In this document: one piece after another, positions 1 to 64,000 of the stretch | Layout of the letters: each line of letters opens with the position of its first letter | Numbering within the stretch: position 1 is the first letter of the stretch | Source: Entomomonas sp. E2T0 | GTDB lineage: Bacteria; Pseudomonadota; Gammaproteobacteria; Pseudomonadales; Pseudomonadaceae | Length of the DNA: 64,000 nucleotides | NCBI RefSeq assembly: GCF_025985425.1 | Contig: NZ_CP094972.1 | Span: 1,240,001-1,304,000, forward strand | Direction: 5' to 3' | Notes under the pieces: model-generated | What the model saw: only the letters and a program-made list of their open reading frames with translations | Told to the model about the DNA's origin: nothing | The model's database searches: none | Position numbers and translations under genes: made by a program

Positions 1-296
1 ACATTCAGATTAGGATGTTTTTGTTTAATGATCGTTGCATCTTTTATAGGGATAGCAGTAATGAATCCATTTGAAACAGAATCATCTTTTTTGATGTCTA
101 GGTTTATCAATAAATAACTGTCACTTACATATTTTTCTTTTAGGAAGAATAAATTAATCTCAGCATTTGAATCTGTGATGTTAATAACATCTCCTGATTC
201 ATGAATTATTTTAGTATTTGAAGGTTTACTTTTTCCCATAAAGAGAAAAAATATAATAATAGCAGCGATAAGAGCAATGGGAATTAATTTGTTCAT
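1..296 (-). CDS. Hypothetical membrane-anchored protein, N-terminal part only
   Basis: A reading frame on the minus strand starts with ATG at 296 and runs off the left edge of the window, so about 98 residues are visible. The N-terminus (MNKLIPIALIAAIIIFFLF) is one hydrophobic segment after a single lysine, typical of an uncleaved signal anchor or a signal peptide. The remainder is polar, rich in Asn, Asp, Ile and Lys, and looks like a small extracytoplasmic domain. I do not recognise a family. No other gene overlaps it, and the next gene (an ATPase ending at 453) is on the same strand. The C-terminus is missing, so length and domain content cannot be judged. Confidence 0.55.
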   Translation of the reverse strand, partial: MNKLIPIALIAAIIIFFLFMGKSKPSNTKIIHESGDVINITDSNAEINLFFLKEKYVSDSYLLINLDIKKDDSVSNGFITAIPIKDATIIKQKHPNLN

Positions 297-452
297 TCAA
301 TATTTTCTCTCTTATTTTGTTATATGTAATGATTACATGTAAGTTTACATGTGAAAAAATATTTATGCAATATATAGAAGTAATATATTTATCAAATTTC
401 TGTAAAATATATACAAGGCTTTGTTTTTAATAATATTATTATTTGTTCTAGA

Positions 453-1613
453 TTAGGTGGGCCAATACCAAGCTGGAGTGTCTAACATTCTTTGACCTTT
501 AATTGTGGTTTGTCCCAATACTTTTTCTAGTTCGATGGTATTGCAGTCACTTTGTTGCTCTAGTGCATTAATCAGTCTTTTTGAGTGACTAATAATCCAA
601 ATTTGTGAATGTTTACTGGCGTTTATAATAAGTCTTGCTAATGCAGGTAATAAATCGGAATGTAAGCTGTTTTCAGGCTCATTAAGTATCATTAATGAAG
701 GTGGGCGAGGGGTAAGTAAAGCAGCCGTTAATAATAAATAACGTAGAGTACCATCGGATAATTCTTGTGCAGCGAGTGGGCGTAAAATGCCTAGCTGCTG
801 AAGCATAACAGTAAAAAAGCCATCCTTTCTGATTATAAGAGATGAATCAGGAAATGCATCATGGATAGTTTGAGCAAGTAAGTCAGCATCTCCCACCTCT
901 TGAATTGTTTGTAAAGCAGCCGCTAAATCATGACCATCATGGTGAAGTACAGGAGTTCGAGTGCCTAGTTGAGGTTTTCGAGCTGGAGCTTCTTGATCTG
1001 TGCGGAAATAGTCATAAAATCGCCAGTTTCTAATGATTTCTCTTAAACGAAATACTTCAGGACAATCACTATGTAACGCTACTTGTCCAAACAGCCCTTC
1101 ATAATTAGGTGTATGTTGTGTTAAGACTTGCGTTTGGTGTCCATCCTTTACTTGAATAAGGGGACCTTTGCGTTCTACTAGTGTTCGAGTAGGTTTATAC
1201 CATTCGCCAGCCCAAATCGTTTCATTTTTAATTTCGGGATCTTGGGCAAAAGCTGTTCCTCCAGGAATAGGCTCTGGTAGTCCAAGTGAAATGCTGTATC
1301 CTAAATCATCTTCAGTAAAACCTAAGTGGAGCCTGATAGCATTTTGTCGTTTAGTACCTTGAATGGGTACTTCACCCCGTTGCATATTACGACTAATTTT
1401 TTCTGGCCCTGCCCATAATACGGATTCCAAGCCACCTTCTTTAGCAATAGCACTAATTACATTGCCTTGAGCAGTTTCTGCTAATAATCGTAAAGCTTTA
1501 TAGAGATTTGATTTGCCACAGCCATTGGCACCCGTAATTACATTTAGTTGGGAAAGTGGAAATACTAGATTATTGATGGAGCGAAAATTGGCTATAGCTA
1601 AGGTTTTGATCAT
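453..1613 (-). CDS. AAA family ATPase, SMC/RecF/OLD-like (AAA_21 type)
   Basis: This 386-residue protein is a stand-alone ABC/SMC-type ATPase. The N-terminus carries the RecF-like start IANFRSINN and a Walker A GANGCGKSN at residues 28-36. Near the C-terminus follow an ABC-like signature (LSDGT, about 285), a Walker B region LMILNEPENSLH (about 307-318) and an H-loop (IISHS, about 340). The Walker B aspartate position reads Asn before the catalytic Glu, a variant I recall from this family. No nuclease (TOPRIM) domain is visible. Relatives are often annotated only as ATP-binding proteins; roles in DNA repair or defence are guesses. It stands alone, 41 nt from anmK on the same strand, with no partner gene resembling a nuclease or toxin. 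Confidence 0.8.
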   Translation of the reverse strand: MIKTLAIANFRSINNLVFPLSQLNVITGANGCGKSNLYKALRLLAETAQGNVISAIAKEGGLESVLWAGPEKISRNMQRGEVPIQGTKRQNAIRLHLGFTEDDLGYSISLGLPEPIPGGTAFAQDPEIKNETIWAGEWYKPTRTLVERKGPLIQVKDGHQTQVLTQHTPNYEGLFGQVALHSDCPEVFRLREIIRNWRFYDYFRTDQEAPARKPQLGTRTPVLHHDGHDLAAALQTIQEVGDADLLAQTIHDAFPDSSLIIRKDGFFTVMLQQLGILRPLAAQELSDGTLRYLLLTAALLTPRPPSLMILNEPENSLHSDLLPALARLIINASKHSQIWIISHSKRLINALEQQSDCNTIELEKVLGQTTIKGQRMLDTPAWYWPT

Positions 1614-1654
1614 AACGATTTTATATAGGTGAAAGTTTTTGAATATTATACGCG

Positions 1655-2755
1655 TTATGCAGGATAGATAGCGCCTAATATTCTTAAACCTTTAGCGCCT
1701 GTAACAGCAGGGCGATTGGCAGGGATTTTCTCTAAGCAACAGTAAGCAAGCCAGGCGAAGGCCATTGCTTCAATCCATTCTGGAGGAATGTCATAATCTT
1801 GAGTTGTTTGTACCTTAGTATTGGTAAGGTTGTGTTGTAAGCGATTGAGTAATTCATTGTTAAAAGCACCTCCACCACAAACAATTAGCTCATCAGTAAT
1901 GGGTTGGGCTTGTTTAAGTGATTGTACAATGCTTTGTACAGTCAGTTCTAATAAGGTAGATTGCACTACTTCATCTGCTATAGATTGGTTAAACTGAGTT
2001 AATTTATTATTTAACCAATCAAAGTTAAATAATTCTCGGCCTGTACTTTTAGGGCCTGTTTTACTAAAAAAATTATCAGCTAAAAATAGCTTAAGTAGTG
2101 CCTGATTAGGTTTTGCACTAGCAGCCCAAGCACCTTTATCATCATAGTGTTTATTAAGTTTATAAGAAATCCATGTGTCTAATAAAACATTGCCAGGTCC
2201 ACAATCAAAACCATGGGTAGTTTGATTGGGTGATAATAAACTTAAATTACTAAAGCCACCTACATTTAGAATAGCACGATATTTGTTGTCATCTTTAAAT
2301 AGCGCTTCATGATAGGCTGGTACTAGTGGAGCACCTTGTCCAGCTGCTGCAACATCACGTCTACGGAAATCTGTTACTACTGTAATATTGGTAAGTTCAG
2401 CTAAGAGTGCACCATTACTAATTTGTATGGTAAAACCACGTTCAGGTTCATGTCTAACTGTCTGCCCATGACTACCAATAGCTACAATATCGCTGCTAGT
2501 TAGTTGCTGTTGTGCTAATAAATGATTAATTCCTTCAGCCGCTAGCTGCGCCCATTGTTGTTCGGCAATGGCCGCTTTCGCTAGCTCATCATTACCACTG
2601 CTACATAATATAAGTAAATCATCACGCAATTGCTCAGGCATAGTGATGTAATGATTGGCAATAAGTTGGCTAGGTAAATGGGGCTGTTGGTCAATAAGAA
2701 CAATATCTAGTCCATCTAAACTAGTGCCAGACATTATTCCTATATAGTAAGCCAT
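1655..2755 (-). CDS. anmK: Anhydro-N-acetylmuramic acid kinase
   Basis: AnmK phosphorylates and hydrolyses 1,6-anhydro-MurNAc, released during cell-wall turnover, to MurNAc-6-phosphate in the cytoplasm, feeding peptidoglycan recycling. The 366-residue length is normal. Family motifs are all present: the N-terminal phosphate-binding loop GTSLDGLD (residues 9-16), [26 protein letters not shown] and the [12 protein letters not shown] segment. The gene starts 3 nt after the stop of the M23 peptidase gene, so the two are co-transcribed. A peptidoglycan hydrolase next to a recycling kinase makes functional sense, and the same pair sits beside tyrS in Pseudomonas genomes. Confidence 0.97.
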
Positions 2756-2758
2756 AGA

Positions 2759-4219
2759 TTACTCAGATGAGGTTTGAGATTGTTCTGTTGTCTGTGCTTT
2801 GGCTAACATAACAGTTTTCTTTTTGCGCATTTCAGCCATTAACGGTTGGCTAAGCGCAAGAAAACGAGTCTTTTCTTTTTCAGGTAATGGATCAGCCATT
2901 GGCAGTTTTACACTAAGTGGGTCAACGTGCTTGCCATTTACGCGGAATTCATAATGTAAGTGAGGGCCAGTTGCTAGACCTGTCATGCCTACATAGCCAA
3001 TAGTTTGACTTTGTTTAACATGACTACCTACTTTTAAACCAGGAGCAAAGCGGCTCATATGTCCATAAAGTGTGCTGTAAGTTTTACCATGTTGGATAAC
3101 AATGGCATTACCATAACCACCTTTCCAACCACGTTCAACAATACGACCATCGCCAGAAGCTCTAATAGCTGTTCCTGTAGGTGCTGCATAATCTACACCT
3201 TTATGCGCACGAATTTTATTTAACACAGGATGGAATCGCCCCATGGTGAATTTTGAGCTAATGCGTGTAAAATCAACAGGTGTACGGATAAAAGCACGAC
3301 GCATACTGGTGGCATCTGCACGATAATAAGCGGCAATACCTTTTTTGTTGGTATAACGAATAGCTGTATATTCTTTGCCACGATTTATAAAGCGTGCAGC
3401 CAGTAAATTACCTGTGCCGACCATTTTGCCATTTACTAGTTTTTGTTCAAAAATAGCTTCAAATTCATCGCCTTGGCGAAGATCTAAAGCAAAATCGATA
3501 TCGTAACCAAAGGCATTGGCAATTTCTAAAATCATACTATGGGGAACATCAGCTTTATCGGCTGCTGCAAATAGAGAACTAGTAATTATTCCATAAGCAT
3601 AAACTTGCTTATAAGTAGGTTCAATTGCATTGTGGTCAAATACATAACCGTCATCTTGTTTAGTAAGGCTATAAGTATTTAACAGATTAGGCTTAGTCAC
3701 TAAAGAGAGTAAATCACCAGCTTCATTGAGTGTAAACTCAAAAGATTGCCCAATATTTAAGCGAGTAAAATATTTTTTAGCATCAGCGTTACTTTCTATC
3801 GCCTTATACATAGTATTTACAGATAATCCTGCTTTATTAAATAAAGTAGAAAGTGTGTCACCTTTTTCTACTTTAAACACTAATATTGTATTGCGCTCAG
3901 GAATTACAATTAATGGGCCATCGCCAACTACCATATTAGATTGGGCAACATCTGCTGTTGGTATATCGTTTAATTGAGTTGGTAATAGAGGGATAGTAGG
4001 CGGTGTTTGTAAACTTCTAGCAAAAATATCAGCAATTACTTCTGGAACAACAATAGGTGTGGTTGGCTCAGGTGCAATAGGTGTATTGGTAATCTCTGTA
4101 TTTTGAGGCTTTTCAGATGAAGGATAAAACAGAATACCCAATCCCAATAGAATAGCTATTACAATTAATATAATTAATGAGTTAAACGAGCGCTTTCTTG
4201 TTGATGTATTCTGTATCAT
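2759..4219 (-). CDS. M23 family metallopeptidase (MepM/YebA-like murein endopeptidase)
   Basis: A 486-residue periplasmic peptidase predicted to cut peptide cross-links in peptidoglycan during cell growth. A transmembrane anchor lies near residues 14-32 (after a basic KRSFNS start), followed by a Pro/Thr-rich linker, an OapA/LysM-like domain (VEKGDTLSTLFNKAGLS, about 118) and a C-terminal LytM domain. The zinc ligands of active M23 enzymes are present: HKGVDYAAP (His and Asp) and GPHLHYEFR (HxH), plus the YGHMSRF strand. This distinguishes it from the catalytically dead NlpD in the same window. It is first in a minus-strand operon with anmK and divergent from tyrS across a 206-nt promoter region. 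Confidence 0.93.
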   Translation of the reverse strand: MIQNTSTRKRSFNSLIILIVIAILLGLGILFYPSSEKPQNTEITNTPIAPEPTTPIVVPEVIADIFARSLQTPPTIPLLPTQLNDIPTADVAQSNMVVGDGPLIVIPERNTILVFKVEKGDTLSTLFNKAGLSVNTMYKAIESNADAKKYFTRLNIGQSFEFTLNEAGDLLSLVTKPNLLNTYSLTKQDDGYVFDHNAIEPTYKQVYAYGIITSSLFAAADKADVPHSMILEIANAFGYDIDFALDLRQGDEFEAIFEQKLVNGKMVGTGNLLAARFINRGKEYTAIRYTNKKGIAAYYRADATSMRRAFIRTPVDFTRISSKFTMGRFHPVLNKIRAHKGVDYAAPTGTAIRASGDGRIVERGWKGGYGNAIVIQHGKTYSTLYGHMSRFAPGLKVGSHVKQSQTIGYVGMTGLATGPHLHYEFRVNGKHVDPLSVKLPMADPLPEKEKTRFLALSQPLMAEMRKKKTVMLAKAQTTEQSQTSSE

Positions 4220-4363
4220 GGCTTAAATAGAGTTAACTACCAAATAACTAGATAAATTAGTGATGTAAAATATAAGTAAAACCAAATTTGCGCAACTGTA
4301 AATTACAAAAAAATACCAATTAAAATGTAACAGAAAACTTTATTTTACAGTATAGTTATCTAT

Positions 4364-4382
4364 TGTCATTTGATAAATGACA
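4364..4382. repeat. Perfect inverted repeat in the tyrS upstream region
   Basis: Arms TGTCATTT (4364-4371) and AAATGACA (4375-4382) are perfectly complementary around a 3-nt loop, 43 nt before the tyrS ATG. It could be an operator or a leader hairpin; there is no U-tract, so it is not a standard terminator. Function is unknown. Confidence 0.4.
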
Positions 4383-4425
4383 TCGATTAGTTAATTGGTT
4401 AAATATTAATTTAGAGAAGGAAACG

Positions 4426-5625
4426 ATGAAATCTATTGAAGAACAGCTAGCATTAATCAAGCGAGGCACAGAAGAAATTCTAGTTGAAGATGAGTTAGTT
4501 GAGAAGTTAAAACAAGGTAAGATATTGCGAGTTAAAGCAGGTTTTGACCCTACCGCCCCAGATCTTCATTTAGGTCATACTGTACTTATTAATAAATTAC
4601 GTCATTTTCAGACCTTAGGCCATAAAGTTATCTTTTTAATTGGTGACTTTACAGGTATGATCGGTGATCCAAGTGGTAAAAATACTACACGCCCACCTTT
4701 GACGAGAGAACAAGTTTTAGCCAATGCTGAGACTTATAAAGAACAAGTGTTCAAAATTTTAGATCCAGCATTAACCGAAGTAGCGTTTAACTCTACTTGG
4801 ATGGATCAAATGAAACCTGCTGATTTTATCCGTTTAGCCTCTCAATATACTGTTGCACGCATGCTTGAGCGTGATGACTTTGAAAATCGATATAAAAGCC
4901 AACAACCAATCGCTATTCATGAATTCTTATATCCACTGATCCAAGGTTATGACTCTGTAGCATTAGAGTGTGATGTTGAAATGGGTGGTACTGACCAACG
5001 TTTTAATTTATTAATGGGACGTGAGTTATTACGTTCTTACGGTAAATCGCCACAATGTACTATTACTGTACCTTTATTAGAAGGTTTAGACGGTGTTAAA
5101 AAGATGTCTAAATCGTTAGGTAACTATGTGGGTATTGATGAGCCACCAGGAGTAATGTACAACAAATTAGTTTCAATGCCAGATACATTGATTTGGCGTT
5201 ATTTTGAATTGTTAAGTTTCCGTGACTTAGAGGAAATTGAACAGTTTAAGAAGGGTGTAGAAAATGGAGCTAATCCTCGTGATATTAAAATTAAATTAGC
5301 TGAAGAATTAATTGCTCGTTTCCATGGTGAGGAAGCCGCTGCTAATGCCCATAAGTCAGCAGGTAATCGTCTAAAAGAGGGTGAACTACCAGAAGACTTA
5401 CCAGAGATTACGTTAAAAGCAGCAACCGATTTACCTGTTGCAGCAGTACTTAATCAAGCTAAGCTAGTTAAAAACTCTGCAGCGGCTAGAGATTTACTAC
5501 AAGCGGGAAGTGTACGCATAGATGGTAATGTAGTTGATGCTAGTTTTACTTTTAAAGTAGGTGCAGAACATGTTTGCCAAGCAGGTAAGAAAAATTTTGC
5601 ACGTATTAAGTTAGAGCAGGAGTAA
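4426..5625 (+). CDS. tyrS: Tyrosyl-tRNA synthetase
   Basis: Class Ic aminoacyl-tRNA synthetase that charges tRNA-Tyr. At 399 residues it belongs to the TyrRZ-like subgroup common in Pseudomonas, rather than the roughly 424-residue E. coli TyrS. The HIGH motif reads HLGH (residues 48-51) and the KMSKS loop is intact (about residue 226, after GLDGVK). The C-terminal S4 RNA-binding domain is visible from about residue 335 ([21 protein letters not shown]). A purine-rich ribosome-binding site (GAGAAGGAAA) precedes the ATG. It is transcribed alone and ends in a clear terminator-like hairpin. Confidence 0.97.
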
Positions 5626-5633
5626 TTTATTAA

Positions 5634-5672
5634 TGCTAGTAAGTATTTTTAACAGTACTTGCTAGCATTTTA
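5634..5672 (+). terminator. Terminator-like hairpin after tyrS
   Basis: Arms TGCTAGTAAGTA (5634-5645) and TACTTGCTAGCA (5656-5667) pair over 12 positions with one G-U wobble around a 10-nt loop, followed by TTTTAT. It lies 9 nt after the tyrS stop codon. Confidence 0.7.
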
Positions 5673-5897
5673 TATTGAGCTTTCCTGAACAATAATATGA
5701 ATAATAAGCACACAGAAAGATAACATGTTAGAATAATGGCTTATGATGAATGGATACTATTCTTTGCTATTAGGTTAAATCATAATCAGCCTAATTAAAT
5801 TACATCTGTCATGTTAAACAATCAAATTTGAATTGAGTTAAGTTAATTAGATATTTATTGAAAACTGATCAATAAATAGTTGAGAGTATTTACGTTA

Positions 5898-6491
5898 ATG
5901 GATTCACAGTTACAACAACAGTTACATGATTTAATTGTTGAAACAATTACCGAAGGTTTTCAGCATATTCAAGGATTAATAAGTGATGAGCGCTTATACG
6001 GTTTTGCGTTACATTTAAATAAAGATGGTAGATCTTTTTATTGTGCGGCTAATACGTTAGATGGTGTAACTAAAAAGTTTACCGTTAAATTAAGAAGTAT
6101 TGAGGATGTAACAGATTATCTATGGTTTTCCAGTGAGTGGGATTATACAGATATTGCTTTAAAGGAATACAGGGAAAAATTAAGTAATTTTGTTAAGCAA
6201 AGTAATCTAGCTAAACCTATTATGAATATCTGGCATGACGAATATTTTAAAATTATTCTGGAAGCTTTACAAACATGTAATAACCAAGGTTTGTTTGGAA
6301 TTGGTATTCTTCGTGAAAAGATGGCTGTTTTTGTTGATTCTGAAGATAGTAATATGTTTGATTTGGCGGAAAGAACGTCTAAATTATTAAATCCTCCTTA
6401 TGTTCATGATGCTTTTTTAAGGCGTTTCGAACCACATGACCCACAAGGTTTGACGTATCGATTAATTAGTGAGTTGGTGGCTGACTACTAG
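5898..6491 (+). CDS. DUF4303 family protein
   Basis: A roughly 197-residue soluble protein matching the DUF4303 pattern: LYGFALHLNKDGRSFYCAAN near the N-terminus, then WFSSEWDYTDI around residue 80. No catalytic motif or signal peptide is visible, and function is unknown; members often occur near polymorphic-toxin or immunity-type genes, but none is seen here. The frame is open from a TTG at 5880, but the ATG at 5898 is preferred because a purine stretch (GAGAG at 5882-5886) lies at a workable distance and homologues begin at about this point. The 3' end overlaps the convergent trmO gene by 30 nt. Confidence 0.7.
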   Translation: MDSQLQQQLHDLIVETITEGFQHIQGLISDERLYGFALHLNKDGRSFYCAANTLDGVTKKFTVKLRSIEDVTDYLWFSSEWDYTDIALKEYREKLSNFVKQSNLAKPIMNIWHDEYFKIILEALQTCNNQGLFGIGILREKMAVFVDSEDSNMFDLAERTSKLLNPPYVHDAFLRRFEPHDPQGLTYRLISELVADY

Positions 6492-7160
6492 TACTTCAAT
6501 AGTATTAAGGTCAGGATAATGCCATTTTACATTCACATCCCAAAATAGGGTGCCGTACTCTCTGGTTGGCTCTGGTTGTTGGTAAGCAGGCTTTGGGTCT
6601 TGGCTGAGGCATTGCTCAATTAGAGTTTGTAAAGGTTTTTGTAGGCGTTCTTCATGTTGTTTTGCTTGTTTTAGTGCTTGTGTTGTCCAAATAACTTGAA
6701 TAGTTTTTGGTGGTTTAGGAGCTATATTATTTGTTGCTTCAGTCACTATATCAGCATAAGGTACATAGGGCTTAATATCTATAATAGGTGTGCCATCAAG
6801 TAAATCAATACCTGAGATAAAAAGCTGGTTATCAACTATTTTTTCTAATTTAACAACAGACTGGCCTATATTGTTGGGGCGGAAAGTAGAACGTGTGGCG
6901 AAAACCCCTAATGACTTATTACCACCTAAACGGGGAGGGCGCACTTTTAATCGTGGCTTATCTTGCATAGTTTGGTGAAAGATAAATAATAACCACAGAT
7001 GACTGATTTGTTCTAAGCCTGCTAATGCTTCACTTTGGTTATAAGGGGCTAATAATTCAATAACACCTGTTGCTGCTGGTGCTAAAAGAGGTTGTCGAGG
7101 AATAGTAAATTTCTCTTTAAAACAAGAATGTATATAGCCGATAGGTTCTAGCTGGTACAT
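6462..7160 (-). CDS. trmO: tRNA (N6-threonylcarbamoyladenosine(37)-N6)-methyltransferase TrmO
   Basis: TrmO (YaeB/TsaA) adds a methyl group to t6A37 of threonine tRNAs using SAM, fine-tuning anticodon pairing. The 232-residue protein begins with the family hallmark YQLEPIGYIHSCFKEKF, followed by PRQP and the beta-barrel core with RPPRLGGN and TRSTFRPNNIGQS, which in characterised members forms the SAM-binding surface. The C-terminal TrmO-specific extension (LFWDVNVKWHY) is also present. It lies 16 nt downstream of rimO, giving an operon of a tRNA- and a ribosome-modifying enzyme. The last 30 nt overlap the convergent DUF4303 gene. Confidence 0.93.
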   Translation of the reverse strand: MYQLEPIGYIHSCFKEKFTIPRQPLLAPAATGVIELLAPYNQSEALAGLEQISHLWLLFIFHQTMQDKPRLKVRPPRLGGNKSLGVFATRSTFRPNNIGQSVVKLEKIVDNQLFISGIDLLDGTPIIDIKPYVPYADIVTEATNNIAPKPPKTIQVIWTTQALKQAKQHEERLQKPLQTLIEQCLSQDPKPAYQQPEPTREYGTLFWDVNVKWHYPDLNTIEVLVVSHQLTN

Positions 7161-7176
7161 GCTATTCCTCTTTTGA

Positions 7177-8499
7177 TCAAGTCAACTCAGCCCACAGATC
7201 ATATTCATCAGCATCAGTAATACGAACCTTAACGATATCACCTGCTTGTAATTGGTCAGTATCAATATAAACGAGGCCATCAATATCTGGTGCATCAGCC
7301 ACTGAGCGAGCTACAGTGCCTTGCTCATCTATTTCATCTACAATAACTAACATTTCTTGACCAACACGTTGTTGTAAGCGAGCGGCTGAAATAGCTTGTT
7401 GGTGAGCCATAAAGCGTTCCCAACGTTGTTGCTTAACTTCTTCTGGCACATGATCAGCTAACTCATTGGCTGGTGCCCCATCAACCGCTGAATATTGGAA
7501 GCAGCCTACGCGATCTAATTGTGCCTCAGTTAACCAATCCAATAGGTATTGGAAATCTTCTTCTGTCTCACCAGGGAAACCAACAATAAAAGTAGAGCGA
7601 ATAATTAACTCTGGGCACTGCTCGCGCCATTTTTTAATACGGGCTAAGGTTTTATCTTCAAAAGCAGGGCGTTTCATTGCTTTCAGAACTTTAGGGCTAG
7701 CATGTTGGAAAGGAATATCCAAATAAGGTAAGATTTTGCCTGCTACCATTAATGGAATCACATCATCTACGTTAGGGTATGGATAGACATAATGTAATCT
7801 TACCCATGCACCAAGTTGGCTTAAGGCCTCACAGAGGTCTACCATTTTAGTTTTAACAGGTTGACCATTCCAGAATGCTGTTTTGTACTTTAAGTCTACG
7901 CCATAAGCACTGGTATCTTGTGAGATAACTAATAGTTCTTTAACCCCGGCTTTTACGAGTCGCTCTGCTTCTTCAAGCACTTCATTAACAGGACGGCTGA
8001 CTAATTTACCACGCAGATCTGGAATAATACAGAAGCTGCAAGTATGGTTACAGCCTTCTGATATTTTTAAATAAGCGTAATGGCGAGGTGTTAATTTAAC
8101 ACCTTGTGGCGGTACCAGATCAATATGGGGATTATGATCTTTTTTGGGAGGGACTACCTCATGCACTGCTTGTACCACTTGCTCATATTGTTGTGGACCT
8201 GTAACAGCTAATACATTGGGATGAACATCACGAATCGCTCCTTCGGTTACACCCATACAGCCCGTCACAATAACTCGACCATTTTCTGCTAATGCTTCAC
8301 CAATAGCATCCAGTGACTCAGCTTTAGCACTATCAATAAAGCCACAGGTATTAACTACAACGACATCAGCTTCATCATAAGAAGGTACAATTTGATAACC
8401 CTCCATCCGCAATTGCGTCAAAATACGTTCTGAATCAACTGTGGCTTTAGGACACCCTAGGCTTACAAAACCTACTTTAGGGGTGGAAGAATGGGACAT
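7177..8499 (-). CDS. rimO: Ribosomal protein S12 methylthiotransferase
   Basis: Radical-SAM enzyme that methylthiolates an aspartate of ribosomal protein S12. The 440-residue protein has the three domains expected of methylthiotransferases: an N-terminal MTTase domain with [4Fe-4S] ligands Cys16, Cys52 and Cys81; a radical-SAM domain with CNHTCSFC (Cys150, Cys154, Cys157); and a C-terminal TRAM domain from about residue 375. The start [15 protein letters not shown] is typical of RimO rather than MiaB. A GAGGTTTG stretch sits upstream of the ATG. It leads the rimO-trmO operon and is divergent from rapA. Confidence 0.97.
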
Positions 8500-8633
8500 G
8501 CAAACCTCAACAGGAAAAATACTTAATATAATTGGCGAATTTTAATAGGGATAAGATAGAAAAACTAGCGAAATAGCTATACTCAGTCATAAATGCAGTA
8601 AAAATACCAACATTATTGTCCTAGTAATTAAAT

Positions 8634-8678
8634 ATTCAGCAAATATATTATTATTATTTGTAACAAACGTTGCTGAAT
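8634..8678. repeat. 9-bp inverted repeat upstream of rapA
   Basis: Perfect arms ATTCAGCAA (8634-8642) and TTGCTGAAT (8670-8678) flank a 27-nt AT-rich spacer, 43 nt before the rapA start. It may be a regulatory operator or part of the 5' leader. No known regulator site is recognised. Confidence 0.35.
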
Positions 8679-8721
8679 CATTTAAAATATGCCGAAATTT
8701 TTTTAGTTAAGAGGTTTTATT

Positions 8722-11562
8722 ATGCAATATCTACCAGGGCAGCGTTGGATTAGTGACAGCGAGGCTGAGCTTGGGTTAGGAACTATCATTTCACAAGAAG
8801 GACGTTTACTAACTATTTTATTCCCTGCTACTGGTGAAACAAGGCAATATGCAATTAATAATGCTTCATTAACAAGAGTGCAATATACCATTGGCGATAA
8901 AATTACTCATATAGATGGTTGGCAAATCGTAGTCGATGAAGTAATGGAGATTGAAGGTTTACTTGTGTACATGGGGATAGATGAACATAATAAAAAACGC
9001 ACTATTTCTGAAACGCAATTATCTAATTTTATTCAATTTCGCTCTGCAGCAGATCGTTTATTCGCGGGGCAAATTGATTCTTTATCTTGGTTTACATTGC
9101 GTTATCAAACATTAGAGCATGCCAGTAATTTACAACAATCAAAACTATTAGGGTTAGCTGGCGCTAGAGTGCAGCCCATTGCCCATCAAATGCATATAGC
9201 TCGAGAAGTGGCTGATCGAATAGCACCTCGTGTGTTATTAGCTGATGAGGTGGGTTTAGGTAAAACCATTGAAGCAGGTCTTATTATTCATCGCCAAGTA
9301 TTGTCTGGTAGAGCAAGCCGAGTATTAATTGTTGTTCCTGAGAACCTACAACATCAATGGCTAGTTGAAATGCGTCGTCGTTTCAATTTAGAAGTAACCT
9401 TATTTGATGCTGAACGTTTTGCTCAAGGGGATAGTAGTAATCCTTTTGAAGATAGTCAGTTAGTGTTAGTAGCTTTAGACTGGTTAGTCAGTGATGAACG
9501 TGTACAGGATGCGTTATTCGCTGCTGGTTGGGATATGTTGGTAGTCGATGAGGCGCACCATTTGGTTTGGGTGCCTGATTATGTAAGCCCTGAATATGCG
9601 TTAGTTGAGCAAATTGCAGAGGTAACGCCAAGCATATTATTGTTAACAGCAACGCCTGAGCAATTAGGTGTAGATAGTCATTTTGCTCGATTAAGACTGC
9701 TTGATCCTAATCGTTTTCATAGTTTAGAAGCCTTCCGTGAGGAGAGTAAGCATTATCAGCCTGTGGCAGAGGCTGTGCAAGACTTGCTAGATAAGCAAAA
9801 ACTATCTAAAGAGGGCCGTAAAGTCATTGAAAGCTTTTTAGGAAAAGATGCAGAGAAATCTGTGTTAGATGCAGCAGTAAAAGGTGAAGAAGAAGCCTGT
9901 GCAAGATTGGTAAGAGAGTTATTAGATAGACATGGCACAGGGCGTTTATTATTCCGTAACACAAGGGCTGCTGTACAAGGTTTCCCAATTCGTGAATTAC
10001 ATCATTATCCATTACCTAATCCTGAGCAGTATTTACAGATACCTCGTGATGAGCGCCCTATACTTACCCCTGAAATAGAGTATATTGATCATCAATTAGA
10101 GACTGATAGTGAGCGTTGGTGGCATTTTGATCCAAGGGTAGATTGGTTAATTTCTACGTTGAAAATGCTTAAACGTACTAAAGTGCTTGTTATTTGTGCC
10201 CATGCAGAAACAGTGATTGATTTGGAAGAAGCTCTACGAATTAAAGAAGGTATTCCAGCTGCTGTTTTCCATGAAGGTATGACTATTATTGAGCGTGATC
10301 GTGCCGCTGCTTACTTTAGCGATGAAGAGGGTTCGCAAGTATTAGTGTGCTCGGAAATCGGTAGTGAGGGGCGTAACTTCCAATTTGCTCATCATCTAGT
10401 ATTGTTTGATCTTCCACCACATCCTGACTTATTGGAACAACGTATTGGTCGTTTGGATCGTATTGGTCAGCAAAATGATGTTCAAATTCATGTGCCTTTT
10501 ATTGAAGGTACTGCTCAGCAACGATTATTTGAATGGTATGATCTTGCTCTGAATGCTTTTGTAAATACCTGCCCTGCAGGTAGTAATTTGCAAACACAGT
10601 TTAGAAAGCATCTGCGTGAACAATTAGAGGGTACGGACGAGAAAGCTTGGTCTAAACTGTTAGAGGAGGCTAAACAGCTCCGTCTACAGCTAGAAGAAGA
10701 AATGCAAAAAGGCCGTGATCGTTTATTAGAATTAAACTCAGGTGGTGAGGGTGAAGGAGATAGCCTTGTTGAAGCTATCTTAGATCAAGATGATCTATAT
10801 AACTTACCTATGTATGCAGAGAAGTTATTTGATGCATTTGGAATAGATGTTGAAGATCACTCTGATAATGCCTTAATTCTACGCCCTGGTGAAAAAATGC
10901 TAGATGCTGGTTTTCCATTAGGTGATGAAGAAGGGGTAACCATCACCTATGATCGATCATTAGCTTTATCCCGTGAAGATATGCAGTTTATTACTTGGGA
11001 ACATCCTATGATGCAGGGTGGAATGGATTTAGTACTGTCTGGCTCAATGGGTAATACAGCTGTTGCTGTCATTGGTAATAAAGCATTAAAAACAGGCACG
11101 GTATTAGTAGAGTTTGTTTTTGTAACAGAAGTAGTAGCGCCAAAAGCGTTACAGCTAGTTCGTTACTTACCAAAAGTAGCACTACGTTGTTTATTGGATC
11201 CTAGGGGTAATGATTTAGCAGATAAAGTTTCATTCTCTACCTTAAATAAACAACTTGAAAAAGTACCTCGTGGTAGTGCTATTAAATTTGTTAAAGCACA
11301 ACGTGCTGAGTTGGAAAAGCAAATTGCTATAGCTGAGCAAAAAATGCAGGCTATTTATAATGAGCGAGTAGCAGAAGCAAAACAACGTTTTACGACAGAT
11401 ATTGAGGAAGAGTTAACCAGATTAACAGCCTTGAAAAAGGTTAATCCAAACGTGCGTGATAGTGAGCTAGAAATATTACAAGACTATAAAAAGATAGGCT
11501 TAGAATATCTCAATAAAGCGACTTTAAGACTAGATGCTATTAGAGTGTTAGTAGCAGGATAG
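8722..11562 (+). CDS. rapA: RNA polymerase-associated ATPase RapA
   Basis: SWI2/SNF2-family ATPase that binds RNA polymerase and helps recycle it after transcription. The 946-residue length is close to the E. coli protein (968). An N-terminal Tudor-like region starts with [18 protein letters not shown], followed by the helicase core with motif I DEVGLGKT (about 175-182), motif II DEAH (about 276-279), motif III LLTATPE, and the C-terminal lobe with [14 protein letters not shown] and [11 protein letters not shown] (motifs V and VI). The spacer and C-terminal domains are full length. It is a single-gene transcript with its own upstream region and a strong bidirectional terminator downstream. 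Confidence 0.97.
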
Positions 11563-11566
11563 CTAT

Positions 11567-11598
11567 AAAAAAAGGGTAGTTTAAACTACCCTTTTTTC
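11567..11598. terminator. Bidirectional terminator between rapA and the DUF1161 gene
   Basis: A-tract, GGGTAGTT arm, loop, AACTACCC arm and T-tract form a perfect symmetric terminator (AAAAAAAGGGTAGTT paired with its complement). It lies directly after the rapA stop and before the convergent gene's stop, so it can serve both. Confidence 0.85.
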
Positions 11599-11617
11599 TT
11601 ACCAAACAACAACAGGC

Positions 11618-11908
11618 TTATTCAGCTGTAGATTGGTTATGATCTTCTTCTGTAACTGAGTTGTCAGTTGTTTGTTCTGTAGTTTGTGCATGACCACGCT
11701 TATAAACAATATCTTTAGTGCCACCACCACAAACGCCTACTACTTTACCATCAGCAGCAGTACCTTTTTCTACTGCGTCTAAAGTAAATTCAGCAACACC
11801 ATTGGCTTTAATTTTTTCAGCTATTTGTTCTTTAACAGTTTCGCAGTTAGTTGCAAAAGCTGTGGTAGAAATAAGTAGGGTACAGCATAATATTAATAAT
11901 TTTTTCAT
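11618..11908 (-). CDS. DUF1161 family periplasmic protein
   Basis: A small secreted protein of about 96 residues. The signal peptide (KKLLILCCTLLISTTAFA) is followed by the DUF1161 signature NCETVKEQIAEKIKANGV, a Thr-Leu-Asp-Ala segment and GVCGGGTKDIVYKR, including the two cysteines conserved in the family. Function is unknown; E. coli YnfD is a relative. The ATG at 11908 is preferred over one 24 nt upstream because GGGAG lies 7-8 nt before it and the signal peptide then starts directly. The C-terminal tail is acidic and Thr/Glu-rich. It stands alone, convergent with rapA. Confidence 0.8.
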   Translation of the reverse strand: MKKLLILCCTLLISTTAFATNCETVKEQIAEKIKANGVAEFTLDAVEKGTAADGKVVGVCGGGTKDIVYKRGHAQTTEQTTDNSVTEEDHNQSTAE

Positions 11909-12083
11909 GATAGGCTCCCTGAAAAGTCTCATTGATTAGTATAAACATAATATAATTATGTTCTTTTCTTAGAAAATAAAATACTTTTTCTGAACTTTAT
12001 CATAACAGGCTGTTCAATCAATAGTATTACATTAAGGTATCATTGAAATTTATTAATAGTAGATAACAGTAGGAAATTACGCT

Positions 12084-12881
12084 ATGACAATATCTATTTT
12101 GCTCGCTTATCTTGCTTTAGGGGCGGGTGCTGGGGTGCTGGCAGGTCTGTTTGGTGTTGGGGGTGGATTAATTATTGTTCCTGTGCTGATCTTTAGTTTT
12201 CATGCGTTAGGCATATCCGATAACGTTGCAACTCATTTAGCCATTGGCACTTCGTTAGCTACCATTATTTTTACTTCTATTAGTTCTGCTCAAGCCCACC
12301 ATAGTAAAGGCAATGTAGATTGGCAATTAGTAAAATGGTTAGCTTTAGGTATTATCTTTGGTAGTATTTTGGGTGGTTTTACAGCCAGTTTATTACAGGG
12401 TGTTACTTTAAAAATTATTATTGGTTGTTTCGTTATTTGTATGGCTATTCAGCTTGGTTTTAATTTAAAACCAAAAGCTTCCAAATCATTACCTAAAGCA
12501 CCTGGCTTAACCATAATAGGCAGTATTATAGGATGGGCTTCTGCTATTTTTGGTATTGGTGGTGGTTCATTAACCGTGCCGTTTTTAGCATTTTGTAGTG
12601 TACCAATGCAGCGCGCGGTTGCTGTTTCAGCGGCTTGTGGTATTCCAATTGCTATCAGTGGTGCATTATCTTATATGTGGTTTGGTTGGGGCGTCGAGGG
12701 ATTACCAAGCTGGAGCTTAGGATATATTTACTTACCAGCTTTGATTGGTATTACAGTTACAAGTATGGTATTTTCACGACTTGGTGCTAAACTAGCGTAT
12801 CGTTTATCTGCTACTTTATTACGTAGAATGTTTGCTATTTTCCTATTTATTGTAGGTTGTAGTTTTTTCACTCAATTGTAA
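12084..12881 (+). CDS. Sulfite exporter TauE/SafE (TSUP) family membrane protein
   Basis: A 265-residue integral membrane protein with about eight hydrophobic segments arranged as two similar halves, each carrying the family's glycine-rich motif: GVGGGLIIVPVL near residue 24 and GIGGGSLTVPFL near residue 157. TSUP proteins move small anions such as sulfite, sulfonates or organic acids; the substrate here cannot be told from sequence. It is first in a likely operon with lgt (16-nt gap) and thyA, an arrangement also seen in Pseudomonas. Confidence 0.9.
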   Translation: MTISILLAYLALGAGAGVLAGLFGVGGGLIIVPVLIFSFHALGISDNVATHLAIGTSLATIIFTSISSAQAHHSKGNVDWQLVKWLALGIIFGSILGGFTASLLQGVTLKIIIGCFVICMAIQLGFNLKPKASKSLPKAPGLTIIGSIIGWASAIFGIGGGSLTVPFLAFCSVPMQRAVAVSAACGIPIAISGALSYMWFGWGVEGLPSWSLGYIYLPALIGITVTSMVFSRLGAKLAYRLSATLLRRMFAIFLFIVGCSFFTQL

Positions 12882-12897
12882 TTATTAAGAGAGTTTT

Positions 12898-13713
12898 ATG
12901 TTGAAATATCCTGCTATTGATCCAATAGCATTAAGTATTGGTCCTGTTGATATTCATTGGTATGGGCTAATGTATATTTTTGGGATTGCGATTGCTTGGT
13001 TTCTAGGACGTAGTCGTTTATATCGTATTCAACCTACATTAACCAAAGATGACTTATCTGATTTGGTGTTTTATTGCGCGCTAGGGGTTATTCTAGGTGG
13101 ACGAATAGGTTATGTACTGTTTTATGATTTCTCCGTTTATTTAGCTGAACCAGCAAGAATATTTAAGGTATGGCAAGGTGGCATGTCATTCCATGGTGGC
13201 ATGATGGGGGTAATTGTTGCTATTTGGGTATTTACCAAAAGGCGTGGTAGATCATTCTTTTCAATAGCAGATTTTGTTGCACCATTAGCACCTATCGGAT
13301 TAGGTCTAGGGCGAATCGGTAACTTTATTAATGGCGAGTTATGGGGTAAGCCAACAGGCGCTGAAAATGAATGGTTAGGTATGATTTTCCCGCAAGATCC
13401 ATCACAATTGGTACGCTATCCTTCACAGTTATATCAGTGCTTTTTAGAAGGGTTAGTACTCTTCTTAATTGTTTGGATTTACTCTAGAAAACCTCGTCCA
13501 TCTATGGCTGTATCAGGCATGTTTTTATTCTGGTATGGTGTATTCCGTTTTGTAGTAGAGTTTGTAAGATTACCAGACTCTCAACTAGGTTATATAGCTT
13601 TCGATTGGTTAACGATGGGACAAATTCTCTGCTTGCCAATGATTGCTATCGGTTTATTATTATTGGTGCTTGGCTATCGTAATAAACCATCTACTATTAG
13701 TGCTAACGTTTAA
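12898..13713 (+). CDS. lgt: Prolipoprotein diacylglyceryl transferase
   Basis: Inner-membrane enzyme that transfers diacylglycerol from phosphatidylglycerol to the lipobox cysteine, the first step of lipoprotein maturation; LspA, also in this window, performs the second. The 271-residue protein has seven hydrophobic segments. The family signature [13 protein letters not shown] (about 140-152, containing the essential arginine) and the FHGGMMGV motif with the conserved histidine are intact. GAGAG precedes the ATG. It sits between the TSUP gene and thyA, 8 nt before the latter, as is usual for lgt-thyA pairs. Confidence 0.97.
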
Positions 13714-13721
13714 GGTTAATC

Positions 13722-14516
13722 ATGAAACAATATCTTGATTTAATGCGCCATGTTCGTGATAACGGAGTGTTTAAAGAAGATCGTACGGGGACAGGTACTT
13801 ATAGTGTTTTTGGTTATCAAATGCGCTTTAATTTAGCAGATGGCTTTCCACTAGTAACCACTAAAAAGTGTCACTTAAAATCGATTATCCATGAGTTATT
13901 ATGGTTTTTAAAAGGTGATACCAATATCCGCTATCTTAAAGAAAATGGTGTCAGTATTTGGGATGAGTGGGCGGACGAAAAGGGCAATTTAGGGCCAGTA
14001 TATGGTTATCAGTGGCGCTCATGGCCTGCTCCTAATGGTGAGCATATTGATCAAATCAGTAAATTGATTGAGATGATTAATAAAAATCCAGATTCACGTC
14101 GCTTAATTGTGTCTGCATGGAATCCAGCATTGGTGGATGAAATGGCTCTGCCACCGTGTCATGCCTTATTCCAATTCTATGTGGCAGATGGTAAATTATC
14201 ATGTCAGCTTTACCAACGTTCAGCGGATATTTTCTTAGGGGTGCCTTTTAATATTGCCAGTTACGCATTATTAACAATGATGGTTGCACAGGTGTGTGGT
14301 TTAGGACTAGGTGATTTTATCTGGACAGGTGGTGATAGCCATTTATACAGCAACCACTTGGAACAAACTGATCTACAGTTAACCCGTGAGCCTTATCCAT
14401 TACCTACGATGAAAATAAATCCTGAAGTAAAGGATATTTTTGGCTTTACATTTGAAGATTTTGAATTACAAAATTATCAAGCACATCCTCATATTAAAGC
14501 CCCAGTTGCTGTTTAA
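13722..14516 (+). CDS. thyA: Thymidylate synthase
   Basis: Methylates dUMP to dTMP with methylene-tetrahydrofolate as the one-carbon donor. The 264 residues match the E. coli length exactly. The catalytic cysteine is in [11 protein letters not shown] (Cys146), the folate and phosphate-binding residues lie in [12 protein letters not shown] and [20 protein letters not shown], and the C-terminus ends in the closing residues KAPVAV. It is the last gene of the TSUP-lgt-thyA operon and is followed by a strong terminator. Confidence 0.98.
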
Positions 14517-14522
14517 TAGCAT

Positions 14523-14553
14523 AAAAAAAGGCGTTTTAAAAACGCCTTTTTTA
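14523..14553. terminator. Bidirectional terminator between thyA and the SIMPL gene
   Basis: AAAAAAAGGCGTTTT and AAAACGCCTTTTTT form a perfect stem with flanking A and T tracts, between two convergent genes; it can serve both. Confidence 0.85.
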
Positions 14554-15660
14554 TTAGTTTGCTTTATAAGCTTTCTTTAGAATATCAAAATTACCGTTCA
14601 TATTGACCATAATTTCAAATTCTGAAGGGGGTTGAATATCAACCTGTGCACCAGCAGCAGATTTCATGTTCATGGTATTAATCATAGCATCACTTTCAGC
14701 ATAGTAGTTTCTAGGATAAATACCACCACCATCACTATTAGAAATATTTAAATTTTGCGGGGCACCAAGTTGGTAATCACCACTACTTAATGAGCGTTTA
14801 GCCTTATCTTGTAGTTTGGTTAATAGTTTGCTTTCAAGCTCTGCAATGGCTTTATTTTTCGTTTCATCCGAAACACTGTAACGAAAATCGTTGTTAACAT
14901 TCATTTTAAGCTCTTGGGCTTTAGCAATAATTTTGCCTAAATCATCAAACTTATAAGCGCGGATCTTTATGGTATTTTCTACATAGTAAGTTTTAACTTC
15001 TTTAGTGGGTTGATCGGCTTCTTTATTATTGTATTTTTCGATGGCTAATTGGGTAATATCTTTGGTTTTCAATTGTCCAGCAATGGTTTGATATTTTTTC
15101 TCAGCCTGTTGCTTGGTTGTGTCATAGCTATTTGCTATTTCACTGATTACAAAACTATATACATTATCAGTATCCTTAACTTTATCAAGATTGCTAATGC
15201 CTTGTTGCTCTAGTACTTTCACAACATCATAAAATTTATTACTAGGGATAGTAACATTAACAGTTAATAAAGTTTGATATTGTTGTGCATCTGTTTTAGT
15301 TAATGGTTTTGGTGAAGTTTGTTCATAGTTTTTATAGCTAATAGTGGTTAAGTCTTGCTGTTTAACACCTAATTGCTGTAGATAGCTAGTAAATGCTTTC
15401 ATATTGGTGGTATTGCGATCAGAGGCTTCGCTAGGGGTAGTGCCTTCTGTAGTGTATTTAATAGAAAATTCAGCTGTATCTGGTTTTAAAGTAAGTTTTT
15501 CGGAAACATTAACATTAATACTACCTACTGCAACAAGATCCATTCCATATTTTAATTTATTTAGCTCAATAAAAGAGTTATCAACATATTGTTGAGCAAA
15601 AGAATAAGGAGTAGCTAGTACAGCCAATCCTAAAGAGACCGCCAATAATTGTTTTTTCAT
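14554..15660 (-). CDS. SIMPL domain-containing (DUF541) secreted protein
   Basis: A 368-residue exported protein. Residues 1-22 form a cleavable signal peptide ending in YSFAQQ. The rest fits the SIMPL/DUF541 domain: a first lobe with TLKPDTAEFSIKYTTEG and repeated beta-alpha units, and a second with TIKIRAYKFDDLGKIIAKA. Relatives include E. coli YggE (linked to oxidative stress) and outer-membrane BP26; biochemical function is not established. It is longer than YggE (about 246 residues), with an extra C-terminal region of Gly, Tyr and Asn-rich sequence. A GGAGT site precedes the ATG. It appears to be a single-gene unit. Confidence 0.8.
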   Translation of the reverse strand: MKKQLLAVSLGLAVLATPYSFAQQYVDNSFIELNKLKYGMDLVAVGSINVNVSEKLTLKPDTAEFSIKYTTEGTTPSEASDRNTTNMKAFTSYLQQLGVKQQDLTTISYKNYEQTSPKPLTKTDAQQYQTLLTVNVTIPSNKFYDVVKVLEQQGISNLDKVKDTDNVYSFVISEIANSYDTTKQQAEKKYQTIAGQLKTKDITQLAIEKYNNKEADQPTKEVKTYYVENTIKIRAYKFDDLGKIIAKAQELKMNVNNDFRYSVSDETKNKAIAELESKLLTKLQDKAKRSLSSGDYQLGAPQNLNISNSDGGGIYPRNYYAESDAMINTMNMKSAAGAQVDIQPPSEFEIMVNMNGNFDILKKAYKAN

Positions 15661-15973
15661 GAGATACTCCGTTGATTAGAGAGACTATTTATTGTCATTA
15701 GTCTAGCATGGGATTTGCTATCGGTGTGATAGGTAAATCCCATGGGTATGTAAGTAAATATAATTAAGCCTTAAAGGTGATTCAAAGTTTTACTCTAACA
15801 ATTAAGCTCTACAGGCTTATAGAATGAAAAGTTTCCTTAAAGTAATGCATTGCTATGGTAAATGATTTTGGTTATTTTACATCTACTTGTTGAATGGCTT
15901 TTTATAGTTTGTTTGAAAAACAATACCAATTAAAAAAGCCATGTTTTTACATGGCTTTTAGAGAATTATTTTT
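15661..15973. other. Intergenic region between SIMPL gene and DUF4124 gene
   Basis: This 313-nt gap holds the promoter region of the SIMPL gene (minus strand) on its left and a terminator for the DUF4124 gene at its right end. I see no coding frame, tRNA or repeat in the middle part. Confidence 0.6.
15932..15959 (-). terminator. Terminator after the longer DUF4124 gene
   Basis: AAAAGCCATGT and ACATGGCTTTT form an 11-bp perfect stem with A and T tracts on both sides, 15 nt beyond the stop of the minus-strand DUF4124 gene. Confidence 0.8.
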
Positions 15974-16786
15974 TTATATCAGCATTTTTTTTGGTTCAAC
16001 AATAATATCTTTAGTTTCAGGCTTTTGAGGTTTTAGTTCAATAGGGCAATCTTTTCTTACGCCATAATCAGGTAAGTCACAAGGCTTTGTTATCCCTAAT
16101 TTATCAGTTATTTTTCTTAATATTCTTGGGTCAGGCTTTGGTCTGTCTTTTAATGGACATTCAGGTCTTACACCATAGTCTTTAAATTTACATGGGCGAA
16201 CACGGCGCTTATCCGCTAATGTAGTTTGTCTAATATAAAAAACTTGTTCTTTTGATTTCTTAACTACACTTTTATTAGAGTCAATGATCTCAGCTATTAA
16301 CTTATGTTCTCCACGCTCTAAATTATTAATTGAAAAAGTAGGTGATGTAGATTCACTTACAGTTTTACCATCAATAACAATACGATATTTATGATCTGAT
16401 GAAAGTTTTGGAGAGCTTTCAATTGTTACCATCAATTGTCCATCTGAATTAATGATAGTAGCTTCATGTTTGGGTGTAATGATAGTAAGTGATTGATAGT
16501 TTATAGATATAATCTTAAATGGAGCATTACTATCACCATTACTAGCATTTGGGATATTTATGGGTGTGGTTGGAGAAAGACGAACAGTTTTTAAATCTGA
16601 TTCATCTAAAGTTTTCTCTGTCTTATTAACGGAGGGGGTGATTTTAATATCAAGATCACGTGTTTCCTGATTTTCAGGAGGATTATCTGTATAAATAGTA
16701 TTTCCGTTACTGTCTACATAAGAATAAACTTGTGCGTTTAAAGAAACACAAGTGAGTAACAATGCGATAAAGGATAATTTTTTCAT
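15974..16786 (-). CDS. DUF4124 domain-containing secreted protein, long form with duplicated Cys motif
   Basis: A 270-residue exported protein. After a signal peptide (KKLSFIALLLTCVSLNAQ) comes the DUF4124 segment YSYVDSNGNTIYTDNPPEN. A second region (about 90-180) resembles an extracellular beta-sandwich: HKYRIVIDGKTVS and FSINNLERGEHKLIAEI match equivalent segments in the neighbouring gene. The C-terminus adds a duplicated motif: PCKFKDYGVRPECP and PCDLPDYGVRKDCP, about 40 residues apart, each with two cysteines. Function is unknown. It lies 13 nt downstream of its paralogue, so the pair likely arose by tandem duplication and is co-transcribed. Confidence 0.8.
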   Translation of the reverse strand: MKKLSFIALLLTCVSLNAQVYSYVDSNGNTIYTDNPPENQETRDLDIKITPSVNKTEKTLDESDLKTVRLSPTTPINIPNASNGDSNAPFKIISINYQSLTIITPKHEATIINSDGQLMVTIESSPKLSSDHKYRIVIDGKTVSESTSPTFSINNLERGEHKLIAEIIDSNKSVVKKSKEQVFYIRQTTLADKRRVRPCKFKDYGVRPECPLKDRPKPDPRILRKITDKLGITKPCDLPDYGVRKDCPIELKPQKPETKDIIVEPKKMLI

Positions 16787-16799
16787 TGTATTCTATAAA

Positions 16800-17369
16800 T
16801 TAGTTTGCTCTAGGTTGGGGTTTGTTCGGTCTATTCTTAGCCGGTAGTTGTTTTGAAACACGTTGAGTAGTAAATGATTGAGGATCACTACTAGCAATAA
16901 CCACCCCATTATTAAGAATCTGTCCTTGTATGGTATGTTCACCACGATCGATATTGGTAAGTGTAAAGCTATTACTAGCTTGTGCAGCGCCATAAGGTTT
17001 ACCATCTAATAATAGTTGATATTGATAAGATGATGGTAAAAAGCGAGCGGATGTATCAAGCACTATTGAAACAGTAAATGTTCCATTATTAGCTCTTAAT
17101 GCTTCTTCATCTGGTATGCCAGTAATACCTACTTTGGTGATAGTAGGTTTTGAGTCATTAATTTTGAATCCAGGGTCTTGGCCATTAGTCGATGAATTCT
17201 GACTAGGGACGGTCTGAATTTTAGGCAACTTAACTTGTTCTGCGTTTACATTAGCAGGGGGTTGTTCATTGGTATATACTGTGTTTCCATCACTGTCTTT
17301 GTAACTGTAAACAGGCTGTGCAGCTACAGGTAATACTATTAGCAATAAGGGAAATAGAATCTTGCGCAT
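16800..17369 (-). CDS. DUF4124 domain-containing secreted protein, short form
   Basis: A 189-residue exported protein: signal peptide (RKILFPLLLIVLPVAAQ), DUF4124 segment YSYKDSDGNTVYTNEQPPA, then a beta-rich domain with YQYQLLLDGKPYG and FTLTNIDRGEHTIQGQI. It lacks the duplicated cysteine region of its downstream neighbour. GGAGA precedes the ATG. In Pseudomonas, DUF4124 proteins are often near glutamine synthetase or ntrBC; here the pair is divergent from cysB instead. Function is unknown. Confidence 0.8.
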   Translation of the reverse strand: MRKILFPLLLIVLPVAAQPVYSYKDSDGNTVYTNEQPPANVNAEQVKLPKIQTVPSQNSSTNGQDPGFKINDSKPTITKVGITGIPDEEALRANNGTFTVSIVLDTSARFLPSSYQYQLLLDGKPYGAAQASNSFTLTNIDRGEHTIQGQILNNGVVIASSDPQSFTTQRVSKQLPAKNRPNKPQPRAN

Positions 17370-17551
17370 TGCGATCTCCTAATCTTTAGCTATATTAAGC
17401 AAGTTTCGCTGCATAGCTATTATAATTAGCTTATTATAAAGCAATTTGAAGCAGGTGATATAGTTATATCGTGATACATGTCTATTTATAATAAAACTTT
17501 TAGTTAATTACAGGTTAACGGTTTATAATTTCATCATCAAATAAATTGTAA

Positions 17552-18571
<1,020 letters not shown>

Positions 18572-18586
18572 AAAATATTTTAAAAG

Positions 18587-18628
18587 CCATTATAAAGTTG
18601 AGAATGCTTTATAATGGATTTTCTTTTT
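18587..18628 (+). terminator. Terminator after cysB
   Basis: CCATTATAAAG (18587-18597) and CTTTATAATGG (18607-18617) pair perfectly over 11 bp around a 9-nt loop, followed by ATTTTCTTTTTT. It separates cysB from the ispF operon. Confidence 0.85.
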
Positions 18629-18646
18629 TAGCTAATAGAGTTTTAT

Positions 18647-19129
18647 ATGCGTATAGGTCATGGTTATGATGTACATCGTTTTGGCGATGGCAACTTTGTA
18701 ACTTTAGGTGGAATACAAATTCCTTTCCATAAAGGTTTAATAGCCCATTCAGATGGCGATGTGCTAATCCATGCACTTTGTGATGCGCTATTAGGAGCCT
18801 GTGCTTTAGGTGATATAGGTCGCCATTTCCCTGATACAGATCCTCAATATAAAGGAATTGATAGTAGACAACTATTACGTCATGTTATTGCATTAGTTAA
18901 TAAGCAAGGATGGCAATTAGCTAATATGGATGCCACTATTATTGCGCAAGCGCCTAAAATGGCTCCCTATATTGAACAGATGCGTGAATTATTAACCAAA
19001 GATATGCAAGTAAAACTTGAGCAAGTTAATATTAAAGCAACCACTACAGAAAAGCTTGGTTTTACTGGTCGAGAAGAAGGTATTGCAGTACATGCTGTGG
19101 TATTATTAGCGCCTTATGACAGAACTTGA
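18647..19129 (+). CDS. ispF: 2-C-methyl-D-erythritol 2,4-cyclodiphosphate synthase
   Basis: Fifth enzyme of the MEP isoprenoid pathway; forms the cyclic diphosphate with release of CMP. The 160-residue protein has the metal-binding DVHRF (Asp8 and His10), [18 protein letters not shown] with the active-site aspartate and second metal-binding histidine, [11 protein letters not shown], and the C-terminal [15 protein letters not shown]. Dxs, the first enzyme of the pathway, is also in the window at 48031. The last 14 nt overlap truD, implying translational coupling. Confidence 0.98.
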
Positions 19130-20165
19130 ATTATTAGGCCCTACCGCTTGGGGCGAGGCTTGCGGAGAGGCTCAGTTAAAAGCAATAGCTGAAGATTTTC
19201 AGGTGGATGAAGTATTAGATATTCCTTTAACCGGTGAGGGTGAGCACCTTTGGTTATGGGTTGAAAAACGCTATCTAAATACTGAAGAGGTGGCTAAACG
19301 GATAGCTAGAGCTATTCAAGTACCATTAAGGCAAGTGAGTTATGCAGGCCTAAAAGATAAGCTAGCGTTGACTAGGCAATGGTTTAGTATTCATTTGCCA
19401 GGTAAAATGGATCCTGATTTAACCACATTAGAAAGTGACCAGTTACATATTGTTAAACAAATACGTCATCAACGAAAGTTGCAACGAGGTACTCATTCGG
19501 CTAATGGCTTTATTATCCGTTTGACTCAGCTTGAAGCGGATCAAAAGCTATTAGTAGAGCGCTTGCAGTTAATAGCTAAACAAGGTGTGCCTAACTATTA
19601 TGGTTTGCAACGCTTTGGTTTTGATGGGAGTAATGTTGAGCAAGCTATAGAGTGGGCAAATCAACAAGCTTATCCTGAGCAACGTAATATACGTTCTAGA
19701 TTATTATCCAGTGCTAGAAGTTATTTATTTAACAAAGTGCTAGCCAGAAGAGTGAGTATGGGTACTTGGAATAACTTAATTAAAGGTGATGTATTGTCCT
19801 TTACAGATAGTCGTAGTTTCTTTCCTGCCGAACAACTGGCTGCAAATGATACTAGATTGGCTGAGTTAGATATTCATCCTACCGCTCCTCTTTGGGGAGA
19901 GGGTGAGTTAGCTACTACAGCGCAGGCACTACAACAAGAGCAAACAATATTAGCTGAATATCAGCAATTAACAACTTGGTTACAATCCGCCAATATGCGC
20001 CAAGAAAGGCGGGTGTTGAGATTACCTGTTAACGATTTAACATGGCACTTTGTAGAACCTACTATTTTACAATTAAATTTTGTATTACCAACAGGCTGTT
20101 TTGCTACCTCAGTAGTAAGAGAAATAGTGTCACTTAAAGCAACGGAAGATAAATGTACATATTAG
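19116..20165 (+). CDS. truD: tRNA pseudouridine(13) synthase
   Basis: Isomerises uridine 13 of glutamate-type tRNAs to pseudouridine. The 349-residue protein shows the TruD hallmark [16 protein letters not shown] (about 78-93) with the catalytic aspartate, the FQVDE start motif (here [10 protein letters not shown]), [22 protein letters not shown] and the inserted TRUD domain before [12 protein letters not shown]. It starts inside ispF and ends inside surE, so the three reading frames overlap in series, the same order as in Pseudomonas. Confidence 0.97.
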
Positions 20166-20896
20166 TTTCTAATGATGATGGTGTTTCTGCACCTGGTATT
20201 AAAGCACTTTATGACGCATTGGCTGATTATGGTCAATGTCAAGTATTAGCCCCCACGAGAGATATGAGTGGCACAAGTAATTCTCTGACGCTTGATCGTC
20301 CATTATACCCACATTATTTAGAGAATGGTTTTATTGGTTTAGATGGAACACCTGCTGATTGTGTACATATGGCAATGAATGGTTTTCTTGAACATAAGCC
20401 TGAGCTAGTGGTGTCAGGTATTAATTTGGGTGCTAATTTAGGTGATGATGTACTGTATTCTGGGACAGTAGCAGCGGCTACTGAAGGGCGTTTTACGCAA
20501 GCCCCTTCGTTTGCTTTTTCATTAGTTTCTAGAGAAATAACAAACTTACCAACCGCTGCACATTTTGCCAGAAAGTTAGTAGAGAATTATGCTAAACTTG
20601 ATCTGCCAAATCATACAATACTCAATGTTAATATTCCAAATTTACCTTTAGATCAGGTAAAGGGGATTAAATTAACTAGATTAGGGTATCGTAGCCATTC
20701 TTTACCGCCAGAGAAAACAGTAAATCCCAGAGGTAAAGTTGGTTATTGGATCTCTTTGACTGGTGATATAGTAGATGGTGGTGAAGGAACAGATTTTCAT
20801 GCAATTGCAGAGGGATATGTTTCTGTAACTCCTTTAACAATTGATCGTAGTTGTAGGTTGGCTTTAGATTCTTTACATGCGGTGGGGAAAGTATAA
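20153..20896 (+). CDS. surE: 5'/3'-nucleotidase SurE
   Basis: Metal-dependent nucleoside monophosphate phosphatase, linked to stationary-phase survival. The 247-residue protein carries the acidic metal site [12 protein letters not shown] at the N-terminus, GTPADCV, the [19 protein letters not shown] motif and the C-terminal ITPLT-like segment ([11 protein letters not shown]). The first 13 nt overlap truD and the stop is 2 nt before the pcm start, indicating one operon. Confidence 0.97.
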
Positions 20897-20898
20897 AT

Positions 20899-21567
20899 AT
20901 GACTAATGGTTTGATGCGAAGTGGCATTGGAATGACTTCGCAACGGACAAGAGAGCGTTTAGTGCAACGTCTGCAAGAAGAAGGCGTGACTAATGAGCGA
21001 GTGCTAGAAGTCATTCGTAATACGCCTCGTCACTGGTTTATTGACGAGGCACTTTCACACCGTGCATATGAAGACACCGCATTGCCTATTGGGCATAATC
21101 AAACTATTTCCCAGCCACTTATTGTGGCACACATGACAGAAATATTATTAGCCGCTGGGCCATTGGATAAAGTGCTCGAAATAGGGACAGGTTCAGGCTA
21201 TCAAACCGCCATTCTTGCTCAATTAGTGAACAGAGTATTTTCTGTAGAAAGAATTCAACCTTTACAGGATAAGGCTAAAGAACGATTACAAGGTTTAAAA
21301 TTACGTAATATAGTATTTCGATGGGGTGATGGTTGGGAAGGTTGGAATGCTTTAGCACCTTACAATGGTATTATAGTCACTGCGGCTGCTCCTGAAATCC
21401 CACAAGCGTTATTAGACCAATTAGCAGTGGGTGGTCGTTTAGTAATGCCTGTTGGTGATAATAATAGCCAACAACTACAGCTAGTAATAAGGCAAGAGCA
21501 GGGCTTTAAACAACAAATATTGGGTAATGTACGATTTGTACCTTTACTCAATGGAACCATACGTTAA
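20899..21567 (+). CDS. pcm: Protein-L-isoaspartate O-methyltransferase
   Basis: Repairs isoaspartyl residues in aged proteins by SAM-dependent methylation. The 222-residue protein has [11 protein letters not shown] (substrate loop), SAM motif [16 protein letters not shown] and the post-motif [12 protein letters not shown]. The E. coli enzyme has 208 residues; the extra N-terminal residues ([11 protein letters not shown]) suggest that an internal Met, for example at [12 protein letters not shown], may be the true start, but the 2-nt spacing from surE supports the listed one. Fourth gene of the ispF operon. Confidence 0.95.
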
Positions 21568-21591
21568 TTTAATTATCATTAGGAGCTTAAA

Positions 21592-22473
21592 GTGGGGTTA
21601 TTGAATAGAGAGTTATTACCCATTTCTTCGTTATCTATATTGATATTGCTGACTGCTTGCTCAAATGATAATGCTAGAGTTCAAGTAGTTGATAAAACAA
21701 CAAACTATAATAAACAGGTTAAGGTAACAACTGTTCCTTATTCGGGAAAAGTAGTGCAGGCAGGTAGTTATACGCCTGTAACAAAAGGCCAGCATGTTGT
21801 ACAAGGTGGGGAGACTTTGTATTCATTAGCGTTTAACTATGGCCGCGATTGGCGAGAGTTAGCTAATGAAAACAATATTGGTGCCCCTTATACTATTTAT
21901 CCAGGACAGGTAATTTCATTATCAGGTAGAGCTAGCTCAACAACGACTACCACTACAAAAGCGCATGATTCTGGTAGTATTAAAGTGACTACAACCCAGA
22001 AACCAACGACATCAACTACCACTAAACCAACAGCTACGCAGGCGCCAACTCAAACACAGACTAAGCCTACTACTTCAGCGCCTACACCGACTACAGCTGT
22101 AGTCGGGGGGTGGACATGGCCAGCAATGGGAGCAGTCATTAGTACTTACTCTCCGACAGGTACTCTAAATAAAGGGATCGATATCGCAGCTAGTGAAGGT
22201 TCTGCTGTGATGGCAGCATCGGCAGGTACAGTGGTTTATGCAGGTAATAACCTACATGGTTATGGTAATTTATTAATTATTAAACACAATGATAGTTTTG
22301 TGAGTGCCTATGGGCATAATCGTAGTTTATTAGTTAAAGAAGGCCAGAAAGTAAGTGCAGGTCAAAAAATTGCTGAAATGGGATCAACAGGTGCTGATCG
22401 AGTCAAATTGCATTTTGAGATTAGGTTAAATGGTAAACCTGTAGATCCACTTAAATATTTGCCTAAAAAGTGA
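21592..22473 (+). CDS. nlpD: NlpD-type divisome lipoprotein, LysM plus degenerate LytM domain
   Basis: Outer-membrane lipoprotein that activates the amidase AmiC for daughter-cell separation. A GTG start is placed 6 nt after an AGGAG site. The signal peptide ends in lipobox LTAC (Cys23). A LysM domain follows (HVVQGGETLYSLAFNYGRDW, about 68-110), then a Thr/Pro-rich linker of about 65 residues and a C-terminal M23 domain. The catalytic zinc ligands are missing: the first His is Asn (NKGIDIAA) and the HxH reads KLHFE, as expected of non-enzymatic NlpD. In Pseudomonas the next gene is rpoS; here it is a DUF2750 gene. Confidence 0.95.
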   Translation: MGLLNRELLPISSLSILILLTACSNDNARVQVVDKTTNYNKQVKVTTVPYSGKVVQAGSYTPVTKGQHVVQGGETLYSLAFNYGRDWRELANENNIGAPYTIYPGQVISLSGRASSTTTTTTKAHDSGSIKVTTTQKPTTSTTTKPTATQAPTQTQTKPTTSAPTPTTAVVGGWTWPAMGAVISTYSPTGTLNKGIDIAASEGSAVMAASAGTVVYAGNNLHGYGNLLIIKHNDSFVSAYGHNRSLLVKEGQKVSAGQKIAEMGSTGADRVKLHFEIRLNGKPVDPLKYLPKK

Positions 22474-22483
22474 AAAATAGTTG

Positions 22484-22882
22484 ATGAAGAAAGTACACGA
22501 TTTAGAGGTTCAAGCATTTAGTCGTCAATCCAATAGCCAACGTTATAACTATTTTGTTGAGAAAGTATTTGAGTGGCAGGAAGCTTGGGGGTTAGGTGAT
22601 GAAGAAGGTTGGGTTATTGCTGAAATAGGGGAAGAGATTGTTTTTCCTTTATGGCCAGCAGAGCCTTTTGCTAAGAAATGCCAAGTGGATAATTGGCAAA
22701 ATACCGAAGTTAAGAAAATTTCTTTTGATGAATTATTAACAGAGGTTTTACCTAGTTTGGTAGAAGATGATGTTCAAGTTGCTGTCTTTATGGTGCCAGA
22801 TAATGAGCAATGTGGTGTATTGCCTGCACAAGAGCTATTAAATGACTTTGTCACACTTAGTGAACAGAAAGATACTAGATAA
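22484..22882 (+). CDS. DUF2750 family protein
   Basis: A 132-residue cytoplasmic protein of the DUF2750 family: RYNYFVEKVFEWQEAWGLGD near the N-terminus, then EEGWVIAEIGEEIVFPLWPAEPFAKKC. No catalytic residues are known for the family. It starts 10 nt after the nlpD stop and so probably rides on the surE-pcm-nlpD transcript. ATG at 22484 is preferred over an in-frame TTG immediately upstream. Its presence is notable because it occupies the position where Pseudomonas carries rpoS. Confidence 0.75.
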   Translation: MKKVHDLEVQAFSRQSNSQRYNYFVEKVFEWQEAWGLGDEEGWVIAEIGEEIVFPLWPAEPFAKKCQVDNWQNTEVKKISFDELLTEVLPSLVEDDVQVAVFMVPDNEQCGVLPAQELLNDFVTLSEQKDTR

Positions 22883-23052
22883 TAAAATGTATAAATATCG
22901 AGTTTGATGAGTAGGCTATAAACTGCTGACAGTTGTTGATGGAAGCAACTATTATAATTGCTGTTAATAAAGCAATTTGAGCATTGAATCAAAAGAAAGA
23001 AAAATAACTAAACTTATAGCGTTAGTTAATAAGTATTTTAATTAGAATTAAC

Positions 23053-23072
23053 AATATTTTTGATAAAATATT
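23053..23072. repeat. AT-only inverted repeat before priA
   Basis: AATATTTT and AAAATATT pair over 8 bp with a TGAT loop, followed by TTGTTTTT. It may be a weak terminator for the nlpD-DUF2750 transcript; with no G-C pairs this is uncertain. Confidence 0.3.
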
Positions 23073-23129
23073 TTGTTTTTCAATAAATCCTTATATGATG
23101 AATCAATGTAATGATAATAAGGATAATCT

Positions 23130-25355
23130 GTGCTTAATAACCCCTGCTATTTGCGCTTAGCTTTGCCTTCTCCGTTACGGCGATTATTTGATTATTTGCC
23201 ACCAAAAGGTGTGGATGCAAGTTCTTTACAAGTGGGTATTAGGGTAAAAGTACCATTTGCTAACCGTACTTTAATTGGTGTGTTAATTGAGGTGGTTGAA
23301 GAAACCACTGTTCCAGTCGAAAAGTTAAAGAAAGCTATTGAGCTAGTAGATGAAATTCCAATAATTCCACCCTTATTACTAAAACTATGTCAGTGGACAG
23401 CACAATATTATCAACATAGCTTGGGGGATACATTATCTTGGGCGTTGCCTAATTTATTGAAGCAAGGTAAATACCCTGATGATAATCAAGAATATTTTTG
23501 GAAAGTAGAAGAGGGAAGTGATTTAGAGGATCCTAGACTTGCTAGAGCAACTCGCCAAAAACGAGCATTACAGGTATTGATGCAACATCCACATGGTGTT
23601 GCACAAAATCTGATAGGAAAATTACAGATTCAATTAGATACTTTAAAAAGACTACAAGAAAAAGGATTAGTTGTCTGTGAAATAAGAGAAATTAAGCCTA
23701 TTATCCATGAGGGTAGCTGGTTAATAGAGCCTGAACTATTAGCCAATGAAGAACAAGAAAAAGTAATTAATATTATTAGTAGGTCGCTTGATAGTTATCA
23801 ACCATTTCTACTCTATGGTGTAACAGGCAGTGGTAAGACAGAGGTTTACTTTCATTTAATTCATCAAGTATTAAAGATGAAAAAACAATCGCTTGTACTA
23901 ATTCCTGAAATTAATTTAAGCCCACAAACATTGCATCGTTTTCAGAAACGGTTTAATGCCAAAATTGTTTTAATTCATTCAAACTTGACCGATAAAGAAC
24001 GTTTGGAAGCATGGCAAGCCGCTAAAGAAGGGCGGGTAGATATAGTGATTGGTACTCGTTCTGCTATTTTTACACCCATGGCAAAATTAGGTTTAATTAT
24101 TGTAGATGAAGAACATGATAGTTCTTATAAGCAACAAGATGGTTTGCGTTACCATGCGCGTGATTTAGCTATAGTTCGTGGCAGAATGGAGAGCGTACCT
24201 GTTGTCTTAGGCTCTGCTACACCTTCTTTAGAAAGCTTACATAATGTGACGTTAGATAGATATAGACAGCTCAATCTTACCTATCGTGCAGGCAATGCTA
24301 AACCACCTAAAATCCAATGTTTAGATGTTCGTACCCAGCCAATGGATAGTGGTATTTCTGCACAACTGCAAAGCTTAATTGAGTCCACTTTAAAAGTGGG
24401 ACAACAAGTCTTAATTTTTATTAATAGACGAGGTTTTGCCCCTACCTTAATTTGTCATCATTGTGGTTGGATTTGTCATTGCCCTCATTGTGATGCCAGA
24501 ATGACATTACATTTAAGAGATCATGAATTACGTTGTCATCACTGTGAGTTTCGCCAGTTACCGCCTGCTATGTGCCCACATTGTCACCATGTGGATTTAA
24601 GACCTGTAGGAGTGGGGACAGAGCGTACAGAAGAGCGTTTAAAAGTTTTATTTCCAGATTGGCCAATCTGGCGTATAGATCGTGATACTACCAGTCGTAA
24701 ATTAGCTATGCAGGAAATAGTCACTGCAGTAAAAACAGGTGAGGCAGGTATTCTTGTGGGTACTCAAATGTTGGCAAAGGGGCATCACTTTCCTAATGTT
24801 ACATTAGTCGCCATCCTTGATGCAGATAATGGATTATTTTCTGCTGATTTTAGGGCTTGTGAAAAAACAGCTCAGCTCATTATTCAAGTGGCAGGTCGAG
24901 CTGGACGAGCAGAACAAGAGGGGCGAGTGTTGATTCAAACTCATTTGCCTGAGCATCCACTCATTTTACAGTTAATGGACAAGGGTTATTTAGCTTTTGC
25001 TAAGCATAATTTAGAAGAAAGAAAAGAGGCCAGTTTACCGCCATTTAGTTATTTTGCACTATTAAGAGCAGAAGCTTATAAACAAGAACAGTTAGATGAT
25101 TTTTTAGTACGTGCACATGCACAAGCGGAAATGTTAGCAGTACAGGTTGAAAATAAAATAATAGAAGTATTTTCTCCAGTGCCAGCACCTATGGAAAAGA
25201 GAGCAGGTCGTTACCGAGGGCAAGTTCTAGTGCAAAGTAGTATACGTCCTGTATTACACCAATTTTTAACAAGTTGGGTGCAGGCTTTAGAAGAACTGCC
25301 CAAGACTAGTCAGATTCGTTGGTCATTGGATATTGATCCTATTGATTTAAATTAA
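23130..25355 (+). CDS. priA: Primosomal protein N' (replication restart helicase)
   Basis: 3'-5' DNA helicase that reloads the replisome at stalled forks. The 741-residue protein has the N-terminal 3'-DNA-end-binding domain (LRLALPSPLRRLFDYLPP), Walker A GVTGSGKTE (about 230), a DEEHD motif II, and eight cysteines in four CxxC pairs between about residues 438 and 490 (CHHC, CPHC, CHHC, CPHC) that bind two zinc ions, followed by LVGTQMLAKGHHFPNV and QVAGRAGRAEQEG. A GTG start lies 6 nt after AAGGA. It is a single gene converging on the SPOR-argS pair. Confidence 0.97.
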   Translation: MLNNPCYLRLALPSPLRRLFDYLPPKGVDASSLQVGIRVKVPFANRTLIGVLIEVVEETTVPVEKLKKAIELVDEIPIIPPLLLKLCQWTAQYYQHSLGDTLSWALPNLLKQGKYPDDNQEYFWKVEEGSDLEDPRLARATRQKRALQVLMQHPHGVAQNLIGKLQIQLDTLKRLQEKGLVVCEIREIKPIIHEGSWLIEPELLANEEQEKVINIISRSLDSYQPFLLYGVTGSGKTEVYFHLIHQVLKMKKQSLVLIPEINLSPQTLHRFQKRFNAKIVLIHSNLTDKERLEAWQAAKEGRVDIVIGTRSAIFTPMAKLGLIIVDEEHDSSYKQQDGLRYHARDLAIVRGRMESVPVVLGSATPSLESLHNVTLDRYRQLNLTYRAGNAKPPKIQCLDVRTQPMDSGISAQLQSLIESTLKVGQQVLIFINRRGFAPTLICHHCGWICHCPHCDARMTLHLRDHELRCHHCEFRQLPPAMCPHCHHVDLRPVGVGTERTEERLKVLFPDWPIWRIDRDTTSRKLAMQEIVTAVKTGEAGILVGTQMLAKGHHFPNVTLVAILDADNGLFSADFRACEKTAQLIIQVAGRAGRAEQEGRVLIQTHLPEHPLILQLMDKGYLAFAKHNLEERKEASLPPFSYFALLRAEAYKQEQLDDFLVRAHAQAEMLAVQVENKIIEVFSPVPAPMEKRAGRYRGQVLVQSSIRPVLHQFLTSWVQALEELPKTSQIRWSLDIDPIDLN

Positions 25356-25396
25356 TCACTTAAATCGATTATTTTATTTGATTTGTTTAGAAAACT

Positions 25397-25429
25397 GCCA
25401 AGGCTTATATTGATAATATAAGCCTTGGC
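25397..25429. terminator. 15-bp perfect hairpin between priA and the SPOR gene
   Basis: Arms 25397-25411 and 25415-25429 pair perfectly over 15 bp with a 3-nt loop. On the minus strand it is followed by AGTTTTCT, a weak U-tract, so it most likely ends the argS-SPOR transcript; on the plus strand no U-tract follows. Confidence 0.65.
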
Positions 25430-25443
25430 GGTTGATTCAAAAG

Positions 25444-26148
25444 TTATTGAACTTTACGAGGAACAACCAGTGTTTGGTTAAAGCCGTGAGATGAAAGTTG
25501 TTTTTGTGCTTTAGTGGCATCATCTTTTGTTTTAAAAGGGCCTACCAATACTCTATACCACGTTTTGTTATTGCTGTTTGCTGTTTCTACTTTAACATCT
25601 TGGCCAAGCATTAAGATCTGCGCCCTGATACTCTCAGCACCTGTTTGAGTAGGATATGAGCCAGCTTGCAAAAAGAAATTCATGCTGGATGGTGGCGTAG
25701 GCGTTGTAACAACAGCAACTTGTGATGGTTGAGTAGTTTGTATAGGTTGGTTAACCTGTTGGGCAGGTTGTACAGGCGGTTTAACAGGCGTAGGTGGAAT
25801 AACAGGTGGTGTTCTTCCCTCTAATAAAGCTGCTGCACGGTCACCGTCAAGTTTTTTACGTTGCTCTTCAGTAATGATAGGTTGATTAGGTTCTTTACCT
25901 GATAGCATTTTATCAAATTCAAACTTAAATTCGGGCTTATTATTAGTATTATTATCTTTAGGGCGTGTGGTAGGGGTGTTAGGTTTTTGGCCATTTCTAA
26001 TATCTTGTTTTGGCTCTAGTTTCATTAAAAACATAATAAAACCACCAATAACAATACCTGCAACTAACCATATCCAGCCAGGTGCACCAGATTTTTTAGG
26101 TGGTGTATATTTATTAGCACCACGTGGTTTAGTTTTTGCCTTTGCCAT
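25444..26148 (-). CDS. SPOR domain-containing protein (FtsN-like)
   Basis: A 234-residue inner-membrane protein. A short Lys/Pro-rich cytoplasmic tail precedes one transmembrane helix (WIWLVAGIVIGGFIMFLM, about 25-42), then a long Pro/Gln/Thr-rich periplasmic linker and a C-terminal SPOR domain (FFLQAGSYPTQTGAESIRAQ to the end) that in relatives binds denuded septal glycan. This layout is that of FtsN, the late division activator. It begins 4 nt after argS ends, as in Pseudomonas, where hslVU normally comes next; those genes are absent here. Confidence 0.85.
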   Translation of the reverse strand: MAKAKTKPRGANKYTPPKKSGAPGWIWLVAGIVIGGFIMFLMKLEPKQDIRNGQKPNTPTTRPKDNNTNNKPEFKFEFDKMLSGKEPNQPIITEEQRKKLDGDRAAALLEGRTPPVIPPTPVKPPVQPAQQVNQPIQTTQPSQVAVVTTPTPPSSMNFFLQAGSYPTQTGAESIRAQILMLGQDVKVETANSNNKTWYRVLVGPFKTKDDATKAQKQLSSHGFNQTLVVPRKVQ

Positions 26149-26152
26149 TTTC

Positions 26153-27892
26153 TTACATACGCTCCAAAGGAACTAGTCCTAATAGTTCTAAGCCTTGCTT
26201 TAGAGTACGTCCAGTTAATGCAGTAAGGCGTAAACGGCTTTGTTGCTGTTGTTCATTATCTGCTTTAAGTACAGGGCACTCTTCATAAAATGTTGAGAAT
26301 AGCTTAGCTAAATCATAAAGATAGCTACAGAGTAAATGGGGTAAACCTTTACTAGCTACACTATTTAAGGTTTCTGAGAATAGCATTAAATGAGCAGCTA
26401 AGTCTTTTTCTTGTTCGGCTTCTAATACTATTTTACCAGTTAGTTGCTCAATTGTTTTGTTGGCAGTACGTAATACCCCAGCAGTTCTAGTATACGCATA
26501 AAGCAAATAGGGAGCAGTATTGCCTACTAAACTTAACATATTATCAAAGCTAAATGTATAGTCACTGGTACGATGTTTAGAAAGATCAGCATATTTAACC
26601 GCGCCAATACCTATAGAGTGGGCTATTTGCTTGCATTCTTGCTCACTAATATCTGGGTTTAATTGCTTAGCTAAATCATAGGCTTTTTGTTCTGCATCAT
26701 TTAGTAAATCAATTAGCTTAACAACACCGCCATCTCGCGTTTTAAAAGGTTTGCCATCTTCACCATTCATCGTGCCAAAACCCATATGCTCAAGATCTAA
26801 TTCAGGGTTGGCAAAACCAGCTTGGCGGGCTGCTACATATAACATATCAAAATGCAGTGATTGGCGTTGATCTACAAAATATAAACAACGATCAGCTTTT
26901 AGCACATCATTACGATAACGAATAGCGGCTAAATCAGTGGTAGAATATAGGTAGCCACCATCTGCTTTTTGTACAATCATCCCTAATGGCTCACCTTCTT
27001 TATTTTTAAAGCCATCTAAGAAAATGCATTGTGCGCCATCGCTCTCACTCAACATGTTGTTAGCTTTTAGTGCTTCAATAATCTTGGGAAGATCATCATT
27101 ATAAGCACTCTCGCCGCGAACATCTGCACGGGTTAATTTTACATCAAGACGATCGTAAACTTGTTGGCAATGGCCTAGCGAAATATCATTAAATTTTGTC
27201 CATAGCTCTAAACATTTTTTGTCACCTGCCTGTAGTTTTACTACCATCTCACGGGATTTAGTTGCAAATTCAGGAGATGCATCAAAATGTTTTTTGGCGG
27301 CACGGTAAAAGTTTTCTAGGTCAGATAGCTCGCTTTCAGCATCAGCAGGATTTTCTTCCATATAGGCTAGTAACATACCGAATTGTGTGCCCCAGTCGCC
27401 TACATGGTTTTGACGAATAACAGTATCTCCTAAAAACTCAGCAACACGCGCTACCGCATCACCAATAATGGTAGAGCGTAAATGGCCTACATGCATTTCT
27501 TTCGCTAAATTAGGTGATGAAAGATCAATTACAACACGTTGATTTTTAGTCGTTTTGCTGACCATTAGTTTAGAGTCATTTAGTGCTTCATCTAAGCGGT
27601 TAGCCAATGCTTGGGTATTTTGAAAAAAGTTTAAAAAACCAGGCCCTGCTATTTCTACTTTGCTAATTTGCTCATTAGTTGGTAGAGCAACTAAGATTTT
27701 TTCAGCTAAATCACGTGGTTTCATTTTAGCTGGTTTAGCTAGCATCATGGCGATATTGGAAGCAAAATCACCATGAGTTTTATCTTTAGTATTATCAATT
27801 TGAATGGTTACTGCTAAATCAGCAGGTAAAATATTTTCATTGATCAAAGCAGCTAATGCTTGTTCGATTAATTTAGTGATGAGTTCTTTCAT
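26153..27892 (-). CDS. argS: Arginyl-tRNA synthetase
   Basis: Class I synthetase that charges tRNA-Arg. The 579-residue protein has the N-terminal additional domain typical of ArgRS, the HIGH motif as HVGH in [20 protein letters not shown] (about 122-141), and a C-terminal DALR anticodon-binding domain ending in [10 protein letters not shown]. As in many ArgRS proteins the KMSKS loop is not canonical ([12 protein letters not shown] region). It is first in the argS-SPOR operon, with its promoter in the 337-nt gap it shares with acs. Confidence 0.97.
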
Positions 27893-28229
27893 TCGGCTTC
27901 TATATGCAAAAATAAAGTAATTTTATTAAATAAAGGTAAATTCTTACTATTGTATACCAAGTTGGGGGAGGGGAGGTACAGTAAGCTAAATATTCTTAAA
28001 AATCATTAACAATCGCCTATTAAAAACTAATATTTTTGAAATATTGTAAAAAGTAGTATTGAATTAAATAGAAATTGCTGTTATTTTCCTTTAACAAAAG
28101 AAGTTTATTAAAATAAGAAACTTAAACTAAAGATTAATTCACATTCGACTATTGTCGAATGCTCATTGGGTTGCTTTTAAAGGCACAATGTAAAAAACAA
28201 AAATAATTAATAAACTAGAGGTGTTAAAC
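27893..28229. other. Divergent intergenic region between argS and acs
   Basis: This gap of 337 nt must hold the promoters of argS (leftward) and acs (rightward). It contains a G-rich tract at 27964-27976 and an inverted repeat at 28143-28160. No small gene or RNA is recognised. Confidence 0.6.
28143..28160. repeat. Inverted repeat upstream of acs
   Basis: ATTCGAC (28143-28149) and GTCGAAT (28154-28160) pair perfectly over 7 bp around TATT, 69 nt before the acs ATG. Possible operator for an acetate or carbon regulator; no known consensus is matched. Confidence 0.4.
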
Positions 28230-30206
28230 ATGACAATAAAAATATATCCAGTAAAAAGTAATATTTTAGAGAAGACGTTAACTGATGAAGCAACATACAA
28301 AAGTATGTATCAACAATCGATTATTAATCCAGAGGGATTTTGGCGAGATCAAGCTAATCGAATAGAATGGATACAGCCTTTTACGCAGGTTAAACAAACC
28401 AGTTTTGATGATCATCGGGTAGATATTAAATGGTTTACAGATGGTACATTAAATGCCTCTTATAACTGTTTAGATCGTCATTTAGAAGAACGTGGAGATC
28501 AAGCAGCTATTATTTGGGAAGGTGATAATCCTGCAGAGTCTCGTACCATTACCTACAAACAACTGCATGCAGAGGTATGTAAATTTGCTAATGCCTTACG
28601 TGGTCAAGATATTCATCGTGGTGATGTAGTTACCATCTATATGCCCATGATTCCTGAGGCCGTGGTTGCAATGCTAGCTTGTGCCAGAATTGGTGCTATT
28701 CACTCAGTCGTTTTTGCAGGATTTTCTCCAGAATCTTTAGCTGGCCGTATAGCTGACTGTAAATCAAAAGTAGTGATTACTGCCGATCAAGGTCTACGTG
28801 CAGGTAGAGTCATTAATTTAAAAGAAAATGTTGATGAGGCATTAACCAATCCTAACACTTATAGCGTACAAAAAGTGATTGTTTGCAAACGTACTAATGG
28901 TCAAATTCGTTGGTATCCTCATCGTGATATTTGGTATGACGATCTAATGAAGGTGGCTTCAGATCGTTGTGCTGTGAAAGAAATGGGTGCTGAAGAAGCG
29001 TTATTTATTTTATATACATCGGGTTCTACGGGTAAACCTAAAGGTGTGTTGCATACCACAGGCGGTTATATGGTGTATGCATCCTTAACCCATGAGCGTA
29101 TTTTTGACTATAAACCAGGTGATATTTATTGGTGTACAGCTGATGTTGGCTGGATTACAGGCCATAGTTATATCGTTTATGGTCCTTTAGCTAATGGCGC
29201 AACTACCTTATTATTTGAAGGTGTGCCTACTTACCCTGATATTAAGCGTATGGCACAGGTGGTTGATAAGCATCGAGTGAATATCCTATATACAGCACCT
29301 ACCGCTATTCGTGCCATGATGGCGCATGGTAAGAAAGCGGTTGAAGGCTTTGATGGTAGTAGTTTAAGAGTATTAGGTTCAGTAGGTGAACCGATCAATC
29401 CAGAAGCATGGCAATGGTACCATGATGAAATGGGTAAACAAAAATGTGCGGTTGTCGATACCTGGTGGCAAACAGAAACTGGGGGTATTTTAATTACTCC
29501 ATTACCTGGTGCAACAGAAACTAAACCTGGCTCTGCAACTAAACCATTCTTCGGTGTACAACCTGCTATTGTCGATAACTTAGGTAATTTAATTGATGGG
29601 CCTGCGGAAGGTAACCTAGTCATTATCGATTCTTGGCCAGGACAAGCCCGTAGTATTTATGGTGATCATGATCGTTTTGTAGATACTTACTTTAAAACCT
29701 TTAAAGGTATGTATTTTACAGGTGATGGTGCGCGTCGTGATGAAGATGGCTACTGGTGGATTACAGGCCGTGTTGATGACGTTCTTAATGTTTCAGGGCA
29801 TCGTATTGGTACGGCTGAAGTTGAAAGCGCGATGATTGCTCATAGGAAAGTGGCAGAAGCAGCAGTAGTAGGTGTGCCACATCCTATTAAGGGGCAAGGC
29901 ATTTATGTTTATGTAACGCTGGCTGAAGGTGAAGAACCTTCTGATGAGCTAATGAATGAGTTAAGGGAATGGGTTCGTCATGAAATTGGACCTATTGCTA
30001 CCCCTGATTATATTCAATGGGCGCCTATGTTACCTAAAACTCGCTCAGGTAAGATTATGCGTCGTATTTTGCGTAAAATCGCAAGCTTTGAGTATGAGCA
30101 ATTAGGTGATACTAGCACATTAGCTGATCCAGGTTCAGTGGATCAAATAGTGGCAGAACACAAACGCTTATATGGTGATGAACCTAAACAAGCTGTTTCA
30201 GCGTAG
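28230..30206 (+). CDS. acs: Acetyl-CoA synthetase
   Basis: AMP-forming enzyme that activates acetate to acetyl-CoA through acetyl-adenylate. The 658-residue length is standard. The P-loop-like [19 protein letters not shown], the TWWQTETGG motif and [18 protein letters not shown] are intact; the catalytic lysine, which is subject to acetylation in relatives, lies in [11 protein letters not shown] near residue 606. The ATG at 28230 is chosen over an in-frame GTG 9 nt upstream because AGAGGTG then forms a well-spaced ribosome-binding site. Single gene with its own terminator. Confidence 0.98.
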
Positions 30207-30252
30207 GTTAACGGTTTTATTTGCTTTATTGAATAATTACGTTTCACTCACA

Positions 30253-30287
30253 GGGTTAGTACTTCCCTTAGGCTAACCCTTTTTTTT
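30253..30287 (+). terminator. Terminator after acs
   Basis: GGGTTAG (30253-30259) and CTAACCC (30273-30279) pair perfectly and are followed by eight T residues. It slightly overlaps the stop of the convergent MATE gene. Confidence 0.8.
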
Positions 30288-31641
30288 ATGCTTCTTGATT
30301 AATCCATTGATTCTGTTTAGTAATTTTCCAACTAATATAGCCCAATATAATACTGCGTAATGCCATAAAGGTTAGAAAGGTTATCCATAAGCCATTGTTA
30401 GCCAATGGCTGCAAAATAAAGCCTAACGGTAAACTAATAATAAAGGCAAGTAGCATACTATTACGCATTTCTTTAGCACGTGTTGCACTAATAAATAAAC
30501 CATCCAATAAGTAACTCCAAACAGCGATTAAAGGTAAGATAGCTAAATAAGGAATAAGCGGATAAGCTTGTTCTCGAATACTTACAATGGTGGTTTGTAA
30601 GTTAATGAAATAATGCCCAAATTGTAGAAAGTTAATAGCGAATAATAAACTAGCTAGTAATGCCCACCCACAGGCCACAATTAGGGTGGTTTTAAGAGCA
30701 AGTTTGTCTTTTTCGCCAATGGCTTTGCCACATAATGCTTCAATGGCATGGGCAAAACCATCGAGGATATAAGCGGTAATGGTCAGGCCATTAATAATAA
30801 TGATATTGGCACTTACAGTTTCTTCACCTAAACGTGCACCTTGAATCATTAGTAAAAAGAATACTCCTTGCAAGGTTAGGCTGCGGATAAAAATATCTCT
30901 ATTAACAGTAAGCAGCGCTTTCCAAGTACTCCAATGTTTTAATGTAGATAAGAACCATTGCCCTACATATTTTTTGAGGGGAACATAAATAAAACAAAAG
31001 CCTATTAAACAGCCAGACCATTCAGCAATTACAGCAGCTTGTCCTGCACCTATAACTCCTTTATCAAGATAGAGTACAAACCAAACAGATAACACCATAT
31101 TAATAATATTGGTGGTAATTAATATTATTAGTGGAATACGTGCATTTTGTGAACCTAAATACCAGCCTACTAAAGTGTAGTTAAGTAAAGCCGCGGGTAG
31201 TCCTAGAATACGCCAATTAAAAAACTGTTGAGCAGCTTCATGAAATTCTTGATTCGGTTGAATCCAATATAAAGTGAGCTGATAAAAGGGAATGGCTAAA
31301 AAAATAAGGAGTATGGATAAACTAAGTGCTAGCAATAAACTTTGCATAAGGATTTGTCTTAATGCAGATCCTTGCTGACGACCTACAGCCTGTGCTGTAA
31401 AGCCAATAGTGCCCATACGGAAAAAGCTTAAACAGCCCGCTATAAAAAGATAACTAGTGCTTCCTACGGTGACTGCTGCTAAATTATGTGCTTCTGGTAA
31501 TCTACCCATTACCATAGTATCTACGAGAGATACTAATGGTACAGAAAGATTTGATAAAATCATTGGCAGGGTAAGTGCCCAGACTTTTTTATGGGTAGTA
31601 ATATCTTTCCAGCTATTTAGAAACTGATTAAGTAATTGCAC
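30286..31641 (-). CDS. MATE family efflux transporter (DinF-like)
   Basis: A 451-residue inner-membrane protein with about twelve hydrophobic segments. The N-terminal half carries WALTLPMILSNLSVPLVSLVD and TMVMGRL, typical of the DinF subgroup, and a matching half begins near residue 240. MATE proteins export organic cations or drugs using a sodium or proton gradient; DinF relatives are associated with SOS and oxidative stress. The substrate cannot be told. It starts 1 nt after the YcxB-like gene ends, so the two are co-transcribed. Confidence 0.9.
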   Translation of the reverse strand: MQLLNQFLNSWKDITTHKKVWALTLPMILSNLSVPLVSLVDTMVMGRLPEAHNLAAVTVGSTSYLFIAGCLSFFRMGTIGFTAQAVGRQQGSALRQILMQSLLLALSLSILLIFLAIPFYQLTLYWIQPNQEFHEAAQQFFNWRILGLPAALLNYTLVGWYLGSQNARIPLIILITTNIINMVLSVWFVLYLDKGVIGAGQAAVIAEWSGCLIGFCFIYVPLKKYVGQWFLSTLKHWSTWKALLTVNRDIFIRSLTLQGVFFLLMIQGARLGEETVSANIIIINGLTITAYILDGFAHAIEALCGKAIGEKDKLALKTTLIVACGWALLASLLFAINFLQFGHYFINLQTTIVSIREQAYPLIPYLAILPLIAVWSYLLDGLFISATRAKEMRNSMLLAFIISLPLGFILQPLANNGLWITFLTFMALRSIILGYISWKITKQNQWINQEA

Positions 31642-31642
31642 G

Positions 31643-32143
31643 TTATTTAATTTGGCCGCCTGCTTCCTGCACTTTTTCTAATATAAAGCTTTGTGCTTCA
31701 GTAGGAATAGCTTCTAAAGGGAATGTTGCATAACTAGCACGTGCTAGGAAAACCAACCATGTATCTGAGTATCGCCAAATTTCTTTGATTGCTGACCAAG
31801 GCCATTCCCCTTCACCTAGCTCTGAGGCGAGAGCAAATTTTTCATCATAAACTTTAAAGGTAACAGTAGGATTCTGTAACGCATTAAATGTACCTAAAAC
31901 ATGGTAGCGATTATTAAGGTAAACACTGATACCAAATAGTATGCCCGCAGTAAATATTACCGAAAAAGCACCCATCATCCATGAGGTATCGCCTTTAACT
32001 ATTGCACTAATAAAACAGAAGCCAATAAATAACATTGCTATAAAATAACGCCAGCCTAGAGCTCTTATCCAATAGCGGAAAACAGATTTTTTAAGCATGG
32101 TTAATGTATATGACATATTTATTTGATAACGAATTTCTTCCAT
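31643..32143 (-). CDS. YcxB-like membrane protein
   Basis: A 166-residue protein with a cytoplasmic N-terminal strand (IRYQINMSYTLTML), two adjacent transmembrane helices (about 31-48 and 56-74) and a C-terminal soluble domain of about 85 residues containing GEWPWSAIKEIWRYSDTWLVF, which is the YcxB signature. The function of the family is unknown. It precedes the MATE gene by 1 nt; no direct functional link is evident. Confidence 0.75.
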   Translation of the reverse strand: MEEIRYQINMSYTLTMLKKSVFRYWIRALGWRYFIAMLFIGFCFISAIVKGDTSWMMGAFSVIFTAGILFGISVYLNNRYHVLGTFNALQNPTVTFKVYDEKFALASELGEGEWPWSAIKEIWRYSDTWLVFLARASYATFPLEAIPTEAQSFILEKVQEAGGQIK

Positions 32144-32164
32144 TATATTTCCCTGATATTAAAC

Positions 32165-32190
32165 AAAGCCGACATAATGTCGGCTTTTAG
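32165..32190 (-). terminator. Terminator after deaD
   Basis: AAAGCCGACAT and ATGTCGGCTTT form a perfect stem just beyond the deaD stop; on the minus strand it ends in CTTTGTTT. It separates deaD from the YcxB-MATE operon. Confidence 0.75.
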
Positions 32191-32196
32191 TTTAAT

Positions 32197-33990
32197 TTAA
32201 TCTTCGCGATAGCGACGAAGTTTTAATGGTTTACCTGCCACTCGAGTATCTTTGAGCTTAGTTAGGATTTTATCTAATCCTTTTTCAGGAAGTTCTACTA
32301 TACTGAAGCTGTCACGGATAGTAATTTTACCAATTTGATCTTTATTAATGCTGGCTTCATTAAGAATAGCACCTAATAAGTTCTTGGCAGCAACACCATC
32401 TAAACTACCAACAGGTGTACGACAACGTACTTTTCCTTCTGATACTCTATCGTTAGAGCGGCTGCTAGAACGGCCTTCACGCTCTATTCTTGGTCCGCGT
32501 TCGCTACGCTCACCGCGCTCTTTACGTTCGCCCCTTTCTTTTCTGTCGCCGCGTTCGCCACGTTCCTTACGATCACCTCTTTCCTTTCTATCACCACGTT
32601 CTTTGCGCTCTCTAGGCTCACGCTTCACATTACTGATTGGAGTTAGTTTAGGTTCGGTTCTTTCAATTTCTTCCACGGTTAATGGACGACGATTAGTAGC
32701 ACGACGTAATAAGGCAACTGCTAATTCTTCTACTGAGCAAGTAAGATCAGTGGTTAATTGATTAACTAGATCAATGTAGTGTTGTTGGTTATCTTCTGGT
32801 TTGGCAAAAGGTTGTAGATTTTTAGTTAAACGTTTAATTCTAGCTACTAAAATGCTTTGTGCATTAGGTAAAGTGGCTTCGCTTACTTCTTGTTTAGTTA
32901 CACGCTCAATGGTCTGTAACATACGGCGTTCACGTGGTGTCACTAATAATAAAGCTTTACCTGTACGACCGGCACGACCAGTACGGCCAATACGATGTAC
33001 ATATGATTCAGGATCATAAGGCATATCTACGTTAAATACGTGAGTAATACGTGGTACATCTAAACCACGAGCTGCTACGTCAGTAGCTACCACAATATCT
33101 AAACGACCATCTTTTAATGATTCAATTACTTTTTCACGTTGATTTTGTGCAATATCACCATTTAATGCTGCAACACGGTAACCTTTGATCTCTAATTCCA
33201 TTGCTAAATCTAAGGTAGCTTGTTTGGTGCGAACAAACGCAATTAATGCATCAAAGTCTTCTACTTCTAATAAACGTAATACAGCTGCGTTCTTTTGATC
33301 TGGATGCACCATTAAATAGGTTTGTTCAATACTTTCAACAGTTTGTGTCTTGTTGGCTATTTTAATATGTTTTGGATCGTTTAATTGTTTTTCAGCAATA
33401 GCCTTGATAGATGCAGGTAAAGTAGCTGAAAATAAAGCGGTTTGACGTTTTTTAGGCAGTGTTTTAAAGATGCTTTCTAAATCATCCATAAAACCAAGCT
33501 TTAACATCTCATCTGCTTCATCTAAAACAAGAAATTGCACGCCTGATAAGAAATTAGCATCACGGCGTAAGTGATCACATAATCTACCAGGGGTAGCTAC
33601 TAACACTTGTACACCATTACGGATTGCTTTAAGTTGTGCCCCCATAGGTGCCCCACCATAAATAGCTGCTACTTTAACAGTAGGCATTTGTTTGGCATAG
33701 CTTTCAAATGCATCTGCTACTTGTAATGCTAATTCGCGAGTAGGTGCTAATACCAATACTTGGGTATGGCGATTAGTAGGATCAATTTTACTTAAAATAG
33801 GTAATGCAAAAGCGGCTGTTTTACCTGTTCCTGTTTGTGCTTGGCCAATAATATCTTGGCCAGCTAAAATTTCTGGAATGGCTTTTGCTTGAATAGGAGA
33901 TGGTTCTTCGTAACCAACAGCTGCAATGGCAGCTAAAACACTAGGATGAATGCCAAGCTCAGCAAATGAGCTGTTTTTTTTCTGGGTCAT
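32197..33990 (-). CDS. deaD: DEAD-box RNA helicase DeaD/CsdA
   Basis: ATP-dependent RNA helicase for ribosome assembly and mRNA decay, especially in the cold. All motifs are canonical: AQTGTGKT (about 51-58), PTRELA, TPGR, DEAD, SAT, ATDVAARGLD and HRIGRTGRAG. After the core (about 1-375) and a DeaD-type helical region comes a highly charged segment (about 455-510) built of GDRKER/GERKER repeats, then a C-terminal DbpA-like RNA-binding fold (VRCRTPVGSLDGVAAKNLLG). The 597-residue length fits the family. A 241-nt leader with inverted repeats lies upstream. It gives a useful contrast to the eroded paralogue at 60797. Confidence 0.95.
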   Translation of the reverse strand: MTQKKNSSFAELGIHPSVLAAIAAVGYEEPSPIQAKAIPEILAGQDIIGQAQTGTGKTAAFALPILSKIDPTNRHTQVLVLAPTRELALQVADAFESYAKQMPTVKVAAIYGGAPMGAQLKAIRNGVQVLVATPGRLCDHLRRDANFLSGVQFLVLDEADEMLKLGFMDDLESIFKTLPKKRQTALFSATLPASIKAIAEKQLNDPKHIKIANKTQTVESIEQTYLMVHPDQKNAAVLRLLEVEDFDALIAFVRTKQATLDLAMELEIKGYRVAALNGDIAQNQREKVIESLKDGRLDIVVATDVAARGLDVPRITHVFNVDMPYDPESYVHRIGRTGRAGRTGKALLLVTPRERRMLQTIERVTKQEVSEATLPNAQSILVARIKRLTKNLQPFAKPEDNQQHYIDLVNQLTTDLTCSVEELAVALLRRATNRRPLTVEEIERTEPKLTPISNVKREPRERKERGDRKERGDRKERGERGDRKERGERKERGERSERGPRIEREGRSSSRSNDRVSEGKVRCRTPVGSLDGVAAKNLLGAILNEASINKDQIGKITIRDSFSIVELPEKGLDKILTKLKDTRVAGKPLKLRRYRED

Positions 33991-34110
33991 GGAAATGCCT
34001 CAATGTGCAATCGCAAGTACCCAAAAACTTAAGCTGCTTATGCCTTGTTTATTACTAACCCGAGCAGTGTAATGGTTGGGATCTGCGAAAAACTAGATAA
34101 AATTCGTAAG

Positions 34111-34134
34111 ATTATGGAGTTATATTTCCATAAT
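34111..34134. repeat. Inverted repeat in the deaD leader region
   Basis: ATTATGGA (34111-34118) and TCCATAAT (34127-34134) pair perfectly around an 8-nt loop, about 120 nt upstream of deaD on the minus strand. A second small repeat, CGCTAT/ATAGCG, is at 34147-34165. They may be the trmA terminator region or leader structures of deaD. Confidence 0.35.
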
Positions 34135-34231
34135 ATCAGTTAAATACGCTATTATTTTTATAGCGGGGGCATATCATACTGTATTTTTTGGAAAAATGCA
34201 GAGATATTTCTGAACAAATAGCAACAAAGTG

Positions 34232-35320
34232 TTATTTTCTTTCTAATAAAATGCCTGTTTCCATATGATGAGTGTAGGGAAATTGATCAAATAATGCACA
34301 GCGACTAATTTGATGAGTGTCTGCTAGTTGCTTGATATTTTCTAGTAAAGTCTCTGGGTTGCAGGAGATGTAGATAATTCTTTGGAATTGGCGAACCAGC
34401 TCGCAAGTATCTTTATCCATGCCTGCTCGAGGTGGATCAACAAAAACAGTGGCGAATTGATAACTGGTTAAATCAACATTTGCCAGTCGATTAAAAGGAC
34501 GTACTTGATTAAGTGCTTGGGTCAGCTCTTCAGCGGATAGCCTTACTAAACTAATATTATCTATATGGTTATCAGCAATATTCTGTAAAGCTGCTTTAAC
34601 AGAGGTTTTGCTGATTTCTGTGGCTAATACTTTGCGAACTCTAGTTGACAAGGGGAGAGTAAAGTTACCATTGCCACAGTAAAGCTCTAATAGGTCATCA
34701 TTACGTGTACCTAATACATCATAAGCCCAATTAAGCATTTTATTACAAACAATACCATTAGGTTGAGTAAATGCACCTTCAGGTTGTAGATAAGTAAAGA
34801 TTTTACCTGCTACTGTAAATTCTTCTAAAGCATAATCTCTGCCAATCACTAAACGCTGTTTACGAGAGCGGCCAATAATATTGATATTAAGTTGTTTGGC
34901 AAGGTGTTCAGCTTCTGTTTGCCATTGCTCGTCTAAAGGGCGGTGATAGCAAAGGGTGACAACAGCATCGCCTTTAAGAGTAGTTAAAAATTCAATTTGG
35001 AAAAGTCGATTAGATAATGTTTTACTGGCTTGCCATGCTGCTTTTAATTGTGGCATTAACTCATTGATTTGTTGACTAGCAATAGCAAAACTATCTAATA
35101 AAATGGGTGTGTGTTTATCGCCTTGTTTAAACATTGCATAATCAAGTTGTTCACCTTCACGCCATAGTCTAAATTCTGCACGCATGCGATAGTATTCAGC
35201 AGGAGAGTCAAATACTTCTAAAGTAGGTGCATTAAAAGGAGCTAGTAAGTCTGTAAGATATTGCTGCTTCTCTGTTAATTGAGCATTGTACTGAGCTGGA
35301 TTGGGTAATAGTGTATGCAT
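34232..35320 (-). CDS. trmA: tRNA (uracil(54)-C5)-methyltransferase
   Basis: Makes the T-loop ribothymidine of all tRNAs (and U341 of tmRNA in E. coli). The 362-residue protein is normal in length. SAM motif [14 protein letters not shown] (about 215-228), the RNA-uracil methyltransferase motif [10 protein letters not shown] and the catalytic cysteine in [14 protein letters not shown] are all present, as is the N-terminal [17 protein letters not shown]. It has no TRAM domain or iron-sulfur cysteines, which separates it from RlmD and RlmC. It starts 3 nt after the NCS2 permease gene. Confidence 0.97.
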
Positions 35321-35323
35321 AAA

Positions 35324-36628
35324 TTATTCGTGTAAAAAAGCAAATTTTAAAATAAATAGAATAGAAAGTATGATTAATGCTGAGTTAACTTCTTTGGTGC
35401 GCCCAGTTAATAACTTAATAGCCGTCCAACTAATAAAGCCAAAAGCAATACCATTAGCAATTGAATAAGTAAAAGGCATGGCGATGGCAGTAATTAACAC
35501 AGGTGCTGAAGTAGTGAGATCATGCCAATCAATTTCTGCTAATCCAGAGGCCATAAGAATAGCTACGAAAAGTAGTGCAGGGGCAGTAGCAAATAAAGGG
35601 ACACTTTCTGCAAGCGGTGAAACAAATAAGGCTAATAAAAATAGCAGTGCTACCACACAAGCAGTAAGACCAGTACGACCACCTGCGGCAACCCCCGCTG
35701 TAGATTCTACAAAACTTGTAGTGGTAGATGTACCTAGTAATGAACCAGACATAGCGGCAGTACTGTCAGCAATTAGTACTCGCCCCATTCTTGGTAAGTA
35801 ACCATCGGCACGCATAAGCCCTGCTTTCTTGGCCACACCAATTAATGTGCCTGAGTTATCAAATAGATCGACAAATAAGAACGAAAAGATAACGGCAATC
35901 ATACCCACTTGAAAAGCACCTGCAATATCAAGCTGTAAAAAAGTAGGTGCAATAGAGGGCGGAGTAGAGACAATGCCTTTAAAAGGAGTAATATCCAGCA
36001 CAATACTGATAATAGTAATCGTTAATATGCTAATAATTACTGAACCGGGTACTTTACGAGCCTCTAAGGCAATAAGAATAAAAAAACCTAAAATAGCCAG
36101 TAACGGTTCAGGCTTTGTAAGATCGCCGATAGTCACTAGGGTTGCAGGGTTTCCCATAATAATCCCCGCTTTTTGTAAACCGATGATAGCGAGAAATAGG
36201 CCAATACCAGCAGCGATAGCTGAACGTAATGCTAGAGGGATACTATTAATAATCCATTCACGAATTCTAAAAAGCGATAGCATAAAAAATAGCGTAGCTG
36301 AAATAAATACAGCTCCTAAAGCAACTTGCCAACTGTATCCCATAGTATGAACTACAGTGTAGGAGAAGAAAACATTAAGTCCCATGCCTGGTGCTAAAGC
36401 TAGTGGGTAGTTAGCAATCAAACCCATAGTGAGAGAGCCAATAACCGCAGCTAAACAAGTGGCTACAAATACAGCTGAGTGATCCATTCCAGCACCATTG
36501 GCATCACTTAATATATTGGGATTAATAAACAGAATATAAGCCATGGCTAGAAAGGTAGTAAAACCAGCAATTATCTCAGTTCTAATAGTGGTATTGTTGG
36601 CTTTTAATTTGAATAGCTTTTCTAGCAT
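35324..36628 (-). CDS. NCS2 family purine permease (AzgA-like)
   Basis: A 434-residue membrane protein with 12-14 hydrophobic segments. The N-terminus (TTIRTEIIAGFTTFLAMAYI) and LALAPGMGLNVFFSY match the AzgA-like subgroup of NCS2, which takes up adenine, guanine or hypoxanthine with protons; GTSTTTSFVESTAGVAAGGRTGL near residue 300 is the subgroup's conserved loop. The exact purine cannot be named. The gene shares a transcript with trmA (3-nt gap). No purine riboswitch is recognised upstream. Confidence 0.92.
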   Translation of the reverse strand: MLEKLFKLKANNTTIRTEIIAGFTTFLAMAYILFINPNILSDANGAGMDHSAVFVATCLAAVIGSLTMGLIANYPLALAPGMGLNVFFSYTVVHTMGYSWQVALGAVFISATLFFMLSLFRIREWIINSIPLALRSAIAAGIGLFLAIIGLQKAGIIMGNPATLVTIGDLTKPEPLLAILGFFILIALEARKVPGSVIISILTITIISIVLDITPFKGIVSTPPSIAPTFLQLDIAGAFQVGMIAVIFSFLFVDLFDNSGTLIGVAKKAGLMRADGYLPRMGRVLIADSTAAMSGSLLGTSTTTSFVESTAGVAAGGRTGLTACVVALLFLLALFVSPLAESVPLFATAPALLFVAILMASGLAEIDWHDLTTSAPVLITAIAMPFTYSIANGIAFGFISWTAIKLLTGRTKEVNSALIILSILFILKFAFLHE

Positions 36629-36666
36629 GATAGTGTCTCAGCTAATGAGTGGATAGAAACAGTACA

Positions 36667-36696
36667 AAGCAAAAAGCCTCCTAGGTAAGGAGGCTT
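36667..36696 (-). terminator. Terminator after elbB
   Basis: AAGCCTCCT (36674-36682) and AGGAGGCTT (36688-36696) form a 9-bp perfect stem; on the minus strand it is followed by TTTGCTTTG. It ends elbB transcription before the NCS2-trmA operon. Confidence 0.8.
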
Positions 36697-36711
36697 AAGA
36701 AATTAATTTAA

Positions 36712-37377
36712 TTACTGAAAATCGGTAAGTTGTAAAACACGTACTACCAACTTTCTAATACCTGGTGCAATATCACCAATAGATTTACCTAGCATATAGG
36801 CTGGTGTTGTAATCAGTTTATGAGCTTTATCTTCTACAATATTATCTACTGTACAATCTTGATGAATAGCCCCCATTTTTTCTATTTCAGCAGCAGTATT
36901 GGTGTCTTTACCAATAGTGCAGATAATGCCTCTACCGTATATTTTAGGGGCTAAATGTGGAGCGATACATATTAAACCAATTGGTTTTTCAGCTTTGGCA
37001 AAGGCTTGAGCAGCAGTCAATACGTCAGGATTAACCGTGCAGTCAGCACCTTTAAAAGCGAAGTCTGAAAGATTTTTAGCAGCACCAAAACCACCTGGAA
37101 TAATGAGGGCGCCAAAATCATCTACATTAAGTTCAGTAATATCTTTTATATGACCACGAGCAATACGCGCAGACTCCACAAGAACATTACGCATTTCAGC
37201 AGCTTCTTGTTGAGTAACATGATTAATAACGTGTGCTTGATTAATATTAGGAGCAAAACATTGTATTTCTGCTCCTTGTTCACTTAAATAAAGTAATGTT
37301 AGAGTAGATTCATGAATTTCACTGCCATCAAAAACCCCGCAGCCTGCAAGGATTACAGCTATTTTTTTAGTAGGCAT
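36712..37377 (-). CDS. elbB: Glyoxalase ElbB (DJ-1/PfpI superfamily)
   Basis: A 221-residue cytoplasmic protein of the DJ-1/PfpI fold. The motifs GCGVFDGSEIHESTLTLLYL at the N-terminus, IPGGFGAAKNLSDFAF and the nucleophile elbow GLICIAPHLAP with the reactive cysteine are typical of ElbB. The E. coli protein has weak glyoxalase activity and was linked to isoprenoid synthesis; the real role is unsettled. GGAGC precedes the ATG. It is a single-gene unit with its own terminator. Confidence 0.93.
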   Translation of the reverse strand: MPTKKIAVILAGCGVFDGSEIHESTLTLLYLSEQGAEIQCFAPNINQAHVINHVTQQEAAEMRNVLVESARIARGHIKDITELNVDDFGALIIPGGFGAAKNLSDFAFKGADCTVNPDVLTAAQAFAKAEKPIGLICIAPHLAPKIYGRGIICTIGKDTNTAAEIEKMGAIHQDCTVDNIVEDKAHKLITTPAYMLGKSIGDIAPGIRKLVVRVLQLTDFQ

Positions 37378-37548
37378 AGTAGCTCCTTTGAAATGAAGGT
37401 ATGGTTGGCTTGGTGATTATTATAGCAAAAGATAACAACAGGGATTATTTAATTAGTTAATTAATTACAATACATTGTTCCAGTTTTGATTATTGTTTTA
37501 TGTAAAGAAAGTATTATTATGGATATTAATGAAACTTAGGAGGTTGAT

Positions 37549-38259
37549 ATGTTAAATACTATATTACATAAAGCTAATGATCGTGGTCATGTTCAACATG
37601 GTTGGCTTGAAGCTTATCATAGTTTTAGTTTTGCTAATTATTATGATCCTGAAAAGATAAATTTTGGTGCTTTAAGGGTTATTAATGAAGATAGAGTGTT
37701 ACCTAGTGAAGGATTCGGTACTCATCCCCATAATAATATGGAGATTATTACTATTCCTTTATCTGGAGCATTGGAACATAAAGATAGTATGGGGAATACC
37801 TCTGTAATTCGCTCAGGTGAAATACAGGTAATGAGTGCAGGAACAGGTATTTTGCATAGTGAATACAATGCAAGCCAAGAAGAGCTAGTGCATCTCTTAC
37901 AAATTTGGGTTATTCCTAATCAAAAGAGTGTGACACCACGTTATCAACAAATTAAATTTGATGAGAAGCGTTTAAATGAGTTCCAGCAAATTGTGTCTCC
38001 AAATCCAGATGATGAAGGGGCATGGATTCACCAACAAGCATGGTTTTCTCTAGGGCATTTTAATGAGTTAAAACCTATTGAATATAAGCTGCATGATGTA
38101 AACAATGGTGTTTATGCATTTATTATTCAAGGTGAAGCAACTGTTGGTAATATCAAGCTTTTAGATCAGGATGCATTAGGTATTACAGGTGAATCTACCA
38201 TTAAGATTACGCCTGAGAGGGCAGATAGTCGAATTCTGTTGATTGAAGTACCTATGTAA
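37549..38259 (+). CDS. Pirin family protein (YhhW-like)
   Basis: A 236-residue bicupin. The N-terminal cupin holds the pirin metal site FGTHPHNNMEIITIPLSG (His and Glu ligands) and GTGILHSEYN; the second cupin is less conserved. Close relatives such as E. coli YhhW can act as quercetin 2,3-dioxygenase in vitro, but the natural substrate is unknown. AGGAGG lies 7 nt before the ATG. It stands alone and is followed directly by a palindromic intergenic element. Confidence 0.92.
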   Translation: MLNTILHKANDRGHVQHGWLEAYHSFSFANYYDPEKINFGALRVINEDRVLPSEGFGTHPHNNMEIITIPLSGALEHKDSMGNTSVIRSGEIQVMSAGTGILHSEYNASQEELVHLLQIWVIPNQKSVTPRYQQIKFDEKRLNEFQQIVSPNPDDEGAWIHQQAWFSLGHFNELKPIEYKLHDVNNGVYAFIIQGEATVGNIKLLDQDALGITGESTIKITPERADSRILLIEVPM

Positions 38260-38285
38260 CTCTCCATAACGCAAGGAAGCGTTAT

Positions 38286-38389
38286 ATAGCTATTACTCTA
38301 CATTTTTATACGTCGTTGAATGACTTTGCCGTACTAGTTGTACTGTCTTCAGTCATTCGCCTCGTCTAAAATTGTATAGCAACAGCTAT
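38286..38389. repeat. Palindromic intergenic element, about 104 nt
   Basis: Outer arms 38286-38307 and 38368-38389 are complementary at 18 of 22 positions; inner arms GAATGAC (38318-38324) and GTCATTC (38352-38358) are perfect; the centre contains another short repeat (GTAC-TAGTT-GTAC). The whole gap between the pirin and DedA genes is therefore one long imperfect hairpin. Shorter sequences sharing its ends occur at 58992-59021 and 59986-59999. It may be a REP/MITE-like dispersed element or a bidirectional transcription end. Confidence 0.6.
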
Positions 38390-38393
38390 GTAG

Positions 38394-38945
38394 TTATTGG
38401 GGGGGTTTCCTATTCTTTATAAAACGCCTTATCCATAAGAAAAGGGCAAGAGCAACAATAGCACCTAGGAATATAAGTTCGTAATCTTTTAAATAACTCA
38501 ACACAATCGTACCAAAATAATAAGCGGTACTGCCTAATACAATTGACCATATAATGGCACCTATGCCATTAAGAATTACATAGCGTTTGGGGGAGTAGCC
38601 TGAGATACCAATAGCGACAGGCATAATAGTACGTAGCCCATACATAAAGCGGAAAGTGAGAACCCATAAGTCAGGATTCTTTCTAAAATAGATTAATGCT
38701 TTATCTGCAGATTTTTGCCATTTTGGTCTTTTTTGTAAAAGGGAAATACCATAGTATCTACCTAAAAAATACCAAAGTTGATCCCCACAATAACTGCCTA
38801 TAAAAGCTACAATAATAACGGTTTTTAAGTCTAGGAAATCGTGCGCTGCAGCGATTCCAGCTAATACAAGAATGGTTTCACCTTCTAAAAACGTTCCTAT
38901 AAATAAAGCTAGATAGCCATAATCGTTAAGCAGTTGTTCCATCAT
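38394..38945 (-). CDS. DedA family membrane protein
   Basis: A 183-residue inner-membrane protein with the DedA/SNARE-associated pattern: LFIGTFLEGETILVLAG near the N-terminus (acidic residue of the family's re-entrant region), FLGRYYG, and FRFMYGLRTIMPVAIGISG with the two functionally important arginines. DedA proteins are thought to move undecaprenyl phosphate or phospholipids across the membrane. It is shorter than YqjA/YghB (about 220 residues) and resembles the YohD subgroup. Single gene. Confidence 0.9.
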   Translation of the reverse strand: MMEQLLNDYGYLALFIGTFLEGETILVLAGIAAAHDFLDLKTVIIVAFIGSYCGDQLWYFLGRYYGISLLQKRPKWQKSADKALIYFRKNPDLWVLTFRFMYGLRTIMPVAIGISGYSPKRYVILNGIGAIIWSIVLGSTAYYFGTIVLSYLKDYELIFLGAIVALALFLWIRRFIKNRKPPQ

Positions 38946-39150
38946 ATGATGATCTTATTGTAAATGATAATAATAGGTTATAACTTACCAGTATAAACAA
39001 AAAAGTCCTACCGTATTGTAAGATAAATCGTGACAAAATCTAACTTATTGTTCGTAAAGTATTTAAAAATATTTAATTTGCTACAGAGTACGATAGATTC
39101 AAGTAGAATAATAAGTAAGACGATTATGCATGATTTTGTTAAATTAAGCG

Positions 39151-39156
39151 TATAAT
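39151..39156 (+). promoter_or_regulatory. Putative -10 element of hemB
   Basis: A perfect TATAAT lies 30 nt before the hemB GTG start. No convincing -35 hexamer is seen at 16-18 nt upstream, so this is a tentative assignment. Confidence 0.35.
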
Positions 39157-39177
39157 CGAAGAAATTTAGCTTATTAG

Positions 39178-40197
<1,020 letters not shown>

Positions 40198-40225
40198 TAT
40201 TTCTGTAAAGGTTGGAAATATAGTG

Positions 40226-42412
40226 ATGAATACAAAAGATAAAAAGAATCAGGAAATTGTGGAAGCAAACATAGTAGAGATTGTTGATGAAACAATTGAA
40301 CCTATTAAACAAGACGAAACGCCCATTAATCTCGATGATTATAGTTTGTATTTAAATCGTGAGTTTTCACTGTTAGAGTTTAATATACGAGTACTTGAGC
40401 AGTCACTGGATGAATCTTATCCGCTATTAGAACGTTTAAAATTTTTATTAATTTTCTCTAGTAACTTAGATGAGTTTTTTGAGATTCGTGTGGCTGGCCT
40501 TAAAAAGCAAGTAAAGTTTTCCCGCGAACAAATTGGTGCAGATGGGTTATTGCCTCGACAAGTGCTAAAGCAATTGAATACAGTTGTACACCACCAAGTG
40601 GAACGTCAGTATCGTATTCTGAATGAGGTTTTACTACCTGCATTGGCTGAACAGAATATTCGGTTTATTCGTCGTCGCCATTGGAATCCTAAAATTAAAA
40701 CATGGGCACGCAAATTTTTTAAAGAAGAGATAGCACCAATTGTCAGTCCAATAGGTTTAGATCCAACCCATCCATTTCCATTGTTAGTCAATAAAAGCCT
40801 TAATTTTATTGTTGAGTTAGAAGGTACTGATGTGTTTGGGCGTAGCTCAGGGTTAGCTATTATTCCTGCGCCTCGATCATTACCTAGAATTGTTAGGATT
40901 CCTGAACAGGTAGGTGGTGCTGGTGATAATTTTGTTTTCTTATCATCATTAATTCATGCCCATGCAGATGATTTATTTCCTGGTATGCAGGTTAAAGGCT
41001 GTTATCAATTTAGGTTAACCCGTAATGCTGATTTGTCAGTAGATGCTGAAGATGTAGAAGATTTAGCCAGAGCATTAAAAGGTGAGTTGTTTTCCCGTCG
41101 CTATGGTGATGCGGTTCGGTTAGAAGTAGTGGATGCTTGTCCAGAGCATTTATCTAATTATTTAAGCGAACAATTTAGCCTTTCTAAAGGGGAGCTATAT
41201 AAAGTTAATGGACCGGTAAACTTAACGCGACTTTTTAGTATTACCAGTTTAGCAGGCCACCCAGACTTACAAAGTAAAGCTTTTTCGCCTGTGATCCCAA
41301 GAGTTTTACAGAAAAAGAAAGATAATCTATTTGCTACTCTGTCAAAAATTGATGTGTTATTACTGCATCCTTATGAGTCTTTTACACCTGTAGTTGATTT
41401 TGTAAGACAAGCAGCAAAAGACCCTAATGTGCTGGCTATTAAACAAACTTTATACCGCACAGGGGCAAATTCTGAGGTGGTAGATGGTTTGGTGGAAGCG
41501 GCCCGTAACGGTAAAGAAGTGACTGCTGTTATTGAGTTACGTGCCCGTTTTGATGAAGAATCTAACTTACAATTAGCTACTCGTTTACAGGAAGCTGGTG
41601 CTATTGTTACCTATGGCGTAGTAGGCTTTAAGACTCACGCTAAAATGTGTTTAGTGTTACGCCGTGAAGGTGATGAATTACGTCGTTATGCTCATTTAGG
41701 TACGGGCAACTATCATGCAAGTAATGCAAAATTATACACAGACTATAGTTTGTTAACAGCTGATGTGGCCTTATGTGAAGATTTACATAAGTTATTTGGT
41801 CAACTGATCGGCATGGGTAAAACACAACGGATGAAAAAATTACTTTATTCGCCATTTACCCTTAAGAAAAACTTGTTAGAAATGATTAACCGTGAAGCAG
41901 CAGCTGCTAGTAAGGGACTACCTGCTCGTATTATTTTAAAAATTAATGGGCTGACTGATACTAAGATGATTCGAGCACTTTATAAGGCTAGCCAGTCAGG
42001 AGTTAAGATAGATTTAATTATTCGTGGTAAGTGTTGTTTAAGGCCAGGTGTGGCTGGTGTTTCTGAAAATATTCAGGTACGTTCAATCATTGGTCGTTTT
42101 CTTGAACATAGCCGAGTATTTTATTTTTTGAATGGTGGTGAAGAGAAAATCTATCTATCTAGCGCTGATTGGATGGAGCGCAATTTAGATATGCGTGTAG
42201 AAACCTGTTTCCCTATTGAAGGTAAAAAACTAATTACACGGGTTAAGAAAGAGTTAGAAATTTATTTAAGTGATAATACGCATAGTTGGATTTTACAAAG
42301 TGATGGTAGTTACATTCGTTCAGTGCCAACAGGTAATCAAATACCTAAGTCAGCACAACAGATTTTATTCGAGCAGTTAACAAACCAAGGTAGTAGTTTA
42401 AATAAATTATAG
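40226..42412 (+). CDS. ppk1: Polyphosphate kinase 1
   Basis: Makes polyphosphate from ATP at the inner membrane. The protein (728 residues from the ATG at 40226; an adjacent GTG at 40223 is also possible) has the PPK N-terminal domain (LNREFSLLEFNIRVLEQS), the core, and both phospholipase-D-like halves: HAKMCLVLRR with the autophosphorylated histidine (about 471) and HSRVFYF with the second histidine (about 630). YAHLGTGNYHASNAKLYTD is intact. A short acidic N-terminal extension (residues 1-35) precedes the conserved part. The hemB-ppk1 order is also seen in Pseudomonas. Confidence 0.97.
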   Translation: MNTKDKKNQEIVEANIVEIVDETIEPIKQDETPINLDDYSLYLNREFSLLEFNIRVLEQSLDESYPLLERLKFLLIFSSNLDEFFEIRVAGLKKQVKFSREQIGADGLLPRQVLKQLNTVVHHQVERQYRILNEVLLPALAEQNIRFIRRRHWNPKIKTWARKFFKEEIAPIVSPIGLDPTHPFPLLVNKSLNFIVELEGTDVFGRSSGLAIIPAPRSLPRIVRIPEQVGGAGDNFVFLSSLIHAHADDLFPGMQVKGCYQFRLTRNADLSVDAEDVEDLARALKGELFSRRYGDAVRLEVVDACPEHLSNYLSEQFSLSKGELYKVNGPVNLTRLFSITSLAGHPDLQSKAFSPVIPRVLQKKKDNLFATLSKIDVLLLHPYESFTPVVDFVRQAAKDPNVLAIKQTLYRTGANSEVVDGLVEAARNGKEVTAVIELRARFDEESNLQLATRLQEAGAIVTYGVVGFKTHAKMCLVLRREGDELRRYAHLGTGNYHASNAKLYTDYSLLTADVALCEDLHKLFGQLIGMGKTQRMKKLLYSPFTLKKNLLEMINREAAAASKGLPARIILKINGLTDTKMIRALYKASQSGVKIDLIIRGKCCLRPGVAGVSENIQVRSIIGRFLEHSRVFYFLNGGEEKIYLSSADWMERNLDMRVETCFPIEGKKLITRVKKELEIYLSDNTHSWILQSDGSYIRSVPTGNQIPKSAQQILFEQLTNQGSSLNKL

Positions 42413-42430
42413 GAAATAATTGGAGCACAT

Positions 42431-43519
42431 ATGCCTTATTCAATCATACCACCGCAATTATTTTCCGTAGAGGATTATGAAAAAAGTGCGGCAAAAATGA
42501 TAGATCACGTCGCATGGAGTTATTTAGTAGGTGGTAGTGGTGATGAGTTAACGCTAGACTGGAATAAGCAAGCATTTCAGCGTATTCAATTGCAAGGCAG
42601 AGTATTAAGTGGTTTTGAAGGAGCTAATACTAAACTCAGTTTACTAGGTAATACGTTACCATTTCCTATTCTGTTAGCGCCTGTGGCGTGGCATAAGTTA
42701 TTTCATAAAGAGGGTGAATTAGCTACAGTGCAAGCTGCTTCAGCTATAGGTGCTGGTATGGTGGTAAGTACTATGGCCAGTACTTTATTAGAAGAGGTGG
42801 CTGAACATGCGACTAAACCATTATGGTTCCAGCTTTATATTCAAGCTGATCGAATGTTTACCGCAGAATTGGTAAAACGAGCCGAGTTAGCGGGTTATAA
42901 AGCATTGGTGTTGACAGTTGATGCCCCTATTAGTGGTGTACGCAATCGTGAGCAGCGAGTTAATTTTCGATTACCGCAGGGTATTTCTTCAGTGAATTTG
43001 CAGGGAATGCAGGTTGTTAATAATACTGCTAATTTATTAGAAAGTCCGCTGTTTTCAGGGCAGTTAGCTAATGTACCTACATGGCAAGATATTGAATGGC
43101 TACAATCAATTACTTCTTTGCCAATATTGCTTAAAGGAATAACCTCTGTAGAAGATGCAGAACAAGCGATCCAGTTAGGTGTAAATGGCCTGATAATCTC
43201 TAATCATGGCGGGCGTGTATTAGATACTTTGCCTGCTGCTATTGATCTTCTCCCTAGAATTGCTGAACAAGTGGCTGGTAGGGTGCCTATATTGATGGAT
43301 GGTGGTATTCGTCGTGGTACGGATATTTTAAAGGCAGTTGCTTTGGGAGCGAATGCTGTATTGATTGGTAGACCTTATATCTATGCATTAGCAGTAGCTG
43401 GTGCTGTAGGTGTTGTTCATTTATTAAATATACTGAGGGCAGAGTTAGAAGCGGCTATGGTGTTGACAGGTTGTCGTACCTTGGCGGATATTAATCCTAC
43501 AGTAGTTTGGCAGTCTTAA
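42431..43519 (+). CDS. FMN-dependent alpha-hydroxy-acid oxidase/dehydrogenase
   Basis: A 362-residue TIM-barrel flavoprotein of the lactate/glycolate oxidase family. The FMN and substrate residues are visible: LAPVAWHKLFHKEGE, WFQLYI, LTVDAPISGVRNRE, the catalytic histidine and substrate arginine in SNHGGRVLDTLPA, and DGGIRRGTDILKA with GANAVLIGRPYIYA. It could oxidise L-lactate, glycolate or a related acid; there is no membrane-anchoring insert as in E. coli LldD, so a soluble oxidase is plausible. It lies 18 nt after ppk1 and its end overlaps convergent holC by 4 nt. Confidence 0.9.
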   Translation: MPYSIIPPQLFSVEDYEKSAAKMIDHVAWSYLVGGSGDELTLDWNKQAFQRIQLQGRVLSGFEGANTKLSLLGNTLPFPILLAPVAWHKLFHKEGELATVQAASAIGAGMVVSTMASTLLEEVAEHATKPLWFQLYIQADRMFTAELVKRAELAGYKALVLTVDAPISGVRNREQRVNFRLPQGISSVNLQGMQVVNNTANLLESPLFSGQLANVPTWQDIEWLQSITSLPILLKGITSVEDAEQAIQLGVNGLIISNHGGRVLDTLPAAIDLLPRIAEQVAGRVPILMDGGIRRGTDILKAVALGANAVLIGRPYIYALAVAGAVGVVHLLNILRAELEAAMVLTGCRTLADINPTVVWQS

Positions 43520-43950
43520 ATTTTATTTAAATTGTGGTACTGCACATTATATTGGGCTGTATTATAAAAACGGTAATTGGCTCGAGCTTTATCTTTAAGT
43601 AAAGCATCATCAATCACAAACTCGGCAATACGCGTAAATTGTTGATGATGCTTGGGTATGTCAAAACTTAGATTAATTAATAGTGGATAGTTGATAGTTT
43701 GATAATCTAACTCTTCTAGCCCTAATGTAATGGGGCTACTTGGGTTTTCTTCTAATAAATCATGTGGAATAAAGCTGTCTGGTTTAAATTGCCACAATAA
43801 TTGATTTAATTGTTGACGCTGTTGTTGGTTTTGGCAGTGCACATAGATATTGCCAACCTGTAACCATGCTTTATTAATTAGCCGACAACTGAATAATAAA
43901 CAGTCATCTATCGTAGAAGTGGGTAGGTTATAAAAATCTACTTTAAGCAT
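43516..43950 (-). CDS. holC: DNA polymerase III subunit chi
   Basis: Clamp-loader accessory subunit that links the replisome to SSB. The protein is about 144 residues from the Met of MLKVDFYNLP, the usual chi N-terminus; an upstream in-frame extension of 17 residues lacks conservation and is rejected. Recognisable segments are ACRLINKAW-like CRLINKAWLQVGNIYVHC, LDDLLWQF-like LNQLLWQFKPDSFIPHDL and DDALLKDKARANYRFY. In Pseudomonas holC lies between pepA and valS; here it is alone, convergent with the hydroxy-acid oxidase gene and upstream of rpoN on the other strand. Confidence 0.88.
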   Translation of the reverse strand: MLKVDFYNLPTSTIDDCLLFSCRLINKAWLQVGNIYVHCQNQQQRQQLNQLLWQFKPDSFIPHDLLEENPSSPITLGLEELDYQTINYPLLINLSFDIPKHHQQFTRIAEFVIDDALLKDKARANYRFYNTAQYNVQYHNLNKI

Positions 43951-44146
43951 GGTTAATAGATAAATAACAACAAGGTTGGAAGAAGGGATTGAATATAACA
44001 AATCATATTACTATATATTTTAAATAGATGCATTAAAGTTATTTTCATTATGTTGGTTGTTTCATTTTTTCAGCATGTTATTATTTGAAGAATAAAAAAA
44101 CAGGCATATAATTTGCTTAAAAGTAAATAAGAGATGTTAATTTGTT

Positions 44147-45640
44147 ATGAAGCCATCGTTAACGTTAAAGATAGGACAGCAACTGTCGATGACTCCACAG
44201 TTGCAACAAGCCATTAGGCTTTTGCAATTGTCTACTATAGATTTACAACAGGAAATTCAAGAGATTTTAGAGTCAAACTCCATGCTAGAACAACAAGAAG
44301 CAGGAGATGATTTTGATGACAGTAATTTATTAGGTGAAGAGGATATTTTAGTTAATCCTAGTAGTCAGGAAATTAGCTTTAAAGATAATAAAGAAGTGGC
44401 TATTAATGAGCCAGAAACGGATGCTGTGGCAACCGATGTAATTCCTGAAGAGCTTCCTGTAGATACTGACTGGGATGATATTTACCAAAATAATGTTAGC
44501 AATATCCATGGTGATGATGAAGAATCTGATTTTACGAATTACACCTCTGTAGGTGAAACATTACAAAGCCATTTATTATGGCAACTCAATGTTGCTCATA
44601 TGAGCGATAAAGATAAAACCATTGCAGTTAATATTATTGATTGTATTAATGAGGATGGTTATTTAGAAGAATCTTTAGAAGAAATCCATCATGGCTTAGA
44701 TGATTCATTGGATACTGATTTTGATGAAGTAGAAATGGTACTTCATTGTATTCAACAGTTTGACCCTATAGGTATTGCTGCTAGAGATTTAAAAGAATGT
44801 CTTTTATTGCAATTAAAAGGGTTATTTGATGACCACCCTTATTATCAGCAAGCAGTTGAGTTAGTTACAAACCATTTAGACTTATTGGGTTCTAAAGACT
44901 ATAGCCAAATAATGCGCACTATGAAGATTAAAGAAGATGAATTAAAGCAAATAGTTATGCTTATTCAGCACCTTAATCCTAAACCAGGTGCACAAATTGA
45001 GTCAAAAGAGCCAGAGTATGTCATTCCTGATATTATCGTGCGTAAAGAGAGGGATCATTGGATTGTCGAACTAAACCAAGATGCGATTCCTAAGTTGAGG
45101 GTTAATCCTCAATATGCAGGTTATGTACAGCGAGCTAATACCAGTTCAGATAATACTTTTTTGAAGAATCAATTACAGGAAGCGCGTTGGTTTATAAAGA
45201 GTTTGCAAAGCCGTAATGAAACTTTAATGAAAGTAGCAACCCAAATAGTTGAACATCAACGTGGTTTTTTAGAGTATGGTGAAGAAGCGATGAAACCACT
45301 TATTCTTTCCTCAGTAGCTGATGCTGTGGAAATGCATGAGTCAACTATTTCTCGGGTAACTACTCAAAAGTATATGTATACACCGCGTGGTATTTATGAA
45401 TTGAAATACTTTTTTTCAAGTCATGTTAGTACTTCTGAGGGTGGGGAGTGTTCATCAACCGCTATTCGCGCTATGATTAAGAAACTCATAGCGGCTGAGG
45501 ATCCGAAAAAACCTTTAAGTGATAGTAAATTAACTACATTGCTTGAAGATCAGGGGATTCAGGTGGCTAGAAGAACTGTGGCTAAGTACCGTGAGGCTTT
45601 AGGTATTGGTTCATCTAGTGAACGTAAACGGTTAATTTAA
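44147..45640 (+). CDS. rpoN: RNA polymerase sigma-54 factor
   Basis: Alternative sigma factor for nitrogen and other enhancer-dependent promoters. The 497-residue protein shows the Gln/Leu-rich activator-binding region I ([20 protein letters not shown]), an acidic region II (about 50-130, many Asp and Glu), the core-binding domain, the helix-turn-helix ([20 protein letters not shown]) and the RpoN box [10 protein letters not shown] (about 474-483). The upstream lptC-lptA-lptB genes found in Pseudomonas are absent. Downstream genes hpf, ptsN, rapZ and ptsO follow the conserved order. Confidence 0.98.
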
Positions 45641-45665
45641 AGAATTGCCGATCAAGGCAACTTAC

Positions 45666-45688
45666 CTTATACCTAAAGTGGGTATAAG
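45666..45688 (+). repeat. Hairpin between rpoN and hpf
   Basis: CTTATACC (45666-45673) and GGTATAAG (45681-45688) pair perfectly around a 7-nt loop, just after a smaller repeat (TTGCC/GGCAA, 45645-45660). With ATTAAAAATG following it could be a weak terminator or an mRNA processing or stability hairpin separating rpoN from hpf. Confidence 0.45.
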
Positions 45689-45714
45689 TAATTAAAAATG
45701 TTAAGGAGAAATTT

Positions 45715-46002
45715 ATGCAAATTAACATTAGTGGTCACCAACTTGATGTTACCGACGCACTACGTAATTATATTGATGAAAAGTTTGCTCGTCTTGAGCG
45801 GCATTTTGATAAAATTACTAGTGCACAAGTGATTATGAGTGTTGAAAAGTTAAACCAAAAGGTTGATGCAACACTCCAGTTAGCTGGCGGTGAGGTGGTT
45901 GCTGGTGCAGAAAATACGGATATGTATGCTGCCATTGATGCTTTAGTTGATAAATTAGACCGTCAATTGATTAAATTTAAAGAAAAACACCAAAAACACT
46001 AA
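45715..46002 (+). CDS. hpf: Ribosome hibernation promoting factor (short HPF)
   Basis: Binds the 30S decoding region in stationary phase and helps form inactive 100S ribosomes. At 95 residues it is the short form without the C-terminal dimerisation domain of long HPF. The sequence begins MQINISGHQLDVTDALRNYI and includes KFARLERHFDKI and the YAAIDALVDKLDRQLIKFKEKH helix with basic ribosome-facing residues. AAGGAG precedes the ATG. It lies 74 nt after rpoN and is followed by a strong hairpin. Confidence 0.97.
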   Translation: MQINISGHQLDVTDALRNYIDEKFARLERHFDKITSAQVIMSVEKLNQKVDATLQLAGGEVVAGAENTDMYAAIDALVDKLDRQLIKFKEKHQKH

Positions 46003-46016
46003 TTTAACTTTTTGTT

Positions 46017-46075
46017 ATTAAGGTTTGATATTTATAAACAAGAAATTGTTATAAAATCAAACCTTAATTATTTTT
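46017..46075 (+). terminator. Long hairpin after hpf
   Basis: ATTAAGGTTTGAT (46017-46029) and ATCAAACCTTAAT (46056-46068) pair perfectly over 13 bp, and the next bases inward (TATTTATAA/TTATAAA) extend the stem with one bulge; TATTTTTAAT follows. It can act as a terminator that partly uncouples hpf from ptsN. Confidence 0.7.
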
Positions 46076-46192
46076 AATGAGACGTAACTATATACACAGT
46101 AATTATTTAATAATCTTGTTGTCTAAAGACAGACATTAAAATAGTGTAATGTTACAAATACTTAGTAAATTTATTGAAGTTTATTCTGCTAT

Positions 46193-46657
46193 ATGATGCA
46201 ACTAAAAGAATTCCTAACACCATCGCAAGTGTTAGTTGATGTTAATGTAACGAGTAAAAAACGTGCATTAGAAGTAATAGCTAAAACAGTGGCTGCAGCT
46301 TGTGCTAGCCTAAATGAGCAAGAAGTTTTTGAGCATCTGATAGAGCGGGAAAGACTAGGCACTACAGGTTTTGGTAATGGCGTTGCTATTCCTCATTGCC
46401 GTATGGCAAGTTGTGAGGAGCCAATAGTAGTCATAGTGAAATTAGGTACAGCTATAGATTTTGATGCAGTTGATGAACAGCTAGTAGATATTTTAATAGG
46501 CTTGGTTGTGCCAGCAGAGGCAACTGATGAGCATTTACAGTTGCTTAAACAAATAGCTGAGTTATTAAGTGATACCGAAATATGTAAGCAGATAAGAGCT
46601 GCAACTGAGAGTCAACAGCTTTATCAAATAATTGTTAACGGGGTAAGTAATACATAG
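46193..46657 (+). CDS. ptsN: Nitrogen-type PTS EIIA protein
   Basis: Phosphate acceptor of the regulatory PTS-Ntr chain; in relatives it controls potassium uptake, carbon-nitrogen balance and stress genes. The 154-residue PTS EIIA type-2 domain has the phosphorylated histidine His68 in GNGVAIPHCRM. Two adjacent ATG codons are possible starts (46193 and 46196); neither has a strong ribosome-binding site. It is 8 nt upstream of rapZ. Confidence 0.97.
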   Translation: MMQLKEFLTPSQVLVDVNVTSKKRALEVIAKTVAAACASLNEQEVFEHLIERERLGTTGFGNGVAIPHCRMASCEEPIVVIVKLGTAIDFDAVDEQLVDILIGLVVPAEATDEHLQLLKQIAELLSDTEICKQIRAATESQQLYQIIVNGVSNT

Positions 46658-46665
46658 GTTAAGTT

Positions 46666-47523
46666 ATGCGTCTTGTTATCGTTAGTGGCCGTTCAGGTTC
46701 AGGTAAAACTACAGCGCTTCATTTATTAGAAGACAATGGCTTTTATTGCATCGATAATCTACCTGCTAGTTTATTTACAACAGCTATTGAACAGGCACTA
46801 TTACAAACAGAGATTATTCAACCTAAAATAGCCGTTTCTATTGATGCACGAAGTTTGCCTAGACAAATAGAAAGCTTCCCCAGTATTTTTGAGCGACTCA
46901 GTGCAAAATACATTAAGTGTGATTTAGTCTATTTAGATGCTAAAGATGAAATATTGATTAGTCGTTTTTCAGAAACACGGCGCCGTCACCCACTTACTAC
47001 AGCAACACGTTCATTAGCTGAAGCGATTGATGATGAGTCTAAATTATTAGCCCCTATCATTAATTTGGCTACATTACATGTTGATACAAGCCAATTAAAT
47101 GTTTATCAATTAAAAGATTTCTTAAAACTTCATTTATTAGAAGAACCTGAACTTGGCACCGCTTTTTTGATCGAATCTTTTGGTTTTAAACGAGGAATAC
47201 CTATGGATGCAGATTGGGTATTCGATTTACGCTCACTCCCTAATCCTTATTGGGTTGCAGAGTTAAGAAATTTAAAAGGTACTGATCAGCCAGTTATTGA
47301 TTACTTAATAGAACAGCCAGAAGTTTTAGAAATGCAAAATGATATTTTGGTGTTTTTAGAAAAATGGTTACCACGTTTTGCTGCTACTAATAGATCTTAT
47401 ATTACAGTAGCGGTTGGTTGTACGGGTGGGCAACATCGTTCTGTATATATGGCTGAACAAATTGGTAAAATATTAAAAACTACTTTAAAAAATGTGCAAG
47501 TCCGTCATCGTGATTTGTTGTAG
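46666..47523 (+). CDS. rapZ: RNase adapter protein RapZ
   Basis: A 285-residue nucleotide- and RNA-binding protein. Walker A GRSGSGKT is at residues 8-15, followed by [11 protein letters not shown]; the C-terminal domain includes [17 protein letters not shown] and [19 protein letters not shown]. In E. coli RapZ guides RNase E to the small RNA GlmZ and so controls glucosamine-6-phosphate synthesis; GlmZ is not known in Pseudomonas, so the target may differ here. ptsN is 8 nt before it and ptsO 15 nt after it. Confidence 0.97.
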
Positions 47524-47538
47524 GAGAAATGTTACAAC

Positions 47539-47811
47539 ATGTTGTCAAAAGAAATTGAGATCATAAATCAACTAGGTTTACATGCAAGAGCTGCCGCAAA
47601 GTTTGTCGGAACAGCAGGACGTTTTGCTTGTAGTATTAAGGTTGGGCGTACTCCTGAATCATTGGTGGATGGTAAAAGTATTATGTCGGTAATGATGTTG
47701 GCCGCTAGCAAGGGTACAATGCTGCATCTTATAACTGACGGTGATGACGAAGAGCAAGCCATGCAAGCAATGGTTGAGCTAATAGAAAACTATTTTGGTG
47801 AAGGTCGATAA
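47539..47811 (+). CDS. ptsO: Nitrogen-type HPr phosphocarrier (NPr)
   Basis: Relays phosphate from EI-Ntr (PtsP, not in this window) to PtsN. The 90-residue protein has the HPr active-site His15 in NQLGLHARAAAKF and the regulatory-serine region VDGKSIMSVMML (Ser47). It is the last gene of the hpf-ptsN-rapZ-ptsO group and is followed by a 219-nt gap with inverted repeats. Confidence 0.97.
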   Translation: MLSKEIEIINQLGLHARAAAKFVGTAGRFACSIKVGRTPESLVDGKSIMSVMMLAASKGTMLHLITDGDDEEQAMQAMVELIENYFGEGR

Positions 47812-47938
47812 CTGTAAATTAGTGAGCTTACTGGGTAGTATTTTCTACCAGGTAGTAATAGCTACTTTTTAGTTATAGTCATTGTTTTAACTATAATTAT
47901 CTATAAGTACAATATCCTTATATTGGTCACTATAGGTA

Positions 47939-47975
47939 GTAAAAATAGCTAATAAAATTAATTAGCTATTTTTAC
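47939..47975. terminator. 14-bp perfect inverted repeat between ptsO and dxs
   Basis: GTAAAAATAGCTAA (47939-47952) and TTAGCTATTTTTAC (47962-47975) pair perfectly around a 9-nt loop. The A-tract and T-tract inside the arms give it the look of a bidirectional terminator. It lies 55 nt upstream of the dxs ATG, so it may instead be a leader hairpin of dxs. Confidence 0.5.
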
Positions 47976-48030
47976 ACTGGTCGCAATCAGGTAAAATGCT
48001 TTGCTTGAATACAAATAATGAAAATTTCTA

Positions 48031-49929
48031 ATGGTTAAAACTTTTTACGATATACCGAGAGAACGCCCTGTAACCCCGTTACTCGATCGCATTGATACAC
48101 CGAAACAACTTCGTTACTTAAGTGAAGCTGAATTAGTGGTGTTAGCAGATGAGCTACGTGAGTTCCTATTGTATACAGTTGGACAAACGGGTGGTCACTT
48201 TGGCGCGGGTCTTGGGGTAATCGAGTTAACCATTGCCTTACATTATGTCTATGATACACCTGATGATCATTTAATTTGGGATGTGGGGCATCAAGCCTAT
48301 CCTCATAAAATCTTAACAGGCCGTCGTGAGCAAATGGCCACTTTACGACAGAAAGATGGCCTAGCTGCTTTCCCGCGTCGTGCTGAAAGTGAATATGATA
48401 GTTTTGGCGTAGGCCATTCCAGTACTTCCATTAGTGCAGCCTTAGGTATGGCTATTGCCGCAAGATTACAAAATAATCATAAAAAGAGTGTCGCCATTAT
48501 TGGTGATGGTGCTTTAACAGCAGGCATGGCTTTTGAGGCTTTAAATCATGCTGCGGTAGTTGATGCTGATATGTTAGTGGTACTCAATGATAATGATATG
48601 TCTATTTCAGATAATATCGGCGGTTTATCTAATCACTTAGCTAAGATACTTTCTAGCCAAGCTTATCGCCATGTACGAGATAATAGTAAAAAGTTACTTT
48701 CCCATTTACCAGGTGCATGGACAATTGCTCGCTTAACTGAAGAATATGCTAAAGGTATTTTAGCGCCGACCACCTTATTTGAAGCATTAGGTTGGAACTA
48801 CATTGGCCCAATTGATGGCCATGATTTACCTACTTTAGTGGCTACCTTACGTAATATGCGAAGTTTATCTGGGCCGCAATTTCTACATGTGGTAACCAAA
48901 AAGGGTAAAGGGTTTGCTCCTGCTGAAGAAAGTCCAACGGCTTACCATGCTATCAGTAAATTAGAACCATTGGACGCTCCCCCTAAAAAACAATCTGCAC
49001 CTAAATATTCTAATATATTTGGGCAATGGCTTTGTGATATGGCTGCACAAGATGAACAATTAGTGGGTATCACCCCTGCTATGAAAGAAGGTTCTGATTT
49101 AGTGGCTTTCAGTGAACAATATCCTAAACGTTATTTTGATGTGGCTATTGCGGAGCAACATGCGGTGACTTTAGCTGCAGGTATGGCTTGTGATGGATTA
49201 AAGCCTGTAGTTGCTATTTATTCAACTTTTTTACAACGAGCTTACGATCAATTAATCCATGATGTAGCTATTCAAAATCTTGATGTATTATTTGCGCTTG
49301 ATCGAGCGGGTTTAGTGGGAGAAGATGGTCCAACCCATGCAGGTAGCTTTGATTTAAGCTATTTACGTTGCATTCCTAGCATAATCATTATGACGCCTAG
49401 TGATGAAAATGAACTACGTAAACTGTTAACAACGGGTTACTTATATAACGGACCTGCCGCTGTACGTTATCCTCGGGGAGCAGGTCCTAATGTTACTGTA
49501 GAAAATGATCTATTACCTGTTGCAATAGGTAAAGCAGTGGTTCGTCGCCAAGGTGAGAAAGTGGCATTGTTAGTGTTTGGTGTGCAGTTAGCTGAGGCAA
49601 TGAAAGTTGCAGAAAAACTAAATTACACAGTGGTTGATATGCGCTTTGTAAAACCTTTGGATGAAGCGGTGGTATTAGCAACAGCTAATAGTCATGAATT
49701 GTTAGTTACCATTGAAGAAAATAGTGTAATGGGTGGTGCTGGATCTGCTGTTAGTGAATTATTATTAAAAGAAAATTGTTTAAAATCAATATTACAACTA
49801 GGATTACCTGATACCTATATAGAACATGCTTCACCAGCTAGTATGTTAGCTGAGTGTGGTTTGGATGCAATAGGTATTGAAAAGGCTATCAATCATCGAT
49901 TAAATCAGTTGGAAAAAAATATTAAATGA
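48031..49929 (+). CDS. dxs: 1-deoxy-D-xylulose-5-phosphate synthase
   Basis: First enzyme of the MEP pathway; joins pyruvate and glyceraldehyde-3-phosphate using thiamine diphosphate. The 632-residue protein has the GGHFGAGLG and [17 protein letters not shown] motifs, the thiamine-diphosphate motif [17 protein letters not shown] with NDNDMSIS, the catalytic glutamate in [14 protein letters not shown] and [15 protein letters not shown]. In Pseudomonas dxs lies downstream of ispA; here no ispA is near and dxs overlaps rsmE by 4 nt (ATGA). Confidence 0.98.
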
Positions 49930-50657
49930 GATTATCTCGTTTTTTTGTAAATGCGCCATTACATTTAGGGGAGCATGAAGTACCAGCCTATTTGGCTCAT
50001 TATATGGGACGTGTGTTACGTTTGTCCGTTAATGATCCTGTGCAGTTATTTGATGGTTCTGGTTTAGAGTTTTTAGGCACTATTAGTCAAATCACTAAAA
50101 AAAGTTTGGTAGTTAATTTAACCAAACAATTAACAGGATTAGGTGAGTCACCACTGTATACCCATTTAGGGCAAGGATTAGCTCGTGGTGAGAGAATGGA
50201 TTTTGTCATACAAAAAGCCACAGAGCTTGGTGTTAACGAGATTACTCCTTTATTTACAGATCGTAGTGAAGTGCGTTTAAATGAAGATAGAACAGATAAG
50301 CGGATGGCGCATTGGCAACAGATAGCAATTAGTGCATGTGAGCAGTCAGGACGTTCTAAGCTTCCTATTATCAATCCACCGCAATCAGTAAGTGAGTGGG
50401 TGGCACATGTTCAAGCTGATCTAAAATTAATGTTGCATTTAATAGCTGAACCTATGGGAAACTATCAAAAGCCTTCTTCATTAGCTTTGTTAATTGGTCC
50501 TGAGGGTGGATTTACTGATGAAGAAATATCATTAGCTCAACAGCATGATTTTCAACAAGTGCATCTGGGGAGTAGGGTATTACGTACTGAGACAGCACCC
50601 ATTGTTGCCCTTTCTATTGCGCAACAGTTGTGGGGCGACTTTAATCCTAATAATTAG
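49926..50657 (+). CDS. rsmE: 16S rRNA (uracil(1498)-N3)-methyltransferase
   Basis: SPOUT-class enzyme that methylates U1498 in the decoding site. The 243-residue protein has an N-terminal PUA-like part ([31 protein letters not shown]) and the knotted SAM site [13 protein letters not shown] plus [16 protein letters not shown]. The ATG overlaps the dxs stop, so the two are translationally coupled. It ends in a strong bidirectional terminator. Confidence 0.96.
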
Positions 50658-50676
50658 TTTGTATAAGTATCTATGG

Positions 50677-50709
50677 AAGCGGTTTTAGTATTCTAAAACC
50701 GCTTTGTTA
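50677..50709. terminator. Bidirectional terminator between rsmE and ndvB
   Basis: AAGCGGTTTTAG (50677-50688) and CTAAAACCGCTT (50693-50704) form a 12-bp perfect stem with a 4-nt loop, followed by TGTTATT. Both neighbouring genes converge on it. Confidence 0.8.
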
Positions 50710-53310
50710 TTAGTGTGATTTAATAACAGACATGACAGGCTGTTTATTAGGTTTAAGTGATGACACCATTGCCATAACCATAGCTGCTAAGTAAGGCAAA
50801 GACTGCACGGATAGGGTGATAATCCAAAGCAATATATCATAAGCCATTGATTGTTGAGTTAATAATATACCTGCTACAGCAATCCAAAGTAGCAACATAA
50901 TAAATACTTCTTCCCGAGCTTCAGCGAAGGCAACTAAAAAACCATGGTTACTGCGCATTTTAGGTGTACGGAAGAAAGGTATATGTTTTGTGAAAAAGCC
51001 GTAAATCACTGCTTTAGCAATAGTATGAGAAAGAGAAAGCCCTGTTAATGCAGCAAAAAAAGCATCTTTATAGCTGACGCCAATAACCTTCTTATAAAGG
51101 AAAATAATTTTGCCTACTTTAAAGAAGAATAATGCTAATGGTGGCAATGCAAAAATGATTAAAGGTGGATCAAATTGCTGTGGACTAATAATCATAGCAG
51201 CAGACCATAGCAAAGAACCTAGGATAAAGAAGATATTCATGCTATCTGCAATCCAAGGTAACCAACCTGCTATAAAATGATAGCGTTGCCCTTTGCTGAG
51301 CCTTTTACCATCTTTAGTTTTGCCAAATACTAAGGTTTTAAAGTGGCGTTTAATAATTTGTATAGCACCATAGGCCCATCTGAAACGTTGTTTCTTAAAG
51401 TCGATAAAAGTGTCAGGCATTAAACCTTTACCATAACTTTGTTCACAGTAAGCGGCAGATAATCCTTTTTCAAATACTCGCAGGCCAAGTTCTGCATCTT
51501 CAGTAATACACCAGTCAGCCCATTTTAATTCATCTAGTACTGTACGACGTACCATGGTCATAGTACCGTGTTCAATAATAGCATCACGCTCATTACGGGT
51601 TATCATGCCAATATGGAAGAACCCTTTGTACTCAGCATAACAGAGCTTTTTAAATAAACTGTCGTTCTCGTCATAATAGTCTTGAGGAGACTGTACGATA
51701 GTTATTTTAGGGTCTTTAAAATGAGGCGTCATGTGTTTCAACCAATTAGGGTCAACACAGTAGTCCGCATCAATAACAGCGATTACTTCTACATCAGCAG
51801 AAACTCTCTCTAAGGCGTAATTTAAAGCGCCTGCTTTAAAGCCAGCGAGGGGGCTAACATGATAAAAATGAAAGCGTGAACCTAACTCTTTACAGTAGGC
51901 TTCAACGGGTTTCCAAATAGCTGGATCTTTGGTGTTATTATCAATAACCATGACTTCATAGTTTTGATAATCAAGTTTTGCTAATGCATCTAAAGTTTGT
52001 TTCAGCATCTCGGGTGGTTCATTGTAGCAGGGAACCTGTATGCAAACTTTGGGGTGATAGGTGCTATCCCCAGTCACTGGTGAGAATGGTCTACGTCGCT
52101 GTTTAATCCAAACAGTTTCTGCAAGTTCATGTGCTTCAGTTAGTATAACAATGGCAATACCAAGTACACCAAAGGCTAACAAAGTACCTACAATAAGGTT
52201 GAACCATGTGCTGTATTGTTGGGTATAGTCATAGCCAATCCAAACAATAGTAGAGGCACAAGCAAAGGCAATAATGGTTAAAAATATGCGACCTTTTTGT
52301 TTAAGGGCAGAGCTATCAATCATTAAGATGGATATAGATAAAAATGCTAGCATAGCAGAGATAACTGCTAGTATTTTCCATTGTGCAATCGCAATGACAG
52401 GACCCGTAAATTCAAATTTAGGTTGACGATCTAGATCATATACACCCCAATAAGCTCCTACTGCTCCTTCATCGGTCATTTTCCATGGTTGATCAAAGGC
52501 TTCAACAATAAAGTAGGAATAACCTTGTTGGTTTAAGATATTAACCAAGTTACGTAAGTAAATGGCTTGATCTGCTTGTGAAGCAGATGCTTGACCTTCC
52601 ATTCTGCCATTGCTAGGCCAACCTATTTCAGAAAGAATAAGGGGTTTATTAGGATAATCTTTCTTTAACAAAGCCACTTTTTCAAAAACAAAAGGAATCG
52701 CTTTTTTTACAGGAATGTGTTCCCAGTAGGGAAGAATGTGAGCAGCTATTAAATCAACATGATCACCTAATTCAGGATATTTATCCCAAATATGCCATTG
52801 TTCTGAGGTGGTAACTGGAACTTTGACACTATCGCGCGCATAGTCTAAATAATCAATCATTTGATCAACGGTCACTTCTTCACGGAATAATGCCTCATTA
52901 CCAATAACTAAACGTATTACATTACGATTTTCATTGGCTATTTCGATAGCTTTATCCAGTTCCCTTTGATTTTCTGCTAAATCGTTACTAATCCAAACCC
53001 CTAAAGTTACTTTTAGACCATAATTATCTGCTAAACGCGGGATTGTTCCGAGTGACTCTTTAACGGAATAAGTACGAATATTATTAGTCTGTGTGGCTAC
53101 TAAAGCTAAATCACTACTAATTTCTTCTTCTGTGGGGTAATCTCCAGTGGCGGGATCTTCATACTCATGAAAAGGAGAAAATGAATAGCCAGATACCTGC
53201 TGTGGCCAATTAGGAGCACTAACTGGTCTGTTATATATCGCCCAAAGCCCTGTGAAAAAAGCTGTAATCAACAGAATTATAATAATATTTAGAGCATTTC
53301 TATGCTTCAT
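50710..53310 (-). CDS. ndvB: NdvB-like beta-glucan synthase: GH17 domain fused to GT2 glycosyltransferase
   Basis: An 866-residue inner-membrane protein predicted to make periplasmic beta-(1,3)-glucans. After a first transmembrane helix (8-25) comes a periplasmic GH17 domain with both catalytic glutamates: VIGNEALF (acid/base, about 141) and LSEIGWPSNG (nucleophile, about 229). A cluster of helices (about 325-410) leads to a cytoplasmic GT2 domain with DNNTKD, the DxD DADYC, TEDAELG and QRFRW, then more helices. In P. aeruginosa the equal-sized NdvB makes glucans linked to biofilm antibiotic tolerance, and purified GH17 parts act as transglycosylases. Single gene. Confidence 0.88.
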   Translation of the reverse strand: MKHRNALNIIIILLITAFFTGLWAIYNRPVSAPNWPQQVSGYSFSPFHEYEDPATGDYPTEEEISSDLALVATQTNNIRTYSVKESLGTIPRLADNYGLKVTLGVWISNDLAENQRELDKAIEIANENRNVIRLVIGNEALFREEVTVDQMIDYLDYARDSVKVPVTTSEQWHIWDKYPELGDHVDLIAAHILPYWEHIPVKKAIPFVFEKVALLKKDYPNKPLILSEIGWPSNGRMEGQASASQADQAIYLRNLVNILNQQGYSYFIVEAFDQPWKMTDEGAVGAYWGVYDLDRQPKFEFTGPVIAIAQWKILAVISAMLAFLSISILMIDSSALKQKGRIFLTIIAFACASTIVWIGYDYTQQYSTWFNLIVGTLLAFGVLGIAIVILTEAHELAETVWIKQRRRPFSPVTGDSTYHPKVCIQVPCYNEPPEMLKQTLDALAKLDYQNYEVMVIDNNTKDPAIWKPVEAYCKELGSRFHFYHVSPLAGFKAGALNYALERVSADVEVIAVIDADYCVDPNWLKHMTPHFKDPKITIVQSPQDYYDENDSLFKKLCYAEYKGFFHIGMITRNERDAIIEHGTMTMVRRTVLDELKWADWCITEDAELGLRVFEKGLSAAYCEQSYGKGLMPDTFIDFKKQRFRWAYGAIQIIKRHFKTLVFGKTKDGKRLSKGQRYHFIAGWLPWIADSMNIFFILGSLLWSAAMIISPQQFDPPLIIFALPPLALFFFKVGKIIFLYKKVIGVSYKDAFFAALTGLSLSHTIAKAVIYGFFTKHIPFFRTPKMRSNHGFLVAFAEAREEVFIMLLLWIAVAGILLTQQSMAYDILLWIITLSVQSLPYLAAMVMAMVSSLKPNKQPVMSVIKSH

Positions 53311-53515
53311 GTTAAATTAACATTTCCTGTAATAGTTATTTATATATTTGCTTTAAAAAACAATGTAAAAAAATTAATTCAGATATATGATGAAGAGAAG
53401 TAAAATTAGTTCAGTAGCAAAGTAATAAAATGATTTACAAAGTTTTTCTAAATTTTAAAGAAGTGTTGAATAAAGTTACAATAGATCGCCATAACTAACT
53501 AATCATTTAAAGCCG

Positions 53516-55054
53516 ATGCTTAAAATTACAAATTTATTAGGGACATTATTTTTATTATTATCATTAGTAGCTTGTGGTTCAAAAACCTATGTGGACAAAA
53601 AGGCAAGTTATATGATACCTGTTGAGCAAGCAACAACAAAAATTGATCGGATTGTGCAACCTTTGATTGATACACATGTAAGTCAAACAGGGTTGGTATT
53701 ACTTGATGATAATCTTGAGGCATTTGCAGTAAGGGCTATGACAGCTCGCGAGGCCGGCCGTAGCTTAGATTTGCAGTATTATATTTGGCATAATGATTTA
53801 ACAGGTAATTTGTTAAGTTATGAGTTACTACGTGCAGCTGATCGAGGTGTTCGTATACGCTTATTGCTAGATGATATGAATGCCCATGATAAAGATACTA
53901 TATTAGCTACACTAGAACAGCATCCTAATATAGAAGTAAGGATGTTCAATCCTATTTATAGCCGTGGTAATGTCCTAAGGAAAGGGGCAGAAATGCTATT
54001 TAGGGTGGGGCGTCTCAATCGTCGTATGCACAATAAAGCATGGATTGTTGATGGTCGTATGGCGATAGTTGGGGGACGTAATATAGGGGATGAATATTAT
54101 GATGCAGCAAAGCAAACTAATTTTTTTGATGTAGATGTACTGTTGATAGGCGATGCTGTATTAGAAACAGAAAATATTTTTGATCAGTTTTGGAATAGTC
54201 CTACAACCATTCCCTTAAAATCATTAGTAAAAGTAAAAAAAGGTTCACTCGCTAAGTTACGTGAATATGTGAAAGATATTGATGAAGATATTATTAAAGT
54301 TCGCAATGTTTATGTTGATCGTTTAAAAAATTCAACTACAGTGCAAGCATTATTTAATAGTGAGAAACCACTGTATTGGACTGAGCATGCACATGTCTAT
54401 TCAGATCCACCTGAAAAAGCTTATGACATGAACAAAGAAGCTTGGGTAGTAAACGTATTGTCGAAGGTATGGCAGAGTGCCCAAGATCAATTGATATTAA
54501 TCTCACCTTATTTTGTACCAGGTAAAGAAGGTATGGAATTATTAAAAGGGTTACGACAACGAGAGGTTGATATTGGTGTGGTAACAAACTCGTTAGCAGC
54601 CACAGATGTTATGTTGGTGCATAGTGGTTATATGCCTTATAGAGTTCCATTATTAAAGTTAGGCGTTGATTTATACGAGTTTACCCCACATGTGGAAGTA
54701 GATAAAAGTTTATTAGGTTCTAGTGGGGCTAGTTTGCATACTAAGGCATTTATTGTTGATGGTAATATTGGCTTTATTGGTTCCTTTAATTTTGACCCCC
54801 GTTCAGCACGGTTAAATACAGAAATGGGTGTGTTCTTTATTCACCCTGAGTTAACCGAAGAAATTTCTTCACTTTATGCCTATAAAATTGAGCAAAATAA
54901 TAGTTATGAACTCTTTTTAGAGAATGGCAAGTTACGTTGGCGAGATGGTAGTGTCATACCACCTAAAATTTGGACACATGATCCAGAGGTAGGTTTTATA
55001 AAACGTGCTACTACTAAGGCGATCAGTTGGTTGCCTATAGAGTCACAATTATAG
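53516..55054 (+). CDS. clsC: Phospholipase D family lipoprotein, ClsC-like cardiolipin synthase
   Basis: A 512-residue protein with a lipoprotein signal (LLLSLVAC, Cys20) and two HKD motifs: HNKAWIVDGRMAIVGGRNIG (about 172-191) and HTKAFIVDGNIGFIGSFNFD (about 413-432). This two-HKD arrangement with a C-terminal segment matches YmdC/ClsC, which in E. coli makes cardiolipin from phosphatidylethanolamine and phosphatidylglycerol and needs a partner, YmdB. No ymdB is nearby, and the lipobox suggests periplasmic placement, so another phosphatidyl-transfer role is possible. Single gene. Confidence 0.8.
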   Translation: MLKITNLLGTLFLLLSLVACGSKTYVDKKASYMIPVEQATTKIDRIVQPLIDTHVSQTGLVLLDDNLEAFAVRAMTAREAGRSLDLQYYIWHNDLTGNLLSYELLRAADRGVRIRLLLDDMNAHDKDTILATLEQHPNIEVRMFNPIYSRGNVLRKGAEMLFRVGRLNRRMHNKAWIVDGRMAIVGGRNIGDEYYDAAKQTNFFDVDVLLIGDAVLETENIFDQFWNSPTTIPLKSLVKVKKGSLAKLREYVKDIDEDIIKVRNVYVDRLKNSTTVQALFNSEKPLYWTEHAHVYSDPPEKAYDMNKEAWVVNVLSKVWQSAQDQLILISPYFVPGKEGMELLKGLRQREVDIGVVTNSLAATDVMLVHSGYMPYRVPLLKLGVDLYEFTPHVEVDKSLLGSSGASLHTKAFIVDGNIGFIGSFNFDPRSARLNTEMGVFFIHPELTEEISSLYAYKIEQNNSYELFLENGKLRWRDGSVIPPKIWTHDPEVGFIKRATTKAISWLPIESQL

Positions 55055-55208
55055 TGATGGGCTCATCTTAGGATTTAATACAAAAGATAATTTGTATTTA
55101 TAAATCATCAATTACGTAAGGTAGTCTTATTTTACTGAATTAATCTATAGCATGTCAGGGGTTCTCCCGTTATAATTCATGACTTTGACTTTAAAAGCGT
55201 TTACGGTT

Positions 55209-56153
55209 ATGCGGTTGGTTCGCTGTCTTCAAGACTTAAAGAATTTTAAACAAGGTTGTGTGGCTACCATTGGTAATTTTGATGGCTTACACCTCGGTCA
55301 CCAAGCCATTTTAGAGCATGTCAAAACATGTGCTAAAGAGTTAGGTGTGCCTAGCTGTGCTATTATTTTTGAACCACAACCAAAAGAGTTTTTTGATCCT
55401 CAAGATGCACCTATCCGTTTAACGCGAGTGCGTGAAAAGCTAGAACTATTAAGAGATCAAGGCATTGATATTGTTTTATGCCTGCATTTTAATCAACGGT
55501 TTAGAGAAATATCGGCCGAAGATTTTATTAAAAAGATTTTAGTTGATGGTTTGCATGTAAAGCATATTGAAGTGGGTGATGATTTTCATTTTGGCGCTAA
55601 ACGCAGTGGTAATTTTGCCATGCTGCAAGAGGCAGGTAAAAAATATGGTTTTACTGTACAGGATGCCAAAACAGTTTATTTAGATGAGCAGAGGATCAGT
55701 AGTACCCGTGTTCGTAATGCCCTATTAGCAGATGATTTAGAGTTGGTTGAGCGCTTATTAGGAAGACCTTTCCAACTATCAGGTAGGGTGATTCGAGGCC
55801 AGCAATTAGCCAGAAAATTAGGTTGTCCTACTGCTAATATTCAGCTTAAACGTAAACATGCACCGCTTAGAGGGGTGTTTGTAGTAAGTTGCGAGCTAGA
55901 AGGTAAAGTTTATTGTGGTGTTGCTAATATTGGTATTAGACCCACTGTACAAGGTGATGGACGTTCTCATCTGGAAGTACATTTATTAGATTATTCAGGT
56001 GATCTTTATAATCGCCATATCCGAGTTACTTTTCATCACAAGCTGCGGGATGAAAAGAAATTTAACTCACTTGATGAGTTAAAAGCAGCAATTGACAATG
56101 ATGTGACCAATGCTCGTGCTTATTGGCAGGCACGTGGCCTATTAAACCGTTAG
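55209..56153 (+). CDS. ribF: Bifunctional riboflavin kinase/FAD synthetase
   Basis: Converts riboflavin to FMN and FAD. The N-terminal nucleotidyltransferase half has [17 protein letters not shown] and [10 protein letters not shown]; the C-terminal flavokinase half has [17 protein letters not shown] and [11 protein letters not shown]. The ATG at 55209 ([10 protein letters not shown]) is chosen because Pseudomonas RibF starts at the same place; the frame extends 10 codons upstream to another ATG without a ribosome-binding site. That gives 314 residues, a normal length. It is 10 nt upstream of ileS. Confidence 0.95.
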
Positions 56154-56163
56154 GGCTTTTATT

Positions 56164-58995
56164 ATGAGTGACTATAAATCGACATTGAATTTACCGGAAA
56201 CAGATTTCCCCATGAAGGCTAGCTTGCCTCAGCGGGAACCTAAGATGATTGAAACATGGACTACTGAGAATCTGTACCAAAAAATTCGTGAGATTAGTGA
56301 AGGTCGCCCTAAATTTTTACTACACGATGGCCCGCCATACGCCAACGGTAATATACATATTGGTCACGCAGTTAACAAAATTATTAAAGATATTATTAAC
56401 CGTTCTAAAATTCTATCAGGTTATGATGTGCCCTACATTCCTGGTTGGGATTGTCACGGCTTGCCTATTGAAAACCAGATAGAAAAGAAACATGGTAAGA
56501 ATATTGAAGCAGACAAAATGCGCGAACTTTGCCGAGCGTTTGCTAAGGAACAAGTAGAAGGGCAAAAGAAAGATTTTATCCGCCTTGGTGTATTAGGTGA
56601 CTGGGATAATCCCTATCTAACTATGAACTTTGCTAATGAAGCAGGTGAAGTACGTGCTTTAGCAGAGATGGTTAAACATGGTTATGTGTTTAAAGGTTTA
56701 AAACCTGTTAATTGGTGTTTTGACTGTGGTTCAGCATTGGCTGAAGCTGAAGTGGAATACCAAGATAAGCAATCAGATGCGATTGATGTAGGTTTTCCTG
56801 TTGCTGAAGGTGATAAATTAGCAGCTGCTTTTGGCTTAGCTAGCTTGCCTAAAACAGCGTATGCAGTTATCTGGACTACTACACCTTGGACAATCCCTGC
56901 TAACCAAGCACTTAACTTCCATCCTGAACTTGAATACGCTCTAGTGGATGTAGGTGATAAGTTATTAGTATTAGCAGTTGATTTGGTTAATGACTGTTTA
57001 GAACGTTATAAACTTGAAGGTAAGATAATTGCTAAGGCATTGGGAGAGACGCTAGAACTTATTAAGTTTAAGCATCCATTCTACGATCGTTTATCCCCTA
57101 TTTATTTAGCGGACTATGTGGAGGCTACTTCGGGTACAGGTATTGTGCATTCTGCACCTGCTTATGGTGTGGATGACTTTAATACTTGTAAACGTTATGG
57201 CATGATCAATGATGATATCTTAACGCCTGTGCAAAGTAATGGTGTTTATGCTGAAGATTTACCTTTCTTCGGTGGTCAATTTATTTGGAAAGCCAACGCT
57301 AATATTGTTGAAAAGTTAAGAGAAGTAGGCAGTTTATTAGCCTATGAAAAAATCGTTCATAGCTATATGCATTGCTGGCGCCATAAAACGCCATTAATCT
57401 ATCGTGCTACAGCGCAATGGTTTGTGGGAATGGATGTACAACCTATAGATGGTAGAACTTTACGTGAGCGTTCTCTACAAGGTATTGAGCAAACACAGTT
57501 CTTCCCTGCATGGGGTAAAGAGCGTTTATACGACATGATCGCTAAACGTCCTGACTGGTGTATCTCCCGTCAACGTAATTGGGGTGTGCCAATTCCTTTC
57601 TTCTTAAATAAACAAACAGGTGAGTTACATCCTCGTACTGTAGAGTTAATGGAAGAAGTAGCAAAACGTATTGAGAAAGAAGGTATTGAGGCTTGGTTTA
57701 AGTTAAACCCAGTAGAGTTATTAGGTGCTGAGGCTGATCAATATGACAAAATCAGTGATACGTTAGATGTGTGGTTTGATTCAGGTACTACCCATTGGCA
57801 TGTATTACGTGGTTCTCATCCATTAGGTCATGCTAGTGGACCTCGTGCTGATCTTTATTTAGAAGGTTCTGACCAACATCGTGGTTGGTTCCACTCATCA
57901 TTATTAACTGGTTGTGCAATTGATGATCATCCTCCTTATCGTAGCCTATTAACTCATGGCTTCACAGTGGATGAGAATGGTCGCAAAATGTCTAAGTCAT
58001 TAGGCAATGTGATTGCACCACAAGAAGTAACAGATAAGTTAGGGGCTGATATCTTACGCTTATGGGTATCTTCAGTAGATTACTCAGGTGAGATCGCTGC
58101 ATCCCATGAAATCTTCCAACGTAATGCAGATGCCTATCGTCGTATTCGTAATACCATTCGTTACTTATTATCGAATTTATCAGGTTTTGATCCAGCCACT
58201 GATTTATTACCAACAGACAAGTTACTGACTTTAGATCGCTGGGTAATAGATGCGGCTGCACAAATGCAAAGTGAGCTGAATGACGCTTACGAACAATATA
58301 AGTTCTGGCAGGTTTATCAAAAACTACATAATTTCTGTACTCAAGAGTTAAGTAGTTTTTACTTAGACTTAATTAAAGACCGTCAATACACTACAGCTAA
58401 AGACAGTGTGGCGAGACGTTCTTGCCAAACAGCACTATATCATATCGCTGAAGCACTGGTTCGTTGGATTGCACCTATTCTACCTTTCACCGCCGAAGAA
58501 GCTTGGGGATATTTGCCAGGTAAGCGTAATCAGTCAGTGATGTTGAATACTTGGTATAACGGTTTAACAGAGTTACCAGAAGGTTTTGAATTAGATCGTG
58601 ATTACTGGCAACAAATCATGGCAGTTAAAACGGCGGTTAATAAAGAAATTGAAAACCAACGTAATAACAAAGTAGTTGGTGGTAGTTTACAAGCAGAAGT
58701 AACCTTATATGCGCAGGGAGATTTATTAACTGCTCTAAATAAGCTGGATGATGAGTTACGTTTTGTATTAATTACTTCTAAAGCAGATATTTTACCTTTT
58801 GAACAAGCACCTGCCGATGCAGTAGTCACTGAATTAGCAGATTTGAAATTAACGGTTAAAAAATCTGATAATCAGAAATGTGGTCGTTGTTGGCATTATG
58901 TGGCTGATGTAGGCCAACATGCCGACCATCCTGAGCTTTGTGGGCGTTGTATTACTAATGTCTATGGTGAAGGCGAAGCGCGTCAAAATGTATAG
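56164..58995 (+). CDS. ileS: Isoleucyl-tRNA synthetase
   Basis: Class Ia synthetase that charges tRNA-Ile and edits valine. The 943-residue length is that of the bacterial (IleS1) type. HIGH is at residues 65-68 ([12 protein letters not shown]), the editing domain contains [20 protein letters not shown] is near residue 608 ([10 protein letters not shown]), and the C-terminal zinc finger CGRCWHYV with CGRC is intact. IleS1-type enzymes are sensitive to mupirocin in general. The stop codon is embedded in a short hairpin-like repeat (58992-59021). Confidence 0.98.
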
Positions 58996-59021
58996 CTATC
59001 ACTCTATATGGAAACAGCTAT
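58992..59021. repeat. Short relative of the palindromic element at the ileS stop
   Basis: The first 16 nt agree with the left end of the element at 38286 at 14 positions, and the last nine (AACAGCTAT) are identical to its right end; the middle is missing. The ileS stop codon lies inside it. Confidence 0.45.
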
Positions 59022-59057
59022 AAACAGATAGGTTAATTAATAGAAGGGTTATCATTG

Positions 59058-59561
59058 ATGACACGTTTTGGTAAATTATCTTGGGTTTGGGTGTCGGTAC
59101 TGGTCATTATCATTGACCAGTCCACCAAATACTGGACACTAAACTATCTACCTCTTCAACAAATGGTAGAGGTTATTCCAAACTATTTGGCTTGGTTTCA
59201 TACTTATAACTTTGGGGCAGCTTGGAGCTTCTTAGCCGATCATTCAGGTTGGCAAAAGTGGTTGTTTGCTGGTATTGCCTTTATTATAAGTATTGTCTTA
59301 GTGATATGGTTAACACGGCTTAAATCAAATAAAGAAACATGGTTAGCTATTGCATTAGCATTAGTTTTAGGTGGTGCTTTAGGTAATCTGTATGACCGTG
59401 TAGTATTGGGTTATGTTGTCGATTTTATTTTAGCCCATTGGCATGCTGATTATTATTTCCCCGCCTTTAATATAGCAGATACTGCTATTACAGTGGGGGC
59501 TGCGATGTTAATTATTGATATGTTGTTCTTTGCTAAAAAGAGAGAAAGTAAAAGTGAGTAG
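59058..59561 (+). CDS. lspA: Lipoprotein signal peptidase
   Basis: Inner-membrane aspartyl protease (signal peptidase II) that removes the signal peptide from lipid-modified prolipoproteins. The 167-residue protein has four hydrophobic segments and both catalytic aspartates: NLYDRVVLGYVVDFI and FNIADTAITVG. The ATG at 59058 follows GAAGGG at a fitting distance; an in-frame TTG just before it is rejected. It is the third gene of the ribF-ileS-lspA-fkpB operon, and its end overlaps fkpB by 8 nt. Confidence 0.97.
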   Translation: MTRFGKLSWVWVSVLVIIIDQSTKYWTLNYLPLQQMVEVIPNYLAWFHTYNFGAAWSFLADHSGWQKWLFAGIAFIISIVLVIWLTRLKSNKETWLAIALALVLGGALGNLYDRVVLGYVVDFILAHWHADYYFPAFNIADTAITVGAAMLIIDMLFFAKKRESKSE

Positions 59562-59979
59562 TATTAATGATAATAGTCGAGTGACACTGCATTTCACCCT
59601 TAAATTAGTTTCAGGTGAGGTGATAGATAGTACACGTGACAAACAAGCGGCTACTTTTACGATGAAGGATGGCAGTTTATTACCAGGTTTTGAACAAGTG
59701 CTTATTGGTATGAAAGCTGGTGATAAACAAGAGTTTCTTATTAAACCAGAACAAGGCTTTGGTCAGCCTAATCCACAAAATGTGCAAGTGATACCTCGCG
59801 CACATTTTAAAGAGATGGATTTGGAAGTAGGTTTAATGTTTATGTTTAAGGATGCTGCTGGTTCAGATTTACCCGGTATGGTAAGTCGTTTTGATGATAA
59901 AGAAGTAGTGATCGACTTTAATCACCCATTAGCAGGCAAAGATATCTTATTTGATGTGGAAATTATTGCTGTTGAATAG
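59554..59979 (+). CDS. fkpB: FKBP-type peptidyl-prolyl cis-trans isomerase, SlpA-like
   Basis: A 141-residue cytoplasmic FKBP with an inserted chaperone flap. It starts with VTLHFTLKLVSGEVIDST and has LLPGFEQVLIGMKAGDKQEF, PEQGFGQPNPQNVQVIPR and FNHPLAGKDILFDVEI, as in FkpB/SlpA. The start is taken as GTG at 59554 (SSINDNSRV), with an AGAGAGAAAG ribosome-binding site inside lspA, giving an 8-nt overlap. A longer frame from a TTG at 59515 is not supported. In most gammaproteobacteria ispH follows; here the convergent tatD gene does. Confidence 0.94.
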   Translation: MSSINDNSRVTLHFTLKLVSGEVIDSTRDKQAATFTMKDGSLLPGFEQVLIGMKAGDKQEFLIKPEQGFGQPNPQNVQVIPRAHFKEMDLEVGLMFMFKDAAGSDLPGMVSRFDDKEVVIDFNHPLAGKDILFDVEIIAVE

Positions 59980-59985
59980 TGCCAT

Positions 59986-59999
59986 ATAGCAACAGCTAT
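59986..59999. repeat. Short repeat matching the palindromic element's right end
   Basis: ATAGCAACAGCTAT, a 5-bp hairpin with an AACA loop, is identical to the last 14 nt of the element at 38286-38389. It sits between the convergent stops of fkpB and the TatD gene. Confidence 0.4.
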
Positions 60000-60793
60000 A
60001 GGTTGTTAAGATTCCAATTAAATAGTTCACAGGCATTTTGAGTAGACGCTTCAGCAAGAAGCTCTGCTGAAATGCCTTTTATTTTGGCCAGTTGTTGGCA
60101 TATTTCAGGTAAAAACTCAGGGCTATTACGATTACCTAGTTGAGTAACAGGCGAGAGGTCAGGCGCATCAGTTTCTAATACAATAGCATCGAGTGGTAAT
60201 TGTTCTAATACACGATGCATACGATGAGCTTGGGGATAAGTTCCTGCACCACCTAAGCCAATCTTAAAACCTAGTTTGATATATTCTTTAGCTTCTTCAT
60301 AGCTACCACTAAAGGCATGAGCAATACCTCCTAGTTTAAATTTTAGCTCTTTTAAAATTTTAATAGTATCAGCATGAGCTCGTCTAACATGGAGTAATAC
60401 AGGCTTTTGGAATTCTGTAGCAATCTCTAATTGGAGTTTAAATAGCTGTTGCTGCTGTTCTTGATCGTAGTTATCAATATAGTAATCTAAACCAATTTCG
60501 CCAATGGCACAAAGTTTTGCAGAGTATTCAGGTTGTCTAAAAAGTTGTGTTAATAGCTCAAGTGTTTGAGGTACTTGTGACGCTGATGGGATATACATAG
60601 GGTGTATACCACAGGCTACATAAAGTGAGGGATGTTGCTGTGCTAATTGAATAGTGTGTTGCCATTCACTAGCAAACACTCCCACCATAATTTGTTTTAT
60701 AACACCTAATTTAATACTCCGTTTTAAGACTTGGTCACGATCACTATTGAAGTTATCGCAACCAAGGTGATTATGGGTATCGATTAGATACAT
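59996..60793 (-). CDS. TatD family hydrolase (YjjV-like)
   Basis: A 265-residue metal-dependent hydrolase with a TIM-barrel fold. The metal ligands and catalytic residues are all present: DTHNHLGCD, CGIHPMY, GEIGLDYY, LHVRRAH, HAFSGSYEEA and ETDAPDLSP. TatD proteins are 3'-5' DNA exonucleases in E. coli; the YjjV subgroup is less studied. It starts 3 nt after the degenerate helicase gene ends, suggesting co-transcription with it. Confidence 0.92.
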   Translation of the reverse strand: MYLIDTHNHLGCDNFNSDRDQVLKRSIKLGVIKQIMVGVFASEWQHTIQLAQQHPSLYVACGIHPMYIPSASQVPQTLELLTQLFRQPEYSAKLCAIGEIGLDYYIDNYDQEQQQQLFKLQLEIATEFQKPVLLHVRRAHADTIKILKELKFKLGGIAHAFSGSYEEAKEYIKLGFKIGLGGAGTYPQAHRMHRVLEQLPLDAIVLETDAPDLSPVTQLGNRNSPEFLPEICQQLAKIKGISAELLAEASTQNACELFNWNLNNL

Positions 60794-60796
60794 TGC

Positions 60797-62737
60797 CTAT
60801 TCATCGTCTGTATTCTTACGTGAAAGCAACATAGGTTTTTCACTCTTAGGAATATGGCGATTTGGCATACTATCTAATTGTTCGATAGTAGGTAGTCGAT
60901 CTATCCTTGAGTGTTTACGATGAATAATGGCTGGTGTCGTTGTTGATGAGCGTCTTTGTTGTGGCTCTTTAAGCTCACTTGGAGGCGTTGCAGTCATTAC
61001 TTCTCTTTTTCTATATGGTGTAGAAGAAGGAGTAGTTATCGTAGTATTGTTGGTACGGTTATTACGTCTATATAAAGAGTTTCTTGGGCGACGTTGCTCA
61101 GTTGCTTGAGCATTAGTAGTTGTTGCTTTAGGCTTTGTTGTTTTAGCTCGTTGCGGGCGGCTACTAGCAGTTGTAGTAGTACTTGCTGGTGCTGTAGTAG
61201 ATGATGCGGTAGCTTTTGTAAAACGCTTAGTACGTGCATTTTTAGCTTTGTCTTGATAAGGACTTATATAATCTACACTGTTACCAAAGTTATCGTACTC
61301 ATCATCACGGAATTCATCCTCTGGACGATCTGGTGGCATATCATCTAATGATACAGTACTTACAGGCGCATTTCTTCTATGCTTATTGTAAGGATTACGT
61401 GTTGTTTTAGTTTTGGTTTTGCCAAAGTTAGATTTACTAGCACGACTGGCTCTTTTCTCTGCCAAGTCATCATCCATATCTTCAGCAGGACTCTCAATTA
61501 CTTCATCCGCTATAGTCGTTTTTCTTTTACGTGATTTTCTACCTACAGCAGGATGGCGGAAAATACGTCTAAAACGATCAGGATTTTCTTCGTTTGTTTC
61601 TGCATCAAACACAAAATCACTCATATCTCCATCAGCAATCTTTTGTTTGATAAAGTCTTCAATCACTAATAATAACTTTTCTTCTTCTGGACTAACAAAT
61701 GAGATAGCTTCGCCAACACTATCAATGGTATTGATGCGTTGTATATAGTCATCTTCAATATAAGGTAGGTCAAAGTTAATAATGCAGGGTAATTGATTTA
61801 TTTCTAAACTTTCGGTAGTAACATCGGTAGCAATTAAAATTTGTACTAAATTTTCTTTAAAATCGATGAGTGATTTATTACGTGCATTTTGGGTTTTATT
61901 ACTATGGATTGTAGCTGAGTTAATGCCCTTCTTGCTGAGATAGTTTGAGAGGCGACTAGCTCCATATTTAGTACGAGTAAATATCAGTATTTGTGGCCAC
62001 TGGTATTTATTTATTAAATGAACAAGTAAAGCTGCTTTTTGACGTGTTGGAATATAAAAAACGCTTTGTTTAATATGCTCTATAGATGGAGTGATATTAA
62101 TTTCAATACGCTCAGGATTTTTAAGTAAAAAATGAGCCAATACAATAACATCATCAGTAAAATTGGTAGCGTAGAGTAAGTTTTGACGTTCGACTGGTAA
62201 TAAGTCAATAACTTGTTTAGTGGTTGCTATGGAGTTTTCATTAGTAAGCAGTTCAGCTTCATCCAACACAAAAATTTCTACTGCTGATAAATCAACAGCC
62301 TGTTGTTCAATAAGTTCAACTAAACGAGTGGGGGAGGCTACTAATATATCAACCCCATGGCTAAGTATTTTAGTTTGCAGAGCACTATTAGTGCTATCTA
62401 ATACGCAGCCAACTGTCATAGAGAAATCAAACGAATAGGCTTTAAAATATTCTGCAATCTGAATAGCTTCGTCTGATGAAGCCACTAAAATAAGTACTTT
62501 TGGCTGTTTTGAAGTAGGCGCTTTATGCTCTACATTTCCTTTTGGGAATAATTTTTCAATAATGGGGAGTACAAAACTACCGACTTTTCCTGTCTCTGCC
62601 GATGGTGTGGCAACCATTAAATCGTTATTTTGTAAAATAACGGGGATAGCCTGTTCTTGTAGAGTAGTGGGTGTTTCGTATAATGTTTTAGTTGTTTCTG
62701 ATAAAAGCTCGGAAAGTCCTAGCGATGTAAAGGACAT
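60797..62737 (-). CDS. RhlE-derived DEAD-box protein with eroded ATPase motifs (predicted pseudo-helicase)
   Basis: A 646-residue protein that follows RhlE from its first residues (MSFTSLGLSELL) through both RecA-like lobes, including FTRTKYGASRLSNYL. Nearly every catalytic motif is changed: motif I AQTGTGKT reads PSAETGKV, PTREL reads ASSDE, DEAD reads DEAE, SAT reads ATN, the ARGLD of motif V reads TESLE, and motif VI HRIGRTGRA reads QRINTIDS with two arginines lost. SPTRL (for TPGRL) survives. From about residue 375 the tail is basic, Thr/Ala/Asn/Arg-rich and probably disordered. The frame is intact over 1.9 kb, so it is not simply a pseudogene. ATP hydrolysis is very unlikely; an RNA-binding or scaffold role is inferred. 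Confidence 0.82.
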   Translation of the reverse strand: MSFTSLGLSELLSETTKTLYETPTTLQEQAIPVILQNNDLMVATPSAETGKVGSFVLPIIEKLFPKGNVEHKAPTSKQPKVLILVASSDEAIQIAEYFKAYSFDFSMTVGCVLDSTNSALQTKILSHGVDILVASPTRLVELIEQQAVDLSAVEIFVLDEAELLTNENSIATTKQVIDLLPVERQNLLYATNFTDDVIVLAHFLLKNPERIEINITPSIEHIKQSVFYIPTRQKAALLVHLINKYQWPQILIFTRTKYGASRLSNYLSKKGINSATIHSNKTQNARNKSLIDFKENLVQILIATDVTTESLEINQLPCIINFDLPYIEDDYIQRINTIDSVGEAISFVSPEEEKLLLVIEDFIKQKIADGDMSDFVFDAETNEENPDRFRRIFRHPAVGRKSRKRKTTIADEVIESPAEDMDDDLAEKRASRASKSNFGKTKTKTTRNPYNKHRRNAPVSTVSLDDMPPDRPEDEFRDDEYDNFGNSVDYISPYQDKAKNARTKRFTKATASSTTAPASTTTTASSRPQRAKTTKPKATTTNAQATEQRRPRNSLYRRNNRTNNTTITTPSSTPYRKREVMTATPPSELKEPQQRRSSTTTPAIIHRKHSRIDRLPTIEQLDSMPNRHIPKSEKPMLLSRKNTDDE

Positions 62738-62972
62738 GCAAAAATCCTACTATTAAGTTAATAAATTACTATTGACATGATGTTTTTAACTATTTGCGCA
62801 GCTTCACTTCAACTTATCGATTACTGAATAGTCTGTCCTGCGCTGTACAGATATTAGTAATATGAGGAGAGTATTAAAGTTGAATATCTTATTATGCTTT
62901 TTGGGCAAAGATTAAATAGAATAATTATCCCTTATTATACCCAAAAAGCAAGTAATTACTAGTGGCGCAATA

Positions 62973-63824
62973 TTAAATTAAATTTTTCCATACTGCAAGA
63001 CTTGGTTCAGCCTGATTCAATGTATAAAAGTGCAATCCAGGAGCACCACCTGCTAATAACTGCTCACAGAGCTTGCTGATGGTTTCAGTACCAAATGATT
63101 GGATACTTTCAATATCATCTCCATAAGCTTCTAGCTGTTTTCTAATCCAGCGTGGTAGCTCTGCGCCACAGGCATCAGAGAAACGAGCTAGTTTGCTATA
63201 GTTAGTGATTGGCATAATACCCGGAATAATGGGTACATCTACGCCCATTTTTTGCACACGTTCTACAAAGTAAAAATAACAGTCTGCATTAAAGAAATAT
63301 TGGGTGATAGCGCTATTAGCCCCTGCTTTAATTTTATTAACAAAATGTTTTAAATCTTGTTCCATATTCAAAGCTTGAGGGTGTACTTCTGGGTAAGCAG
63401 CTACTTCAATATGAAAATGATCTGCTGTTTCTTCACGAATAAAACTAACGAGGTCAGATGCATAACGTAAATCACCTGCATCCATACCCATACCTGATGG
63501 TAAATCACCACGTAAAGCAACAATACGTTTTATGCCTACTTCTTGGTAACGTTTTAATAGGGTGCGTAATGATTCTTTAGAGTCACCCACACAAGATAAG
63601 TGAGGGGCTGTAGCGACTTGGGTAGTATTACTTAATTGTAATACCGTATCAAAGGTTCTATCTCTTGTTGAACCGCCTGCACCATAGGTGCAAGAAAAGA
63701 AAGCTGGTTTGCAAGTAGTGGTCAGTTGTTGTGCATGGTTTAAAAGTTTTTCCATTCCTACGTCTGTTTTTGTAGGAAAAAACTCAAAACTGAATAAAGG
63801 ATTTATCTTGTTCATTGTTATCAT
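62973..63824 (-). CDS. metF: 5,10-methylenetetrahydrofolate reductase
   Basis: FAD enzyme that makes methyl-THF for methionine synthesis. The 283-residue TIM barrel has the catalytic glutamate in FSFEFFPTKTD, TYGAGGSTRDRT, ALRGDLPSG, AGANSAITQYFFNAD and PGIMPITNYSKLARFS. The start at 63824 is chosen because an AGGAGGG site (63831-63837) is 6 nt away; the later ATG at 63815, favoured by alignment, would be 15 nt away. The ribosome-binding site is inside a perfect hairpin shared with the upstream ahcY end. ahcY-metF is a methyl-cycle operon. Confidence 0.96.
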   Translation of the reverse strand: MITMNKINPLFSFEFFPTKTDVGMEKLLNHAQQLTTTCKPAFFSCTYGAGGSTRDRTFDTVLQLSNTTQVATAPHLSCVGDSKESLRTLLKRYQEVGIKRIVALRGDLPSGMGMDAGDLRYASDLVSFIREETADHFHIEVAAYPEVHPQALNMEQDLKHFVNKIKAGANSAITQYFFNADCYFYFVERVQKMGVDVPIIPGIMPITNYSKLARFSDACGAELPRWIRKQLEAYGDDIESIQSFGTETISKLCEQLLAGGAPGLHFYTLNQAEPSLAVWKNLI

Positions 63825-63830
63825 CACAAA

Positions 63831-63852
63831 CCCTCCTTAGTGATAAGGAGGG
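63831..63852 (-). promoter_or_regulatory. Hairpin enclosing the metF ribosome-binding site
   Basis: On the minus strand CCCTCCTTA (63852-63844) and TAAGGAGGG (63839-63831) form a 9-bp perfect stem with a TCAC loop. The second arm contains the whole metF Shine-Dalgarno sequence, so the folded RNA would block metF translation unless opened by ribosomes finishing ahcY (17 nt upstream) or by another factor. Confidence 0.6.
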
Positions 63853-63868
63853 TAAGCCAAAAGGTTAA

Positions 63869-64000
63869 TTAATAACGGTAAGTATCTGGTTTGAATGGCC
63901 CTTCAACAGGAACATCAATATACTCAGCTTGTTTAGGGGTTAATTTAGTAATTACACCACCGAAGCCTTTAACCATTTCAGCGGCTACCTCTTCGTCAAG
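63869..64000 (-). CDS. ahcY: Adenosylhomocysteinase, C-terminal part only
   Basis: The last 43 codons of a minus-strand gene cut by the window edge. The ending [20 protein letters not shown] is the signature C-terminus of S-adenosylhomocysteine hydrolase, with the Lys-Pro and Tyr-Arg-Tyr residues that reach into the partner subunit's NAD site. The enzyme splits S-adenosylhomocysteine into homocysteine and adenosine. Stop at 63869-63871 and metF start at 63824 lie 44 nt apart on the same strand, so they form an operon. The upstream region where SAH riboswitches occur in Pseudomonas is outside the window. Confidence 0.95.

Follow-up and report, generated by a model that had tools for sequence, protein, structure and literature searches.

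We argue that RhlE2 of the bacterial genus Entomomonas is a DEAD-box pseudohelicase: it has lost its motor and has probably been kept as an adaptor for RNase E and RNA (we would put the probability of this reading at roughly 0.6). The retained fold and two conserved motifs in the C-terminal tail suggest a passive adaptor for the RNA-processing machinery rather than an enzyme. That catalysis is gone and that the protein serves as an adaptor are both inferences.

The gene lies in a window of 64,000 nucleotides from Entomomonas sp. E2T0 (positions 1240001-1304000 of the first contig, which has 3,315,933 bases; the genome totals 3,325,929 bases in 2 contigs). This strain was obtained from Zophobas morio larvae and has a chromosome of 3,315,933 bp, a plasmid of 9,996 bp, and a GC content of 35.9% (PMC9872594). 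Our genus sample is four genomes (G000-G003), one of which is a 77%-complete MAG. For comparison, we used all 32 sister-genus genomes from our search for relatives (18 genera, G004-G035), with one orthologue each. The features that we discuss are listed in Table 1.

Table 1. Features of the rhlE2 locus and of its protein product, in window coordinates.
Feature	Position	Strand	Basis
rhlE2 orthologue with degenerate helicase motifs, 646 aa	60797..62737 (including stop)	-	ORF and NF053710 match
metF, ancestral upstream neighbour of rhlE2	62973..63827	-	upstream on the same strand in sister and Entomomonas loci
TatD-family nuclease gene, 3 nt downstream of rhlE2	59996..60793	-	adjacency only in Entomomonas
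RecA-like lobe 1, residues 1-212 (Pfam DEAD at 24-188)	62102..62737	-	Pfam, AlphaFold2
RecA-like lobe 2, residues 213-385 (Pfam Helicase_C at 234-335)	61583..62101	-	Pfam, AlphaFold2
Q motif region, YETPTTLQEQ, Gln27 kept	62651..62680	-	alignment
Motif I (P-loop), degenerate: VATPSAETGKVGS vs canonical VAAQTGTGKTGG; one extra residue, Thr52 lost, Lys51 kept	62576..62614	-	
Motif Ia, lost: ASSDE vs PTREL	62468..62482	-	
GG motif, lost: LDSTN vs FGGVG	62387..62401	-	
Motif Ib: SPTRL vs CPGRL, Pro and Arg kept	62321..62335	-	
Motif II: DEAE vs DEAD	62252..62263	-	
Motif III, lost: ATN vs SAT	62162..62170	-	
Motif V: ATDVTTESLEI vs ATDIAARGLDI	61799..61831	-	
Motif VI, lost: QRINTIDS vs HRIGRTGRAGR; 3 residues deleted, first Arg kept, three later Arg lost	61718..61741	-	
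Basic tail, predicted disordered, residues 386-646	60800..61582	-	AlphaFold2 and composition
Tail box 1, PPDRPEDEFRDDEYDNFGNSVDYISPYQ, residues 468-495, common to canonical RhlE2	61253..61336	-	alignment
C-terminal box, IIHRKHSRIDRLPTIEQLDS..EKPMLLSRK, residues 604-641, common to canonical RhlE2	60815..60928	-	alignment

The gene and its neighbours

The reading frame runs on the minus strand from an ATG at 62737 down to 60797 and has no internal stops, so the 646-codon open frame of an earlier, sequence-only reading of this DNA stands. The ATG is preceded by AGGA in all four genomes of the genus. We rejected the plus-strand reading of the region, which has many stops. We also rejected a pseudogene or a sequencing error: the frame is open and conserved in four assemblies, and the assembly of E2T0 has 474x average coverage. 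A scan of the locus gave 8 promoter-like sites (12.5 expected) and 3 terminator-like sites (1.9 expected).

Upstream, metF is found on the same strand as rhlE2 in all four Entomomonas loci and in 26 of the 32 sister-genus loci (within the flanks that we fetched); it is not always the immediate neighbour. Downstream, a tatD gene adjoins rhlE2 in all four Entomomonas loci. The junction is a 3-nt gap in E2T0 (60794-60796), which is the spacing that had been reported, and a 3-nt gap, a 1-nt overlap, or a 5-nt gap in the other three genomes (L010-L012). Such a tight junction in all four genomes suggests co-transcription, which would be new to Entomomonas. A special meaning for this neighbour did not hold up, as no tatD was found in the fetched flanks of the 32 sister-genus loci (two of these, L019 and L034, have almost no downstream DNA). 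Given that the adjacency was seen only in Entomomonas and that the E2T0 genome has two further TatD-family genes above the Pfam cut-off, we do not take it as evidence for TatD as a functional partner.

Descent from RhlE2

Two Pfam models score above their cut-offs on the protein, DEAD with 69.8 bits and Helicase_C with 70.9 bits. The protein's best NCBIfam model is RhlE2 (NF053710), with 551.9 bits across residues 1-642, which is under the curated cut-off of 925; the RhlE1 model gives 270.0 bits. The protein is an RhlE2 orthologue by descent that lies outside the curated NF053710 family, a model that we applied to the E2T0 protein. In a FastTree phylogeny of the core, 36 sequences make up the RhlE2 clade (support 0.873), which excludes the 9 sequences of second and outgroup RhlE proteins, and the Entomomonas sequences form a clade of their own inside it (support 1.0). 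(L078, whose open frame was wrongly chosen, was left out of the tree, and L082, which we had taken to be a second RhlE, groups with DeaD.) The tree and the synteny with metF reject acquisition from elsewhere, and the tree and the model scores (270.0 vs 551.9 bits) reject descent from the second RhlE, RhlE1. By descent the gene is rhlE2, and it still occupies the ancestral position close to metF. The Entomomonas stem is long, at 0.87 substitutions per site, and the root-to-tip distance is about 1.2, as compared to a mean of 0.33 for canonical sequences.

All four genomes of the genus carry a degenerate copy with an open frame, and the other three proteins are 92, 71, and 64% identical to that of E2T0. 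We found no close relative of this copy elsewhere in the Pseudomonadaceae: in a search of 398 genomes of the family with a profile of the four proteins (395 matched at 1e-60), the genus scored at least 1234 bits and all others scored at most 513 bits. Scores of this kind do not single out an independent loss, and the motifs themselves were read in the 32 orthologues.

Degeneration of the helicase motifs

When the family was aligned and the motifs were mapped, as the sequence-only reading had proposed, the sister genera proved canonical and Entomomonas degenerate throughout. AAQTGTGKT, PTRELA, FGGVG, DEAD, SAT, and ARGLD are present in 32/32 sister orthologues, and HRIGRTGRAGR is present in 31/32 (the exception has HRIGRTGRSGR). 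(L005-L008, which are PF00270 matches in the E2T0 genome, had no frame that matched the Entomomonas protein at 1e-10 and were left out of the motif table.) In contrast, motifs I, Ia, II, III, V, and VI, which an active DEAD-box protein has intact, are all altered in 4/4 Entomomonas proteins. The motif changes listed earlier for this RhlE-type protein were exact on re-reading (the PSAETGKV that was quoted for motif I is part of VATPSAETGKVGS), and the GG motif and motif Ib have changed too.

Within the genus, the losses of motifs are common to all four members, and only the insertion in the P-loop is limited to three. All four lack Thr52, both the serine and the threonine of SAT, and the last three arginines of HRIGRTGRAGR (one of these arginines by deletion). 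In DEAD-box proteins, the threonine of motif I binds magnesium and the arginines of motif VI act as fingers. By sequence, then, these are helicase homologues without the catalytic residues. Because Thr52, SAT, the three motif VI arginines, the ARG of motif V, PTREL, and GG are lost and the P-loop is restructured, both ATP hydrolysis and the unwinding of duplexes would be gone, and the earlier claim that ATP hydrolysis is abolished is very likely correct. On the other hand, Gln27, Lys51, Asp159-Glu160 (motif II), and Arg334 (the first arginine of motif VI) are kept in 4/4, so nucleotide may still be bound.

In G003 (L012), motif I reads PTGTGKI, which is a nearly normal P-loop; the inserted residue is in the other three members of the genus. 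This P-loop is possibly an intermediate state. Within the genus, G003 branches off first, so the loss of Thr52 and of motif VI probably came before the change in the shape of the P-loop.

The fold is retained in the predicted structure. The sequence-only reading had proposed a structure prediction, and AlphaFold2 (with 25 sequences) gives a two-lobed DEAD-box core with confidence: the means of 10-residue blocks are 64-91 over residues 1-380, with a mean pLDDT of about 84. The tail is mostly below 50, and the overall pLDDT is 64.3 with a pTM of 0.44. The top matches from Foldseek are DEAD-box proteins, namely DbpA (7pli, E = 2.7e-31), CshA, and Hera, with DDX6 and Vasa lower down. Normalised by the length of the query, the TM-scores are modest, at 0.30-0.46, which is expected because the tail is disordered and the orientation of the lobes is free.

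An intact predicted fold with several residues of the ATP site in place is also what would be seen if the protein were a residual helicase that still unwinds RNA with a non-canonical ATP site. We find this scarcely credible, as the serine and threonine of motif III and the three lost arginines of motif VI are invariant in 32/32 orthologues.

Selection on a dead motor

The earlier reading held that selection seems to maintain the gene, and it named stops or frameshifts in relatives and a neutral dN/dS as outcomes that would count against it. The frames are open in 4/4 genomes, and dN/dS (omega) for the whole protein is 0.078 (bootstrap 95% interval 0.055-0.109), so the protein has been retained by selection. 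This estimate is for G000 and G002 (dS = 0.60), the one pair of species out of six in which dS is unsaturated; in the remaining five, dS is at least 1.67. For the same pair, omega is 0.051 (0.029-0.077) for the core and 0.117 (0.071-0.190) for the tail, and within the core it is 0.072 for lobe 1 and 0.029 for lobe 2. As yardsticks, omega is 0.048 for deaD, 0.034 for metF, and 0.111 for tatD. At this distance, the constraint on the dead core nearly matches that on DeaD, a working helicase in these genomes (0.051 vs 0.048). Over longer distances the protein evolves faster than DeaD does: it is 71 and 64% identical to its counterparts in G001 and G003, versus 87 and 85% for DeaD.

Could this be a decaying gene that is on its way to being lost from a host-associated lineage? 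Entomomonas is a genus of the insect gut with complete genomes of 3.2-3.3 Mb, the stem branch is long, and the middle of the tail evolves quickly (omega 0.18 between G000 and G002, and up to 0.39 in saturated pairs). But when we simulated neutral evolution from the E2T0 gene, a mean of 16 stops (minimum 5, 200 runs) had accumulated at a branch length of 0.3 substitutions per site and a mean of 27 (minimum 14, 200 runs) at 0.9. Four open frames are far from what chance would leave, omega is about 0.08, and residues 466-500 have no amino-acid changes between G000 and G002 despite a pS of 0.62. The evidence is strongly against decay for the period since the genus radiated, and we consider this explanation very improbable.

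The constraint on the core has nevertheless changed in kind. We defined 85 motif positions ourselves, from the known DEAD-box motifs. Across the 32 canonical orthologues, 77/85 motif positions (91%) are invariant, versus 132/300 (44%) of the other core positions (p = 1e-15). Across the four Entomomonas proteins, this excess is absent: 48/85 (56%) versus 171/300 (57%), p = 1.0. The excess is seen in controls of the same size, with 78/85 versus 160/300 for four divergent canonical RhlE2 proteins and 81/85 versus 238/300 for DeaD from the same four genus genomes, and 0 of 200 random canonical quartets lacked it. The extra constraint on the motifs for ATP and RNA has thus gone, and the ordinary constraint on the core remains. 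We use this comparison in place of the claim that losses concentrate in the motifs, which was weak: 32/77 versus 41/132 by simple identity (p = 0.13), 22/77 versus 19/132 by BLOSUM62 <= 0 (p = 0.018), and 12/77 versus 10/132 by BLOSUM62 < 0 (p = 0.10).

The same comparison bears on whether the protein might be an RNA clamp that is switched by ATP, that is, one that binds nucleotide and RNA with very slow hydrolysis or none. Such a clamp would account for the retention of Gln27, Lys51, Asp159-Glu160, and Arg334 in 4/4 and for the nearly normal P-loop of G003. However, its motif positions would hardly be expected to go without extra constraint, Thr52 is lost in 4/4, and 3/4 have an extra residue in the P-loop. 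Motifs Ia, GG, V, and VI, which DEAD-box proteins require for the closed RNA-bound state, have changed as well. Overall, a clamp seems quite unlikely.

The C-terminal tail

The tail had been described as long, basic, and rich in Thr, Arg, and Asn, and its 261 residues (386-646) do include 55 K+R, 33 D+E, and 74 T+S+N. Two boxes within it are common to Entomomonas and canonical RhlE2. DNFGN is found in 4/4 Entomomonas and 29/32 canonical proteins; E[KR]PALL is found in 29/32 canonical proteins and reads EKPMLL in 4/4 Entomomonas proteins. Within the genus, identity to the E2T0 protein is 0.93-1.00 for box 1 and 0.84-0.97 for the C-terminal box. (Three canonical RhlE2 proteins from genera g19 and g5, L062, L063, and L064, lack DNFGN, and two of them are short, at 485 and 492 aa. 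This is the opposite dissociation: the motor is kept and tail box 1 is lost.)

Entomomonas and canonical proteins are 65% identical across box 1 and 50% across the C-terminal box, compared with 46% for the core and 15-16% for the rest of the tail (the averages for the middle of the tail and the C-terminal box are from 28/32 canonical sequences). So box 1 has been protected more than the motor has, and the C-terminal box about equally. As a ratio to core identity, box 1 is at 1.40 for Entomomonas-canonical pairs, versus a mean of 0.90 and a maximum of 1.15 for canonical pairs, and the C-terminal box is at 1.09 versus a canonical mean of 0.77; neither ratio has an equal-distance control, because canonical pairs are at least 68% identical in the core and the mixed pairs are 46% identical. 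The ratios are from 28 of the 29 canonical sequences with DNFGN (378 canonical pairs and 112 mixed pairs).

Box 1 also helps to weigh the idea that the dead motor was kept for a new partner that recognises the surface of the two lobes (a factor in ribosome assembly or stress, for example), with docking to RNase E being incidental. This would explain why the core is under stronger constraint than the tail (omega 0.051 vs 0.117), why new residues are fixed at former motif positions in all four species (QRINTI, DEAE, and SPTRL), and why the stem branch is so long (0.87). Yet the part that is better kept than the core is shared with canonical RhlE2, which points to an inherited partner, and we view a new partner as unlikely.

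Other RNA helicases and RNase E

The earlier reading had also suggested looking for a canonical rhlE, and we found none across the four genus genomes (one of them 77% complete). With RhlE1 as the query, the best matches in the genus are DeaD genes (43-45% identity), followed by RhlB, SrmB, and DbpA-like genes (names from G000), which leaves no hidden canonical RhlE among them. E2T0 has four DEAD-box genes with canonical motifs, although motif II of one of them, L004, reads DETD. In NCBIfam, the four match best to DbpA and RhlB, both above cut-off, and to PRK11634 and SrmB, both below; we take PRK11634 to be DeaD.

RNase E is present in 4/4 genus genomes (L089-L092), with an NDPR box (the PNPase site in P. 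aeruginosa) and an arginine-rich stretch. Its C-terminal half has 0-1 RE[ED]R repeats in the four Entomomonas genomes; RNase E of Pseudomonas has 8-23 REER repeats, according to PMC11964227. The RNA-binding part of the RNase E scaffold has changed in the same lineage in which rhlE2 degenerated.

In P. aeruginosa, as that paper reports, the C-terminal region of RhlE2 is necessary and sufficient for binding to RNase E, the association depends on RNA, RhlE2 is pulled down by RNase E that lacks its C-terminal domain (i.e., via the N-terminal half), and RhlE2 is not counted as a core component of the degradosome (PMC11964227). Because the association is RNA-dependent, it need not be direct docking. 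By analogy, the two tail boxes of the Entomomonas protein are putative docking sites for RNase E. A role as an RNA-binding scaffold or a partner of an RNase, which the sequence-only reading had raised, would fit both the retained boxes and this published link.

How might the adaptor work? In the simplest reading, Entomomonas would have kept the RNase E docking function and lost the motor. The lobes and the basic, disordered tail would still dock to RNase E (at its N-terminal half) and to RNA. With docking kept and the motor lost, the protein would work without ATP: as an adaptor or RNA chaperone it would hold RNA or partners at RNase E, and unwinding would be left to DeaD, RhlB, SrmB, and DbpA (where present).

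Relationship to known pseudohelicases

The closest relatives in kind are P. aeruginosa RhlE2 (PA0428) and its orthologues in the Pseudomonadaceae, which share the gene order with metF, the two-lobed core, and the tail boxes (we read these features from the 32 orthologues of the sister genera). The Entomomonas protein differs from them in motifs I, Ia, GG, II, III, V, and VI and in its score of 551.9 bits against the cut-off of 925.

The sequence-only reading supposed that such a protein would be of a new type, which is too strong: pseudohelicases have already been named, in the papers on Deinococcus radiodurans PriA (PMC4504706) and yeast Utp25 (PMC9539457). PriA is the best parallel. Like Entomomonas RhlE2, it is a bacterial helicase that lost its helicase motifs in one lineage and was retained; ATP hydrolysis and unwinding are absent, DNA binding is kept, and there is evidence for interaction with DnaB. 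However, PriA is a helicase of DNA replication restart rather than a DEAD-box RNA helicase, and it has been tested biochemically (PMC4504706). Utp25, as described in its paper, has a predicted two-lobed fold like that of DEAD-box proteins, vestigial motifs, a disordered extension, and a proposed non-catalytic role, but it is a eukaryotic ribosome-assembly factor without the DEAD sequence (PMC9539457). The match of the Entomomonas protein to the Pfam model UTP25 is weak (16.6 bits, cut-off 27). Similarly, the C-terminal helicase cassette of Brr2 keeps a helicase-like fold and is enzymatically inactive, but it is Ski2-like and eukaryotic and is the second cassette in a chain with an active one (PMC8220420). 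Among the matches listed in our search of the literature on pseudohelicases and inactive DEAD-box proteins, a search whose scope excludes most subscription literature, there was no bacterial RNA pseudohelicase. A single paper in it mentions both Entomomonas and a helicase, and by its title and abstract that paper concerns a cricket virus.

Implications

We would give even odds to a broader claim, in which bacteria can permanently strip a DEAD-box RNA helicase of catalysis and make it an adaptor of the degradosome. Entomomonas RhlE2 would then be the first bacterial RNA pseudohelicase, and what selection preserves in RhlE2 would be how its tail and fold dock to RNase E and RNA rather than its ability to unwind. 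Of the pseudohelicases named above, neither PriA nor Utp25 is a bacterial RNA helicase. With its motor lost and its fold and tail boxes kept, Entomomonas RhlE2 would be a natural separation-of-function experiment. Through it, the share of unwinding versus tethering and RNA binding in the helicases that are linked to RNase E would become directly testable.
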